A DNA stretch of 64,000 bases, taken from NCBI RefSeq assembly GCF_025370785.1, contig NZ_JAMXFA010000017.1:76766-140765 (forward strand). The letters run 5' to 3'. Below the pieces are notes generated by a model. The model was not told the origin of the DNA, made no database searches, and saw only the letters and a list, made by a program, of their open reading frames with translations. Made by a program: the position numbers and the translations under genes. Shown piece after piece: positions 1-64,000 of this stretch. Source of the stretch: Laspinema olomoucense D3b (GTDB lineage: Bacteria; Cyanobacteriota; Cyanobacteriia; Cyanobacteriales; Laspinemataceae). Each line of letters begins with the position of its first letter. Within the stretch, counting starts at the first letter, position 1.

Positions 1-368
1 TTTAAGCAAAAAAAGGGGGCGATCGCTCCATCGTTACGGAGCGTCCACCCCCATGAAACCATCCCGGAGACTGCACTAAGGGTCACTCATCAAAAAAACC
101 GCACCCTAAAGGGTGGGTCTACACAAACGAAGCCCGCCTGCGCGGGCTAAGATAATGTTGACTTTTTATACCTGGAGGGAGGATTATCCTAAATCCGGTC
201 CTCTTCGGTTTGCTTTATTCTTTAGCCTGCGCAGGCAGGCTTTGTACCTGTAGCCCCACCCTTTAGGGTGCGGGTTTTAAGCAAAAAAAGGGGGCGATCG
301 CTCCATCGTTACGGAGCGTCCACCCCCATGAAACCATCCCGGAGACTGCACTGAGGGTCACTCATCAA
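1..368. repeat. 93-bp direct repeat flanking an inverted repeat
   Basis: Positions 1-93 and 276-368 are the same sequence with one mismatch (A against G at 79/354). Between them, 99-150 and 222-274 are inverted copies of each other and carry the short palindromes AGCCCGCCTGCGCGGGCT and CACCCTAAAGGGTG. The inverted motif family recurs at 38617-38770. No gene is visible. The block lies downstream of carB on its strand and may contribute to transcription termination, but no T-run follows a stem convincingly. Confidence 0.8.
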
Positions 369-395
369 CCCTGGTACAGTCTCCTGTTTAACGCA

Positions 396-3300
396 TTAAT
401 TGAGATAATCCTGAATCGCCTTGACCTCCAACGGTTCACCCTTAAGGGCGCGAATTGCTGCTACCGTTGCCCTTGCACCGGCGATCGTGGTAATAATCGG
501 CAGTTGATAGTCCAGCGCCATGCGGCGAATCATCCGGGCATCCGTCTGGGACTCTTCTCCCGTCGGCGTGTTGATAATAAACTGGATCTGGTCATTCTTA
601 ATCCAGTCAATGACATGAGGACGACCTTCATGGACCTTGAACACCAGTTCCACATTCTCCAGCCCATGATCTTGGAGGACCTTGCGGGTGCCATCGGTGG
701 CAATAATCTTAAAGCCCAAATCCATGAACTCTTTAATCACAGGCACCACCAGGGGTTTATCCCGACTGTTCATGGAAACAAACACCGTTCCCTGAAGCGC
801 TAACCGCACCCCGGCCCCTAATTCAGCTTTTGCAAAAGCCTTGCCGAAATCGGTGTCAATCCCCATCACTTCCCCAGTCGATCGCATTTCTGGACCTAAG
901 AGGGTATCGCTACCGGGGAACTTGTTAAACGGCAGAACCACCTCTTTCACCGCAATATGTTCGGGAATCTTCTCTTCGGTATAGTTGAGAGATTCTAAGG
1001 TTTTGCCGGACATAATCAAGGAAGCCATCTTCGCCAAGGGAATCCCGATCGCCTTGGAGACAAACGGAACCGTCCGAGAAGCGCGCGGATTAGCTTCTAA
1101 GATGTACACCTGCTCCCCTTGCACCGCATACTGAATATTCATCAACCCAATCACCTTGAGTTTTTGGGCCAATTTAACGGTCCATTCCCGAATTGTGGCT
1201 AAGGCTTCCGGTTTCAAGGAAATATAGGGGATAGAACAGGCGGAGTCACCGGAGTGAATCCCGGCTTGTTCGATATGTTCCATGATGCCGCCGATCACCA
1301 CTTGTCCGGTGGCATCTGCTAAAGCATCCACATCCACCTCCACGGCGTTTTCTAGGAATTTATCAATCAAAATGGGGCGATCGGGTTCGACTTCCACGGC
1401 AAACTTCATATACCGTTCCAAGTCTGCATCGGAATAGACGATTTCCATCGCCCGTCCTCCGAGCACGTAGGAAGGACGCACCACCACGGGATAGCCAATC
1501 TTTTGGGCGATCGCTAAGGCATCCTCATAACTGCGTGCAATCCCATTCGCAGGCTGTTTGATGTCCAATTCCCAGAGAATCTTCTCAAACCGTTCCCGAT
1601 CTTCCGCAATATCGATGGAGTCAGGAGAGGTTCCCCAAATTTGGGTGGTCACTTCTTTGGGTAAGAGGCGATCGGGCCCTTGAGCCATGAGTGCTTCGTA
1701 CAAGGGGATTGCCAATTTTAGAGGGGTTTGTCCGCCAAACTGAATGATTACCCCTTCCGGATTTTCCGCCTCGATGATGTTGAGCACATCTTCTTTGGTG
1801 AGGGGTTCAAAATAGAGGCGATCGCTGGTGTCGTAATCGGTGGAAACGGTTTCCGGGTTTGAGTTGACCATAATGGTCTCGCATCCTTCTTCCCGCAAGG
1901 CATAAGAGGCATGACAGCAGCAATAGTCAAATTCTATCCCTTGTCCAATCCGGTTCGGGCCGCCCCCTAAAATCATCACTTTGCGTTTATTGGAAACGGT
2001 CTGTTCTGATTCTTCTTCGTAGGTGGAATAGTAATAAGGGGTGAGGGCTTCAAATTCTGCCGCACAGGTATCGACCAATTTGTACACTGGCTTGACCCCT
2101 AAGCCGACGCGGTAGGCCCGTACTTGGTCTTCGTGGGTTTTGGTCGCAAAGGCAATTTGGCGATCGCTGAATCCTTGACGTTTGATTGCATACATCTGCT
2201 CTTTTGTCAAGTCTTCAAGCTGCGATCGCTTGAGGAATTTTTCCGTTTCTAGGAGTTCTTGGAATTTATCCAGGAACCAGGGGTCAATGCAGGTGAGTTC
2301 GTAGATTTCCTCCACCGTCATCCCCATCAGCATGGCGTGACGCACGGTAAAAATGCGATCGGGGTTAGGGGTGCGTAATCCGGCGCGAATTTGCTCTAAA
2401 CTCGGCAGCATTTCTTGGCGATCGCATCCCCAACCGGAACGCCCAGTTTCCATCGATCGCATGGCTTTTTGGAACGATTCGTTAAAGGTCCGCCCGATCG
2501 CCATTGCTTCACCCACGGACTTCATCTGAGTCGTGAGAGTCGGTTCCGATCCAGAGAATTTCTCAAAGGCAAAGCGGGGAATCTTCGTCACCACATAGTC
2601 AATGGTGGGTTCAAAACTCGCCGGAGTCTTGCGAGTAATATCGTTAGGAATTTCATCCAGGGTATAACCCACCGCCAATTTAGCGGCAAACTTGGCGATC
2701 GCAAATCCGGTTGCCTTCGATGCCAAGGCAGAGGACCGAGAAACCCGAGGGTTCATCTCAATCACAATCAAGTCCCCATTCACCGGATTGATAGCAAACT
2801 GAATATTTGAGCCGCCCGTTTCAACCCCAATCTCACGAATAATGGCGATCGAAGCATCCCGCAGGCGTTGATATTCTTTATCCGTCAGGGTTTGTGCTGG
2901 TGCGACGGTAATCGAGTCCCCGGTGTGAATCCCCATCGGGTCGATATTTTCAATAGAGCAGATAATCACCACGTTATCTGCTAAATCTCGCATGACTTCT
3001 AGTTCATACTCTTTCCAACCCAGCAGGGACTGCTCGATCAGAATCTGAGACACGGGGGAGGCATCAATCCCTCCTGCCGCCATGATTTCAAATTCTTTCT
3101 GGTTGTAGGCGATGCCACCGCCGGTTCCCCCGAGGGTATAGGCGGGTCGAATAATTAAGGGATAGCTGCCGATTTGATGTCCTACAGCTCTAGCTTCCTC
3201 CAGAGTTGTAGCAATTCCCGATGGACAGGTGGCAACCCCAATCCGCGCCATTGCTTCTTTAAACAGCAAGCGATCTTCGGCTTTTTCGATCGCCTCTAAT

Positions 3301-3656
3301 TTTGCACCGATTAACTCGACGCCATACTTGTCTAAAACACCATTTTTGGCTAAGGTAACAGCTAAGTTCAGAGCGGTTTGGCCGCCCATTGTGGGTAACA
3401 GGGCATCGGGTCGCTCTTTGGCGATCACCTTTTCCAGCACTTCCGGGATTAATGGCTCGATATAGGTGCGATCGGCGGTTTCGGGGTCGGTCATGATTGT
3501 GGCGGGGTTCGAGTTCACCAGCACCACTTCATATCCTTCTTCTCGGAGCGCTTTACAAGCTTGCGTCCCTGAATAGTCAAATTCGCAAGCTTGCCCGATC
3601 ACAATAGGACCAGAGCCGATGATCAGGATTTTCTGGATGTCGTTGCGACGGGGCAT
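396..3656 (-). CDS. carB: carbamoyl-phosphate synthase large subunit
   Basis: Makes carbamoyl phosphate from bicarbonate, ammonia (delivered by the CarA glutaminase) and two ATP, for arginine and pyrimidine synthesis in the cytosol. The 1,086-residue length is normal for the family. The two homologous halves are visible: each begins with a nucleotide-binding GSGPIVIGQ or GGGPNRIGQ loop followed by EFDY, and each has an ATP-grasp segment ending in EMNPR or EANPR. The last ~140 residues form the MGS-like regulatory domain. ATG start with a conserved [17 protein letters not shown] beginning. carA is not in the window, so the gene stands alone, as is common in cyanobacteria. Confidence 0.98.
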
Positions 3657-4018
3657 AGGCTTAAACTATCGACTTGTGGGTTGAGGTGTTTTCATTGTCA
3701 AGGGTCTGTTGTCAATTGCCAGCTTTCAGTTACAACTGACCACTGACCTTTGACTACTGACCCCGGATCGCATTTTTGCTAAATCCAGTTTATTTTACGA
3801 GGTTTCACTCAATCCGTATCACTCGGTTTTGCTAATAACAAGATTTGATGACTTCCTCTCCCTCGCCTCCGGTGCGCTCACAGCAGTTTAAGCCGAGGAA
3901 ATTCCTTCGTCATTTTTTCCCAGGAAGGTGGATACAGTAAGGGGAAGACAAACTGGGTTTCTGACCCTAATTTGTTGCTAATTTGCCAAATTTTTGTGAA
4001 GAAAGCCGGTTTTTTGTC
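3657..4018. other. intergenic region carB-fur, no gene seen
   Basis: Both neighbours are on the minus strand, so this stretch holds the carB promoter side and the end of the Fur-family gene. It contains short degenerate repeats of the type CAACTGACCACTGACC near 3730-3765 but no convincing ORF or terminator hairpin. Confidence 0.5.
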
Positions 4019-4573
4019 CTACTCATCTAAATCCGGTGCCGCTCCCGTACCCCTGTCCGCGATCGCTTCGGCGAGATTCACTGCCATGCCGGATTTTGGA
4101 CATATCCAATCTTCGGCGAGTAAATAGGGCCATCCCTGCTCAAATGCTTCTAGACAAACTGCATGAAGGGTCAGTTGCGCATCTAACATTTGAAATTGAG
4201 CCGCATCTGCTTGCTTGCTGCAAATTTTAGCAATTGAATCACTGGTAAATTCAATCGTCTGATGGCACTGAACGCAAACCAGATGATGGTGCGGTTGTGA
4301 GGGTTTGTTCAGTTCGTAGTGTTTATGCCCTTCGGCTAACTCTAGTTCCCGCAGAATTCCGATCCGCGCCATCAAATTTAGGGTTCGATACACCGTGGAT
4401 AGGCTAATTTTCTCCCCCTGTCGCTGCAACAAACTGTAGAGTTCTTCAGCACTTAAATGGTTGCCTTGGGGGATGGTTTGAAAGATCCCCAGGATGGCTT
4501 CCCGTTGAGGAGTCAGGCGACAGCCCAATTGTCGCAATTCGCTTTTGAGTTGAGCCTGGGTATAAAATGGCAT
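4019..4573 (-). CDS. Fur-family metal-dependent repressor (FurB/Zur-like)
   Basis: DNA-binding metalloregulator. The N-terminal winged helix (about residues 1-85) contains RLTPQREAILGIF and SLSTVYRTLNLMARIGIL; the dimerisation and metal domain follows with HHHLVCVQC (C100 and C103). Length 184 aa. By family memory the N-terminal half resembles Anabaena FurB (Zur) more than FurA. Oddity: the usual second CxxC is reduced to one cysteine (HAVCLEAF, C140), and an extended C-terminus carries a further Cys158. The structural zinc site is therefore altered, or closed by Cys158. Dps, porin and Fut genes follow nearby, so control of metal uptake or iron storage is a reasonable inference. Fur, Zur and PerR cannot be separated from sequence alone. 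Confidence 0.85.
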   Translation of the reverse strand: MPFYTQAQLKSELRQLGCRLTPQREAILGIFQTIPQGNHLSAEELYSLLQRQGEKISLSTVYRTLNLMARIGILRELELAEGHKHYELNKPSQPHHHLVCVQCHQTIEFTSDSIAKICSKQADAAQFQMLDAQLTLHAVCLEAFEQGWPYLLAEDWICPKSGMAVNLAEAIADRGTGAAPDLDE

Positions 4574-4922
4574 GACGACTTACCCAAATTTATGGTCAAT
4601 GGTTGGTCAGAATTCGGCCCTTTGTCCGGTAGGGTCACTATGGTGGGCGCGATCGCTTGGTTAGCTTCGATACCCCAGGCATCAGCCTTTAGGCATCAAG
4701 GCGCCAGATTCCCTAACTCATCGCAACCTGAGCGGTAAATCCAGTCACCCTTTCTCCCTTGCTACAACTCCTCATCCATAACTTGACCGCCAACGGTCTT
4801 GACAAAATTATATTTGTCCGGTATTTTCTCCCTCTTATTGAAATTAATACTCAATAAAGGAATAAATCTAGTAATACAGAATTTGGCTTTTATTGCAAGT
4901 TTTTTCAAATAAAATTTAATCC

Positions 4923-5046
4923 CCCCATCCTCCCCATCCTCCCCATCCTCCCCATCTCCCCATCTCCCCATCCTCCCCATCCTCCCCATCCTCCCCATCC
5001 TCCCCATCCTCCCCATCCTCCCCATCCTCCCCATCCTCCCCATCTC
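4923..5046. repeat. 9-bp minisatellite (CCTCCCCAT)n
   Basis: About fourteen head-to-tail copies of CCTCCCCAT, with two shortened 7-bp units (CTCCCCA) near 4956-4970. The minus strand reads as an open frame of repeated Gly-Arg-Met, but composition and lack of any conserved part make it a by-product. It lies downstream of the dps terminator and upstream of the Fur-family gene. Confidence 0.95.
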
Positions 5047-5051
5047 CCCCC

Positions 5052-5085
5052 AAAAAAGATGCAGAGAGGGAAAACCCCCCTCTGC
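5052..5085 (-). terminator. terminator of dps
   Basis: On the minus strand a GC-rich stem (GCAGAGGGGGG, loop TTTT, CCCTCTCTGC) is followed by a T-run, about 100 nt after the dps stop codon. Typical intrinsic terminator architecture. Confidence 0.75.
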
Positions 5086-5189
5086 CTTAAGCGTTCTCTT
5101 CTGTTTAGAATCGATAGGTCGAGTCGGTCAGCTTTAAAAGCTGAACTTCCTTCTACAGTAACGCAGTTTTGAGAAAATCTCTCTATTAT

Positions 5190-5726
5190 TTAGTGGGAAA
5201 GAACTAAACTATCATGAGCTAGGAAATGAGCCAGATGATAAGCTCGTTCTTCCGTCGCCAACAGGATTTTCTCGTACAGATACCGGGTGGCGCGATCGCC
5301 CAAACTCTCCGCCTGAGCAGCCTGCCGTCGCAACAATTGAATCATCCCTTGTTCCCCCACCAAATCATGCTCCACCATCTGACGGCAGGTATAGACCCCA
5401 TCCGGTTCCGGGGTCCAGCAGCACAACTCCGCTAATTTACTAAAACTCGCGGCTGGAATTCCACCCAACCCATTCAATCGTTCCCCTAAATCATGAACGT
5501 GTTCTTCTACTGCTTCGTAACTTTCTTGAAAAAACTCATGCAGGGAGTAAAACTCAGCCCCTTCTACCACAAAATGATGTTTTTGATATTGCAAATAAAG
5601 CGCTTGAAAGCTTGCTAGTGCTACATTTAAGCCCTCGCAAACCGGCCCTGTCACTGAGGTTTCTAATCCAATGGGATTGTCGGCAATATGCCCAAAGGCT
5701 CGGACGGCATTCTGCATTTCAGCCAT
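5190..5726 (-). CDS. dps: Dps/DpsA ferritin-like DNA-protection protein
   Basis: Mini-ferritin that oxidises and stores iron with peroxide, protecting DNA; family members form 12-subunit shells. 178 aa, with the Dps core [17 protein letters not shown], continuing through [14 protein letters not shown], and a C-terminal helix rich in His. Compared from memory with E. coli Dps, the ferroxidase ligands H51, H63 and E82 are kept but the two aspartates align with Gln67 and His78. A His at that place is a feature I recall for cyanobacterial DpsA proteins with a zinc-containing centre. ATG start, with an A/G-rich stretch upstream. The neighbouring Fur-family and Fut genes fit a role in iron homeostasis. 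Confidence 0.93.
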
Positions 5727-6265
5727 AATTAGTGTTCTCCTTTTTTATTGGCAAATTTTATTGCTCAATAGAGGGATTTTAACACAGGCAAATCGAGGGG
5801 TAGAGTACATAGAATACACTCTAAATGTTTTTAACCCACTATAAATTATCAATTAGCTCAGTTTTTAAAATATTGCAGATTACCAACTTTAATAAAGTAA
5901 GTTGCGGATTCTTCTGAACAAAATCCTAGGATCCACCATTAGATGGAGTTGACGGGCTATCCCACTACTTTAGCCGGTTATTGCTAGGGGTAGTGTGATG
6001 CCTTGATTTAACACTAAATATAGAGTTCTATTCGGCTAAATTGATAAAATTTCTTATTTTTAGGGGCAAAATCTTGATGAATTGTAAAGTTTTGTTAAAG
6101 TCTGTCGGAAAGTAGATGAGAATATTTGTCAGTTGGAGTAATCTAAGGGAGAGAGGCGATCTCCAGGTTCAGAACCTGATCGCATTTGCTCAGAGGGAGG
6201 GGAAGAATCAAAGGGTCCCTCTACTCAGCTTACTGATAATATTTAGCAAGTATTAGGACAATCGC
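5727..6265. promoter_or_regulatory. divergent intergenic region dps / small ORF
   Basis: 539 bp between diverging genes and therefore containing both promoters. The stretch 6069-6095 resembles 9944-9967 upstream of futA: both contain TGATGA, then about six bases later GTAAAGTTTT. A short stem AGGTT-CAG-AACCT lies at 6162-6174. Its use is unknown. Confidence 0.45.
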
Positions 6266-6511
6266 ATGGAATCATCGGAGTATAAGACCGATCTAGCACA
6301 GTTAGTAGAAGTGAATGGGACCGAACGATGGTCTGTATTTCAGCGGTTGCGTGAACTAGAGATTCCCTGTTGGTGTGAACCTAATCAGCCATTGCGGGTG
6401 TACCTGAGCAATACCAGAGCTACCGTGCAATTTTGGAGTGTATCCAGACAGCTAAATGCCTCGCGTCAGGAGTTAGTGCTGTGGTTAGAACAGTGCTGGC
6501 AGATGAATTAA
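6266..6511 (+). CDS. small conserved-looking hypothetical protein, 81 aa
   Basis: ATG-started 81-residue protein. It reads as a compact globular domain rich in Trp, Arg and Leu (WSVFQRLRELEIPCWCEP at about 22-39, WSVSRQLNASRQELVLWLEQCW near the end) with no signal peptide or membrane segment. Codon use resembles its neighbours. I do not recognise a function; small proteins of this kind are common in cyanobacteria. It lies 117 bp upstream of the ferredoxin-like gene on the same strand and may be co-transcribed with it. Confidence 0.65.
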   Translation: MESSEYKTDLAQLVEVNGTERWSVFQRLRELEIPCWCEPNQPLRVYLSNTRATVQFWSVSRQLNASRQELVLWLEQCWQMN

Positions 6512-6628
6512 TGCAGGGCGATCGCCGGTGAGGGGAGTCCCGGATCCGGTCACTAAAAGGATAGAAAAAAGCGATCGCCCGAGTTTAAGCAAATTTTTGT
6601 ACAAAAAACAACTACCAAAAACAAGACA

Positions 6629-7279
6629 ATGGGTAAATCATATAAACAAACCTCAGAACTCAATCTCGAAGGTCGTTTCTTAGGGTTTGGCATCCCCGGG
6701 GGAACAAATCTCAAATACTTTCGATTGGCGACAGCGGAAGGAGAACGGTTCATTAAGCTAGATATGCCGAAAAAGCAGCGTGCTATTTTAGAAACTCAGT
6801 TGAGACCCGGAGACTGGGTGAGGGCGATCGGTGAGAAACAACTGAACCTGAAAACCGGATTGTGGAAGCTCAAAGCCTATCATATTCTCCCGGCCCTCAA
6901 CTCAGTCTCTTTTGAACCCGCGCCGATCGCGAGTCCTGTATCAGGTTGTGATCATTTTCGAGACTGTGCGATCGCCGAAACTTGTGTGAGTTCTCCACCC
7001 CCCATTGCCACCCTCGAACCCATCCTCCCCGAAAAAAAGAAAGCAACTATTTTGATTTGTCAAAAGTCCGACTGCCGCAAGAAAGGCGGCGCTGCAGTCT
7101 GTAAAGCATTAGAAGAACAGTTACGTCAAAAAGGGTTAGAAGATAATGTCACCATCAAGGGAACCGGCTGTATGAGTCGCTGCAAAGCTGGCCCCAATGT
7201 GGTCGTCATGCCGGATAAAGCACGTTATACTAACATTCAACCCGAAGAAATTCCCAAATTGATTGCCAATCATTTTTAG
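6629..7279 (+). CDS. (2Fe-2S) thioredoxin-like ferredoxin domain protein
   Basis: 216 aa. The C-terminal ~80 residues are a thioredoxin-like [2Fe-2S] ferredoxin: ILICQKSDCRKKGGAAVC, then GTGCMSRCKAGPNVVVMP, giving the cysteines that hold the cluster. The N-terminal ~90 residues (LEGRFLGFGIPGG, then FRLATAEGERFIKLD) look like a separate small beta-rich domain, linked by a Pro-rich stretch that itself has a few Cys (CDHFRDCAIAETC). Probably an electron-transfer or Fe-S regulatory protein in the cytosol; partner unknown. Placement next to dps and the iron porin supports a link with iron status. It converges on the porin gene and shares a terminator with it. Confidence 0.85.
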   Translation: MGKSYKQTSELNLEGRFLGFGIPGGTNLKYFRLATAEGERFIKLDMPKKQRAILETQLRPGDWVRAIGEKQLNLKTGLWKLKAYHILPALNSVSFEPAPIASPVSGCDHFRDCAIAETCVSSPPPIATLEPILPEKKKATILICQKSDCRKKGGAAVCKALEEQLRQKGLEDNVTIKGTGCMSRCKAGPNVVVMPDKARYTNIQPEEIPKLIANHF

Positions 7280-7314
7280 GGCAATTCAAACCTTAAAAAC
7301 TTTTTATTAATAAA

Positions 7315-7348
7315 AAGAATCGGTAAATTGTAAAATTTACCGATTCTT
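7315..7348. terminator. bidirectional terminator
   Basis: Perfect 15-bp inverted repeat (AAGAATCGGTAAATT with loop GTAA) between two convergent genes, flanked by an A/T-rich stretch that supplies T-runs on both strands. It serves the ferredoxin-like gene (+) and the porin gene (-). Confidence 0.85.
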
Positions 7349-7378
7349 CCCATGTTCAGCAGGACCAATCCAGTGAAT

Positions 7379-9055
7379 TTAGAAAGTAAACTGAGTTCGC
7401 ATCGTACCCACCCAGACAGTATTGTTGTCTGAATTATGATCGGGATTGGTAATCACGAAAAATCCCGGAGTAATGTTGATTCTCTCAGTGATGGGATACT
7501 TGAATAATGCCTCAAAATGCAAGGAAGTATCCGGGTCTTCCCGTCCAGAGACATCATTACTAATGACTTTCGGCGGTTGTCCGATAATAAAACCGAGTAC
7601 GCTTCCTTCTTTGACTAAATCGGGAACCCCGACATTCAGCGCCCAGTTAAATAACGTGGCACTATCGCCGCTGTTGACATCTCCGTCACTGACTTGGGCT
7701 TCGGCTAAGGACCAACCGGCCCAACCGGAAACCGTCACGGGAGCGAATGCGAAGCTGGCTTGTAACCCCAAGTTATTGGAAGAGGTGGCAACATCATTGG
7801 TAAAAGGTCGCCTTGCATTGCCAGAACCCGTACCCCCGGAAAGGTTGACCTCACCTCCTGGAAAATAGGAGTTCGAGTAAGTCACGCTGACCTCTAAATT
7901 TTCCACAGGAGTGGCGGTGAGCTGGGCAGTTGCGCTATAGCTGCCGTCAAATAACCCATTTTTTGAGGTTGGGGTGTTGGCATTTTCTGCTAGATATGCA
8001 CCATACAGTGTAGCCCACTCGCCAAAGCTGTATTCAACGCCTACACCGGCACCACCCGGTTGCCGAAAAACAGCAGGGTTGCGACGGGCAAATCGGGAAA
8101 GAGCACCGCTACCACTACTTTCAAACAGGGGATTGGTGACGGTCATGAGGTGATCATGAGAGACCCCGGTTCCTGCGAGCCATACTCTGAGGTTATCGGT
8201 GACGGCAAACCGATACTCTAGACGTTCCAGGAGGGTTTCGTTCTCGCTTTCTCCGTCGAATCCCAAGCGAGACATGAGGGTTCCCGTGGTGTTATCTAAA
8301 CGTGCCACGTTGATGGATTGCAGTCGGGCTCGGAGGCGATCTCTCCCGGTTAAGCTACTGTCAAAGACGAGACGCATTTGATAGCCGAAGGAAAGTTCGG
8401 TGTCTTCTCCACCCCCGATGGTTTCTGAGCGATCGCCAAAGGCATCAATGGGAGCCATGAGAACTTCACCACTCAATTTTGTAGTGGGGGAGAACTGATT
8501 GGCTTCTAATTCTGCCGCGCGAACCTCTAAGGCATCCACTCGACCTCGCAGGGTGGCGAGTTCGGCGGCAAATTCTTCTTGTAATCGGCGAATCGATTCG
8601 AGTTCCTCTGGGGATAAGGCGTTTAAATCTTCGATTCGCTCTTGAATCTGAATCAAACAGGCGTTTAAGCTGGCGGCGAATTCGTAGCGCGTCATGGCGC
8701 GGTTACCGCGATAGGTCCCATCGCCATAGCCGAGGAGACATTGATGGCGCTCGGCGAGGGCGCTAACTGCCTGAAATGCCCAGTCTGTAGGGCTAACATC
8801 GCTGAGCTCCCCGACCGAGTTGATCTGTTCTAGGGGACCTGTTTCTAGGTCAGCCTGGGAGTAGAGATTGATTTGTTCCAGAATATCCAAGGGTTCTGGA
8901 GTTGCTGCATTTTCAGCGATCGCCGCCACATCCGGTATGGGATCCGGTTGGGCCGTGGACAGGGCAGGCATTGCAGAGATCCCTGTAGGAATCAATGCCT
9001 CGATCACCAACATAGCTGGCGATGCCAGCATAACCTTCATCCAATTGTGACGCAT
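7379..9055 (-). CDS. iron uptake porin (SLH + OprB-type cyanobacterial porin)
   Basis: Outer-membrane porin. The ATG at 9055 (MRHNWMKVM) begins a signal peptide with cleavage near the Ala-rich stretch; an upstream TTG extension to 9136 is in frame but less likely. Mature domain order: acidic linker, SLH domain (SPTDWAFQAVSALAERHQCL and YGDGTYRGNRAMTRYEFAAS), a coiled coil of about 60 residues (ERIEDLNALSPEELESIRRL onward), then a carbohydrate-selective OprB-like beta-barrel ending in the terminal phenylalanine (GTMRTQFTF). The SLH and coiled coil anchor such porins to peptidoglycan. Cyanobacterial members are annotated as iron uptake porins, which fits the adjacent Fut transporter. Substrate not shown by sequence. 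Confidence 0.9.
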   Translation of the reverse strand: MRHNWMKVMLASPAMLVIEALIPTGISAMPALSTAQPDPIPDVAAIAENAATPEPLDILEQINLYSQADLETGPLEQINSVGELSDVSPTDWAFQAVSALAERHQCLLGYGDGTYRGNRAMTRYEFAASLNACLIQIQERIEDLNALSPEELESIRRLQEEFAAELATLRGRVDALEVRAAELEANQFSPTTKLSGEVLMAPIDAFGDRSETIGGGEDTELSFGYQMRLVFDSSLTGRDRLRARLQSINVARLDNTTGTLMSRLGFDGESENETLLERLEYRFAVTDNLRVWLAGTGVSHDHLMTVTNPLFESSGSGALSRFARRNPAVFRQPGGAGVGVEYSFGEWATLYGAYLAENANTPTSKNGLFDGSYSATAQLTATPVENLEVSVTYSNSYFPGGEVNLSGGTGSGNARRPFTNDVATSSNNLGLQASFAFAPVTVSGWAGWSLAEAQVSDGDVNSGDSATLFNWALNVGVPDLVKEGSVLGFIIGQPPKVISNDVSGREDPDTSLHFEALFKYPITERINITPGFFVITNPDHNSDNNTVWVGTMRTQFTF

Positions 9056-10312
9056 TCCCTTCTTTCCGTTTTTCTCACACCTAAAAAGCACTTTTCCAGC
9101 GTTTTTAATGCCAATTTTCTCGAAACGGGTGTTCAACTCAGTGCTGATTAACAGTAATTTTTATTAATAAGCACTGAATAGAAATCCCTCCCTTCCTGCG
9201 ATCGGTTCTCTTCAGCCTGTTTCACCTGTTGACCATCACAGATCAGAGGACTAGGCAGGTTCACAACCGCCTTCTCTTTCAGGGAGCGCTATGTCGTCAT
9301 CCTTAAGGTTTCACGATGCCAGGGGGTCTGTGATCCTCCGTAACAGTCTTGACTTAAAAATCGCTGAAAATGCATATCACCTAAAGAGATACTTGATTTT
9401 CGGGCCACTGTCAAGTAAAAAGGGCTACATTGTCTCGGGAAAAATATTGAGGCGTTAAAGTGGCTACACTCTTTTTACGGCAAGGATTTCAGGATTTTAT
9501 CCCTGGGGTTTTCTCCGATAGCTGCTCATTTTATTGATGGGAGTGGGATGAGGTCTCGCTCTGAGGAAAGGGTCCCAGGAAAAGCGGGTCTAACTCAAAA
9601 ATCCTGGATCCTTAGTCCCGGGTCTTTTTCCCGAATCGGTTCCGTTCCCTGACCCCTAATTTAACTCATCTCTAGCATGAGCTAAAACCGTTTAATATTT
9701 AATTTTTTTATAAGTTAAGCTACTTTTTCGAGGGACATCCTACATTTATTTAAATAAAAAGATTAAATTCCCCTTATGGGCAACCCAATGATACAGATTA
9801 GCGGTAAACCCCTGCTTGGAAATATCGGTTTATACTCAATCTATCTTAATTAATTGCTAGTTATTAGCAATTAATTAGGATATCCACCCGGAAGCGAGAA
9901 CCGGCGCGAGTGAGTATCCGAACAACCGGGGGCTGCGGCCAAATCCTGATGAGTAGTAAAGTTTTTTAAGAACCTGTAACAAATTTACCAGAAATTGAGG
10001 GATTTTTTCTGAGGTTTCTGAGTAACAGGGGCCATTAGTCCCGGTGTATGGGAATTTTGTTTACCCTTGGTAAGGTTGTGAAAAGAGGGAGTTGGGGTTA
10101 CAGGGGTTTTGGTTTTTGGCTTTAAAGCAGTTTGGTCTAGGGGTGGATCCCTGATAAATCAGAAACGAGAATTTATTTCATTAAGCTTGACGGAACTCCT
10201 CCAATACCGTAAATTGATATCTCGGATTAAAAAAACAGCTTTGGCTGGATAGAATTTCTGAGTTAATTGAGAGTTTTTCTTGATTGAGCAGAAAGAATCC
10301 TACAGGTACTTT
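9056..10312. promoter_or_regulatory. long divergent intergenic region porin / futA
   Basis: Holds both promoters and no convincing gene. Visible structure: a near-perfect inverted repeat at about 9846-9881 (TTAATTAATTGCTA, loop GTTAT, TAGCAATTAATTA), followed at 9880-9945 by a GC-rich segment that can fold (GGATA with TATCC, CCGG with CCGG). Then at 9944-9967 comes the TGATGA...GTAAAGTTTT element shared with 6069-6095. This could be a structured 5' leader or small RNA; I do not recognise a known riboswitch. No clear Fur box could be assigned by eye. Confidence 0.45.
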
Positions 10313-10326
10313 GGGAGGTGCAAGGA

Positions 10327-11391
10327 GTGAAACGCAGAAAAATATTGAGCTTATTAGGGTTGGCCCTGGCAAGTGGGGGACTGGCAGTGGCTTGTTCTAA
10401 CGGAACGACACCCACCGCAACAACACCCCAACCGGAGCCGGTAGCAACCACAGCCGCTAACCCCGCCACGGGAGAACAACTGGTGGTTTATTCCGGTCGC
10501 AACGAGAACCTAGTTGGCTCCCTGATTGAACAATTCAAGACCGAAACGGGCATTGATATCCAAGTCCGCTACGGAGACACGGCAGAACTCGCCGCAGCGA
10601 TTCTCGAAGAAGGCGAAAATACACCGGCAGACGTCTTTTTTGCACAGGATGCCGGTGCCCTGGGTGCGCTGCAAAAAGCCGATCGCACTGCTAAACTGCC
10701 CGAAGAGATTCTCAATAAAGTTGAATCTCGGTATCGATCGCCCCAAGGTGAGTGGGTGGGAATTACAGGTCGGGTTCGCACTTTGGACTACAATACGGAT
10801 TTGGTACAACCGGACGAAGTACCCCAGTCGATCCTGGAATTGACCGATCCAAAATGGGAAGGAAAAATTGGCTGGGCACCTACCAATGGGTCATTCCAAG
10901 CCTTTGTTACGGCCTTGCGAGTCTCTCTGGGGGAGGAACAAACCAAACAATGGTTAGAAGGGGTTAAAGCCAACAATCCGAAAGTATATGCCAAGAATAC
11001 GGCGATCGTGGAAGCACTTTCGCGGGGTGAAATTGCCGTTGGATTCGTCAATCACTACTATTTAGAAAAATTCAAAGCGGAAAATCCAGACGCGCCAGTT
11101 GCTCACAGCTTCCCTAACGATGTGGGATCATTGGTGAATGTAGCGGGTGTGAGTATTTTGGAGAATACAGACAGGCTGGCTGAATCGCAACAGTTTGTTA
11201 ACTTTATGTTAAGTCCCAAAGCTCAGGAATATTTTACTCAAGAGACTTTTGAGTATCCTTTGGTAACAGGTGTAGTGGCGACTAAAGCTCTAACACCCTT
11301 ATCGGACATTAAGTCTCCTGAGATCGATCTGAGCAACCTCAATGATTTAGAGGGAACACTGAAGCTACTCCAGGAAACCGGCATTTTATAG
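10327..11391 (+). CDS. futA: Fe(III) ABC transporter binding lipoprotein FutA-like
   Basis: Periplasmic iron(III)-binding protein that hands iron to FutB. The GTG at 10327 is preferred because GGGAGG (10313-10318) lies at correct spacing; an in-frame GTG at 10318 overlaps that site. The N-terminus is a lipoprotein signal: KRRK, a hydrophobic core, then lipobox LAVAC, so the mature protein is probably anchored in the plasma membrane. Type 1/2 solute-binding fold with YSGRNENLVG, RYGDTAELAAAILEEG and the tyrosine pair in VNHYYLEKF expected to ligate iron. Member of the FutA/FbpA/SfuA group. A second binding protein follows 121 bp downstream. Confidence 0.93.
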   Translation: MKRRKILSLLGLALASGGLAVACSNGTTPTATTPQPEPVATTAANPATGEQLVVYSGRNENLVGSLIEQFKTETGIDIQVRYGDTAELAAAILEEGENTPADVFFAQDAGALGALQKADRTAKLPEEILNKVESRYRSPQGEWVGITGRVRTLDYNTDLVQPDEVPQSILELTDPKWEGKIGWAPTNGSFQAFVTALRVSLGEEQTKQWLEGVKANNPKVYAKNTAIVEALSRGEIAVGFVNHYYLEKFKAENPDAPVAHSFPNDVGSLVNVAGVSILENTDRLAESQQFVNFMLSPKAQEYFTQETFEYPLVTGVVATKALTPLSDIKSPEIDLSNLNDLEGTLKLLQETGIL

Positions 11392-11512
11392 GGTGTGCCG
11401 TAAAAGCTGTCAGGGAAATCAAGGGTGATCGCCCCGATAGCCTAGGGTATAGCTTCAACTGTTGCGACAAGTTGGGCGCAACATCAACCGAAACATTAAA
11501 AGATTGCAGAAC

Positions 11513-12517
11513 ATGAACTATCGGAAAAAACTGGCGATCGCCGCAGTCGCCATCCTCTTGAGCCTGGGCGGAATTCGGGTCGTTACGGCCCAAGGAAAAA
11601 CCCTAATTATCTATTCCGGGCGCAATGAAAACCTGATCGGTCCCGTTATTGATAAAGCCCGTCAAGAACTCGGACTTGATATAGAAGTTAGATATGGGGA
11701 TACCGCCGAACTGGCGATCGCCCTGTTGGAAGAAGGCCGAAATAGCCGTGCCGACTTGTTTTTCGCCCAGGATGCCGGAGCATTAGGCGCAATGGCCCAA
11801 GCTCGACGCACCATGCCAATTTCCCAACCCCTGATCAACCGAGTAGACTCGCGCTTTCGGTCCCGTAACGGCCAATGGGTGGGAATCAGTGGTCGTGCTC
11901 GCGTGGTGGATTACAATACCCAACTGGTACAGCGCGCCGAACTCCCCAAGAATGTCTGGGAATTGACCGACCCCAAGTGGCGGGGTAAAGTTGGCTGGGC
12001 ACCGACGAACGGATCATTTCAGTCCTTTATCACTGCCATGCGTGCCACTGCCGGAGATGACCGCACCTTAGAATGGCTACGCGCTATGAAAGACAATGGT
12101 ACCGTAGTATATCCGAACAATAGCACCATTCTGGAAGCGTTAGGTCGGGGAGAAGTCCACCTGGGGCTAGTGAATAACTATTATCTCTCGCGGTTTATTA
12201 AGGAAAATCCGAATTTTCCTGTAGCCCATCATTATATGGCTGGAGATATCGGGTCCATGATTAATGTGGCGGGGGTTGCAATTATGGATACCACCGACCA
12301 AAAAGGGGATGCAGAAAAATTCATTGACTATCTCCTCACACCGGAATCCCAGCAGTATTTTGCCCAACAAACAAGCGAGTATCCCTTACTTTCTGGGGTA
12401 GAAGCCCCGGCTAAACAAATTCCCATCTCTCAAATCAATTCCCCCAATATTGACTTGAGCAACTTAGCCGATTTAGCGGGAACCATTTCTTTACTAGAGG
12501 AAGCGGGACTTTTATAA
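11513..12517 (+). CDS. futA: second FutA-like Fe(III)-binding protein, soluble type
   Basis: Paralogue of the upstream gene, with YSGRNENLIG, RYGDTAELAIALLEEG and NNYYLSRF conserved. The ATG at 11513 starts a classical signal peptide (MNYRKKLAIAAVAILLSLGG, then a VTA/Q-like cleavage site) with no lipobox cysteine, so this copy is expected to be freely periplasmic. The upstream in-frame extension from 11462 has no support. About 334 residues, family-typical. A tandem lipoprotein plus soluble pair recalls the FutA1/FutA2 division of labour in Synechocystis, where the genes are unlinked; equivalence of each copy is not shown here. Confidence 0.92.
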   Translation: MNYRKKLAIAAVAILLSLGGIRVVTAQGKTLIIYSGRNENLIGPVIDKARQELGLDIEVRYGDTAELAIALLEEGRNSRADLFFAQDAGALGAMAQARRTMPISQPLINRVDSRFRSRNGQWVGISGRARVVDYNTQLVQRAELPKNVWELTDPKWRGKVGWAPTNGSFQSFITAMRATAGDDRTLEWLRAMKDNGTVVYPNNSTILEALGRGEVHLGLVNNYYLSRFIKENPNFPVAHHYMAGDIGSMINVAGVAIMDTTDQKGDAEKFIDYLLTPESQQYFAQQTSEYPLLSGVEAPAKQIPISQINSPNIDLSNLADLAGTISLLEEAGLL

Positions 12518-12592
12518 AAAAGTTGAGCCACTTGAGTCAAGATAGAAAATATGTCATAAGCAATCTAGGGTGCGAAAGGTGCCGAGTTAAGG

Positions 12593-14251
12593 ATGAAATC
12601 AACAAAACAGGGCAAGGCGATCGCCCAGATTGGTAAGCGGTTAGAACAGTGGGTTGGGGGCTATCAGTCCTGGGGAAAAGGGTCTCGCCCTCCCGGGTTT
12701 TTGGTCGCCGCTGGAAGCATTACCGCAGTGGCGATCGCCCTTCCCCTCCTTTATCTCGTGATCCGGGCAGCCGGTGCGGGATTTGAGGAGGTTTGGACCT
12801 TACTTTCCCGTCCGCGTACCCTAGAGGTATTAGGGCACAGTGCTGGTTTAGCCGCAGCGGTTACCCTATTTTCCGCCTTGATATCTTTGCCTTTAGCCTT
12901 TTTGACCGAACGGACCAATTTGCCCGGGCGGCGGTTTTGGGCAGTCGCCACCACCCTTCCCCTAGCAGTGCCCAGCTATGTGGGTAGCTTTGCCTTAATT
13001 GCCAGCTTCGGCACCCGAGGCAGTTGGCTGCAATTGTTGCTGGAACCCTTTGGGGTGGAAGAATTGCCCTCAATCTATGGGTGGCCCGGTGCGATTTTGG
13101 CTCTAACCTTGTTTACCTATCCCTATCTGCTGATTGCCTTGCGATCGGGGTTGCAAGGCATTGACCCGGCGATCGAAGAAGCCTCCCGCACCCTGGGAAA
13201 CAATGCTTGGTCTACCTTTTGGCAAGTTACCCTCCCCCAGCTACGTCCCTCGTTAGTCGCTGGGGGCTTATTAGTCGCCCTCTATTCCTTGCGGGATTTT
13301 GGGACACCCAGCTTGATGCGGTTTGACTCGTTTACTCGGGTGATTTTCATCCAGTACCGGAGTAGTTTTAACCGCAACTCAGCAGCAGTGTTGTCCTTAG
13401 TCTTAGTCGCCCTATTGTTGCTAATCCTGGCGATCGAATACCGAGTTAGAACAGGTGCAGCCTATTACAGCAGCAGTTCTGGCGGTAGTCGCCCCCCCAC
13501 TCGCATCGCCTTGGGTGGGTGGAAATGGCCAGCGATCGCCTTTTGTAGCATCATCACCGCCTTGGGATTAGTCCTCCCCCTCGCCGTGACCCTCTTCTGG
13601 TTGTGGCGCGGACTCAATGCCGGAAAAATCCCCCCCGATGTTCTCACCACCGGCTTTAATTCCATCCTCGCATCGGGTCTTTCCGCCATCATTGCCACCC
13701 TATTTGCCCTCCCCGTCGCCATCCTGTCCGTGCGCTTTCCGGGCCGAATCACCACGGTAATTGAGCGCTTAACTTACGTTGGATTTGGTCTGCCGGGAAT
13801 TGTAGTTGCCCTTTCTTTAGTCTTTATTGGTGCTAACTATGTCCCGTTCTTATATCAAACCCTGCCGATGTTAGTCTTTGCCTATTTAGTGTTATTTTTA
13901 CCCCAATCTGTCGGCACAATTCGTAGTTCCCTGCTGCAAGTTAACCCCCAATTAGAAGAATCGGCGCGCACCTTGGGCCGTACCCCCTGGCAAACCTTGC
14001 GGGAAATCACTTTACCTTTAGTCAGTCCGGGGGTATTAGGTGGTGCAGTCCTGGTCTTTTTAACAGCAATTAAAGAACTGCCAGCTACCATGTTACTTGC
14101 GCCTATCGGATTTAAAACCCTAGCCACCCAGATTTGGCAAGCGACAGAGGATGTCCAGTTTACCGATGCCGCCGCCGCTTCCCTGACCTTGTTGTTAGTT
14201 TCTGCCGGTTCTACGTTAGTTTTGTTAGGGCGAAATTCGGTCAAAAATTAA
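12593..14251 (+). CDS. futB: iron ABC transporter permease FutB
   Basis: Inner-membrane permease of the Fut Fe(III) importer. 552 aa with two fused BPD_transp_1 halves: each half has the EAA loop contacting the ATPase (EEASRTLGNNAWSTFWQVTL at about 195-215; EESARTLGRTPWQTLREITL at about 454-474) and about six hydrophobic helices. The two-in-one arrangement matches FbpB/SfuB/FutB. ATG start at 12593, 75 bp after the second futA. The cytosolic N-terminal ~40 residues are basic. Confidence 0.95.
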   Translation: MKSTKQGKAIAQIGKRLEQWVGGYQSWGKGSRPPGFLVAAGSITAVAIALPLLYLVIRAAGAGFEEVWTLLSRPRTLEVLGHSAGLAAAVTLFSALISLPLAFLTERTNLPGRRFWAVATTLPLAVPSYVGSFALIASFGTRGSWLQLLLEPFGVEELPSIYGWPGAILALTLFTYPYLLIALRSGLQGIDPAIEEASRTLGNNAWSTFWQVTLPQLRPSLVAGGLLVALYSLRDFGTPSLMRFDSFTRVIFIQYRSSFNRNSAAVLSLVLVALLLLILAIEYRVRTGAAYYSSSSGGSRPPTRIALGGWKWPAIAFCSIITALGLVLPLAVTLFWLWRGLNAGKIPPDVLTTGFNSILASGLSAIIATLFALPVAILSVRFPGRITTVIERLTYVGFGLPGIVVALSLVFIGANYVPFLYQTLPMLVFAYLVLFLPQSVGTIRSSLLQVNPQLEESARTLGRTPWQTLREITLPLVSPGVLGGAVLVFLTAIKELPATMLLAPIGFKTLATQIWQATEDVQFTDAAAASLTLLLVSAGSTLVLLGRNSVKN

Positions 14252-14375
14252 TCTTAAATTGTGATAAAATTAATAAAAATTAGTGCTAATTTGACCCATT
14301 AAAGTTATTTACAAATCAATTCAACATGGATTTTTTGTCAAATCAAAATAAAAACTAACTCCGATTGCAAAGCTA

Positions 14376-15455
14376 ATGAACGAACCTGAAATCTTAAGAT
14401 TAGAATCCGTAACCAAAACATTCGATGGCAGTGGAGATCCGGCGGTGAATCGAGTCTCCCTGAATTTACAGAAAGGGGAAATCCTCACTTTGCTAGGTCC
14501 CTCCGGTTGTGGGAAAACCACCCTGTTGCGATTATTGGCGGGATTTGAAAAGCCCGATGCCGGGGTAGTGGAAATTGGGGGAAGACAGGTGGCTGGGGGT
14601 GGGGTCTGGATTCCCCCGGAACATCGGCAAATCGGCATGGTGTTTCAAGAATATGCCTTGTTTCCGCATTTAACGGTGGCGGAAAATGTGGCATTTGGGT
14701 TAAAAAGTCAGAAAAAGCAACGGATTGAGCATGAAGTGACTGAGGCGATCGCCTTAGTGGGGTTGCAGGGATTATCCAAGCGCTATCCTCATCAACTGTC
14801 TGGGGGTCAACGGCAGCGAGTAGCGTTAGCTAGGGCGATCGCACCAGCACCGGCGATCGTCTTACTGGATGAACCGTTAAGCAATTTAGATGTCCAGGTA
14901 CGGCTGTATTTAAGAGAAGAAATCCGCAAGATTCTTAAGAGTACCAATACGACGGCGATTTTTGTCACCCATGATCAGGAAGAGGCGTTAGCAATTAGCG
15001 ATCGCATCGCGGTGATGAAAAAGGGACGAATCGAACAATTTGGGACCCCGGAACAGATTTATGAGGAACCCGCCTCGCGCTTTGTCGCTGGATTTGTTAC
15101 CCAGGCGAATTTTCTGCCAGCGCGACGCATTGGCAAACTCTGGGAAACCGAGGTGGGTTCGTTTGAGGTGGAAGTACCTGAAACGGTGATGCGAGAACCC
15201 GTGGATACTTCTAATGAAGGGGAGTTAATGATCCGAGAAGAAGATTTAATCCTGAAACCGGATGAAACGGGACAGGTGGTGATTCGCGATCGCCAGTTTT
15301 TAGGACGAGAGCACCGATATTGCTTGATCACCCCTTCCGGACGAGAATTTCATGCGCGTAGTAGTGGGGGGTCTCTGTTGGCGATCGGGACCCGAGTGCA
15401 AGTAGAGGCGATCGAGGAACGGTTGCGCGTTTTTGCTCTCAAGGAACTGGGGTAA
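14376..15455 (+). CDS. futC: iron ABC transporter ATP-binding protein FutC
   Basis: Cytosolic ATPase that powers FutB. 359 aa. Walker A GPSGCGKTTLL, Q-loop in FQEYALFPHLTV, signature LSGGQRQRVALARA, Walker B IVLLDEPLSNLD and the switch His in FVTHDQEEAL are all intact. A TOBE-like regulatory domain follows (about 285-355). The 124-bp AT-rich gap after futB has no terminator, so the four genes probably form one transcript. Confidence 0.95.
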   Translation: MNEPEILRLESVTKTFDGSGDPAVNRVSLNLQKGEILTLLGPSGCGKTTLLRLLAGFEKPDAGVVEIGGRQVAGGGVWIPPEHRQIGMVFQEYALFPHLTVAENVAFGLKSQKKQRIEHEVTEAIALVGLQGLSKRYPHQLSGGQRQRVALARAIAPAPAIVLLDEPLSNLDVQVRLYLREEIRKILKSTNTTAIFVTHDQEEALAISDRIAVMKKGRIEQFGTPEQIYEEPASRFVAGFVTQANFLPARRIGKLWETEVGSFEVEVPETVMREPVDTSNEGELMIREEDLILKPDETGQVVIRDRQFLGREHRYCLITPSGREFHARSSGGSLLAIGTRVQVEAIEERLRVFALKELG

Positions 15456-15761
15456 TGGGGGTGATGGGGACGTTTGTCGTAACGACTGAAGTCGTTCCTC
15501 GTGACGAAAGCTTAAGCGAGTCACTCACCCTGCGCGCCTCTGCCGCCTGTCTAGTAGCCTGGTCCTCGTGACGAAAGCTTAAGCGAGTCACCAGGAAACA
15601 ACAAATGACAATTGACAATTGACAATTGCTATAGTTTCTATCAAAACAAACCCCTGGATTTATTTTGAATCAAGGAGTACGCTGGGATAGGCGCAATCCC
15701 GTTGCACATCCAAGCCGCTTGACTGAACTCCAGTCCGTCTCATCCTAAAACTGCATAGCTT
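15456..15761. repeat. palindromic repeats between futC and the defence locus
   Basis: Two copies of a 28-bp unit containing GTGACGAAAGCTTAAGCGAG lie at 15497-15524 and 15564-15591. GTAACGACTGAAGTCGTT (15479-15496) belongs to a family repeated at 55505-55569. CAATTGACAATTGACAATTG (15609-15628) is a short tandem repeat. No gene. This is a natural boundary for the incoming defence island. Confidence 0.75.
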
Positions 15762-18700
15762 ATGGCTCAACTGGAAGACCTGACTCGTGGGACAACCGTT
15801 AAAGGTATCCTACCCCATCAAAACATCACCGTCATTGACAGCAAGTGGCATGGGAGTGATGTGGTTGAGATCATTTACAAAGATGCAAGTGGACAGCCTC
15901 ATACCCAGATTCTGTACAGAGATGATGAATCCACCCTGGAAATCGTTACAGAAGGGCAACCCTGGAGTTTCGATGGGAATGGTGCGCTCCTGCGCCTGGT
16001 TTCTGAAGCCCATCGGATTCGCTTGGCTCATTTATTCGACCCCCTGCTTGCTGTCCATACCTCTCTGGTAGAACCGCTTCCCCACCAAATTTCCGCAGTT
16101 TATGAGGATATGTTGACCCGACAACCCCTACGATTCCTGTTAGCGGATGACCCTGGGGCTGGAAAAACCATTATGGCGGGGTTATTGATTAGAGAATTGC
16201 TGATTAGAGGGGATTTGCAACACTGCTTGATTGTTTGTCCTGGGAGTTTGGCAGTGCAATGGCAAGATGAGTTGTTTCAAAAATTTCATCTGCCGTTCGA
16301 GATTTTGACCAATGACCGCATTGAATCTGCCCGTACTGGGAACGCTTTTACAGAAATGCCCCTGCTGATTGCCCGGTTAGATAAACTCAGCCGCAATGAT
16401 GATTTGCAAGGAAAACTGAGTCAAACTGATTGGGATTTAGTGGTGGTGGATGAGGCACATAAGATGTCTGCCTCATTTTTTGGGGGAGAAGTTCGCGAAA
16501 CCAAGCGCTACAAACTCGGTAAGCTGCTTTCTACCCTAACTCGTCATTTCCTACTGATGACAGCGACACCTCACAATGGGAAGGAAGAGGATTTTCAGCT
16601 TTTTTTGGCGCTTTTGGATGGCGATCGCTTTGAAGGACGGTTCCGAGATGGAGTCCATGTCTGCGATACTTCCGATTTAATCCGCCGGTTAGTCAAAGAG
16701 GACCTCCTCAAATTTGATAGTAAACCCCTCTTCCCCGAACGTCGCGCTCATACCGTCGAATATGCCCTCTCTGACTTAGAGGCAGTCCTCTACAAACAAG
16801 TCACCGACTATGTAAAGGATGAATTTAACCGCGCTGAAGCCCTCATGAATGATGGACGCCGGGGGACCGTGGGATTTGCTTTGACCATTTTGCAACGTCG
16901 CCTTGCCTCATCCCCAGAAGCGATTTATCAATCTCTGCAAAGACGACGAACTCGCCTCCAAAAACGCCTGCGAGAAGAAGAGATTATCAAACGAGGACTC
17001 AGCGCTGAACTCGAACTCAATGTAATCGTTAACCCAGAAGATTGGGACGATGATTTTGAAGAGTCAAACAGCGACGAACGGGAAGCAACGGAAGAAGAAG
17101 TCGTAGATTTAGCTACTGCTGCGCGGACGATCGCCGAATTGCAAACGGAAATCCAGTGCTTGGAAGAACTGGAAAAACTCGCCCTGAAAGTCAGACGCAG
17201 TGGCAAGGATCGCAAATGGGAAGAACTCTCCAAAATCCTGCAAAACCGTGCTGAAATGTTTGATGCCGGGGGTCATCGGCGCAAACTGGTGATTTTTACC
17301 GAACATCGGGACAGCTTAAACTACTTAACCGAACGGATCCGCACCCTTCTCGGACGTTCAGAAGCTGTGGTGACCATTCATGGCGGGATGGGACGAGAGG
17401 AACGCAAGAAAGCGGAAGAATCGTTTAAACAGGATGTCACCGTAGAGGTCCTGGTTGCCACCGATGCCGCAGGGGAAGGGATTAACCTGCAACGATCGCA
17501 TCTGATGGTAAATTATGACCTGCCTTGGAACCCGAATCGCTTAGAACAGCGGTTTGGACGGATTCACCGGATCGGGCAAACCGAGGTTTGTCATCTCTGG
17601 AATTTGGTAGCGGGGGAAACCCGGGAGGGGGATGTTTATTTGTCCCTGCTGCGGAAACTGGAGATTGAGCAAAAAGCCCTGGGGGGTAAAGTTTTTGATG
17701 TGCTGGGGAAAGCGATCGCCGGGAAAGAACTGCGAGAACTGCTGATTGAAGCCATTCGCTACGGCGATCGCCCGGATATCAAGGCCAAACTTAACCAATT
17801 CGTTGCCGATCGCCTAGATCGAGTGCGCTTACAAGAGTTACTAGAAGAACGTGCCCTAGCCCGAGATATCATGGATGCGACCCGAGTCCAACAGATTCGC
17901 GAAGATATGGAACGGGCGCAAGCGCGGAAAATCCAGCCCCATTTTATCGCATCTTTTTTCTTAGAAGCCTTCCAACGCTTAGGGGGAACCATTCGACAGC
18001 GCGAACCCCAGCGCTATGAGATTACCAACGTTCCGGCAACCCTTCGCAATCGCGATCGCCTGATTGGGATTAGAGAACCGATTCTGCTGCGCTATGAGCG
18101 AATTTGCTTTGAGAAAGACCTGATTAGCGTTCCCGGAAAACCCTTAGCTGATTTTGTTTGTCCGGGACATCCCCTCCTGGATGTCACCCTAGACTTGACT
18201 TTAGAACGGCATCGAGACTTGCTCAGACAGGGGGCGATTCTCGTGGATGAAACGGATTTTGGGGAAGAAGTGCGGGCATTAATTTACCTTGAACATTCCA
18301 TCCAGGACGCCCGTACAGATAAAGATGGACGGCGGCGCGTGGTTTCTCGCCGGATGCAGTATGTGGAGATTGAAAGTAGCGGGCCACCTCAAAATGCAGG
18401 CTATGCCCCTTATTTAGATTATCGACCCTTAACCGAAGCCGAAACATCCCTAGTAGAAGGAGCGATCGCCGGTTTGGGACTGCGCCATGATATTGAAAAT
18501 CAGGCCACCAGTTATGCGATCGCCCACCTCGTCCCCCAACATCTCCAGGAAATCCGCACTCGCCAAAAAGACCTGATTGATAAAACCGTCCGCGCCGTCA
18601 AAGACCGACTGCTTAAAGAAATTAACTACTGGGACCACCGCGCCACCGACCTCCGGGTACAGGAACAGGCAGGCAAACCCAACGCGAAACTCAACTCCGC

Positions 18701-19346
18701 CAAGGCCCAACAGCGTGCCGATGACCTCGCCGCCCGACTCCAGAAACGCCTGACTGAACTGGAACAGGAACGCAAACTCTCTCCCTTGCCTCCCGTAGTC
18801 GTGGGTGGGGCCCTGGTCATTCCCATTGGTTTATTGCAACGCCTGCAAGGAATTAAAGCATCCACCCCCACCCCCTTTGCCCGAGAAACCAAGCGGGTAG
18901 AACTGATGGCAATGGCAACGGTAATGGCCGCAGAACAGGCATTAGGCTATCAACCCCGGGATGTCAGCGCTTCTAAGTGCGGCTATGACATCGAATCCCG
19001 CAACCCTGAAACCGGACATTTGCGCTTTGTCGAAGTCAAAGGCAGGATAGAAACAGCAGATACCGTTACTGTCACCAAAAATGAAGTCATCACCGCCCTC
19101 AATCAGCCGGATCACTATGTTCTGGCCCTGGTTCAGGTTCCCCTAGACCCCGATGGACCCGAGGGGACAGCCAGCAATCCGGTGACCCCCAAAGACTGTA
19201 TCCTGCGCTATGTCCACCAGCCTTTTCAACGGGAACCAGATTTTGGCGTTTGCAGTGTCAACTACGAGTGGAAAGAACTATGGAATCGAGGACAAGATAG
19301 CCTGGATTACTTAACTAAATTTGGAGCAAATCATGGCAACCCCTAA
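15762..19346 (+). CDS. SNF2/SF2 helicase with C-terminal DUF3883 (Hma-type helicase)
   Basis: 1,194 aa. Motif I DDPGAGKTIMAG (~127-138), DEAH box VVVDEAHKM (~227-235), motif III TATPHNGKEEDF, C-terminal helicase motifs ATDAAGEGINLQ and EQRFGRIHRIGQ (the SNF2/RapA signature). The C-terminal ~150 residues carry a DUF3883 domain (GYDIESRNPETGHLRFVEVKGR), whose ExK core at about 1088-1092 looks like a restriction-endonuclease fold. First gene of a co-directional run with a DUF1156 methylase and a DUF499 ATPase, a combination I recall as the Hma (helicase-methylase-ATPase) anti-phage type. Likely a DNA translocase acting on unmodified DNA; activity is inferred. ATG start; the last 14 bp overlap the next gene. 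Confidence 0.9.
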   Translation: MAQLEDLTRGTTVKGILPHQNITVIDSKWHGSDVVEIIYKDASGQPHTQILYRDDESTLEIVTEGQPWSFDGNGALLRLVSEAHRIRLAHLFDPLLAVHTSLVEPLPHQISAVYEDMLTRQPLRFLLADDPGAGKTIMAGLLIRELLIRGDLQHCLIVCPGSLAVQWQDELFQKFHLPFEILTNDRIESARTGNAFTEMPLLIARLDKLSRNDDLQGKLSQTDWDLVVVDEAHKMSASFFGGEVRETKRYKLGKLLSTLTRHFLLMTATPHNGKEEDFQLFLALLDGDRFEGRFRDGVHVCDTSDLIRRLVKEDLLKFDSKPLFPERRAHTVEYALSDLEAVLYKQVTDYVKDEFNRAEALMNDGRRGTVGFALTILQRRLASSPEAIYQSLQRRRTRLQKRLREEEIIKRGLSAELELNVIVNPEDWDDDFEESNSDEREATEEEVVDLATAARTIAELQTEIQCLEELEKLALKVRRSGKDRKWEELSKILQNRAEMFDAGGHRRKLVIFTEHRDSLNYLTERIRTLLGRSEAVVTIHGGMGREERKKAEESFKQDVTVEVLVATDAAGEGINLQRSHLMVNYDLPWNPNRLEQRFGRIHRIGQTEVCHLWNLVAGETREGDVYLSLLRKLEIEQKALGGKVFDVLGKAIAGKELRELLIEAIRYGDRPDIKAKLNQFVADRLDRVRLQELLEERALARDIMDATRVQQIREDMERAQARKIQPHFIASFFLEAFQRLGGTIRQREPQRYEITNVPATLRNRDRLIGIREPILLRYERICFEKDLISVPGKPLADFVCPGHPLLDVTLDLTLERHRDLLRQGAILVDETDFGEEVRALIYLEHSIQDARTDKDGRRRVVSRRMQYVEIESSGPPQNAGYAPYLDYRPLTEAETSLVEGAIAGLGLRHDIENQATSYAIAHLVPQHLQEIRTRQKDLIDKTVRAVKDRLLKEINYWDHRATDLRVQEQAGKPNAKLNSAKAQQRADDLAARLQKRLTELEQERKLSPLPPVVVGGALVIPIGLLQRLQGIKASTPTPFARETKRVELMAMATVMAAEQALGYQPRDVSASKCGYDIESRNPETGHLRFVEVKGRIETADTVTVTKNEVITALNQPDHYVLALVQVPLDPDGPEGTASNPVTPKDCILRYVHQPFQREPDFGVCSVNYEWKELWNRGQDSLDYLTKFGANHGNP

Positions 19347-20565
19347 CTATCGCGAGAGTATTAAAATTAGCGGGCATTTAGGACCCCTGAAAGCAATAGA
19401 GACTCCCCTTACTTTAGATATTGCTCCTTTGACTGTTTTTATTGGGCCACAAGGAACGGGTAAATCCCTGGTCAGTCAATTGTTATATTTTTTTCGGGAT
19501 GCTCATTACTTGATTTCCACCCATTCCAAACAAGCAGGTCCGGAAATTAGTGTCAGAAAAGTTATTGAAGGAATTCGCTCTGGAGAAAAGAGCCAAAGAG
19601 CTTTTTCTTCTTTTATTATGGGCAAGAGTGTGGACATTGAGTATTCTAGATCCGCCCCCCATCAAGAAGAATATGACTGGAAAATCACCGGCTATCAATC
19701 TAATCGGAAAATTAGGCCCACCAGCCATTTTAATCAGCAGATTAAATCCTGGTTGACGACCATAGCCGATAATCCCTCCGGGGCAGGGAATATTGAATCT
19801 AATGCCTTATTCGTTCCAGCCGAACGGTCATTTTTTTCTCGATTAATTAATTCAGACCCCCAGTCTTTAGGTGGATCTGAATTACCGATTACGATGCGGG
19901 AATTTACGAGGTTTTTATTTAAGGCAGCAGATACGCACCAAAAATGGCAAGAAGATTCGGATAAAAAGCCAGTGGAGGTGAGTGAGATTGACAACATTAT
20001 TACCTCTGAGTTACGGGGTCATGCAGTTTTTTCTCGGAAAGGGCCTTATGCTCGGAGATGGCAATGGATGCCGGATGAAAGCGATCGGCCCATTGAAATA
20101 GAAATGGCATCCTCGGGACAAATGGAAACCTGGCCGATGGTTTCTATTGCTCAAGCGATGTTTGGATGGGAAGCACCACAACGCCCTCTGTTCATCCATA
20201 TTGAAGAACCGGAAACCCACCTCCATCCTGCTGCTCAAGTCGCTATTACTAAATTATTAGCTTACTTATGCAATAAAGGATTTAGACTGGTCATTACCAC
20301 CCACTCCCTGTTTGTTTTATATGTCGTGAATAATTTAGTGTTGGCGGCTCAAACTTTGCCGGATAAAAATTTCGAGAATATTCCCGATTCTTCTTTTAGA
20401 CTCTCCCCCAATCAATTATCTGCTTATTTATTTTGCGATGGCACAGCCATTTCAATTTGTGACCCCGAATCGGGGGAGTTGGATGAAAGCAAACTCTCCA
20501 GTGTTTTGGGTAATCTGGAAATTCAGTATAACCAGATTCAATCCTATCAGGTTTTGTGGGGATAA
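19333..20565 (+). CDS. AAA ATPase of OLD/AAA_15-like type in defence locus
   Basis: ATP-binding protein of 410 aa. ATG at 19333, preceded by GGAG at 19323, inside the end of the helicase gene: a 14-bp overlap that implies translational coupling. Walker A VFIGPQGTGKSLVSQL near residue 36, Walker B LFIHIEEPETHLHPAAQ near 290, and the His switch VITTHSLFVLYVVNN. The ABC-like split-domain arrangement is that of OLD/RecF-type ATPases. No Toprim domain is visible at the C-terminus, so unlike classical OLD the nuclease would have to be a separate chain, possibly the next gene. Not part of the core helicase-methylase-ATPase set as I know it. Confidence 0.85.
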   Translation: MATPNYRESIKISGHLGPLKAIETPLTLDIAPLTVFIGPQGTGKSLVSQLLYFFRDAHYLISTHSKQAGPEISVRKVIEGIRSGEKSQRAFSSFIMGKSVDIEYSRSAPHQEEYDWKITGYQSNRKIRPTSHFNQQIKSWLTTIADNPSGAGNIESNALFVPAERSFFSRLINSDPQSLGGSELPITMREFTRFLFKAADTHQKWQEDSDKKPVEVSEIDNIITSELRGHAVFSRKGPYARRWQWMPDESDRPIEIEMASSGQMETWPMVSIAQAMFGWEAPQRPLFIHIEEPETHLHPAAQVAITKLLAYLCNKGFRLVITTHSLFVLYVVNNLVLAAQTLPDKNFENIPDSSFRLSPNQLSAYLFCDGTAISICDPESGELDESKLSSVLGNLEIQYNQIQSYQVLWG

Positions 20566-20571
20566 ACCGTC

Positions 20572-21225
20572 ATGCCATTGGATTGTACGGGAGAGGATTT
20601 ACCCGATATTCCTACCATTGAAATCCCCAATTCTCCCACCAGTTTTGATGACTTTTGCTTGGTTTTAAATGCTCCTGCTCAGGTGTTACTTCATGAATCC
20701 ATCTCAAATAAGAATAAAACCCTTAAATACTGGGTAATTTTGGAAGCCGATGATTATCCCCTAGCCGCTTGTGAACTGGAACAATATGCCGACTATGCCG
20801 CACAACAGCAGAATTGGGAAGGAAAACGCTCCGATTATCTGCTGATTGGTTCTCATCAGGGTGATTGTTATCTAATTATCATTGAACTGCGCCATGTCAT
20901 CGTCAAGGAAGAACATGAAGACCAAAAATTTGAGCAATTACGTCAATGTATTGAACAACTTATCAATCAGTTGTTCGTCATTGACCAGTCTAATGTTTTA
21001 ACAGAAGTTTACCCAAATCCTGAACAGTATAAAATCATTGGAGTGGTGATTGCGCCCGGTAATACAAGACAGTTTAGGCGGGGAGAGCTTAACTTGAAAA
21101 TAGAGATTAAATCCCATCCCGTCTTAATTAGAACTCTGCCTAAAGATGCTTTATCTCAATGCAAAATCACTTGGACTGATTTGCTCCATCGGGTCGGAAT
21201 ACCGCGTAATCCCCGAACAGGTTAG
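20572..21225 (+). CDS. unrecognised protein, possible PD-(D/E)xK-like nuclease
   Basis: 217 aa, ATG, only 6 bp after the ATPase stop, so almost certainly its partner. I do not recognise the family. The central part has an alternating beta pattern with SDYLLIG (D88) and YLIIIELRHV (E105, R107). This spacing fits a restriction-endonuclease-like D...ExK core with Lys replaced by Arg. A charged helix (EEHEDQKFEQLRQCIEQLIN) follows. No signal peptide or membrane segment. An ATPase with a small companion nuclease is a recurrent defence layout (for example Septu), but no HNH motif is present here. Function is inference. Confidence 0.75.
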   Translation: MPLDCTGEDLPDIPTIEIPNSPTSFDDFCLVLNAPAQVLLHESISNKNKTLKYWVILEADDYPLAACELEQYADYAAQQQNWEGKRSDYLLIGSHQGDCYLIIIELRHVIVKEEHEDQKFEQLRQCIEQLINQLFVIDQSNVLTEVYPNPEQYKIIGVVIAPGNTRQFRRGELNLKIEIKSHPVLIRTLPKDALSQCKITWTDLLHRVGIPRNPRTG

Positions 21226-21390
21226 GGAACTCCAAAAAATAAAACTCGTAAAACGTTTGTAGTAACCCCTTTAGGGGTTTCTTTAAAGATGACTCCTGAA
21301 GGAGTCACTACGAACGTTAAGATAATTTGTATTTTGCAATCCCATTAAGCCAATTCTGAATTTGATATTTATGCGAATTTTTCATTGCCC
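21226..21390. repeat. palindromic intergenic repeat
   Basis: A compact repeat at 21252-21316 holds two small palindromes (CCCCTTTAGGGG and ACTCCTGAAGGAGT) bounded by inverted GTTTGTAGTAAC and CACTACGAAC. It resembles dispersed repeat units elsewhere in this genome and separates the ATPase pair from the methylase. Confidence 0.65.
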
Positions 21391-21490
21391 ATGACCGAAG
21401 ATGGTACAATAGAAATAACCGATTTGCCCTTTGATGCCGGAGAGATTCTGGGGTGGCAACCGCTTCACCCAGACCCTCCCTCCTCTCCCG
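21391..21490 (+). pseudogene. possible antitoxin N-terminal remnant
   Basis: ATG at 21391 reads MTEDGTIEITDLPFDAGE, which resembles the start of small cyanobacterial antitoxins of the form (G)TIEI.(N/D)LPF..GE. After that the frame becomes proline-rich and unlike such proteins. No toxin partner is visible. Weak evidence: a short match to a remembered consensus. Confidence 0.3.
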
Positions 21491-21625
21491 TTCTGGGCCG
21501 CCTGATGTTGGGGCTGCGATCGCCCATTCGCGTTCCTGATTTAGCTGGGCGTGAATCATCAACACCAATTGTTAATTTTCACCCTCTAATTCCTCAAGTA
21601 AAATTTATCATCCTCACCCTTAACA

Positions 21626-24511
21626 ATGCGAAAAAAACTGATTGAAGTTGCCCTCCCCCTGGAAGCGATTAATGCTGAATCTGCCCGAGAAAAATCGATT
21701 CGGCATGGGCATCCTTCAACCCTGCATTTGTGGTGGGCGCGGCGTCCTTTAGCGGCTTGTCGAGCAGTTTTGTGGTCTTCTTTGGTGGATGACCCCTCCA
21801 GTTGGCCGGATAAATTCCCCACAGAAGAAGACCAAAAACGAGAACGGGAGCGCTTATTTGATATTTTGGGGCGAATCACCATTGAGACCGATAAAAAAGG
21901 CAATCATAAACAAGTTGTCCGGGGTTTAGTGTCTTGGGATGATATCAAAAACCCGGCAATCATTGATGAAGCCCAAAAAGAAATTGCCCGATGTTTAGCT
22001 TGGGACCGGGGAGAGGAACCGCCCACTCAACCGGATGCGGTGCGGGATTATATTGCTAAATATGCACCGCCAGCTTATGACCCGTTTGCCGGGGGTGGGT
22101 CAATTCCTTTAGAGGCACAACGGTTAGGATTAGAAGCTCATGCCAGTGATTTGAATCCGGTTGCGGTATTAATTAATAAAGCCTTAATTGAAATTCCCCC
22201 GAAATTTAAAGATTTGCCTCCGATTAATCCAGAGAATCGGCAGAAAAAGGGGATGAATTTCTGGAAAGGTGCTCAAGGATTAGCCGCAGATGTGCGCTAT
22301 TACGGGCAGTGGATGCGGGAGGAAGCCTTCCAACGGATTGGGCATTTATATCCCAAGGTGGCATTACCGAAAGAGTATGGGGAGGACGCTGAAGCGACGG
22401 TGATTGCTTGGTTATGGGCGCGGACAGTGAAATGTCCTAACCCGGCTTGTGGTTGTCAAATGCCCTTGGTGAAAAGTTTTCAGATTTCCACGAAGAAGGG
22501 GAAAGAGGCTTGGGTTCAGCCGCAAATTGACCGGGAACAGACTCCGCCACGGATACAGTTTGAGGTAAAAACTGGAAAGGGGGAAGCACCAGATGAGACG
22601 GTAAGCCGCAAGGGGGCAGTTTGTCTAGCTTGTGGAACGCCTGTGGGGTTGGACTATGTGCGTTCTGAAGGTTGTGGGGGGCGTATTGGCGCGCAGTTAA
22701 TGGCTATTGTAGCAGAAGGAAACAAGGGCCGAATTTATTTATCGCCCACCGATGAACAGGAACAAATTGCTAATTCTGCTCAACCCAAATGGAAGCCAGA
22801 GAGTGAGTTGGTTAATAATTCTCGCCACATGACTCCTGTTATTTACGGCATGACAAAATATGCTGATTTATTCACCTCTCGTCAATTAGTGGCTTTAACT
22901 ACTTTTAGTGACTTAGTGAGTGAAGTGAAAGAAAAGGCATTTCAAGATGCAGTTGCTGCGGGGTTATCGGATGATAATGTGCTGTTGAATGATGGCGGTA
23001 CTGGGGCGAGGGCTTATAGTGAGGCAATAGCGGTTTATATTGCTTTTGCTATTGATAAAATAGCTGATTACAACAATAATATATGTACATGGCATATCAA
23101 TCGAGAAAGTATTGGACACTTATTTACAAGACAAGCAATTCCTATGTCATGGGATTTTACAGAAGCTAATCCCTTAAGTCAATCTAGCGGAAATATAAAT
23201 GGTTCAATTGATTGGGTATTAAGAGTCCTTGAAAATGCAAGGACGGAAATAAACGGAAAGGTATTACAGCATGATGCAACTGCGATTCATGAAAATGACT
23301 CACAACCTAAAATAGTATCAACCGATCCACCCTACTATGATGCTGTACCTTACGCCGATTTATCGGATTTTTTCTATACATGGCTGCGTCCATGTGTGAG
23401 TGCCATTTATCCGGACATTTGCAGCACCCTATTAGCGCCAAAATCTCCAGAAATGGTAGCTGATAACTTTCGCCACGGTAGCAAGCAAAAAGCAAAAGAT
23501 TTTTTTGAATCTAGCTTAATAAAAGTATTTTATCGCATCAATAATCTCAACCATCATGATTACCCAGTTACAGTTTATTACGCCCTCAAACAAACTGAAA
23601 CTGATGATAACGAAAACGTTGCTTCGACAGGGTGGGAAACCATTTTAGAAGGGTTAATGCAGGCCAACTTTAGCATTGGTGGCACTTGGCCCTTGCGAAC
23701 TGAATTAAGTAACCGAATGCGTGGACAAGGTTCAAACGCCCTCGCTTCCTCCATCGTCCTCGTCTGCCGCCCTCGTCCAGAAACTGCCCCCAAAATCACC
23801 CGACGCCAATTCCTCAGCGAACTAAAAAAAGAACTCCCCAAAGCCCTAAAAACCCTCCAACAAGGCAATATCGCCCCGGTAGACTTGGCCCAAGCCAGTA
23901 TCGGACCCGGGATGGCAGTCTACTCCCAATACGCTGCCGTCCTCGAAAATGATGGTTCCCCCATGCGAGTTCGCACAGCTTTACAACTGATTAATCAACT
24001 CCTAGATGAATATCTCACCGAACAAGAAGGAGAATTTGATAGCGATACCCGTTGGGCGTTGACCTGGTTTGAACAGCATCAGTTCAATGAAGGACAATAT
24101 GGTGATGCAGAAACCCTTTCCAAAGCCAGAAATACCAGCATTCAAGGCTTAGAACAAGCGGGAATTTTAAATGCCAAAGCCGGAAAAGTCCGCCTACTGA
24201 AACGGTCAGAACTGCCATCGGATTGGAATCCAGAACAGGATAATCGCGTACCTCATTGGGAAATCACCCAACACCTGATTCGCGCCCTCGACCAAACCGG
24301 AGAAATCGGTGCAGCGGAACTCCTCGCCAAACTCGGAAATGGCGGAGAAATTGCCCGAGATTTAGCCTATCGACTCTATAACCTCTGTGATAGAAAAGGT
24401 TGGTCAGGGGAGGGAATTGGCTATAACAGTCTAGTCATTTCTTGGCCGGAAATCAGCCGATTAGCCAGGGAATCTAAAAAATCTGAACCCGTCCAAGGCA
24501 GTCTGTTTTAA
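21626..24511 (+). CDS. DUF1156 adenine-specific DNA methylase (Hma-type)
   Basis: 961 aa. N-terminal DUF1156 signature (KLIEVALPLEAINAESAREK, then HGHPSTLHLWWARRPLAACR). AdoMet motif I YDPFAGGGSIPLEAQRLG near 152-169, zinc-ribbon segment CPNPACGCQMPL (~270) with CLACGTP (~332), and catalytic motif DPPYYDAVPYADL near 570. Motif I before DPPY with a long insert gives alpha-type order. Expected to N6-methylate adenine in host DNA so that the system spares self DNA; also found with DUF499 ATPases in defence islands. The helix-rich C-terminus (~760-960) may recognise DNA or partners. ATG start, catalytic residues intact. Confidence 0.92.
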   Translation: MRKKLIEVALPLEAINAESAREKSIRHGHPSTLHLWWARRPLAACRAVLWSSLVDDPSSWPDKFPTEEDQKRERERLFDILGRITIETDKKGNHKQVVRGLVSWDDIKNPAIIDEAQKEIARCLAWDRGEEPPTQPDAVRDYIAKYAPPAYDPFAGGGSIPLEAQRLGLEAHASDLNPVAVLINKALIEIPPKFKDLPPINPENRQKKGMNFWKGAQGLAADVRYYGQWMREEAFQRIGHLYPKVALPKEYGEDAEATVIAWLWARTVKCPNPACGCQMPLVKSFQISTKKGKEAWVQPQIDREQTPPRIQFEVKTGKGEAPDETVSRKGAVCLACGTPVGLDYVRSEGCGGRIGAQLMAIVAEGNKGRIYLSPTDEQEQIANSAQPKWKPESELVNNSRHMTPVIYGMTKYADLFTSRQLVALTTFSDLVSEVKEKAFQDAVAAGLSDDNVLLNDGGTGARAYSEAIAVYIAFAIDKIADYNNNICTWHINRESIGHLFTRQAIPMSWDFTEANPLSQSSGNINGSIDWVLRVLENARTEINGKVLQHDATAIHENDSQPKIVSTDPPYYDAVPYADLSDFFYTWLRPCVSAIYPDICSTLLAPKSPEMVADNFRHGSKQKAKDFFESSLIKVFYRINNLNHHDYPVTVYYALKQTETDDNENVASTGWETILEGLMQANFSIGGTWPLRTELSNRMRGQGSNALASSIVLVCRPRPETAPKITRRQFLSELKKELPKALKTLQQGNIAPVDLAQASIGPGMAVYSQYAAVLENDGSPMRVRTALQLINQLLDEYLTEQEGEFDSDTRWALTWFEQHQFNEGQYGDAETLSKARNTSIQGLEQAGILNAKAGKVRLLKRSELPSDWNPEQDNRVPHWEITQHLIRALDQTGEIGAAELLAKLGNGGEIARDLAYRLYNLCDRKGWSGEGIGYNSLVISWPEISRLARESKKSEPVQGSLF

Positions 24512-24612
24512 CCAAATCGTCTTTCCGGTCCCCTCCGGTCCCCCTTCTTCCCCGGTGGCAGAAGGGGTTAGGGGATGAGGGGGACTCACTCACTTAATAA
24601 AAACCCAAAATT
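24512..24612. repeat. dispersed GC-rich palindromic repeat
   Basis: CCCCTTCTTCCCCGGTGGCAGAAGGGG-type stem at about 24540-24567 followed by GGGGATGAGGGGGA. Related to units at 28690-28745 and 38690-38725. It interrupts the defence gene run between methylase and Uma2 and may attenuate transcription. Confidence 0.6.
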
Positions 24613-25263
24613 ATGATCACCTTACAACTCCAACAACTCGATATCCCCCGGGGTCAGCGCTTGTTAATTCATCACTTAAATTGGGAACAATTTGAAGAAA
24701 TCATCACTGAACTAGGAGAAAGCCGCGCTGCTAGAATTGCCTATCATCAAGAAACCTTAGAAATCAGAATGCCAACTCCAGAACATGAAATTGACAAAGA
24801 AATTATTAGCGATATCGTCAAAATATTACTAGAAGAACTAGAAATAGATTGCGAATGTTTTGGGTCAACCACCTTCAAACAAGCAGCCATGAAAAGTGGC
24901 ATTGAACCCGATCAATGCTTTTACATTCAAAACCAGACTCAAATGCGCGGAAAACGCCGCATTGATTTATCCATAGATCCACCCCCAGACCTAGCCATTG
25001 AAGTCGATGTCACCTCTAAGACGCAGATGGAGGCTTACCTCAGCCTGGGAGTTCCGGAACTCTGGATTTATGCCCGGGGGGAACTCAAAATTTATACCCT
25101 AAACTCCGGAGAATATCAACAAGTTACGACCAGTCCCACCTTCCCCGGTTTTCCCCTATTAGACCAGATAACAGCAGTTCTGACTCAAACCCTGACCGAG
25201 GGCAGAAGTCCCGCACTAAGAGCCTTCCGCCAGCACCTTCGTACCCTAAAATATACCCTATAA
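24613..25263 (+). CDS. Uma2/DUF820 family nuclease-like protein inside defence locus
   Basis: 216 aa. Uma2 (DUF820) fold with the restriction-endonuclease-like core: EPDQCFYI (~97), DLAIEVDVTSKT (~128-139), then a helix and WIYARGELKIY. Uma2 proteins are very numerous in cyanobacteria and their biological role is not settled. ATG start, and only 7 bp separate it from the DUF499 gene, so it is co-transcribed with it. Whether it is a functional component or a passenger cannot be told from one genome. Three more members occur in this window. Confidence 0.88.
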   Translation: MITLQLQQLDIPRGQRLLIHHLNWEQFEEIITELGESRAARIAYHQETLEIRMPTPEHEIDKEIISDIVKILLEELEIDCECFGSTTFKQAAMKSGIEPDQCFYIQNQTQMRGKRRIDLSIDPPPDLAIEVDVTSKTQMEAYLSLGVPELWIYARGELKIYTLNSGEYQQVTTSPTFPGFPLLDQITAVLTQTLTEGRSPALRAFRQHLRTLKYTL

Positions 25264-25270
25264 ACTCATT

Positions 25271-28200
25271 ATGGCTATTAGCAATCATGAACGAGTCGGC
25301 AGAGCTTTAAACTTACTCCGAGATGGCCTCTATCCCTTTGTTGAACGGGAGATGAAAGCCATTCATGGAGACCGTTGGGTAGTCGCCGCTTCCGCTTGTT
25401 TATCGGACAGTTATGTTCGCAACAAACATCCCCAAGATGTTCTCCAGGAAGATGTTTCAGCCTTGCTAATTGTCATGTGGGAACAATGGAATAATATCTT
25501 TCGCAATACCCTGGGACGGTCTGAACGCAGCTTAGTCAGCGAATTGCGCGATACCCGCAACGAGTGGGCGCATAAAACCACCTTTTCCACCGATGACGCT
25601 TACCGGGCCTTAGATAGTATGACCCGCTTCTTATCGGCTATTTCCGCCCCAGAAGCTGCAATGGTGGAAAAGCAGAAACAAGAACTGTTACGCCTGCGGT
25701 TTGAAGACCAGGCCCGACGGGAAACACGCCGCGCGGCGATCGCCCCCACAGAAGGACAACCCCAACCCGGATTAAAACCCTGGCGCGAAATTACCACCCC
25801 TCATCCCGATGTCGCCTCGGGTCGCTACCAACAAGCCGAATTTGCCGCAGACCTCTGGCAAGTTTATCTCGATGAAGGCTCAGACGAATACCGCCTCCCC
25901 ACGGAATTCTTCCAACGCACCTATCTCACCGAAGGACTCAAACAACTCCTAACCGGGGCGTTACTACGCTTAAGCGGAACTGGAGGAGATCCGGTCATCG
26001 AACTGCAAACTAACTTCGGTGGGGGAAAAACCCATGCCATGTTAGCCCTCTATCACCTGTTTTTTGGCGTTTCTGCTAAAGACTTACCCGGACTAGAACC
26101 CCTCTTCCAGACAGTCGGAATCAACGAACCCCCCTCTGACGTTAAAACCGTTGTCCTCGTCGGCAACAAAATCTCCCCGGGACAAATTCATCGCAAATCC
26201 GACGGAACTCAAGTGCGGACCTTATGGGGTGAAATTGCATGGCAACTGGGGGGGAAAGAGGGCTATGAAAGACTCCGAGAAGCGGATGAAACCTCTACCA
26301 ATCCCGGTGATGCCCTCAAAGACCTATTTAATCACTATGCGCCAGTATTGATTTTAATTGATGAGTGGGTCGCCTATGGTCGGCAACTGCACCATAAAAG
26401 TGACCTCCCTGCGGGAGATTTTGATACTCACTTCACCTTTGCCCAAACCCTGAGTGAGTCGGCCAAAAACGCTAAAAAAACCCTGTTGGTAGTGAGTATT
26501 CCCTCTTCAGATATTGAAATTGGGGGGGAACGGGGGAAAGAGGCCCTAGACCGTCTCAAGAATGCGATCGGGCGGGTCGAGTCTCCCTGGCGACCCGCAA
26601 GCGCTGACGAAAGTTTTGAAATTGTCCGGCGGCGTCTCTTTCAACCCACCTCAGACACCAGTCTGTTTGTCCAGCGCGATGCAGTGGTTCGCGCCTTTGC
26701 AGAACTCTACCGCACTCAGAGTCAGGAATTCCCGGCAGAATGTAAAGAAGGCGACTATGAACGCCGGATGCGAGAAGCATATCCCATTCATCCAGAACTG
26801 TTTACACGCCTCTACTCCGACTGGTCTAGTCTGGATAAATTCCAGCGCACTCGCGGGGTTCTGCGTCTGATGGCGAAAGTTATTCACTCCCTCTGGGAAC
26901 GCAATGACCAAAGTCTCCTGATTATGCCAGCTCATGTCCCAATGGATGATTCCCAGGTTCAGTCAGAACTGACTCGGTATCTAGAAGATCACTGGATTCC
27001 CGTGATTGAAAAAGATGTGGACGGGCCTAATTCGTTGCCCTTGGCCCTGGACCGCCAGAATCCGAATTTAGGCCGTTACTCCGCCTGCCGTCGCGTCACT
27101 CGCACAATTTACATGGGTTCTGCCCCCACTCTACGGGCTGCCAATCGGGGTTTAGAAGACCGTCGCATCAAGCTCGGTTGTGTCCAACCGGGGGAAAGCG
27201 TGGCAACGTTTGGGGATGCCTTACGGCGATTATCGGACCAAGGAACTTATTTGTATCTGGATGGGAATCGGTACTGGATTTCCACTCAACCCAACGTGAA
27301 TCGGACGGCACAAGAACGGGGGAGTCAGTTCTTAGAGGATCGCTATTTGGTCTGGGAGGAGATTATTAAACGGTTGAAAGGCGATCGCGATCGAGGAGAA
27401 TTCAGTGCCATCCATGTCGCCCCCGAATCCACCTCGGACATTCCCGACGACCCCAATTTAGGAGTCCGTCTGGTTGTTCTCTCTCCCGTCTCTCCCCATA
27501 TTCGTCTCAGCAAAGACAGTCCCGCTCGAAAATATGTAGAGGATGCCCTCAACCATAAAGGGAGTGGTCCTCGCTATTACCGGAACACCCTACTATTCCT
27601 CGCGCCGGATCAAACGAAAATCGAAAATTTAGAGAAAAATGTCGCTCAATATTTAGCGTGGGAATCTATCCTGGCCGATGATAAAAAGAAGACGCTTAAT
27701 TTAGATAATTTCCAACGCACTCAGGCCGAAACAAAGCGGGATGGTACAAACAAAGATGTTGATAATATCCTCTGGGATACCTATCAATGGCTCTTGATTC
27801 CCACCCAACCGGACCCAAAAGGGGATCTGGAATGGAAAGAAACACGATTGTCCGGGCCAGAGTCCCCAATCGCTCGGGCCAGCAAAAAAGCCGTCTATGA
27901 AGGGGATTTGCTGGACATTTACGCTGCCACTAACCTGCGACTTGAAGCCCTGGACCGCTTTCTATGGCGGGAAACAAACCACATTGACCTCAAACGCCTT
28001 TGGGAATATCTCGCCCAATATCTCTATCTACCCCGATTTAAAAATCCGACCGTTCTTTTGGCAACGATTAGTAATGGGGTAACCTCAACGGTTTGGGCGG
28101 ATAACTTTGCCTATGCAGAAGGATTTGACGAAGAAACCGGAAAATATCTGGGGTTGCAGGCGGGGACCGGGATTAATCCCAGTATCAGTCCTCAAAGTTT

Positions 28201-28636
28201 GGTGGTCAAACCCGAAATTGCTCAACAGCAGTTTGATTTAGAGGCAAGAGTCAACCGCTTGGATGCCGCAGCAACCCAGGGTCTCCCGTCGAAAACTTCT
28301 GTTCTCCAGTCTCCTACCTCAGAATATGGGTCATCCTCCCGGACTGCGGGGGATGGCAATCCCGGTGAAGGTGAAGGGTTGGAAGAGATTACGGCTACTG
28401 TTCTGCGGCGATTTTATGGCAATGTAGAGATTGACCCGATGCGGGTGAATCGGGATGTCCCTGCGATCGTCCAGGAGGTCATCCAGCACCTGATCTCTCT
28501 AAATAAGGCCAAAGTCAAAATCACCTTGGAAATCGAAGCGGAAATTCCGGAAGGCGTCCCCGATGATATCGCGCGCACTGTCCTAGAAAACTGCCGGACT
28601 CTCAAATTTAACAGTCAATCGTTTGAGTCGGAATAA
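25271..28636 (+). CDS. Swt1-type HEPN-DUF499 ATPase (Hma-type)
   Basis: 1,121 aa. The N-terminal ~130 residues form a Swt1-like HEPN domain with the RNase-type R-x4-H motif in RDTRNEWAHK (~93-102). The central DUF499 ATPase has Walker A TNFGGGKTHAMLALYHLFFG (~245-264) and a Walker B-like LILIDEWVAYGRQL (~360). The long C-terminal part has no motif I know; its last 60 residues (VKITLEIEAEIPEGVPDDIA) form a small terminal domain. DUF499 ATPases pair with DUF1156 methylases in defence loci and are related to BrxC/PglY. A HEPN head suggests an RNA-cleaving or abortive arm, which is inference. ATG start, last gene of the run. Confidence 0.9.
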   Translation: MAISNHERVGRALNLLRDGLYPFVEREMKAIHGDRWVVAASACLSDSYVRNKHPQDVLQEDVSALLIVMWEQWNNIFRNTLGRSERSLVSELRDTRNEWAHKTTFSTDDAYRALDSMTRFLSAISAPEAAMVEKQKQELLRLRFEDQARRETRRAAIAPTEGQPQPGLKPWREITTPHPDVASGRYQQAEFAADLWQVYLDEGSDEYRLPTEFFQRTYLTEGLKQLLTGALLRLSGTGGDPVIELQTNFGGGKTHAMLALYHLFFGVSAKDLPGLEPLFQTVGINEPPSDVKTVVLVGNKISPGQIHRKSDGTQVRTLWGEIAWQLGGKEGYERLREADETSTNPGDALKDLFNHYAPVLILIDEWVAYGRQLHHKSDLPAGDFDTHFTFAQTLSESAKNAKKTLLVVSIPSSDIEIGGERGKEALDRLKNAIGRVESPWRPASADESFEIVRRRLFQPTSDTSLFVQRDAVVRAFAELYRTQSQEFPAECKEGDYERRMREAYPIHPELFTRLYSDWSSLDKFQRTRGVLRLMAKVIHSLWERNDQSLLIMPAHVPMDDSQVQSELTRYLEDHWIPVIEKDVDGPNSLPLALDRQNPNLGRYSACRRVTRTIYMGSAPTLRAANRGLEDRRIKLGCVQPGESVATFGDALRRLSDQGTYLYLDGNRYWISTQPNVNRTAQERGSQFLEDRYLVWEEIIKRLKGDRDRGEFSAIHVAPESTSDIPDDPNLGVRLVVLSPVSPHIRLSKDSPARKYVEDALNHKGSGPRYYRNTLLFLAPDQTKIENLEKNVAQYLAWESILADDKKKTLNLDNFQRTQAETKRDGTNKDVDNILWDTYQWLLIPTQPDPKGDLEWKETRLSGPESPIARASKKAVYEGDLLDIYAATNLRLEALDRFLWRETNHIDLKRLWEYLAQYLYLPRFKNPTVLLATISNGVTSTVWADNFAYAEGFDEETGKYLGLQAGTGINPSISPQSLVVKPEIAQQQFDLEARVNRLDAAATQGLPSKTSVLQSPTSEYGSSSRTAGDGNPGEGEGLEEITATVLRRFYGNVEIDPMRVNRDVPAIVQEVIQHLISLNKAKVKITLEIEAEIPEGVPDDIARTVLENCRTLKFNSQSFESE

Positions 28637-28927
28637 GCGGGCAACAGGGGGAGTGGTCATTGGTCTTATGTCATTGGTCAGAGGTACGATTTAAAGCCCC
28701 TCTCCCGTTCTGGGAGAGGGGTTTGGGGTGAGGGCTAAACCTTTATAGACATGAGCAACGCTATATAGCCTCCCCATCCCCCAAAGACAAAGAACCACAC
28801 TGGATCCATAAAAATTCCCGTTTTAGATTAATTTATTATTTTTTAAGTTATGTTACCGCCGCGTGATATTATTCATTTTGGCCTGTTAGCGTCCAGGTGT
28901 AACCATCTGGGCATAAGTTAACTAAGA
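28637..28927. promoter_or_regulatory. defence-atp intergenic region with repeat and probable atp promoter
   Basis: A hairpin of CCCCTCTCCC, loop GTTCTG, GGAGAGGGG at about 28698-28723, followed by TTTGGGGTGAGGGCT, probably ends the defence transcript. The same unit with its downstream flank (GTGAGGGCTA...AGACAT...GCTATAT) recurs at 51294-51345. The AT-rich part 28800-28900 should contain the atp operon promoter. Confidence 0.55.
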
Positions 28928-29371
28928 GTGAACTTGTCAGACCCTTCTGAAGAACCCACTTCCCCAGAGCGAGAACTCGATCCTACCGAGACTCGCGCAG
29001 CGCAGGAAAATTCCTCAATGGATGAGTACCATCAGCTTAAACAAAAGTTGTTGGTATCTACCCTTGTGATTACAGCCGTCGTGTTTGTCTCGGTTTGGTT
29101 CTATTATTCGCTCAATATTGCCCTGAATTATTTGATCGGGGCGTGCACGGGTGTGGTTTACTTGAGAATGTTGGCAAGAGATGTTGAGCGCCTAGGCAAT
29201 CAGAAACAAAGTCTGAGTAAAGGCAGACTGGCGATGTTCATTGGGTTGATTATAGTAGCAACTCAGTGGGATCAGCTACAGGTGATGCCTATATTTCTGG
29301 GTTTCCTGACATATAAAGCCGCGCTCCTCGTCTACGTCCTTCAAACGACCCTTTTGCCGGACTCCAAATAG
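28928..29371 (+). CDS. atpI: ATP synthase subunit I (Atp1)
   Basis: Small membrane protein at the head of F-type ATP synthase operons, thought to help assemble the c-ring. 147 aa from a GTG start at 28928; an internal ATG at 29018 would give a shorter form nearer the length I recall for other cyanobacteria. Four hydrophobic segments (about 42-60, 64-82, 100-118, 122-140) with the family stretch [23 protein letters not shown]. The acidic N-terminal 30 residues are not hydrophobic. First gene of an eight-gene operon. Confidence 0.88.
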
Positions 29372-29417
29372 GATAAGGCATTTTGCAAACCATCCAGTCC
29401 CTCTGGAACCCCGCTTA

Positions 29418-30173
29418 ATGGATATGCTAGAGGTTTTAAACGCCTTTAATTCGCTCCCGATCGCCGAATTGGAAGTAGGCAAGCACTTCTACTGGCAAGT
29501 TGGTGGTCTGAAACTTCACGGTCAGGTGTTATTAACCTCCTGGTTTGTGATGGGATCCCTGATTGTCACCTCCTTGGCAGCTACTCGGAACATCCAACGG
29601 ATCCCCGGTGGCGTCCAAAACTTTATGGAATATGCCCTGGAGTTTATTAGAGACTTAGCCAAAGGCCAAATCGGAGAGAAAGAATATCGGCCTTGGGTGC
29701 CCTTTGTTGGCACATTATTTCTGTTCATCTTTGTGAGCAACTGGTCTGGCGCGTTGGTGCCTTGGAAGCTGATTCACATTCCGGGCGGCGAATTAGCTGC
29801 ACCGACCAGTGATATCAACACCACTGTAGCACTGGCCTTGCTGACATCTTTGGCTTATTTCTACGCCGGATTACGCAAGCGCGGTTTGGGGTATTTTGCT
29901 AAATACATTCAGCCAACGCCGATCCTTTTGCCCATCAACATTCTGGAAGATTTTACCAAGCCTCTCTCCCTGAGTTTCCGTCTATTCGGAAACATCTTGG
30001 CAGATGAGTTAGTGGTGGGGGTTTTCGTGTTGTTGGTGCCCTTATTCATCCCCCTTCCGGTGATGATTTTGGGACTATTCACCAGTGCGATCCAAGCCCT
30101 GATTTTCGCCACTTTAGCGGCGGTCTACATCGGTGAAGCGATGGAAGGCCACGGCGAAGAACATCACGACTAA
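29418..30173 (+). CDS. atpB: ATP synthase subunit a
   Basis: Fo subunit forming the proton half-channels against the c-ring. 251 aa with five to six hydrophobic helices. The essential arginine helix is visible in [19 protein letters not shown] and the last-helix stretch in [23 protein letters not shown] at 29418. In cyanobacterial nomenclature the gene is often called atpI. Confidence 0.97.
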
Positions 30174-30261
30174 AATTAGGATTTGATAGTTAGATTTTGA
30201 GCGCGATCGAACCGCCAAAATCTGAGTTCGTTCATTCTTTTCATCGTTCATTTTGTACTAA

Positions 30262-30522
<261 letters not shown>

Positions 30523-30544
30523 GAAGATTAAAGCGGTGCCAGGG

Positions 30545-30585
30545 GTAGAGGGGTGATTAAATAAATTATTAAATCACCTCTCTAC
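30545..30585 (+). promoter_or_regulatory. intercistronic hairpin after atpE
   Basis: GTAGAGGGGTGATT pairs with AATCACCTCTCTAC around an A/T-rich loop, with one G-A mismatch. It lies between the c-subunit and b' genes, where a partial terminator or mRNA-stabilising stem would raise c-subunit yield relative to downstream genes. No T-run follows, so stabilisation or partial attenuation is more likely than full termination. Confidence 0.65.
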
Positions 30586-30650
30586 AACCGGCGCTGTTGT
30601 TTCAATTTCCATCCCGTTCAACCCCCGAAAGCAATAGCGGCTGATTTACT

Positions 30651-31139
30651 ATGATTCAATGGACGATCTTACTAGCCGCTGAAACAGCGGCAAAGGAAGG
30701 TGGGCTATTTGATTTTGACGCCACCTTACCGATCATGGCGCTGCAATTCATAATTTTGGCGGTAGTTTTAAACGCGATCTTTTATAAGCCTCTCGGCAAG
30801 GCGATCGACGATCGCAACGAATATGTTCGGTCCAGCGAACAAAGCGCTAAAGAACGCCTGTCAAAAGCAGAAACCTTGGCACGGCAGTACGAACAAGAAC
30901 TAGCCCAAAGTCGGAAAAAAGCGCAAGAGATTATCGCTCAGGCGCAAGCAGAAGCCCAGAAAACCGCAGCAGACCAAATCGCCGAAGCCCAGCGAGAAAG
31001 TCAAGCTCAACGAGAGCAAGCTCAAAGAGAAATCGAGCAGCAAAAGCAAGAAGCGATGAGCTCCTTAGAACAGCAAGTCGATGCCTTAAGTCGCCAGATT
31101 CTCGAAAAACTCGTCGGCACCAACTTAGTCAAGAGTTAG
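30651..31139 (+). CDS. atpF': ATP synthase subunit b'
   Basis: 162 aa: one N-terminal membrane helix ([20 protein letters not shown]) and a long Gln/Glu/Ala/Arg-rich coiled coil of about 120 residues. One half of the peripheral stalk; photosynthetic organisms use a b/b' heterodimer. ATG at 30651. Named atpG in cyanobacterial usage. Confidence 0.96.
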
Positions 31140-31246
31140 AGGGATATTAGAGGCAAAGCATTATATCAAACTTTTCCTCTAAACAGTAAAAACATTCTAA
31201 CGAATCTAACGAACGACGGCATTAAGTAAAGGAAGTTATCGATCTT

Positions 31247-31788
31247 ATGATTCTGGGAACTTTTTGGTTGCTCGCTTCTCATGCAGAAGGAGCAGCAGAA
31301 GGAGGTTTCGGTCTTAACTTAGACTTTTTTGAAACCAACATTGTTAATTTGGCGATCGTCATTGGCGTACTGTTCTACTTCGGTCGGAAAGTTTTAGGAA
31401 ACATTCTAACCGAACGCCGCGCCAAAATCGAAGCTGCCATTAAAGAAGCTGAAAAACGTCAGAAAGATGCAGCCGCAAAACTGTCGGACCAACAGCAGAA
31501 ACTAGCCCAAGCTCAAGCTGAAGCTGAAAACATCAAAGCCCAAGCCCAAGAACGCGCCACCGTTGAAAGACAACAAATTGCCGCCCAAGCTCAAAAAGAT
31601 TTAGAACGCTTAAGAGCAGAAGCCGGACAAGACCTCAACGCCGCTAAAGAACGGGCAATGGCTGAATTACGCCAACGAGTTGCAACAATGGCATTAGAAC
31701 GAGTTGAAAGTCAACTCAAAAGCCAACTCGACGAAGGCAAACAACAACAACTCATTGATAACAGTATTGCGATGCTCGGAGGCAATCG

Positions 31789-31792
<4 letters not shown>
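31247..31792 (+). CDS. atpF: ATP synthase subunit b
   Basis: 181 aa. N-terminal membrane helix (FFETNIVNLAIVIGVLFYFG) followed by a long alpha-helical coiled coil (AEKRQKDAAAKLSDQQQKLA onward). Pairs with b' in the stator stalk. ATG at 31247. Its last 4 bp overlap the delta gene (ATGA), implying translational coupling. Confidence 0.97.
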
Positions 31793-33938
<2,146 letters not shown>

Positions 33939-33951
33939 GACCGACACTTGA

Positions 33952-34007
33952 GAAGAATTGGGAATGAAGAATGGAAGGTTTCTTAGATTCTTCATTCTCA
34001 ATTCTTC
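33952..34007 (+). repeat. 21-bp inverted repeat between atpA and the gamma gene
   Basis: The arms 33952-33972 and 33987-34007 pair at 20 of 21 positions around a 14-nt loop. It is built from GAAGAAT/GAATGAAG words common as dispersed repeats in such genomes. It sits inside the operon, so it may be an mRNA stabiliser or a transposable MITE-like unit; there is no T-run. Confidence 0.8.
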
Positions 34008-34052
34008 ATGCATTAGGTTTAATTTTAAATTCTTGATTCTTGATTTGGGATT

Positions 34053-35009
34053 ATGGCAAATCTAAAGGCGATTCGCGATCGCATCCAGTCAGTAAAAAAC
34101 ACGAAAAAAATCACCGAAGCCATGCGCCTCGTGGCAGCAGCTAAGGTGCGACGCGCACAAGCACAAGTTCTCGGAACTCGCCCCTTTGCCGATCGCTTGG
34201 CCCAGGTCCTGTTCGGATTGCAGACTCGTTTGCGGTTTGAAGATGTGGACTTGCCCTTGTTGAAACAGCGCGAAGTGAGTACCGTAGGATTGCTCGTTGT
34301 CACGGGCGATCGGGGTTTGTGTGGCGGCTACAATAACAACATCATCAAACGCGCCGAAGCTCGGATTAAAGAAATCCAAGCCGAAGGGTTCGATTATAAA
34401 TTGGTGATTGTCGGACGGAAAGCCAATCAATACTTCAGCCGACGCAACTGCCCCATTGACGCCTCCTACATCGGCTTAGAACAGATTCCAACAGCAAAAG
34501 AAGCCTCAGAAATTGCAGACGAAGTGCTCTCGTTGTTCCTCTCGGAAAGCGTCGATCGCGTGGAATTGATTTACACCAAATTCGTGTCTTTAATCAGTTC
34601 CAAACCCGTCGTCCAAACCCTGTTACCCCTCGATCGCCAAGGCTTAGAAGTGCCAGACGATGAAGTCTTCCGCCTCACCAGCAAAGGCGGTTCCTTCGAC
34701 GTCCAACGCGAAAAAGTCGCTACGACTGCTGCGCCGGAAGCCTTCCCTCGGGACATGATTTTCGAGCAAGACCCGGCTCAAATTCTGGAAGCCTTGTTAC
34801 CGCTATATCTGAATAACCAGTTATTGCGTGCCTTGCAAGAAGCAGCCGCCAGCGAACTAGCAGCCAGAATGACTGCCATGAACAACGCCAGCGAAAACGC
34901 CAGCGAACTCATGGATACATTAACCTTGACTTACAACAAAGCACGTCAAGCCGCCATCACCCAGGAAATCCTGGAAGTGGTCGGTGGTGCAGCCGGAATG
35001 CAACGCTAA
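34053..35009 (+). CDS. atpG: ATP synthase subunit gamma
   Basis: 318 aa central rotor shaft. N-terminal coiled coil ([20 protein letters not shown]) and C-terminal partner ([20 protein letters not shown]) are both present. The middle contains the photosynthetic-type insertion (about residues 195-240), lacking the two regulatory cysteines of chloroplast gamma, as in other cyanobacteria. ATG at 34053. Last gene of the operon; named atpC in cyanobacterial usage. Confidence 0.97.
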
Positions 35010-35037
35010 ATTCTGCTTGACAATTCATCCCTTTTAT

Positions 35038-35066
35038 GCGTCTGAGTTCGCTCAGGCGTTTTTTTT
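35038..35066 (+). terminator. terminator of the atp operon
   Basis: GCGTCTGAG and CTCAGGCG form a stem (one G-T pair) closed by a TTCG tetraloop and followed by eight T residues, 29 nt after the gamma stop. Confidence 0.95.
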
Positions 35067-35140
35067 GTGGGGGTGTGTCGGCTAGTTTATAGCAAAATGG
35101 GATATCATTAAAGGCGGTTCAGCATCATGAGGCTTAGTTA

Positions 35141-35347
35141 ATGATGAGATTTAATGATGTAGTTGATGTCATCAAGAGTCTTTCTACCGATGAAAAAAGA
35201 GAACTTTCCCTGTTGTTACAGCAGTATCTTCGTGAAGAGTCTCGGGACCAGATTTATGAGAATCTTCAAGTAGCCAAGCAGGAAGAAAAGCAAGGGGAAC
35301 TTACATTTTCTAGCCAGATTAATTTATTGAAAGAATTGCTTGAATAA
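35141..35347 (+). CDS. small antitoxin-like protein
   Basis: 68 aa, ATG. Sequence FNDVVDVIKSLSTDEKRELS, then LLQQYLREESRDQIYENL, is typical of small cyanobacterial antitoxins placed before RelE/YoeB-like toxins: a helical N-terminus and a short flexible C-terminal tail. The frame directly overlapping its stop is a decayed toxin (next entry), so the antitoxin appears orphaned. Confidence 0.7.
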   Translation: MMRFNDVVDVIKSLSTDEKRELSLLLQQYLREESRDQIYENLQVAKQEEKQGELTFSSQINLLKELLE

Positions 35348-35478
35348 TTATCATAAAAGTTAGTTTCAGGTCTGCCTTCAAATGCGCTTTTAAAAAGAAT
35401 ATTAAAGGCAATCAAGATACAGAAGACATAAAATTTTATAACTTCCAATATCACGGTTCAGCAGGGGTTAAAGTTTAG
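35344..35478 (+). pseudogene. RelE-like toxin remnant
   Basis: Reading from 35344, in the frame overlapping the antitoxin stop by 4 bp, gives VSFRSAFKCAFKKNIKGN, which matches the beginning of RelE/YoeB-type cyanobacterial toxins (FKRAFKRKIKGN). The expected start codon is ATA instead of ATG. The sequence loses similarity after about residue 30 and stops at 35476 after 44 codons, half the usual ~90. A dead toxin. Confidence 0.6.
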
Positions 35479-35503
35479 GAATTCAATGAATTAGAGAATA
35501 GCC

Positions 35504-36103
35504 ATGATAGCAAATCAGCAGTTTTCGCGCATGACTCCCCAAGAGTATTTGGACTGGGAAGAACAACAGCCGATTAAATACGAATATGTTAATGGCGAAG
35601 TATTTGCGATGACGGGAGGAACTCTTCCTCACAACTCGATCGCCCTTAACTTAGCCTCTGCCTTGAAAAATCACCTCCGGGGTAAAGGCTGTAAAGTTTT
35701 CATGGCAGACGCAAAACTCGGGGTTTCTAAAAACGGTCCCTTTCACTATCCTGATGTGATGGTAACTTGCGATTCCCAGGACCTAAATGCTCGAAAAATT
35801 GTTTACTCTCCTTGCTTGTTAGTAGAAGTTCTTTCTCCAGGTACGGAAGCCTTTGACAGAGGGGATAAATTTAAACATTATCGCCGCATCCCCAGTTTAA
35901 AAGAATATGTCCTGATTAGTGCTGAAAAAATCAGCGTTGATTATTACTGTTTCAATGAACGGGGAAAATGGGAACTCACGTTTTACTCATTGGACGAACT
36001 GAATACTGAACCATCGAAAATAGAAATTAACCTGACCGCTGTTGACTTTTGTTTTCCGATTTCTATGCTTTATGAAGATGTAGAATTTCCCCAAGATATT
36101 TAG
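35504..36103 (+). CDS. Uma2/DUF820 family nuclease-like protein
   Basis: 199 aa, ATG. Typical opening MTPQEYLDWEEQQPIKYEYV then NGEVFAMTGGT, and the endonuclease-like core YPDVMVTCD, LLVEVLSPGTEAFDRGDKF, YVLIS. Core acidic residues present. Members are abundant in cyanobacteria with no settled role. It follows the broken toxin pair on the same strand. Confidence 0.9.
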   Translation: MIANQQFSRMTPQEYLDWEEQQPIKYEYVNGEVFAMTGGTLPHNSIALNLASALKNHLRGKGCKVFMADAKLGVSKNGPFHYPDVMVTCDSQDLNARKIVYSPCLLVEVLSPGTEAFDRGDKFKHYRRIPSLKEYVLISAEKISVDYYCFNERGKWELTFYSLDELNTEPSKIEINLTAVDFCFPISMLYEDVEFPQDI

Positions 36104-36245
36104 CAATTCAGGGATGAATGATTAGGATTGATTGCCCAATTTGGATTGGAATATATAGCGGCGATCGCCTCCAGCCCAACTTCTCCTCGATTAGGACTAC
36201 TCAATTTTATCTCAAGTTTCAGGGAGAACCCCATGTACACTATCC

Positions 36246-36340
36246 CCTAACCAGGTTTCAATGGCGGATATCAGATTCGCTTGATTGGGGGAAAAGCCTT
36301 TTAAGGACGCTTCTAGGGTGTCGTCCGTGAGGAAGACGAT
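36246..36340 (-). pseudogene. C-terminal gene fragment, copy 1
   Basis: On the minus strand it reads LTDDTLEASLKGFSPNQANL followed by ISAIETWLGD. A 56-bp near-identical copy lies at 37004-37059, where the same ending belongs to a longer decayed frame. No start or body is attached. I do not recognise the parent family. Confidence 0.45.
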
Positions 36341-36371
36341 TTTTGTTTAGATTTGAGTTCAGTGGATTTTT

Positions 36372-36602
36372 TCAGGTTTTAATAAGGTTTTGTTGACCGA
36401 GTTCTAGGGAGATGCCAGTCAGGCGATCGTCTCCAGGGCGATAAGATAAGACTTCGATGCCAATGGGTTCATTGGTATCTCCATCTTTGAAAAGGATAAT
36501 ATCATTCCCAAGTTCCGTAGCAATTTGGTTAGGGCGGGGAGATTGCCAAAAAATGGTTAAGAGTTCGGTTTCTGGTTCGTAAAAGACTTTTATTTGGGCC
36601 AT
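36372..36602 (-). CDS. DUF2283 family protein (probable antitoxin)
   Basis: 76 aa, ATG. DUF2283-like: KVFYEPETELLTIFW, then a GNDIILFKDGDTNEPIGIEV core in which such proteins describe a short beta-meander. It overlaps the end of the upstream gene (36590) by 13 bp, so the two are coupled. DUF2283 proteins are often second genes of small toxin-antitoxin-like pairs, hence the proposed role. Confidence 0.75.
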   Translation of the reverse strand: MAQIKVFYEPETELLTIFWQSPRPNQIATELGNDIILFKDGDTNEPIGIEVLSYRPGDDRLTGISLELGQQNLIKT

Positions 36603-36904
36603 AATTTTGCTCCTGTTTTAATTGCATCAGTTTGGTCAGCTGTAATCAAGTAACCCTCTCCATTTAAACGCCGAGCAACGGCAACGAGCCATCTTTTGGC
36701 TTTGAGGGTGCGATAAAATAGCAAGACATCAATATCGCGCTGGCTTTGGTAAATGGCATCGGGTTGATTAAGGGTTTGCTGAATTTCAGTTTCATAATGG
36801 GTAATATCGGGATGCTTGATAAGCAGTGTTTGCCAGTAGCTTTCGGTGGTACGGACGGTGAACCCTAGGGGCGTAGAAACAATAAATTTAACAATTGATT
36901 CCAT
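36590..36904 (-). CDS. probable BECR/RelE-like nuclease toxin
   Basis: 104 aa, ATG. Contains HPDITHYETEIQQTLNQPD, then SQRDIDVLLFYRTLKAKRWL and GEGYLITADQTDAIKTGAKLW. This layout (E...P..I..S..D....LFYR) is that of small Barnase/EndoU/ColicinE5-RelE-like (PBECR, DUF4258-like) nucleases. Coupled to the DUF2283 gene. Assignment is from motif memory and is moderate. Confidence 0.65.
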   Translation of the reverse strand: MESIVKFIVSTPLGFTVRTTESYWQTLLIKHPDITHYETEIQQTLNQPDAIYQSQRDIDVLLFYRTLKAKRWLVAVARRLNGEGYLITADQTDAIKTGAKLWPK

Positions 36905-37003
36905 ATTTTAGCTGAAGGCTAGGGTTTGCTTATATTTTAGCGAATTTGAGAACTTGGGGTGAGGGTTTGGAAACCGGGTTTCTTGGTGGCTGCTTAAATC
37001 TCT

Positions 37004-37200
37004 CCTAACCAGGTTTCAATGGCGGATATCAAATTCGGCTGATTGGGCGGAAAGCCTTTGGGAGAGGTTTTGTCTCACAGGAGTTTGTTGCGATCGCGAA
37101 GCGTCTGGGAACGAGAATCGCCCCCTATCCTTTCAAATTGTTCAACCACGGTCAGGATAGTTGTCACCCAATCGCGAGCAGTTGCCAGAAATTGCGGTAG
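37004..37200 (-). pseudogene. decayed gene, C-terminal part, copy 2
   Basis: Minus-strand frame reads LPQFLATARDWVTTILTVVE, then QFERIGGDSRSQTLRDRNKL, an in-frame TGA, and then SPKGFPPNQPNLISAIETWL ending in TAA. The coding-like composition with one internal stop and no start marks a pseudogene. Its last 56 bp are duplicated at 36246-36301. Family not recognised. Confidence 0.5.
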
Positions 37201-37341
37201 TCATCACTGAGTCAGGGTATGAGGGCGATCGCATATTCACCCTCGGTCATCTTTGCAGCAGGGGTGGAAACTTCGGCCTTTGATTCTGTTAATATGAATT
37301 TTTGGCAAAATTTAATTACAATATGTAGTAACAGTCAAGGC

Positions 37342-37617
37342 ATGGAATTTGAATGGGATGAAACTAAGCGTCTTACGAACCTCCGTAAACATGGCATTGA
37401 TTTTATTGATGTTTCCATTATTTTTGATGGAAATATCGTAACGTTTGAAGATGACCGATTCAATTATGGAGAGCAGAGATTTGTGACTTTTGGTTTGTTG
37501 CAAGGGCGAGTGGTCGCTGTTGTCCATACAGAAAGAGAAGAATGTATTCGGATTATTTCTGCGAGAAAAGCTACTAAATATGAACAACAAATTTACTTCG
37601 AGCAACTCTCAAACTGA
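37342..37617 (+). CDS. brnT: BrnT-family toxin
   Basis: 91 aa from the ATG at 37342 (MEFEWDETKR); an upstream in-frame extension to 37219 is unsupported. BrnT signature: F.WD..K...NLRKHGIDF, D.R..YGE.RFV.FG, then IRIISARKATKYE. RelE-fold mRNA interferase. All family core residues appear present. It overlaps brnA by 38 bp. Confidence 0.92.
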   Translation: MEFEWDETKRLTNLRKHGIDFIDVSIIFDGNIVTFEDDRFNYGEQRFVTFGLLQGRVVAVVHTEREECIRIISARKATKYEQQIYFEQLSN

Positions 37618-37855
37618 CTGGAACCGCCTAGATCGGATGACTGATGAAGAAATAGATTTTTCTGATTGTCCAGAAATTACGTCCGAAATGGTTGCTAAGG
37701 CAGTAGTGAGGCGAGGTTCACCTAATTCTCAGACGAAAACTCAAGTCACTTTAAACATTGATAGTGATGTTTTGGAGTGGTTTAAATCTCAAGGTCAGAG
37801 TTATCAGACGGAGATTAATCGTTTACTGCGATCGTATATGGAAGCCCAGCAATAG
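37580..37855 (+). CDS. brnA: BrnA-family antitoxin
   Basis: 91 aa, ATG at 37580 inside the brnT end. Characteristic WNRLDRMTDEEIDFSDCPEI, then VTLNIDSDVLEWFKSQGQ with a ribbon-helix-helix that binds DNA and BrnT. Toxin-first order is normal for this module. Intact-looking pair. Confidence 0.92.
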   Translation: MNNKFTSSNSQTDWNRLDRMTDEEIDFSDCPEITSEMVAKAVVRRGSPNSQTKTQVTLNIDSDVLEWFKSQGQSYQTEINRLLRSYMEAQQ

Positions 37856-37995
37856 TCTCTTGGCTTGGATTCGGAAACCGGGTTTCTATCAAAATCTCTA
37901 AACCCGGGTTTTTTAAAGGTTCAAAGGTTGAGTGGGTGATGCTATGCTCTAATTAATCCCAGAACCTAATGACTGATTAAGCACAAAAACGGATT

Positions 37996-38229
37996 ATGAA
38001 CTTAACGAATGACTTGCTAAACCGGATTACTCAAACTCCGGGTCAATGTGGAGGTCGTCCCTGTATTAGAGGGATGCGAATTCGAGTTACCGATATTTTA
38101 GAAATGTTAGCGGAAAATGTTAGCATTACTGAAGTTTTAGAAGATTTTCCGGATTTGGAACTCGCAGATATTCAAGCGTGTCTGCTATTTGCTGCAAGAC
38201 GCACTGATTTTCCTAGACTAACGGCATGA
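37996..38229 (+). CDS. DUF433 antitoxin (VapB-type)
   Basis: 77 aa, ATG. DUF433: RITQTPGQCGGRPCIRGMRI, then VTDILEMLAENVS and EVLEDFPDLELADIQACLLF. DUF433 proteins are helix-turn-helix antitoxins placed before DUF5615 PIN-like toxins. It overlaps the next gene by 4 bp (ATGA). Confidence 0.9.
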   Translation: MNLTNDLLNRITQTPGQCGGRPCIRGMRIRVTDILEMLAENVSITEVLEDFPDLELADIQACLLFAARRTDFPRLTA

Positions 38230-38567
38230 AGATTTGGATCGATGCTCAACTGCCGCCCACTCTGGCAAATTGGCTGACAAAAACCTTGGGTTTGGAAGCG
38301 AGTGCATTGCGGGATTTAGGGCTTCGGGATGCTCAAGATATGGAAATTTTTGAAGCCGCAAGAGCCGAAAATGTGGTAATTATGACAAAAGATAGTGATT
38401 TCATCGACTTGGTATGTCGTTTAGGCTCGCCTCCTCAAATTTTGTGGCTAACTTGTGGCAATGTCACTAATCGCAGCTTGCGACAATTGTTAATGGCTAC
38501 TTTGCCGGATGCGTTAGAGCAGTTACGCCAAGGAGAAATGATTGTGGAAATTACTAATACTCCTTAG
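38226..38567 (+). CDS. DUF5615 PIN-like toxin
   Basis: 113 aa, ATG. PIN-like Mut7-C/DUF5615 fold: KIWIDAQLPPTLANWL (first acidic residue), a D-x-I middle (DAQDMEIFEAARAENVVIMT), KDSDFIDL (acidic pair), then ILWLTCGNVTN. Predicted RNase partnered with the DUF433 protein. Acidic residues expected for the active site are present. Confidence 0.9.
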   Translation: MKIWIDAQLPPTLANWLTKTLGLEASALRDLGLRDAQDMEIFEAARAENVVIMTKDSDFIDLVCRLGSPPQILWLTCGNVTNRSLRQLLMATLPDALEQLRQGEMIVEITNTP

Positions 38568-38609
38568 AGTAGCCAGCAATCATGCCCCAATCTACTTTTT
38601 TAAAAGCTA

Positions 38610-38772
38610 TTTTTTTATGATAGCCCGCGCAGGCGGGCTTTGTTCGTGTAGCCCTCATCAGCCTTGTCGCTACCGGGGCCGTGGGAAGAACCTCACCCTA
38701 ACCCTCTCCTTGCCAAGGAGAGGGGACCGGATTAGCCCGCGCAGGCGGGCTTTGTTTGTATAGCCCCAGGCT
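38610..38772. repeat. dispersed AGCCCGC...GCGGGCT repeats
   Basis: Two palindromes AGCCCGCGCAGGCGGGCTTTG (38622 and 38732 regions) surround CCTCTCCTTGCCAAGGAGAGGGG (about 38702-38725). The last part (GTATAGCCCCAGGCTTTAGC) matches the family at 222-274. The block may serve as terminator between the convergent PIN-like toxin (+) and methyltransferase (-). Confidence 0.7.
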
Positions 38773-39978
38773 TTAGCCTGCGGGACTCAGTAAAATCAGT
38801 TGCCGTTTTTGCAGACTTCTCACTCCCTCTAAATCCAACTTCCCTCCTGCTAAAATCTCTCCAACAGTTTTCATTCCCTCCCCTTCCTGGGAATTGGCAT
38901 CACAGCCTTTCATGAAGTCAAACTCATCCTCCGATAAGGTGACGAGTTGATAGTTGTAATCAAATAAATGTTGTGAGGGCCATCCTTGTAAACAGAGGCT
39001 CACTTCGGGAATGGCTTTTAACAAGGCTTGCTCATTCTCCCAGTCCATTTTAACTAGGGGAGGACGGGCGAGGAAAAACTCATAGTGAGTGATTTCTGGA
39101 TCTAGGAGTTCAATCAGTCGATATCGGGCCCGATCGCCTAACTTTTGCGCCTCTGCCATCAACTCTGTATCCTGTCCCAACAACCGCTCAATATTCCAAT
39201 AGTCTGGATTGGAAAACCCTAAAAACTCCAACCCCGACGCATCAATCAACTCAAACAAGGTATCGATGTTATAGTCAATCTCTTGGGGATGGAGATACAT
39301 ATCAGCAAAATTGGCATCCCGGTGATTTTCCATCGCCCACCGTTCTTTTTCCCGCTTGACCAAACGGTTATTTTCCGGTAATGCCGCAAACACTTTCCGC
39401 CCGATTTTCACCCCTTCTTGATAGTCGCCGGATTTCTCCCCTTGCAGCAGCCCGATCGCCTGTTGCATGAGTTGAATTTCCCAGCGTCCTAACTCCGCAT
39501 ACACAAAAATATGCATAATTCCCCCAGGGGCCAACTTCTTCGCCAATGCCTGAATCCCGCGAATCGGATCCGGGAGGTGATGCAAGACCCCCACACAATT
39601 AATGTGGTCAAATTCCCCTTCCAGTTGCGCGACGTCATAAATACTGAGATGATGGAACTCCACCCGAGAGGCCCCAGAACGCCGACAGCGATCGCGGGCT
39701 ACCTCTAAGGCCCCCCCGCTTAAATCAATCCCCGTAATCTGCGCCTCCGGGTTCAAATGCACCAAATATTCCGTTCCTACACCCGTCCCGCATCCCGCAT
39801 CCAAAATCCGCACCGCCTGAGTTGCGGGTTTGCGCCCAGTGCAGAAGGCATAAGCCGCAGGCCAAGTCCAGCGCCAATTGTACCCCGGAGGCGGTTCATC
39901 GAGGAGGACTTCCGGGGGAAACGGATAAGTATCATAAAGTTGTCTAACCGCAGCAGTAATCTCTTCAGAGTTCGGCAT
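38773..39978 (-). CDS. class I SAM-dependent methyltransferase
   Basis: 401 aa from the ATG at 39978 (MPNSEEITAAVRQLYDTYPF); the in-frame extension to 40026 is unlikely. AdoMet-binding motif I ILDAGCGTGVGTEYL (~57-71), motif II with acidic GIDLSG, motif IV INCVGVLHHLPDP, then a long C-terminal region of 200 residues (W.MENHRDANFADMYLHP). The substrate is unknown; cyanobacterial homologues near phycobilisome genes are common enough that no function should be inferred from location. Divergent from apcE. Confidence 0.85.
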   Translation of the reverse strand: MPNSEEITAAVRQLYDTYPFPPEVLLDEPPPGYNWRWTWPAAYAFCTGRKPATQAVRILDAGCGTGVGTEYLVHLNPEAQITGIDLSGGALEVARDRCRRSGASRVEFHHLSIYDVAQLEGEFDHINCVGVLHHLPDPIRGIQALAKKLAPGGIMHIFVYAELGRWEIQLMQQAIGLLQGEKSGDYQEGVKIGRKVFAALPENNRLVKREKERWAMENHRDANFADMYLHPQEIDYNIDTLFELIDASGLEFLGFSNPDYWNIERLLGQDTELMAEAQKLGDRARYRLIELLDPEITHYEFFLARPPLVKMDWENEQALLKAIPEVSLCLQGWPSQHLFDYNYQLVTLSEDEFDFMKGCDANSQEGEGMKTVGEILAGGKLDLEGVRSLQKRQLILLSPAG

Positions 39979-43669
<3,691 letters not shown>

Positions 43670-43740
43670 TCTTGAGGAGATGCAATTTTTGAGGGGAGAT
43701 AAGTTGGATTAAATTTATCTCGTCTTGATACAAGTTAGAG

Positions 43741-43772
43741 AACCCAGTCTGGATGACAGACTGGGTTTTTTT
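43741..43772 (+). terminator. terminator of apcE
   Basis: AACCCAGTCT, loop GGATGAC, AGACTGGGTT, then a T-run, 71 nt after the apcE stop. Intrinsic terminator; it makes apcE a single-gene unit here. Confidence 0.95.
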
Positions 43773-44066
43773 GGGGGGAACAAGATAAGTACCCCTTTTC
43801 GGTAAAACCCCATAGAAAGCCTGATCCCTGTTTGGGGAGGACGTTGGAACTCTGTGCGGCAGCGTATCGGAAGTTGTGTCAGAACTATCGCCGTAATTTG
43901 TGTTAGAGAATTGCTTTAATCCGGCTTGGGCGGCTTCTTTGTTTCCTGAATAAGAAGGGTACCAGGTAACGAATTCAAGGGAACACCTATTCTGTCGGTA
44001 ATATCCGTGTATAGAGGGTTCAACAATAGAAATTTGTTGCGGAATGAAGCCTTTATTTGTTACAGT
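43773..44066. other. intergenic region apcE-kinase, no gene seen
   Basis: 294 bp with no ORF and no strong structure other than a GC-rich palindrome CTCCGCGCGCGAGAAGCGCG just past its right end (about 44074). It is the left boundary of the accessory island between apcE and apcABC. Confidence 0.4.
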
Positions 44067-45150
44067 CTACAAGTCTCCGCGCGCGAGAAGCGCGAGCGAC
44101 ACCCTATATGGCCACCCCTCCCCATACCCTATATAGGACATGAATGGGAGGGACGGGGACAACGCTTCGTCCACATCAATCCACTCGGGAGCAGAACTCC
44201 ACCCAACTCGGTCACAGAATCGTTCCCAGTTATCATTGTCAAATATCGGAAATGTCGGACTCCCACATTCCAACCAAATTTTCTTCTGCACGCTAAAGCC
44301 ATATTTACCCTGGCTGTAGTGGACCCACAGCTTATCGATAATCTTCAAATCCTTACAGGGAAACCGCTCGATATCTTCACTTCGCAACCATTCCTTATCA
44401 GATCTTCCCATCACTTCCCACATTCGCTTCGCCGTTTCCAGGTCAGCTTCCTCCCACTGCTTCGCCGCCAATAAATCCCGCAGTTTATAATAGTTAATTC
44501 CCGGACGTTCCGAAGACAGGTCTAGACCCTCAATACTCTGTAGAGTATTTCCACGGTTTGAGGAACTCGGTTGAACTGCATCGAGAACCTGTTGAGCGGT
44601 CCAGCGTTGCCTTGGATTTTTCGCCAAACACCCATTGAGAATGTCTACAAATTCACGACTCAACCCCTGGGGAAACTCAGGTTCCTGCGTCATTACTTTC
44701 ATCATCAATTCCGGAATTGTTGTCGCCGCAAAGGGATGCGTCCCCGTCAACATTTCCTGAAGCAGAATTCCTAGGGACCAGACATCCCACGCCGGATGAA
44801 TTTCACCCTGATAAGACTCTGGGGGTTGATAAGCGAATGCCCCGATTTGCTGACTTGGACTGGTTTTGGTGGAAGTTCCTTGGGTCAACATCCGAGAAAG
44901 GCCAAAATCTGCCACTTTCCACACCTGACGCACCTTTAAAATATTCGGCGGTTTGAGGTTATGATGGACAATATTTCGACTCTGGATAAACACCAATAAC
45001 GATGCGATTTGAATGACGATATTCCGAACTTCTTCCTGCGGTAACGTCTGGCGGTTTTCCAAATACTGTCTCAAGGAATCTTCGGCCAGTTCCATCGCCA
45101 ACCCCAAATATTTTTCGTCTTCGTCGGCATCGTCTTCAAAACCGAGTTCT
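44067..45150 (-). pseudogene. kinase-GUN4 protein, C-terminal part (disrupted by IS)
   Basis: Continuation of the protein whose N-terminus is at 46673-46920. It contains kinase subdomains from LGLAMELAEDSLRQYL through VHHNLKPPNIL, VADFGLSRML, YQPPES and WDVWSLGILLQEML. The last ~130 residues are a GUN4 (tetrapyrrole-binding) domain with LRDLLAAKQWEEADLETAKR and DLKIIDKLWVHYSQGKYGFS. The catalytic-loop HRD is HHN, so the phosphoacceptor base is lost. No proper start codon in this half; the first in-frame TTG lies within the IS end. If translated, it would lack the ATP-binding lobe. Confidence 0.92.
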
Positions 45151-45155
45151 AAACT
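45151..45155. repeat. target site duplication, left copy (AAACT)
   Basis: AAACT at 45151-45155 equals AAACT at 46673-46677, immediately outside the two inverted ends of the IS. Confidence 0.9.
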
Positions 45156-46672
45156 CAATACCTTCGCCAAAAAAAGGGAGGGCCAACGTAGTACACTTGT
45201 TGTTTACCACAACCACAAATGAGACCTACATTAGCCCATGAAAGACATCTTACCACTTTTACAATGCCTCAGTCCAGTCATAGGGACCACAAGTGTGCGT
45301 CAATTAAGCCGGATTGCTTCTTCCATACTGGCAATGGAGGGCCGAGTGACCATGTTGGGGATTTCTCGCTGGACCCAAATGGGGGGCAGTTATCGCACGG
45401 TACAACGATTCTTTTACACGGTTTTACCTTGGGCGACAATGTTGTGGGTATTTTTTCGGGAGCATTTGTTCAATAAAGATGACATTTATTTGCTTGCTGG
45501 CGATGAAGTGGTTGTCACCAAAGCTGGAAAAGAAACTCACGGTCTTGACCGATTTTTTTCCAGCTTATACGGCAAGCCAGTGCCGGGGTTATCTTTCTTT
45601 GCTTTGTCTTTAGTTAGTGTTCAACAGAGAAAATCCTTCCCCATTCACATCGAACAAACCCTAAAAACTCCCGAAGAAAAGGCAGCAGCTTTAGAGAGAA
45701 AGCAGGCTAAATCCCCGGAGAAAAAATCAGCGAAAAATTCTAAGTCATGCTCTCCTGATGAAAGTACCCTTCAGGATAAGGGCGATAAAGCTCTAGTTAA
45801 AAACAAAGGAGGCCGACCCCCGGGGAGCAAAAATAAAGACAAAACACAAGTAACTTTTACTCCAGAGTTATTGCGAATCAAGGCAGCAATTGCGCGATTG
45901 CTGGGTTGTACAAATCAATTTCTCCCTTTGACGTATTTATTGCTAGACGGGCATTTCGGTAATAATAACGCCTTGCAAATGGCTCGTCAATTAAAGCTTC
46001 ATTTAATTTCTAAATTGCGCCAAGACTCCGCTTTATTTTTTCCTTACAAACCCTCTAATTCAAAAGAAAAAACTAAGGCCAAGTATGGACCCAGGCTTCA
46101 GGTTGGTCAAATTCCTGCCAAGTATTTGAAAAAAAAGACAACGGACAAAAACAAAATCACCACGGAGATTTATCAAGCCACTCTTCTGCACAAAGAATTT
46201 GCCCAATCTTTGAATGTCGTGATTATAGTCAAAACCAACCAGCGGACTTCAAGCCAAAGCCATGTCATTTTATTCTCCAGCGATGAGAATTTAAGTTGTG
46301 AAACAATAATTGACTATTATCGACTGCGATTTCAAATAGAATTTAACTTTAGAGATGCCAAACAATTTTGGGGACTAGAAGACTTTATGAATATTAAGGA
46401 GACCGGGGTGACTAATTCCGCCAATCTTTCCTTTTTTATGGTGAATTTATCCCATTATCTGTTAAAGGTCACCCAGCAGGGGCCTCTGTGCAGTGTTCTG
46501 GATCTCAAAAGTCAATTTAGAGGGTACCGTTATGCAGAAGAAACGATAAAACTGCTTAAGGAAAAACCTGACCCAGTTTTATTGGGTCAGATTTTGAAAC
46601 GCTTATCCAGTCTGGGCTGTATCCATCAACATTCCCATGAAGCCACTGACCATTAAATTGGCGAAGGTATTG
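45156..46672 (+). mobile_element. IS4-like insertion sequence, 1,517 bp
   Basis: Ends are CAATACCTTCGCCAA (45156-45170) and its exact reverse complement (46658-46672), a 15-bp perfect inverted repeat, flanked by 5-bp AAACT duplications. One transposase gene fills the element. The exact ends are set by the kinase reading frame, which is restored at codon level on removal. The 5-bp duplication and terminal CAA ends should allow placement in a family; IS4 superfamily is my reading from the transposase. Confidence 0.95.
45238..46656 (+). CDS. IS4-superfamily DDE transposase
   Basis: 472 aa, ATG. DDE catalytic residues are suggested by LLAGDEVVVTKAGK (first D), YLLLDGHFGNNNAL (second D) and the YREK-type motif YYRLRFQIEFNFRDAKQFWG that carries the catalytic E (Y-x2-R-x3-E-x6-K). 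A Lys/Ser-rich linker with GGRPPGSKNKD sits between about 165 and 205, and could be a variable insert. Uninterrupted frame, so the element may be active. The stop codon lies only 16 bp inside the right end. Confidence 0.93.
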   Translation: MKDILPLLQCLSPVIGTTSVRQLSRIASSILAMEGRVTMLGISRWTQMGGSYRTVQRFFYTVLPWATMLWVFFREHLFNKDDIYLLAGDEVVVTKAGKETHGLDRFFSSLYGKPVPGLSFFALSLVSVQQRKSFPIHIEQTLKTPEEKAAALERKQAKSPEKKSAKNSKSCSPDESTLQDKGDKALVKNKGGRPPGSKNKDKTQVTFTPELLRIKAAIARLLGCTNQFLPLTYLLLDGHFGNNNALQMARQLKLHLISKLRQDSALFFPYKPSNSKEKTKAKYGPRLQVGQIPAKYLKKKTTDKNKITTEIYQATLLHKEFAQSLNVVIIVKTNQRTSSQSHVILFSSDENLSCETIIDYYRLRFQIEFNFRDAKQFWGLEDFMNIKETGVTNSANLSFFMVNLSHYLLKVTQQGPLCSVLDLKSQFRGYRYAEETIKLLKEKPDPVLLGQILKRLSSLGCIHQHSHEATDH

Positions 46673-46920
46673 AAACTGTAACAATCTAATAAATGAGGAT
46701 GTTTGAGCCGGATAGCGAGGCGTAATTTGGCAATTTGCGAGTCGAGTTGAGAAGTATCAACCAGAAAAATTTTCAGGGCCACTTGTCGAATCAAATGGTC
46801 CGCAATCATTTCATTGGCGAGGAAAACGCCGCCAAACGTTCCGGAATCGATGAATTTGACGAGGTGATATTTGTTGTTGAATTGGTCTCCGACCATTTTT
46901 TTCCAAAAACGTCTGTCCAT
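46673..46920 (-). pseudogene. kinase-GUN4 protein, N-terminal part (disrupted by IS)
   Basis: ATG at 46920 (MDRRFWKKMVGDQFNNKYHL) begins a kinase N-lobe: Gly loop SGTFGGVFLA (first Gly replaced by Asp) and the ATP-binding lysine in QVALKIF. The real frame ends at 46673 after DCYS; the open frame running on to 46603 is read into the IS. Joining codon TAC-AGT here to TTA-GAA at 45150 gives DCYSLELGFED without a frame break, for a 443-residue parent protein. Confidence 0.92.
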
Positions 46921-46954
46921 GAGCTATTTGCTGGTAGTGTTGACGGTCGAACTC

Positions 46955-47152
46955 TCAAAATTTTAAACCCGGATCCGGATTCCCCGGTGTTGTTAGGCCA
47001 CGCTGGCGCGATAAGTTCACAACTTTTCGGACACTCTCAGCTTGCTGCTTTTGCAAATCAGCGAAAAGAGCTTTCAAGTCGTGGTTGAACGACCGTGAAT
47101 ACTCTTCGCGAATTCTGTGAATTTCTTCTACAATTGGGTCTTGATACATCAT
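46955..47152 (-). CDS. small antitoxin-like protein paired with PIN toxin
   Basis: 65 aa, ATG overlapping the PIN stop (TAATG). MYQDPIVEEIHRIREEYSRS, then FNHDLKALFADLQKQQAESV, is a helical sequence widespread in cyanobacteria next to PIN or RelE-like genes. It probably neutralises the upstream PIN protein. The tail is short and disordered (RQRGLTTPGNPD). Confidence 0.75.
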   Translation of the reverse strand: MMYQDPIVEEIHRIREEYSRSFNHDLKALFADLQKQQAESVRKVVNLSRQRGLTTPGNPDPGLKF

Positions 47153-47625
47153 TAATATCCGAGAAGTTCATAGGGTGTACAAAGAATGGGTAACTCATAC
47201 CCAAAATCCAGGCTGATCTCTGCTAACTTTCTTTGAATTTGGGCATTCGCTATGTGTTTGCAATTCCATGTCAGCAGATAATCCATACCGTGAATCGTCG
47301 CGGCTGCAATATGAATCGCATCAACATCAGCTTTTGCCGGAAGACTACTGCGGCCCAAAAACCGTTGTGCTAAATCAAACACAGATTGATCGAGAGCAAG
47401 TAAGACAAGATCTCGGATGATTTCCAGTCTTTCAGATGCCATTTGAGCATCGCCTTGTGAGGTTTCTTGCACAACTGCTTGTGAGGAGTAGAGTTGAAAA
47501 TCACTGCGGCGTGTATCCCACCACTCCCTTGTGATCTCAATATTGGCAGCCACAACAAGGTCCCTGCTTGGTCGAGCAGTCAGATAGCCTAAGATGCTAG
47601 TTTCAATGTAGACGGTTTCACTCAT
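47152..47625 (-). CDS. PIN-domain protein, VapC-like toxin
   Basis: 157 aa from the ATG at 47625 (MSETVYIETSILGYLTARPS); the longer frame to 47664 has no support. PIN features: YIETSILGYL (first acidic residue), QAVVQETSQGDAQMASER, DVDAIHIAAATIHGMDYLLT (acidic pair) and WNCKHIANAQ (NCKH replacing the usual N.KHF). Predicted Mg-dependent RNase. Toxin gene precedes the antitoxin, the reverse of classical vapBC. Confidence 0.88.
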   Translation of the reverse strand: MSETVYIETSILGYLTARPSRDLVVAANIEITREWWDTRRSDFQLYSSQAVVQETSQGDAQMASERLEIIRDLVLLALDQSVFDLAQRFLGRSSLPAKADVDAIHIAAATIHGMDYLLTWNCKHIANAQIQRKLAEISLDFGYELPILCTPYELLGY

Positions 47626-47769
47626 ACAGACAGATGCCAACTGTCTCTCTATCTTAACCGGCAATGTGGTGCTTCGGCTTCAGAGTCTATTTACCCTGGG
47701 GCTTACTCGTTGACTTGGGGACCCTCATTGTGGCGGTTCCCCGATTCTCGAAGCGGATTGGCAGAATGA

Positions 47770-47990
47770 GATGGGTTGGACCGATCGCATGTGGTTGCCA
47801 GGGGTGGGCGACTATGGCGGTGGCTCCACTTCCCCCGGTTGGCGTTTTCCTCGGCAACGGATTATCTGCATGGGGTGGAAACCCAAGTACCAGCGACTCT
47901 CTCAGTGTGGCGGGATGAACTCTATCTGGAATTTCATCGCGGCGGTTAGACCCCGCAGGCCGATCGCAAACTTGCCCATCGCCAGCCATA
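47770..47990 (+). pseudogene. GH38 alpha-mannosidase remnant
   Basis: Broken frames read MWLPGVGDYGGGSTSP and, shifted by one frame, LHFPRLAFSSATDYLHGVET, then SVWRDELYLEFHRGG, TAG, TPQADRKLAHRQP. These match the family pattern GVGDHGGGPT...FP.L.FS.A.DYL...LPVW.DELYLEFHRGCYTTHADQK as I remember it. At least one frameshift and one stop; neither N- nor C-terminal parts are present within the flanks. An old deletion remnant. Confidence 0.65.
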
Positions 47991-48082
47991 ATGAGTACAT
48001 GGGTTATTGCCTTGAAACGATGTCGTTACCGGCAAAATCAAAGTCATTAATCATTGAAAAAATTGAAACAGAGGTCCAAACC

Positions 48083-48283
48083 ATGAACTATGGCGATCGC
48101 ATCACCCTAGAACCGGGCAAACGCAGTGGTAAACCCTGTATTCGTGGAATGCGAATCACCGTTTATGATGTGCTGTCTTATTTAGCCTCTGGCATGACCT
48201 ACCCAGAAATCCTAGATGACTTTCCCTATCTTACTCAAGAAGATATCTTAGCTTGCCTGAGCTATCAAGAGAGGGGGGTTTAG
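48083..48283 (+). CDS. DUF433 antitoxin-like protein
   Basis: 66 aa, ATG at 48083. RITLEPGKRSGKPCIRGMRI, then VYDVLSYLASGMTYPEILDD and LTQEDILACLSYQER: a complete DUF433 domain. Its usual DUF5615 PIN-like partner is missing; MntA follows directly after 2 bp. Orphan, or recruited by the next module. Confidence 0.88.
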   Translation: MNYGDRITLEPGKRSGKPCIRGMRITVYDVLSYLASGMTYPEILDDFPYLTQEDILACLSYQERGV

Positions 48284-48285
48284 TC

Positions 48286-48606
48286 ATGGTAGAACTTAAT
48301 GGTTTAAATGATTGTAATTTTGGGGAAGTGTATGGGGTATTAAAACAGTATCTTCCTCAAGTTCAGTTAACCTACGGTGTTAAATCTTTGGGTATTTTTG
48401 GTTCTTTTGTTCGCGGAGAAATGACCGATAGTAGTGATTTAGATGTTTTGGTTGAGTTTGAGGGGACACCCACGTTCCGAAACTATATGGATTTAAAGTT
48501 TTTCTTAGAGGATTTATTCGGACGGAAGGTGGATTTGGTTATTCAGGGAGATATTAAGGCTCAGATTCGAGACAGAATTTTAAGAGAGGTGGTCTATGTC
48601 TCGTGA
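48286..48606 (+). CDS. mntA: MntA-type nucleotidyltransferase antitoxin
   Basis: 106 aa, ATG at 48286 with GGGG upstream; the longer frame from 48253 overlaps DUF433. Minimal nucleotidyltransferase: GIFGSFVRGEMTDSSDLDVL fits G-S-x10-D-x-D exactly, with a further acidic residue in RKVDLVI. In HepT-MntA modules it AMPylates the HepT toxin at a tyrosine to silence it. It overlaps hepT by 11 bp. Active-site residues intact. Confidence 0.92.
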   Translation: MVELNGLNDCNFGEVYGVLKQYLPQVQLTYGVKSLGIFGSFVRGEMTDSSDLDVLVEFEGTPTFRNYMDLKFFLEDLFGRKVDLVIQGDIKAQIRDRILREVVYVS

Positions 48607-48949
48607 GCTAGGGCTATATTTGCAGGATATTTGTATTTGCATTGATAAAATAAAAGATTAAATAGAGGGAATGGATTATTCCGACTTTGTTGGAGACCCC
48701 AAAACCTTAGATGCGGTGGTTCATAATTTGCTGATTATTGGGGAGGCGACTAAACAGATTCCCGATTCTCTGAGGCAGCAATATCCCGAAATTCCCTGGC
48801 GACAGGTGGCCGGGTTAAGGGATGTAATTGCCCATACTTATTTTATAGTTAATCCTCAAATAGTGTGGGATATTATTCAGGTTGAGCTTCACCCCTTATA
48901 CCAAACTATTATGCTGATGCTAAATGATGATAATCTAGTTAATGAATGA
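48596..48949 (+). pseudogene. hepT: HepT (DUF86) toxin with internal stop
   Basis: From ATG 48596 the frame reads MSRELGLYLQDICICIDKIK D, then TAA at 48659, then IEGMDYSDFVGDPKTLDAVV onward to 48949. The two parts join as a normal HepT with the stop where a tyrosine codon is usual (KDYIEGM). The downstream part keeps the RNase motif R-x4-H-x-Y (RDVIAHTYF) and could be restarted at ATG 48671 (92 aa) without helix 1. Likely an inactivated toxin beside an intact antitoxin; sequencing error is the alternative. Confidence 0.85.
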
Positions 48950-49021
48950 CAGGATATCTGTCTAAACACAGCCGAGATAGCCCTGATAGCGCTGCTACAA
49001 TAGCAGGGGTGATAGAGGGGG

Positions 49022-49573
49022 TTAATCCAGACCGCGATAGAGCCGATCGCTGGGAAATTCAAGGTCAAGGCTGGTGAGGGTGATGCGATCGCCTGCCTCA
49101 TAAATCGTAGTTTCCCAAGTATCGGCAGCGATGCGGCGACGGCATTCAACGCGCTGGGTATCTGGGGAAATTAGCACATATTCTTCCAGGCTGTCGAGGT
49201 TTTGGTAGTCGCTGAATTTGAGGTCCCGATCAAAAGCTTCGGTACTGCTTGAAAGCACTTCGGCGATGAATTTGGGGTAACGTTTAATGTAGCGGTCTTG
49301 GCGATCGCGCGGGTCACAGGTCACGAAAGCATCGGGGTAGTAATAAAACTCATCTTTGTAATTGACTTTGACATCACCATTGTAGAGACGACAGGCGCTA
49401 TCGTCGAGATGAACATTGAGCAGACTCAGGAGGTTTATTGCAATCCGTGAATGGCGATCGCTACCCCCTGCCATAGCGTAAACCAAACCCCGTCGGTATT
49501 CGTGACGTATCGGGTTTTGGCGATCGAGGGCCAGGTAGTCGTCGGGGCTGATATGGTGGGGAATGGCAATCAT
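49022..49573 (-). CDS. Uma2/DUF820 family nuclease-like protein
   Basis: 183 aa from the ATG at 49573 (MIAIPHHISPDDYLALDRQN); a longer form from 49615 is possible. Uma2 pattern: IRHEYRRGLVYAMAGGSDRH, YYPDAFVTCDPRD, FIAEVLSSSTEAFDRDLKFS, EEYVLIS. Same subfamily as 35504-36103. Lies in the accessory island. Confidence 0.9.
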   Translation of the reverse strand: MIAIPHHISPDDYLALDRQNPIRHEYRRGLVYAMAGGSDRHSRIAINLLSLLNVHLDDSACRLYNGDVKVNYKDEFYYYPDAFVTCDPRDRQDRYIKRYPKFIAEVLSSSTEAFDRDLKFSDYQNLDSLEEYVLISPDTQRVECRRRIAADTWETTIYEAGDRITLTSLDLEFPSDRLYRGLD

Positions 49574-49853
49574 TAGTTGGGTTTGCTCAAGGGGTGACTC
49601 TCTCCAGTTTGACATACTCCCTCCGGACTGAAGGCTTGGGACTTAGAACCGTGAACAAAAAATTACCCTAATCTTGTTAAAATTATTCGCTTTTATAGGG
49701 GTAGGGGTAAGGTGAGCCTGTGCAGAAAATCAGTGATTGACCATAGGAATTGAGGCAACCGGCCCACCCTACGGATCTTAAAAGCTAAGTTCCTTATCCC
49801 ATTAAGTTTATAGCATTCTTGTCACCCCTTTAGTTCCAAATGCTAGAGGGGTT

Positions 49854-51008
49854 TTATTGCACCAAATAAGCTAAAGCTTTACGGAGCAAAGATAGATTAA
49901 CTGTAAAGTCAAACTTACATAAACCTGGATTTTTCGGCAGTGGCTGTGTTGTGGGACCCACAAGGTAGTGATGCTCCAAACCGCTCACCTGACATAGGGC
50001 AAAAAAATAGGGTCTTAAATGCCCAAGGGACATCAATTCTAAGACCTTTGTTCCGGGTTGACAGAAGACCAGATTTGTAAGAGCCGCTCCATGAGGTGCA
50101 ACAATAATAGCCGCCTCATGAAACACTTGAGGTTGATTGGGTTCTTCATCTAGATTGTATAATTCAAAGCCATATTCTATGAGCAGAGGATAGAGTTCTG
50201 CCTCATTCGCAATCTTGCGAGTCCCTGTTTGACGCGGTATGTACAAACGACGTTGAGGCTGACTCGGCTTGAGTCTAATACGCTGCTGCATAAAATCTAC
50301 AACCCAGCGAGGATAATGTGCCTGTAAGCCGGGGTGAGTTGTGGCAATTAAAAGATCAGGTTGGATTCCGCGTTGACGCTCAGACCAAATACATTTAGAC
50401 TCATCAATTCCCAGTTGTCTAAAAATATTCCAAGCGTTTTCTGACATGGGTTTATGAACTAAAATCCAATCTACCTGCTCCAAACTAAATCCAGCCTTCT
50501 CAAATAGGTGCAGACGGGGTAAGGAGTCTAACAAAAAATGGCAGTAATTATTGGAGGCATTAGTCATTAAGGATAAACAAGTTCCAGTAACGGGTTCAAT
50601 AGGGTATTTTTGACGAGGTAAATTAGCATACTCCAGTCGATTGCGATGATAGGATAGGTCAGGGAGAAATAAATTTTTGCTGGTGAAGGTATAACCCTGA
50701 ATATCCATCACCTGACCTTTGGGGATTTCAATGACTCCTGTTTCCGGGATCTGCGATCGCAGATTCTTAGTAAAATCAAAGGACTGTTTACCCCAATTAT
50801 GAGTCCTGGACCGCTTCCAGTCGCAAGACAAACTTGGATAAACAAGATGCCATCTCCCCTCTTGTTGACAATAATCTTCATAACTAATCCAGTCTCGTGC
50901 TAATCCAGAGGGACCACTAGCTCCTGGAGGAGAGTGATCTAACCACGAGCGCAGTTGATCCAAGGTTTTCCGTTTAGCACGGCGCAAGAGCGAAATAGGA
51001 TCAGGCAT
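49854..51008 (-). CDS. glycosyltransferase family 61 (DUF563) protein
   Basis: 384 aa from the ATG at 51008. DUF563/GT61 features: NYCHFLLDSLPRLHLFEKAG, RRLYIPRQTGTRKIANEAEL (the YI.R motif), IIVAPHGAALTNLVFCQPGT and VLELMSLGHLRPYF. Such enzymes transfer sugars in surface polysaccharide synthesis. No signal peptide or membrane helix. No other glycan gene lies next to it, so it appears isolated in the island. Acceptor unknown. Confidence 0.85.
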   Translation of the reverse strand: MPDPISLLRRAKRKTLDQLRSWLDHSPPGASGPSGLARDWISYEDYCQQEGRWHLVYPSLSCDWKRSRTHNWGKQSFDFTKNLRSQIPETGVIEIPKGQVMDIQGYTFTSKNLFLPDLSYHRNRLEYANLPRQKYPIEPVTGTCLSLMTNASNNYCHFLLDSLPRLHLFEKAGFSLEQVDWILVHKPMSENAWNIFRQLGIDESKCIWSERQRGIQPDLLIATTHPGLQAHYPRWVVDFMQQRIRLKPSQPQRRLYIPRQTGTRKIANEAELYPLLIEYGFELYNLDEEPNQPQVFHEAAIIVAPHGAALTNLVFCQPGTKVLELMSLGHLRPYFFALCQVSGLEHHYLVGPTTQPLPKNPGLCKFDFTVNLSLLRKALAYLVQ

Positions 51009-52511
51009 AACCACAATCTTGAAAATGGGATATTGATGAGGTATTATGCCTTATTGGGGGTCGAAAATGAAGTCATCTCCATCCCCTCCCATTCAGAACC
51101 CTGCATAAAAGTTTCCCTTCACACGGCTCTTAGTCTAAGTGCCTCATTGAACTCGGGACGGCTATTGTAAAATCCCGGTTAGTCGCAACCGCTTCTGGAA
51201 ACATGGTTTTGTCTAAATTAGTTTTGCATTCAGCACAGACATATCCCCCATGAGACTCCAGCAGATTGTACTTGGTTAACTGGTTATTAAACAGGGAGAG
51301 GGGTTTGCGGTGAGGGCTACATTTTAGAGACATCAGAAATGCTATATTTTATGGATTATTTTGCCAGAAATAGAGAGGCGATCGCCCGATATCTGGAACC
51401 TTGACGATCGCCTCCAACAACGCCCCCTGATTTTTCTATGAAACCTATTCTAACCCCCTCCTAAGCGCTGCTTCAGCAACTTATTTCACCCCCACATCCC
51501 AATCCTCTTCGGATAAAGTCGGATTACCATTAAACAAATGCAATAATTTTTATGACAACTAACAAGGTTAATATAAAGAGGTGAGGTCAATATAAAATCA
51601 ATGGTATCAGTAGCAAGGGGAAGACATCGACCCTCCCCTAAATAGCTTTAAAGGGAATTTTTTGAATCCGGAAAATCTCGAATACATTTAAAAATTGCCA
51701 AAAATCAAGAATAAGCTAAAAATATCCGAGATCTTAATGGGCTGCTGATTGTCTAATCTAATAAAATGACCAGTGTATCTAAAATTGCCGGTTCTAAGGG
51801 GTGAGAATCCTGAGAAATATCTAAATAAACGGTTTTGAAACTCTGTAACTTGTAGGCGATCGCATTCTATCTAAAGGGCTTTGAGAAATACCCTGATTAA
51901 AGTCCTGCACCGCACTTGCCACAAATTTGTTTCGGAGTCGGTGGGCGAAAAATGTACTCATGGCTTTGACTGTCTCTGAATGTCAGGCGATCGCCGAGGG
52001 GAAGTCCCTGAACATCCCCAGTCTATAATCCCCATCTTCGCCCATTTTACCAGCCAGTGGCCCCACTGGAACCTGTCTTAGGGACCCCCCTCGCTGAAAG
52101 GTTCTCCTGGTGGAATTACAGATACGAAATTTTAGAGGCAGAATCTACCTGGTTTCTCAATTACCAATCATTAACTTGATAAAGTGGGGCCAACTGGCTG
52201 AAAATAGGGGTCTTACCCCCTTTAACTGAGCACAATTGTTACAAAATATTAAGTAAGGCGTGCGAATGTAAACGTCATGATGCAAAATATCCGTATTTGC
52301 AAAATCCAGTCGAAGTCAAAAGTTTTTTTTGTGAACCACCTTCCCTTAGAATACTGCTAGGGAGAAGTGGGGTAACTCAGGAAAAAGGGACTTAAACCCA
52401 AGCACTGAGTAAAAAAACCTAAAGACACAAAACCCGAGAAAGGTCTTGCAAAACCCAGATTAATATCTTATATATCTGGATACACACTCTCATTGTTGGA
52501 GGAAGTAGTTA
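51009..52511 (+). promoter_or_regulatory. long region upstream of apcA
   Basis: 1.5 kb without a convincing gene. The left part (51090-51180) contains TTTCCCTTCACACGGCTC and flanks that remind me of group II intron/retron-type remnants. 51294-51345 repeats the GAGGGGTTTG.GGTGAGGGCTA unit also found at 28717-28768. The right 600 bp is AT-rich and must hold the strong apcA promoter. GGAGGA at 52499-52504 is a good ribosome site for apcA. Confidence 0.5.
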
Positions 52512-52997
52512 ATGAGTATCGTCACGAAGTCCATCGTGAATGCAGATGCTGAGGCTCGCTACCTTAGCCCCGGCGAATTAGATCGGATCAAGTCTTTCGT
52601 CACCACTGGTGAGCGCCGCGTTCGCATCGCCCAAATCATGAGCGAATCCCGCGAGCGTATCGTCAAGCAAGCTGGCGATCAACTGTTCCAGAAGCGTCCT
52701 GATGTGGTTTCTCCCGGTGGCAATGCCTACGGTGAAGAAATGACCGCAACCTGCCTGCGCGACTTGGACTACTACCTGCGTCTGATCAGCTACGGTATCG
52801 TTGCTGGCGACGTCACCCCGATTGAAGAAATCGGAATTGTCGGTGTTCGTGAAATGTACAAATCTCTCGGCACCCCGATTGAAGGCGTTGCAGAAGGCAT
52901 CCGTGCCATGAAGAACGTAGCTGCTTCCTTACTGTCTGCTGAAGATGCAGCCGAAGCTGGCTCCTACTTCGACTACGTTATCGGTGCGATGCAGTAG
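52512..52997 (+). CDS. apcA: allophycocyanin alpha subunit
   Basis: 161-aa globin-like phycobiliprotein of the phycobilisome core. Phycocyanobilin is attached at Cys81 in [16 protein letters not shown]. Family-typical [20 protein letters not shown] start and [11 protein letters not shown] end. ATG with GGAGGA upstream. First gene of apcABC; codon use is strongly biased, as expected for a highly expressed gene. Confidence 0.99.
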
Positions 52998-53065
52998 AGC
53001 TTTTCTCTACTCCATTCGTTTAAGGTAAATAATCACAGATCGCGCAGTTTAAGGAAACATAAAAG

Positions 53066-53551
53066 ATGCAAGACGCAATTACTGCTGTTATTAACTCCTC
53101 TGACGTCCAAGGTAAGTACCTAGACAACTCCGCTCTTGACAAACTCAAGGGCTACTTCCAAACCGGCGAACTCCGCGTTCGTGCTGCAACCGCTATCAGC
53201 GCCAATGCAGCCACCATCGTTAAGGAAGCCGTTGCCAAGTCCCTGCTGTACTCGGATGTAACCCGTCCCGGTGGTAATATGTACACCACCCGTCGCTATG
53301 CAGCTTGCATTCGTGACCTCGACTACTACCTCCGTTATGCCACCTATGCGATGCTGGCGGCTGACCCCTCCATCCTCGACGAGCGCGTGCTCAATGGCTT
53401 GAAAGAAACCTATAATTCCTTGGGTGTGCCCATCGGTGCAACCGTGCAAGCAATCCAAGCCATGAAAGAAGTCACCGCCGGTTTGGTAGGTCCTGATGCC
53501 GGTAAAGAAATGGGTGTCTACTTCGACTACATCTGCTCTGGCTTGAGCTAA
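53066..53551 (+). CDS. apcB: allophycocyanin beta subunit
   Basis: 161 aa, partner of ApcA in the alpha-beta monomer. Chromophore Cys81 in [20 protein letters not shown]; Asn71 in [10 protein letters not shown] is the residue that is N-methylated in this family. ATG with AAGGAA upstream, 68 bp after apcA. Confidence 0.99.
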
Positions 53552-53794
53552 ATGGTGAGTGTGGAGCCTGTAGAGCAGCGATTAAAAAATCATCGCTAAC
53601 TCTGACAACGCTCGATTAACTCGACTTAGTTTTGAGGACAGGGAAGTCAAGAGTGAGTGCTAGATCGTCAAAGGCTTGAGAAAAGATTTCGATGAGTTTT
53701 AACGAGCTAGTATTGACTCTGGACTCCCTGGCTTCAATTAAGATAGTTTTGTTCAGATACAAATTTTTTCCACCGAAACAGGAGCAAGAAGCCA

Positions 53795-53998
53795 ATGAGA
53801 ATGTTCAAAGTGACGGCTTGCGTGCCAAGCCAAAGCCGGATTCGCACCCAGCGGGAATTACAAAATACCTATTTCACCAAGCTTGTTCCCTACGACAATT
53901 GGTTTAAAGAGCAGCAACGGATTATGAAAATGGGCGGCAAAATCATCAAAGTTCAGCTTGCCACTGGCAAACCCGGTATGAACACCGGCATATCTTAA
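53795..53998 (+). CDS. apcC: phycobilisome small core linker ApcC
   Basis: 67 aa CpcD-type linker (LC) that caps allophycocyanin cylinders: MRMFKVTACVPSQSRIRTQR, LVPYDNWFKEQQ, MGGKIIKVQLATGKPG. GGAG at 53781 places the start at ATG 53795 and not the in-frame ATG at 53801. The 243-bp gap after apcB gives room for differential expression. Its normal terminator now lies beyond the TnpB element. Confidence 0.98.
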   Translation: MRMFKVTACVPSQSRIRTQRELQNTYFTKLVPYDNWFKEQQRIMKMGGKIIKVQLATGKPGMNTGIS

Positions 53999-54161
53999 CT
54001 ACTGGGGAGTTTGAAGGGCTATAAGTCCCGCGCTGTACCGGAACGGTCAGCGTCGGGATACATGGACCCCTCAAGTGAGTTGAAGGGTTAGATACCCTAA
54101 AAATTGACAATCAGTGAGATTGTCTTGTTATGATATATTATCGCAAATTGTTTTTACGGTA

Positions 54162-55334
54162 ATGTTGAGAGCAACCAAGTACAGAATTTACCCAACCTCC
54201 GAGCAAAGGCAACACCTTGCTCAAAGTTTTGGTTGTTGCAGATTCGCATGGAACTACGCTCTCAACCTTACCAACGAAACCTACAAAGCTACAGGGAAGG
54301 GTCTAGGTCGCTTTGCCATCCAGAAGGAGATAACTAATCTCAAGAAAGAGTATGAATGGATGAAAGAACCTTATTCCCAATGCTTACAGGTTGTTGCCCT
54401 AAATTTGTCCAGGGCTTTTATCAACTTTTTTGAAGGGAGGGCTTCTTATCCTCAATTCAAATCAAAGCACCGTAACCCATCCATTAGTTATCCTCAGAAT
54501 GTCTCTATTGTAGAAGATGGCATCAAATTCCCTAAAATGGGGATTGTTCATGCCAGACTGCATAGACCGATTGATGGGGCAATAAGAACAGTCACAGTGT
54601 CAATGAATGCTTCATGCCAATACTTCGCCTCTGTTCTAGTCGATGATGGGAGAGAGATCCCAGAAAAAACGACTGAAGGGAAAGCGATAGGTATCGATTT
54701 AGGCTTGACTCATTTTGCTACCACCTCCGATGGGTCTAAATTTGATAACCCCCGTTGGTTAGCTAAACACGAGAAAAATCTAAGAGCAAAACAGAAGCGG
54801 TTGTCCAGAAGGAAAAAAGGCTCTAACAACCGGAACAAAACCCGTAAACAGGTAGCCGGGGTACATAACAAAATAGCTAGATGCAGGGAAGATTTTCACC
54901 ATAAACTATCACGCAGGATGGTAGACGAAAACCAAGTTATAGTGGTGGAAAATCTAGCGGTCAGGAACATGGTCAAAAACCACTGTCTCGCTAAAGCCAT
55001 CAGCCAGATGGGATGGGGCCAGTTCTGTACCATGCTGAAATATAAAGCAGAGCAAGAAGGAAAAATTTACCTTGAAGTAGACCGATTCTTTCCTAGCTCT
55101 AAAACCTGCAATGTTTGCCTTAATCAAGTAAGAAGCCTGACCTTGAATGTCAGGACTTGGCAGTGTGAAAATTGTCAAACGAAGCACGATAGAGACATAA
55201 ACGCTGCCAAGAATATCAGAGATGAAGGACTGCGGATTTTATCCTCGGGGACCGGGGAGATCGCCTATCGCCCAGGTGTAAGTCGAGATAGTAGAGGACG
55301 CAAGAAATCTACGGTCTTGCAGTCTGCTGGGTAG
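54162..55334 (+). CDS. tnpB: RNA-guided endonuclease TnpB
   Basis: 390 aa from ATG 54162 (MLRATKYRIYPTSEQRQHLA); the in-frame extension to 54114 is unlikely. The N-terminal helix-turn-helix and OrfB domain has FGCCRFAWNYALNL and SYPQNVS. RuvC catalytic residues are D179 (AIGIDLGLTHFAT), E263 (VVVENLAV) and D345 (HDRDINAAKNI). The zinc finger has CNVC and CENC. All key residues intact, so a working omega-RNA-guided nuclease is plausible. Confidence 0.95.
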   Translation: MLRATKYRIYPTSEQRQHLAQSFGCCRFAWNYALNLTNETYKATGKGLGRFAIQKEITNLKKEYEWMKEPYSQCLQVVALNLSRAFINFFEGRASYPQFKSKHRNPSISYPQNVSIVEDGIKFPKMGIVHARLHRPIDGAIRTVTVSMNASCQYFASVLVDDGREIPEKTTEGKAIGIDLGLTHFATTSDGSKFDNPRWLAKHEKNLRAKQKRLSRRKKGSNNRNKTRKQVAGVHNKIARCREDFHHKLSRRMVDENQVIVVENLAVRNMVKNHCLAKAISQMGWGQFCTMLKYKAEQEGKIYLEVDRFFPSSKTCNVCLNQVRSLTLNVRTWQCENCQTKHDRDINAAKNIRDEGLRILSSGTGEIAYRPGVSRDSRGRKKSTVLQSAG

Positions 55335-55340
55335 GAAGCC

Positions 55341-55367
55341 GACGGTGTAATTGATCGATTCACCGTT
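55341..55367 (+). ncRNA. right-end hairpin, probable 3' part of TnpB omega RNA
   Basis: GACGGTG and CACCGTTC arms with an inner AAT/ATT pairing, placed 6 bp after the tnpB stop, and followed by GGTAGTTCACTTC near the element end. By TnpB biology the guide RNA derives from this region and its last bases read the flanking DNA as guide. Confidence 0.55.
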
Positions 55368-55431
55368 CGGTAGTTCACTTCTTACTGACATCACTACAGA
55401 AAGCACTTCCAGCTTTAATGAGATTATGAAA

Positions 55432-55455
55432 AGAGGTCTTTAGGGCCTCTTTTTG
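55432..55455 (+). terminator. probable original apcABC terminator
   Basis: AGAGGTC, loop TTTAG, GGCCTCT, then TTTTTG: an intrinsic terminator 98 nt past the tnpB stop. It is likely the terminator of apcC, now separated from it by the element. Confidence 0.75.
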
Positions 55456-55460
55456 CATTT

Positions 55461-55570
55461 CATTGGTCATTGGTCATTGGTCATTTGTCCTTGGGGGACG
55501 GGGGAAAAGTTCGTAGTAACGACTTCAGTCGTTATCCCCTCAAAGTTCGTAGTAACGACTTCAGTCGTTC
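55461..55570. repeat. GGTCATT tandem and duplicated 28-bp palindromic repeat
   Basis: CATTGGTCATTGGTCATTGG (55461-55480) is a 7-bp tandem. Two copies of a unit containing GTTCGTAGTAACGACTTCAG lie at 55505-55533 and 55541-55569, each with the palindrome AACGACTTCAGTCGTT. Family members also occur at 15479-15496 and near 58627. Confidence 0.8.
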
Positions 55571-55645
55571 CCTCCTTCCGCGTTCATTTGGGAAATCATA
55601 AAATATACTGAACTAAACTTAATGTAGTTATCGGACTTGCTTTGG

Positions 55646-56833
55646 ATGCAACGCCTACTGATTCCCGTTTTCGATCCTGCCGTCAAAGAATGGGCCTTAG
55701 AAGCTCGACTATTGCGATGGTTGACCTTCCTCTGGCTGTTTGTGGGTTTGGCGGTGCTATTTTCCGCCTCTTATCCCAGTGCCAATGCTGAGTTTGGGGA
55801 CGGGCTGTACTATTTTAAACGGCAACTGATCTGGGTTGTGGTTGGCTTAATCGGCTTCAATGTCCTGGTTTATACCCCCCTGCGATACATTCAAGGCATT
55901 ACGGATTGGGCGGTAATTATCCTGCTGGGGTTGATTTGGCTGACGATCGTGCCGGGATTGGGGACGACGGTGAATGGGGCCACCCGGTGGTTAAAATTGG
56001 GTCCGGCTTTGATTCAACCTTCGGAGTTAATTAAACCCTTTCTGATTTTGCAAGCGGCGCGAATTTTTGGAAACTGGAACCGCTTGACTTGGCAGGTACG
56101 GATTAATTGGTTAGTGATTTTCGTGGCGGTCCTGTTGGGAATCTTGGTACAGCCGAACTTGAGTACCACGGCCCTTTGTGGGATGACACTTTGGTTGATT
56201 GCTTTGGGGTCGGGTTTACCGTTTTCTTATTTGGGGAGTACGGCATTTGGAGGGTTCCTCCTGGCGGTGTTGAGTATTAGCCTCAAGGAATATCAACGAC
56301 GGCGGGTGATGTCGTTTTTAAATCCTTGGGCCGATCGCTTTGGAGATGGATACCAGTTGATTCAAAGTTTGTTAGCGGTGGGGTCCGGGGGGACTTTGGG
56401 GACGGGGTATGGTTTGTCCCAACAAAAGTTGCTGTATTTGCCGATTCAGTACACCGATTTTATTTTTGCGGTGTATGCCGAGGAATTTGGATTTGTCGGG
56501 AGTATGGTGCTGATGCTGCTGCTGGGGAGTTATGCGACGCTGGCGTTGTTGGTGGCGTACAAGACTCGGGAAATTGTGCAGCAGTTGGTGGCGATCGGGG
56601 TGATGGTGGTGATGATTGGTCAGTCTCTGCTGAATATTGGGGTGGCGACGGGTGCGCTGCCGACGACGGGTTTACCCCTGCCGCTGTTTAGTTATGGGGG
56701 GAGTTCGATGATTGCTAGTTTGATGTGTGCGGGGATTTTGATTCGGGTGGCAAGGGAAAGTAGTGCTGGGGAGGTGGTGTCGTTGGCGGATAAGCGGCGA
56801 TCGCGCTTCGGCAGAGGACGGAGAAAGCGGTAG
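55646..56833 (+). CDS. ftsW: FtsW/RodA-family peptidoglycan glycosyltransferase
   Basis: 395 aa from ATG 55646 (a TTG at 55637 is in frame). SEDS-family membrane protein that polymerises lipid II at the septum or side wall. About ten hydrophobic helices; conserved loops GATRWLKLGPALIQPSELIK, QPNLSTT and LPTTGLPLPLFSYGGSSMIA. The cytosolic basic tail is KRRSRFGRGRRKR. FtsW is preferred over RodA because of PTTGLPLPL-FSYGG, but the two cannot be separated with certainty by eye. Confidence 0.92.
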   Translation: MQRLLIPVFDPAVKEWALEARLLRWLTFLWLFVGLAVLFSASYPSANAEFGDGLYYFKRQLIWVVVGLIGFNVLVYTPLRYIQGITDWAVIILLGLIWLTIVPGLGTTVNGATRWLKLGPALIQPSELIKPFLILQAARIFGNWNRLTWQVRINWLVIFVAVLLGILVQPNLSTTALCGMTLWLIALGSGLPFSYLGSTAFGGFLLAVLSISLKEYQRRRVMSFLNPWADRFGDGYQLIQSLLAVGSGGTLGTGYGLSQQKLLYLPIQYTDFIFAVYAEEFGFVGSMVLMLLLGSYATLALLVAYKTREIVQQLVAIGVMVVMIGQSLLNIGVATGALPTTGLPLPLFSYGGSSMIASLMCAGILIRVARESSAGEVVSLADKRRSRFGRGRRKR

Positions 56834-56958
56834 GGTTGCCTAGGGCGTAGAATTGAGATCGCCTCCCTTGGTTGAACAATAGCCGTTTAGTCTGCTGGGC
56901 ATGAACTGATAAAATTTGCCACAATTTTGATGAGGATAGGATTGGAGGGAAACAACCC

Positions 56959-57216
56959 ATGACCCCACTCAATATTTTATTGTCGGAGTCTATGCAGGAG
57001 TTCATAAAAGCAAGGATTGCTGAATCTGGCTATAGTACAGCGAGTGAGTACATCGAACACTTGATTCGTGAAGACCAAAAACAAGCCGCGCGATCGCAAC
57101 TAGAGGCGAAGTTAATAGAAGGTTTACACAGTGGCGAACCCATTGAAGTAACTGATGAATGGTGGGAACAAAAACGCAGTGAACTGTTACAGCGAGTTCA
57201 CCAGCAGAATCAATGA
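56959..57216 (+). CDS. parD: ParD-family antitoxin
   Basis: 85 aa, ATG. Ribbon-helix-helix: LNILLSESMQEFIKARIAES, then GYSTASEYIEHLIREDQKQA; C-terminal toxin-binding helix EWWEQKRSELLQRV. It overlaps parE by 4 bp (ATGA). DNA-binding autoregulator of the pair. Confidence 0.93.
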   Translation: MTPLNILLSESMQEFIKARIAESGYSTASEYIEHLIREDQKQAARSQLEAKLIEGLHSGEPIEVTDEWWEQKRSELLQRVHQQNQ

Positions 57217-57533
57217 CGAGACGAATTACGATCAGGCCGAGGGCGATGCTTGACTTGGATGATTGTTTTGCGTACATAGCTCAAGACAATATGGATGTGG
57301 CACTTCAATTTTTTGATGCCGCACGTCAGACTTTCTCTCAATTAGCAAAAACTCCCGGGATAGGTAGCCCTTATCAAGTAGAAAATACACTTTTGCTTGG
57401 CTTGCGAAAGTGGAAAATCCAGGGTTTTGGGAAATATTTGATTTTTTACCTAACCCAGGATGAAAGCATAGAAGTATTGCGGATACTTCATGCCTCCGGT
57501 GACATTCCCCTAATTTTGGAACGAGAGGATTGA
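57213..57533 (+). CDS. parE: ParE/RelE-family toxin
   Basis: 106 aa, ATG. ParE fold: RITIRPRAMLDLDDCFAYIA, then QLAKTPGIGSPY, KIQGFGKYLIFYLTQDESIE and VLRILHASGDI. No internal stop, so this is an apparently intact pair, unlike the HepT and RelE cases in this window. Confidence 0.93.
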   Translation: MTRRITIRPRAMLDLDDCFAYIAQDNMDVALQFFDAARQTFSQLAKTPGIGSPYQVENTLLLGLRKWKIQGFGKYLIFYLTQDESIEVLRILHASGDIPLILERED

Positions 57534-57596
57534 GCGCAAAAAATAGGGAGATGGCTTGGAGGGGCGATCGCTGATTCTTCACACCCCTCCATTTCG

Positions 57597-58373
57597 TTAA
57601 CTATCTGGATCTACTCCCAACTCACGCAACCGTTGCGCTAGTTTTTCAGCCCGTTGGCGCTCATTTTCCGCGCGTTGGCGTTCAGTTTCCGCGCGTTGGC
57701 GTTCAGTTTCCGCGCGTTGGCGTTCAGTTTCCTCTCGTTCTTCGGGCCATCGCAGGAGTTCACCATCAGCATTCCACCAGCGCAACCAATTGCCGGTGCG
57801 GTTGTCCCGGGTCCCCTGCCAGACGCCTAAAAAGAGCTCTAGTCCGGGAATCCAATAGAAACCATTAGCATCGGGTGTCTGTATTTGATATCGGTTGGAT
57901 TCTAAAGCGTACAGTTCTAAATCAGCCATTTGGGGATGAAATATCGCGTACAGGGGTACTTTAATAATTTGTTCATAAAAGTACCATTTACCGATGCGTT
58001 TTTGAAATTCCATTGAGTATTCTTCCCCATAAGTATCCGATAGGAATTCCATAACCATGAGGGGAATGGGTCCTTCTGTGTGGGGAGTGTAGCTGCGACG
58101 GGGTTCGGGACTGGACCAAGGTGCCACGGGACGAATGTACATCCAATCGGGGGCTTTGCAGATGGGGCGGTTATTAATAGCAGCACACAATGCAAAGTTG
58201 GACGAAATTAAGGCATCTTGGCATAACTCCGGAGTCAAAGAGTGACGGAGGGCATTTGCTAATAAAGGATGTTCTAAATTTTCCACGGGGTCGTCTGGGA
58301 GTACAAAGTCGTCTGGGAGTTTAGGCCAGGTAATTTTTATCTCAGAAACTGAGGTTTGAGGTAGAACAGACAT
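57597..58373 (-). CDS. Uma2/DUF820 family protein with coiled-coil repeat tail
   Basis: 258 aa from ATG 58373 (MSVLPQTSVSEIKITWPKLP). A variant Uma2 (RPICKAPDWMYIRPVAPWSS, GPIPLMVMEFLSDTYGEEYS, FYEQIIKVPLYAIFHPQMAD). The C-terminus has four heptads of the form ETERQRA, encoded by 21-bp DNA repeats at about 57655-57740, then KLAQRLRELGVDPDS. Many cyanobacterial Uma2 proteins carry such heptad tails that vary in copy number. Role unknown. Confidence 0.88.
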   Translation of the reverse strand: MSVLPQTSVSEIKITWPKLPDDFVLPDDPVENLEHPLLANALRHSLTPELCQDALISSNFALCAAINNRPICKAPDWMYIRPVAPWSSPEPRRSYTPHTEGPIPLMVMEFLSDTYGEEYSMEFQKRIGKWYFYEQIIKVPLYAIFHPQMADLELYALESNRYQIQTPDANGFYWIPGLELFLGVWQGTRDNRTGNWLRWWNADGELLRWPEEREETERQRAETERQRAETERQRAENERQRAEKLAQRLRELGVDPDS

Positions 58374-58760
58374 TATGCAACCTCGTATGACTGTTGATAA
58401 TGGATTTAGTTTTATTGTAGCGGATGGTATGAGGCGATCGCATCCTGTTCCGGCTCTCAATTGACATGATGACCAGGATTATTTCATTTAATAAATTTGA
58501 TTAAAACAAGCTATTTTAAAATAAATATGTTTCTCGAATTTTTATATTAAATTCAAAAAAGCAAGTAATTAAATAGTTGATTTGAGAGCAAAATTTTAAA
58601 AAAATTGTGAGTTCACATATTCGGAAACGACTGAAGTCGGGACGGTGAACCGGGGGAAGGGACCGATCGCCATTTGATCGGGTTGAGTTGAACTTGTGCG
58701 ATCGCCGGGGTATCCTCTACGTTACAATTGTTCATATTGGGCCTTTTCCCCGGTTAAAGC
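58374..58760. promoter_or_regulatory. divergent intergenic region Uma2 / ccdA
   Basis: 387 bp, very AT-rich between 58490 and 58620, holding both promoters. A partial copy of the AACGACTGAAGTCG palindrome is near 58627. No gene. Confidence 0.45.
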
Positions 58761-59498
58761 ATGATTGATTCTGTGCAAACTTCTCTGTACCACCTGCAAC
58801 AACTCGCTGAGGGTCTCGTTTCTAGCCAATTGAGTCACCTTTCCTGGGTGAGTGTCTTGATTATTTTTTTGGCGGGGTTGCTGACTAGCTTGACCCCTTG
58901 TATGTTGTCGATGCTGCCGATTACAATTGGCTATATTGGCGGGTATGAGGCCCAAAGTCGGATTCAGGCAGCGGCGCAGTCTACTTGGTTTGCTTTTGGT
59001 TTAGCTACTACCCTCGCTGCATTGGGTATTGTAGCGGCTTATGTGGGTCAGGTTTATGGTCAGGTGGGGATTGGTTTGCCGATTCTGGTGAGCGTAATAG
59101 CAATTTTGATGGGACTCAATCTTTTGGAGGCATTACCGTTGCGTTTGCCTTCTTTGGATGGGATGGATTTGATTCCCCAGGATGTGCCCGATGGGGTGCG
59201 TTCCTATTTGTTGGGACTGACGTTTGGGTTGGTGGCTTCTCCTTGTAGTACCCCGGTTTTAGCAACGTTATTGGCTTGGATTGCGAGTACCCAAGATGTC
59301 ATGTTAGGCGGGGCTTTATTGCTGGCTTATACGGCGGGTTATGTGGCTCCTTTGATTTTGGCGGGTACGTTTACGGCTACGATTAAAAAGCTGTTAGAAG
59401 TGCGGCGCTGGTCCGGTTGGATTACGCCGGTTAGTGGAGCGCTTTTAGTCGGGTTTGGCGTTTTTTCCCTCTTATTTCGACTGCTTCCGGTGGTGTAG
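58761..59498 (+). CDS. ccdA: cytochrome c biogenesis protein CcdA
   Basis: 245 aa. Membrane thiol-disulfide carrier that passes electrons from cytosolic thioredoxin across the thylakoid or plasma membrane for apocytochrome haem-site reduction. Six hydrophobic helices; the redox cysteines are in SLTPCMLSMLPITIGYIGGY and VASPCSTPVLATLLAW. ATG at 58761. It forms a unit with the following ccs1. Confidence 0.95.
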   Translation: MIDSVQTSLYHLQQLAEGLVSSQLSHLSWVSVLIIFLAGLLTSLTPCMLSMLPITIGYIGGYEAQSRIQAAAQSTWFAFGLATTLAALGIVAAYVGQVYGQVGIGLPILVSVIAILMGLNLLEALPLRLPSLDGMDLIPQDVPDGVRSYLLGLTFGLVASPCSTPVLATLLAWIASTQDVMLGGALLLAYTAGYVAPLILAGTFTATIKKLLEVRRWSGWITPVSGALLVGFGVFSLLFRLLPVV

Positions 59499-59502
59499 GA
59501 AT

Positions 59503-59620
59503 TGGTCATTGGTCATTGGTCATTAGAAAAGACAAAGGCCAAATGACTAATGACAAATGACAAATGACAAATGACAAATGACAAAGGACAAAGGACAAAT
59601 AACAAATGACAAATGATACG
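59503..59620. repeat. heptamer tandem repeats (TGGTCAT / AAATGAC)
   Basis: TGGTCAT units (59503-59525) followed by AAATGAC/AAAGGAC units (59553-59616), in opposite orientation, fill the ccdA-ccs1 gap. The last units supply the ccs1 start codon (ATG at 59606 is inside an AAATGAC unit). Confidence 0.9.
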
Positions 59621-61006
59621 CAGAGTTTAAGTAGTTGGTTGTCGGTTCCCAAGAAGTTTTTTCGGCGGGAACTGTTGCCGTTTTTGGGGGATTTACGATT
59701 GGCGATCGCCCTCTTATTAGCCATCGCGGTATTTAGTATCTCTGGGACGGTAATTGAGCAGGGTCAATCACCCGCTTTTTATCAATCCAACTATCCCGAA
59801 TCTCCGGCTCTTTTTGGTTTCTTAACTTGGAAAGTGATCCAAGTTGTAGGGTTGGATCATGTGTATCGGACTTGGTGGTTTTTAGCTTTATTGGTGTTGT
59901 TTGGTTCGAGTTTAACCGCTTGCACCTTTACCCATCAATTTCCGGCTTTAACGGCGGCGCGGAGTTGGAAATTTTATAAAACTCCTCGGCAATTTGAAAA
60001 GCTGGCGCTGAGTGCTCAAGTGGATGAAGCGAATCTAAATCAGTTAGAAGAACTGTTACAAAAAAGGCGTTATTTAGTATTTCGGGAAGGAAATACTCTC
60101 TATGCCAGAAAAGGGTTAATGGGGAAAATTGGTCCGATTTTGGTTCATGCCAGTATGTTGATTATTCTGGCAGGGTCGATTTTGGGTGCAATGACGGGTT
60201 TTATGGCTCAGGAAATTATTCCGAGTGGGGAAACCTTTCAGGTTCAAAATATTATTGATGCTGGTCCGTTTTCCATGTCCCAAGTTCCAAAGGATTGGGC
60301 GGTTCATGTGAATCAATTCTGGATTGATTACAAGCCGGATGGAACGATAGACCAGTTTTATTCTGATTTGTCGGTGATTGATAGTGAGGGTCAGGAACGC
60401 GATCGCCAAACCATTCATGTGAACAAACCCCTGCGGTATCGTGGGGTGACGATGTATCAAACCGATTGGGGTGTTTCAGCGGTTCAGGTTCAGTTGAATA
60501 ATAGTCCGATTTTTCAACTGCCGATGGCGCTATTAAATACCGGGGGTGGTGCGCGGTTATGGGGAACTTGGATTCCCACTAAGCCGGATTTGAGTGAAGG
60601 GGTTTCGCTGTTGGCAAAGGATTTACAGGGAACGCTTTTACTCTATGATATGGAAGGGAAATTAATGACGAGTCTGCGTCCCGGGATGGAAACTCCGGTG
60701 AATGGGGTGACGCTGAAGATTAAGAAAGTGATTGGCAGTACGGGGTTACAAATTAAAGCTGACCCGGGTATTCCGATGGTTTATTTAGGGTTTGGTTTGT
60801 TAATGTTGGGGGTGATGATGAGTTATGTTTCTCATTCCCAGGTTTGGGCGTTAGAACAGGATAAGGAACTGTATGTGGGTGGAAAAACAAATCGTGCCCA
60901 AGTGACGTTTGAGCGAGAAGTGATTGAAATTTTGGATAGTTTAGAGGAGAAACCGAGTTCCGATGGGGTGGCGATCGCCTCCGGTTCTTTAGCCGGTCAA
61001 AATTAA
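59606..61006 (+). CDS. ccs1: cytochrome c maturation protein Ccs1 (ResB)
   Basis: 466 aa. System II haem ligation and export component working with CcsA. ResB features: [20 protein letters not shown], then [38 protein letters not shown], a long lumenal domain ([31 protein letters not shown]) and last helix [20 protein letters not shown]. The N-terminus (MTNDTQSL) is encoded partly by heptamer repeat; a later start is not obvious. CcsA is not in the window. Confidence 0.94.
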
Positions 61007-61042
61007 TAGACTTTTTGCTTTCATTCCGGATTGATCCCCCCG

Positions 61043-61078
61043 GGAGATCCCCCTCCCGTCCCCCTTAAAAAGGGGGAG
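61043..61078. terminator. hairpin between ccs1 and queF
   Basis: CCCCCTTAAAAAGGGGG stem (61060-61076) preceded by TGATCCCCCCGGGAG, in a dispersed-repeat context between converging genes. Possible shared terminator; no clear T-run. Confidence 0.4.
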
Positions 61079-61120
61079 GCCAGAGGAATAAATGTTTAAT
61101 GCCTGGGGGGCTTTTTAGAA

Positions 61121-61561
61121 TTAAGTCTGAGGTTTGGTATGGCGAACTTCTATCACAGTGTGGACGTTACCCCGGGGATGAAAATCGCCTTTGATGGTAG
61201 CTTCTAGGGGGTCGCAGGCGGCTACGAAGTCATCCAGGATTTGATTGATGGATTCTTCGTGGGAAATGTAGCGATCGCGGTAACTGTTGATATAGAGTTT
61301 GATCGCTTTGAGTTCCACCACCCGTTCATTCGGAATGTAGGTAATGTAAATGGTGGCAAAATCCGGATAGCCGGAAAACGGACATTTACAGGTAAATTCC
61401 GGTAAGGTGATGTGAATGTCATAGCGTCTGCCGATTCGGGGATTGGGAAAAGTAATTAACTGTCCCTCTTCGATTTCCCGTTCCCCATACTTGATCTGCG
61501 GGGTGTCATCGGCAGGGGTGGCGGTTGGCGATACATCGGACTGCATGGAAGATTTGCTCAT
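61121..61561 (-). CDS. queF: 7-cyano-7-deazaguanine reductase QueF
   Basis: 146 aa. NADPH-dependent reduction of preQ0 to preQ1 for queuosine tRNA modification. Short YkvM-type T-fold protein with catalytic Cys in TCKCPFSGYPDFATI, the QueF motif ELKAIKLYINSYRDRYISHE, and the conserved Asp-His region GDFHPRG. The N-terminal ~20 residues are variable. ATG at 61561. No preQ1 riboswitch could be recognised upstream. Confidence 0.95.
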   Translation of the reverse strand: MSKSSMQSDVSPTATPADDTPQIKYGEREIEEGQLITFPNPRIGRRYDIHITLPEFTCKCPFSGYPDFATIYITYIPNERVVELKAIKLYINSYRDRYISHEESINQILDDFVAACDPLEATIKGDFHPRGNVHTVIEVRHTKPQT

Positions 61562-61895
61562 TTTGACTGAATAGGGACTGAATGTCTCGTGATTAATTCT
61601 ATGGTGACAGAAATTACTCCGATTCGGATAGTCTTGGGGTCCGGGACCTTGAATGCCGGGACGCCAGGATTTAAGATAAAGAGTAAAGATTGGTTCAGGG
61701 TCAGGGCGAGCGCCCTCTAATCTGGAGTCTATGCTATCCTGTCTCGATTGCCCAGTGCCTCAATCGTAGAGATTTGTAGCAAATCCTTGACGAAGCCAGG
61801 TAATCGTTGTTGTAATCTGAGGCAGAGTTCTAACATCAAAAGACTCAGAACCGTTGCGATCGCCTCTTGTCCTCCTACTACCCGAGTAAGCCCTT
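61562..61895. promoter_or_regulatory. divergent intergenic region queF / coiled-coil protein
   Basis: 334 bp containing promoters of both genes. A GGGTCCGGGACCTTG...CCGGGACG segment near 61636-61663 is GC-rich. A short minus-strand frame at 61729-61836 has gene-like composition but no recognised match (see rejected list). Confidence 0.4.
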
Positions 61896-62489
61896 ATGCG
61901 AAATGCTACTGCCTCCGGCAATCTGCCGACAACCCCGACAACTCCTTCTACCCAACCCTATTCTCCTTCGGTTCCTATCTCTCTGTATCGAGAAGTCGTC
62001 GCTGAGTTACAAACGGCACAGGAACGGTTAGATTCCCTCACGACTCAAAATCACCAGTTACTACAACAAAATCGACAACTGCGCCAGGAAATTGAAACGG
62101 TGGTTCAATCTGCGGTGCATTTACAGCAGGTGGTGGATGCTTGGGAACCCCAGAGTCCCCCAGTGAACCGCAGTGGCGATCGCACCCACCGGGGGGAATC
62201 GGCATATTCTGCCACACCCCATCCAGAAAGTGCTCATCCGCAGCTTAGTGGGATTCCCGGTTCGGCGGTGGGTTCTCCCTTCGCTATGACGGATATGGGT
62301 GCAACTCCGGGTATGGGAGAAGCTTTATTTACTGAACAGCCGGAAACTCGTCCTCGTCGCACCACCCGTCCGGTTAAGCGAGCGGATCTCGGGGGATTGG
62401 GATTGCTGATTATGATCCTGCTGATTGTGGTGAGTGCCTTTGGTGCCGGGTATTGGGTTGTGCGTCCTTTATTAATGCAGCAGCGTTAA
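61896..62489 (+). CDS. coiled-coil single-pass membrane protein, unknown
   Basis: 197 aa, ATG (MRNATASGNL). Thr/Pro-rich start, a Gln-rich coiled coil (YREVVAELQTAQERLDSLTT, then NHQLLQQNRQLRQEIETVVQ; about 30-75), a low-complexity middle, a basic patch RPRRTTRPVKRAD, and one C-terminal membrane helix LGLLIMILLIVVSAFGAGYW. Tail-anchored-like topology with most of the chain likely in the cytosol. I recognise it only as a type common in cyanobacteria; function unknown. Confidence 0.8.
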   Translation: MRNATASGNLPTTPTTPSTQPYSPSVPISLYREVVAELQTAQERLDSLTTQNHQLLQQNRQLRQEIETVVQSAVHLQQVVDAWEPQSPPVNRSGDRTHRGESAYSATPHPESAHPQLSGIPGSAVGSPFAMTDMGATPGMGEALFTEQPETRPRRTTRPVKRADLGGLGLLIMILLIVVSAFGAGYWVVRPLLMQQR

Positions 62490-62535
62490 AGGCAGTTCGT
62501 CCCTTGGTGGATCTGTCTAACGCACCTCTCTACTG

Positions 62536-62584
62536 CTGAGTCAGGCGATCGCTATTTTCCTGACTCAGACTCTTTTTATTTTTT
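62536..62584 (+). terminator. terminator after the coiled-coil protein
   Basis: Perfect 10-bp stem CTGAGTCAGG / CCTGACTCAG (loop includes CGATCG), followed shortly by TCTTTTTATTTTTTT. Strong intrinsic terminator. Confidence 0.93.
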
Positions 62585-63783
62585 TATCCTTTTTTCATCT
62601 CCACTGCACAACCCCATCCTGAACTTCCTCCCGCGAAACCTGGACTCCCTTCTCTCAATTACTCCAGGTCAACCGAGGGATAAAAACTCAGGATTTATAT
62701 CATTGATAATCATATCTGGGATTAGGGGTAATCCCCCCTATTTAAGCGAATAGTTCCGGCGATCGCAGAGGCGTTTAATCCGCTTGTTAGGGTTTCTTAA
62801 CCTAATGCGGCGGTTCTCTTTAAGGATTCTTAATTCTCACCAAACAATTGACAAATTACCCTAGATTTAGTAATCTAGGTAACAGAAATTTTAACACCCT
62901 GGGTAACGGTAAAACGAAACCTCAATATGCATGAAGACCCGCGAATCCGCTTCATCCCCACTCTTCCCCCGCAAAAACATAGTCAGGGAATGCACCCTCC
63001 ATTTGAAACGGGGTAAATGGGTCAATCTCATCCCTGCTCTTTAGAATGGGAAATGAGCCAGATCTCCTTTTAAACCTGAGTTAGGGATTGTTAAATTATC
63101 CAAAATTTACGCATCAGGAATAGAAATCACCTTGGAGGGCTGACCCTACTGTGCGCCTGAACTCTATAGCTATTCTCGCTTACTGGGTCAACTTTAGAAC
63201 GAGTTCGGGTTCCGAACTTTTCCCGAGTTTGAGCGGTGATCAATTAAAAGAATGAGTCCAGCTTAAAGAGTTCCCGAAGGGGTTTTTAAGCCTTGAGGGT
63301 AAGCAAAATAGAAAGGGCAGGTAAGGGATTTAAACGGAGTCAACCTGGATAAGAGTCGGGAAATTAAAAAACTATAAAGTATTTCTGAAATTTGCAATAA
63401 TTCAGATAAAGTCAGAGGGACTTGGGGGAAACAATCGGAATCAAAAGAGGGAGGGTTATTAAAAAATAGGGAAAACTGGAACTGAGCGCGATCAAACGGT
63501 AACAATACAGGGTTAGGCCGAAAAAACATCGGGTTGAATTGGAAGGGAAAAAGCGGAGCGCTGGTTCCGGTCAAATTTTGATAACAGAATCTCCAAACTT
63601 CCGAAGTATCAATTACAATTGATAAATCAAGAGAAAATTTTTAAAAGGGAGAGGAAATTGTCACCAAAAAAATAATCTAACTCTTAGGCAATCCCGCCTC
63701 AAAGCAAAAGAAAAATCCCCGAGGCCAATCGGGCCTCGGAAGCGGCAAACAGGGGAGCAATTCAGCGGTCAGGGAAATGATAG
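62585..63783. other. 1.2-kb intergenic region, no gene supported
   Basis: AT-rich stretches alternate with ordinary sequence; the minus-strand open frame at 63263-63574 is low-complexity Phe/Pro/Leu and unlikely to be coding. A hairpin CCGAGGCC-AATCG-GGCCTCGG at 63719-63739 has an A-run on its left, so it would terminate transcripts on the minus strand. The right end holds the promoter of the PAS gene. Confidence 0.45.
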
Positions 63784-64000
63784 ATGAAAAGTGGCAATCT
63801 AGGGGCAAAACAAATGATTGAACGGCTCGAAGCAATGGCAGTAACACCAGAGATCGTTCCCGAGGAAATTCAGGTATTCTTTAATCTATCTAGGGAATTG
63901 TTGTGCATCAGAGACCGTGAAGGAGATTTCCTGAAGCTCAACTCCAGTTGGCAAAGCGTTCTAGGATGGAGCTTAGAAGACTTGCGATCGCTCTCCTGGC
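63784..64000 (+). CDS. PAS-domain signalling protein, N-terminal part (cut by window end)
   Basis: ATG at 63784 (MKSGNLGAKQMIERLEAMAV) with AGGG at 63771-63774; an in-frame ATG at 63814 is an alternative. After ~30 residues a PAS domain begins: FFNLSRELLCIRDREGDFLK, LNSSWQSVLGWSLEDLRSLS. It runs off the window, so the output domain (histidine kinase, GGDEF or other) is not visible. Confidence 0.85.
   Translation, partial: MKSGNLGAKQMIERLEAMAVTPEIVPEEIQVFFNLSRELLCIRDREGDFLKLNSSWQSVLGWSLEDLRSLSW

Follow-up and report, generated by a model that had tools for sequence, protein, structure and literature searches.

An insertion sequence within a kinase-GUN4 gene

The window, i.e., the whole stretch of 64,000 nucleotides of Laspinema olomoucense D3b that was analysed, contains the two parts of a kinase-GUN4 gene lying on either side of an insertion sequence (IS). 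The IS, 1517 bp in size (45156-46672, plus strand), is bordered by inverted ends matching perfectly over 15 bp, the left one being CAATACCTTCGCCAA (45156-45170, plus strand) and the right one its reverse complement (46658-46672, minus strand), and is flanked by two copies of the target-site duplication (TSD) AAACT (45151-45155 and 46673-46677). An apparent 16th pair of the inverted repeat comes from the adjacent T and A of the two AAACT copies. The element is filled by a single ORF without an internal stop (45238-46656, plus strand), oriented opposite to the kinase gene and coding for a transposase of 472 amino acids.

When the whole window was scanned for inverted pairs spaced by 600-3500 bp, a single 15-bp pair with a matching 5-bp flank was found, while 50 shuffled versions of it (first-order Markov) gave seven inverted pairs, none of them with a flanking duplication. 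The sequence-only reading, which had placed the IS at 45156-46672 with 15-bp inverted ends and an AAACT duplication, was thus correct in all its coordinates. Inverted repeats surround the transposase ORF, the duplicated target has an empty counterpart elsewhere, and the element occupies more than one genomic location (see below). This anatomy shows that a transposase inserted the element at a target cut with a 5-bp stagger.

The kinase-GUN4 gene is read from the minus strand. Its N-terminal fragment comprises 82 native residues (46675-46920), beginning at the same Met as the orthologue and followed by an IS-derived tail, in an ORF of 105 amino acids (46603-46920). The C-terminal fragment, an ORF of 367 amino acids (44067-45170) opening at a TTG codon in the IS end, codes for the remaining part of the kinase domain and for GUN4. 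Both Pkinase and GUN4 domains are detected in the C-terminal half, are complete in the orthologues, and fall into one frame after rejoining. Removal of the IS together with one AAACT yields on the minus strand a protein of 443 amino acids, in which DCYS is joined in frame to LELGFEDD.

The predicted junction is found in a relative. The congener G006 has the same locus adjoining apcE, uninterrupted, with an orthologue of 457 amino acids showing 85% identity over residues 1-413, and its junction reads DCYSSEIGFEDD, the window prediction being DCYSLELGFEDD. Window positions 38686-45155 and 46674-47152 align to directly adjoining bases of G006, where the matches of 45155 and 46674 overlap, and the target region is present there once, as GAACT instead of the AAACT of the window. 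Uninterrupted, more distant homologues (73-77% identity) are present in G021 and G049. An orthologue lacking the joined sequence had been named as the finding that would speak against the insertion; G006 carries that sequence, and the insertion is upheld. Together with the junction, this uninterrupted syntenic orthologue also bears out the earlier proposal of a kinase-GUN4 gene split by the IS within a frame of 443 residues.

The element inserted at codons 82-83 of the gene, duplicating the 5-bp target AAACT, and parts kinase residues 1-82, i.e., the start of the N-lobe, from the remaining kinase and GUN4. As follows from the sequence, this split abolishes the full-length protein, and the gene has presumably lost its function.

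Copies and affiliation of the element

The copies of the IS in the window genome (G000; 7.0 Mb in 104 contigs) were counted by searching for its terminal repeats. Exactly six exact repeats were found, corresponding to three copies with that of the window included, so that the check for further copies suggested by the sequence-only reading brought two more, both at contig ends. The remaining four repeats sit within 75-77 bases of the ends of contigs, at assembly breaks, and 5-bp duplications in their flanks match up contig C71 with C59 (CAAAA) and C34 with C69 (CTTAA). When C34 and C69 are joined at CTTAA by means of a script, an ORF of 887 residues or more is restored that contains many TPR-like repeats, so that a gene is split by this copy as well. 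At the C71/C59 site (CAAAA), no long frame runs across after joining.

The breaking of the other two copies at contig ends indicates a repeat hard for the assembler, and could be taken to mean that the IS was misplaced in contig C18 and that the insertion is an artefact of assembly. Such an error is extremely improbable, as AAACT is present on both flanks, a single frame continues across the site, the mapping to G006 is contiguous, and the other four ends pair among themselves by their TSDs. That an ISAsp3-like IS inserted into the kinase-GUN4 gene and split it can be held with high confidence.

The three copies have identical ends wherever these are readable, i.e., over the terminal 75-77 bases, and the 5-bp duplications are intact at each of them. 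They are probably near-identical throughout, since the contigs stop 75-77 bases into the element, as short-read assemblers do at internally identical repeats. The claim that the insertion is recent gains indirect support from these three copies, their identical readable ends, and their intact duplications. For comparison, insertions of ISY203 (ca. 1.2 kb), likewise a cyanobacterial IS but a different one, differ between substrains of Synechocystis PCC 6803 (PMC4632739); their recency was proven by substrain resequencing, while the window IS has been read in one genome. Titles and abstracts on the precise excision of cyanobacterial IS4-type elements gave nothing directly applicable. Congeners carry related IS copies, most of them of 83-97% DNA identity and many partial. 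An internally deleted copy of 193 bp retaining both ends (C84:1108-1300) was considered as a mobile MITE derived from the window IS and rejected, there being no matching target duplication. Similar full-length 193-bp matches occur once each in several congeners; with such single counterparts of equal size, it is probably an ancient, fixed remnant rather than a mobile element.

The transposase matches the DDE_5 domain (PF13546) with an E value of 2e-38, and also DDE_Tnp_1. Its Y-(2)-R-(3)-E-(6)-K motif is complete (YRLRFQIEFNFRDAK at residue 361), a trait of the IS4 family. Its best NCBIfam model is IS701_3 (NF049999), with a score of 102.7 bits, under the curated cut-off of 170; the transposase of ISAsp3, the nearest named IS, scores 110.3 bits against the same model and likewise stays under the cut-off. 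The two transposases share ca. 60% amino acid identity across 98% of the length. ISAsp3, which comes from plasmid pANA02 of Anabaena sp. 90 (NC_019429.1) and is annotated as IS4-like, contains a single ORF, like the window IS. The two elements are also similar in length (1452 bp in ISAsp3 and 1517 bp in the window IS) and in their ends (CAATACTGTAGCCAA in ISAsp3 and CAATACCTTCGCCAA in the window IS). They differ in the target duplication, of 4 bp in ISAsp3 (ACTT; one copy examined) and 5 bp in the window IS. Moreover, the window transposase is longer by ca. 26 residues, mainly in a Lys-rich stretch.

The IS4 family sensu stricto is defined by a complete YREK motif and a target duplication of about 7-13 bp, and the IS701 family by a length of 1400-1550 bp, ends of the form ---YACT-Y--YR, a 4-bp duplication, and the Tyr of YREK being mostly absent (PMC2266710). 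The window IS resembles the IS701 family in its length, its short duplication, its best NCBIfam model and, less clearly, its ends, which come near ---YACT-Y, and differs from it in the 5-bp duplication, the full YREK, and the NCBIfam cut-off not reached. Compared with the IS701 consensus, the window ends CAATACCTTCGCC deviate at two positions and the ISAsp3 ends CAATACTGTAGCC at one. The duplication is 5 bp in all three copies of this genome and agrees neither with the about 7-13 bp of IS4 nor with the exactly 4 bp of IS701. As the full YREK points to IS4 and the short duplication and, less clearly, the ends to IS701, with neither definition fitting, the element is called ISAsp3-like within the IS4/IS701 superfamily and no finer assignment is made; it shares with ISAsp3 transposase homology over the full length and similar ends. 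The duplications of single Nostoc relatives are apparently 6 or 7 bp. With short, perhaps variable duplications (4-7 bp, few copies seen) and a complete YREK, the cyanobacterial ISAsp3-like elements might, tentatively, constitute a group of their own that stands between IS4 and IS701 and outside both published definitions. In any case, three well-bounded copies are added here to a poorly classified group of IS elements.

The catalytic loop and the order of events

Protein kinases use the Asp of their HRD motif as catalytic base. The catalytic loop of the window gene (44943-44966, minus strand) is degenerate: it reads HHNLKPPN, while each of the four relatives compared with it (one copy of G006, two of G021, and one of G049) has HRDLKPEN or HRDLKPGN. 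The Arg, Asp, and Glu of the relatives are thus missing, the codons having changed relative to G006 from CGT to CAT, from GAC to AAC, and from GAG to CCG, which amounts to four substitutions. The window gene accordingly lacks the Asp required of an active Ser/Thr kinase, and further conserved kinase residues are altered as well. The absence of the HRD Asp has been treated as a loss of kinase function (PMC1262709). No stops or frameshifts are present in the kinase part of the window gene; nevertheless, the HHNLKPPN loop and the other changes at conserved positions contradict, at the protein level, the claim that the halves on either side of the IS are free of further decay.

In comparison with G006, dN/dS is 0.39 for the kinase gene (dN 0.087, dS 0.22) and about 0.06 for apcE (dN 0.0115, dS 0.184). 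When the changes are polarised, the window branch has 26 nonsynonymous and 10 synonymous ones, and the branch of G006 has 14 and 9, respectively (Fisher p = 0.40). The direction fits relaxed selection, but the difference is not significant, and the branch test was discarded as a proof of it; the modest excess is suggestive of more amino acid change on the window branch. Nor was a C-terminal frameshift accepted as evidence of decay: relative to G006, the final ca. 30 residues are off-frame, but the tails in G021 and G049 are in different frames too. The DNA of the 3' tail of the kinase-GUN4 genes (43930-44130 in the window, and its counterparts in homologues) is conserved, while its frame varies among homologues.

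Since the catalytic Asp has been lost in the window lineage, the gene was probably already inactive or weakly constrained when the IS landed. Because the excess on the window branch is modest, the order of events has to be judged mainly from the loop itself and from the recency of the IS. With the IS looking fresh and the loop bearing four substitutions, the loss of the loop would more likely have preceded the insertion, an order favoured here with moderate confidence. The reverse order, in which a kinase that still worked was disrupted by the IS and its loop degenerated later, once selection had relaxed, is the less probable one, though of some weight. It agrees with both halves being still open apart from the IS and with the loop changes lying in the C-terminal half, free of selection once split, but three loop residues were changed by four substitutions while the kinase part acquired neither a stop nor a frameshift, and the IS copies look too fresh for so much decay.

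The preserved frame, the intact ATP-binding Lys (VALK) and DFG, and the intact GUN4 domain could also mean that the gene coded before the insertion for a functional pseudokinase-GUN4 sensor, HHN marking a change of role rather than decay. This is unlikely, given that HRD is kept in four of the four relatives, so that HHN is confined to the window lineage, and that other conserved residues have changed too. Still less credible is the expression of the fragments as a split protein, with the C-terminal half made from the TTG supplied by the IS: the ORF of 367 amino acids does open at such a codon (45170), but the N-lobe fragment has just 82 residues and the catalytic Asp is missing. Excision of the IS would restore the frame but probably not the kinase activity, and the possible reversibility proposed in the sequence-only reading would apply to the frame alone.

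An accessory signalling gene

GUN4 binds tetrapyrroles and, according to one proposal, adjusts the enzymes attached to it to photosynthetic status (PMC7159879). A kinase-GUN4 protein has been described in Nostoc sp. PCC 7120 (PMC1262709), in which a Ser/Thr kinase domain is followed by a C-terminal GUN4, as in the window protein; the window gene differs in being split by an IS and in the lack of the catalytic Asp. By analogy, the intact protein would have been a Ser/Thr kinase tuned by tetrapyrrole binding via GUN4. Other homologues of the kinase-GUN4 type (30-39% identity) are present in the window genome and may buffer the loss of the split kinase. In G021, at least four kinase-GUN4 genes follow one another in tandem (C1:2032000-2050000); one of them has two GUN4-like units, and the arrangement suggests local duplication.

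The kinase-GUN4 gene is accessory. Its orthologue is present in two of the eight genomes of the genus searched, i.e., the window genome itself and G006; in other congeners, the space from apcE to the next conserved block is taken up by different DNA. The corresponding part of the window (43788-51868) is variable, the congeners compared differing in what it contains. Next to the kinase gene lie a small ORF and a PIN-type gene (46955-47664, minus strand), judged by their appearance to be probably a toxin-antitoxin-type pair. Between the window and G021 or G049, which belong to another family, dS is 0.61-0.68 for the kinase gene and about 1.9 for apcE, and the small ORF and the PIN-like gene are 86-87% identical in DNA to their G021 and G049 counterparts, while apcE is 69% identical. 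The low dS of the kinase gene relative to apcE and the identity of the neighbouring genes to those of another family indicate that the kinase cassette, comprising also the small ORF and the PIN-like gene, has spread laterally.

In itself, the insertion of an IS is an ordinary event of gene decay, caused here by a common kind of bacterial jumping gene, and is of little surprise. Its value lies in a clean, verifiable case of the death of an accessory signalling gene, with lateral gain, loss of a catalytic residue, and IS insertion, and in the warning that a rejoinable reading frame does not prove that the gene was functional when hit.
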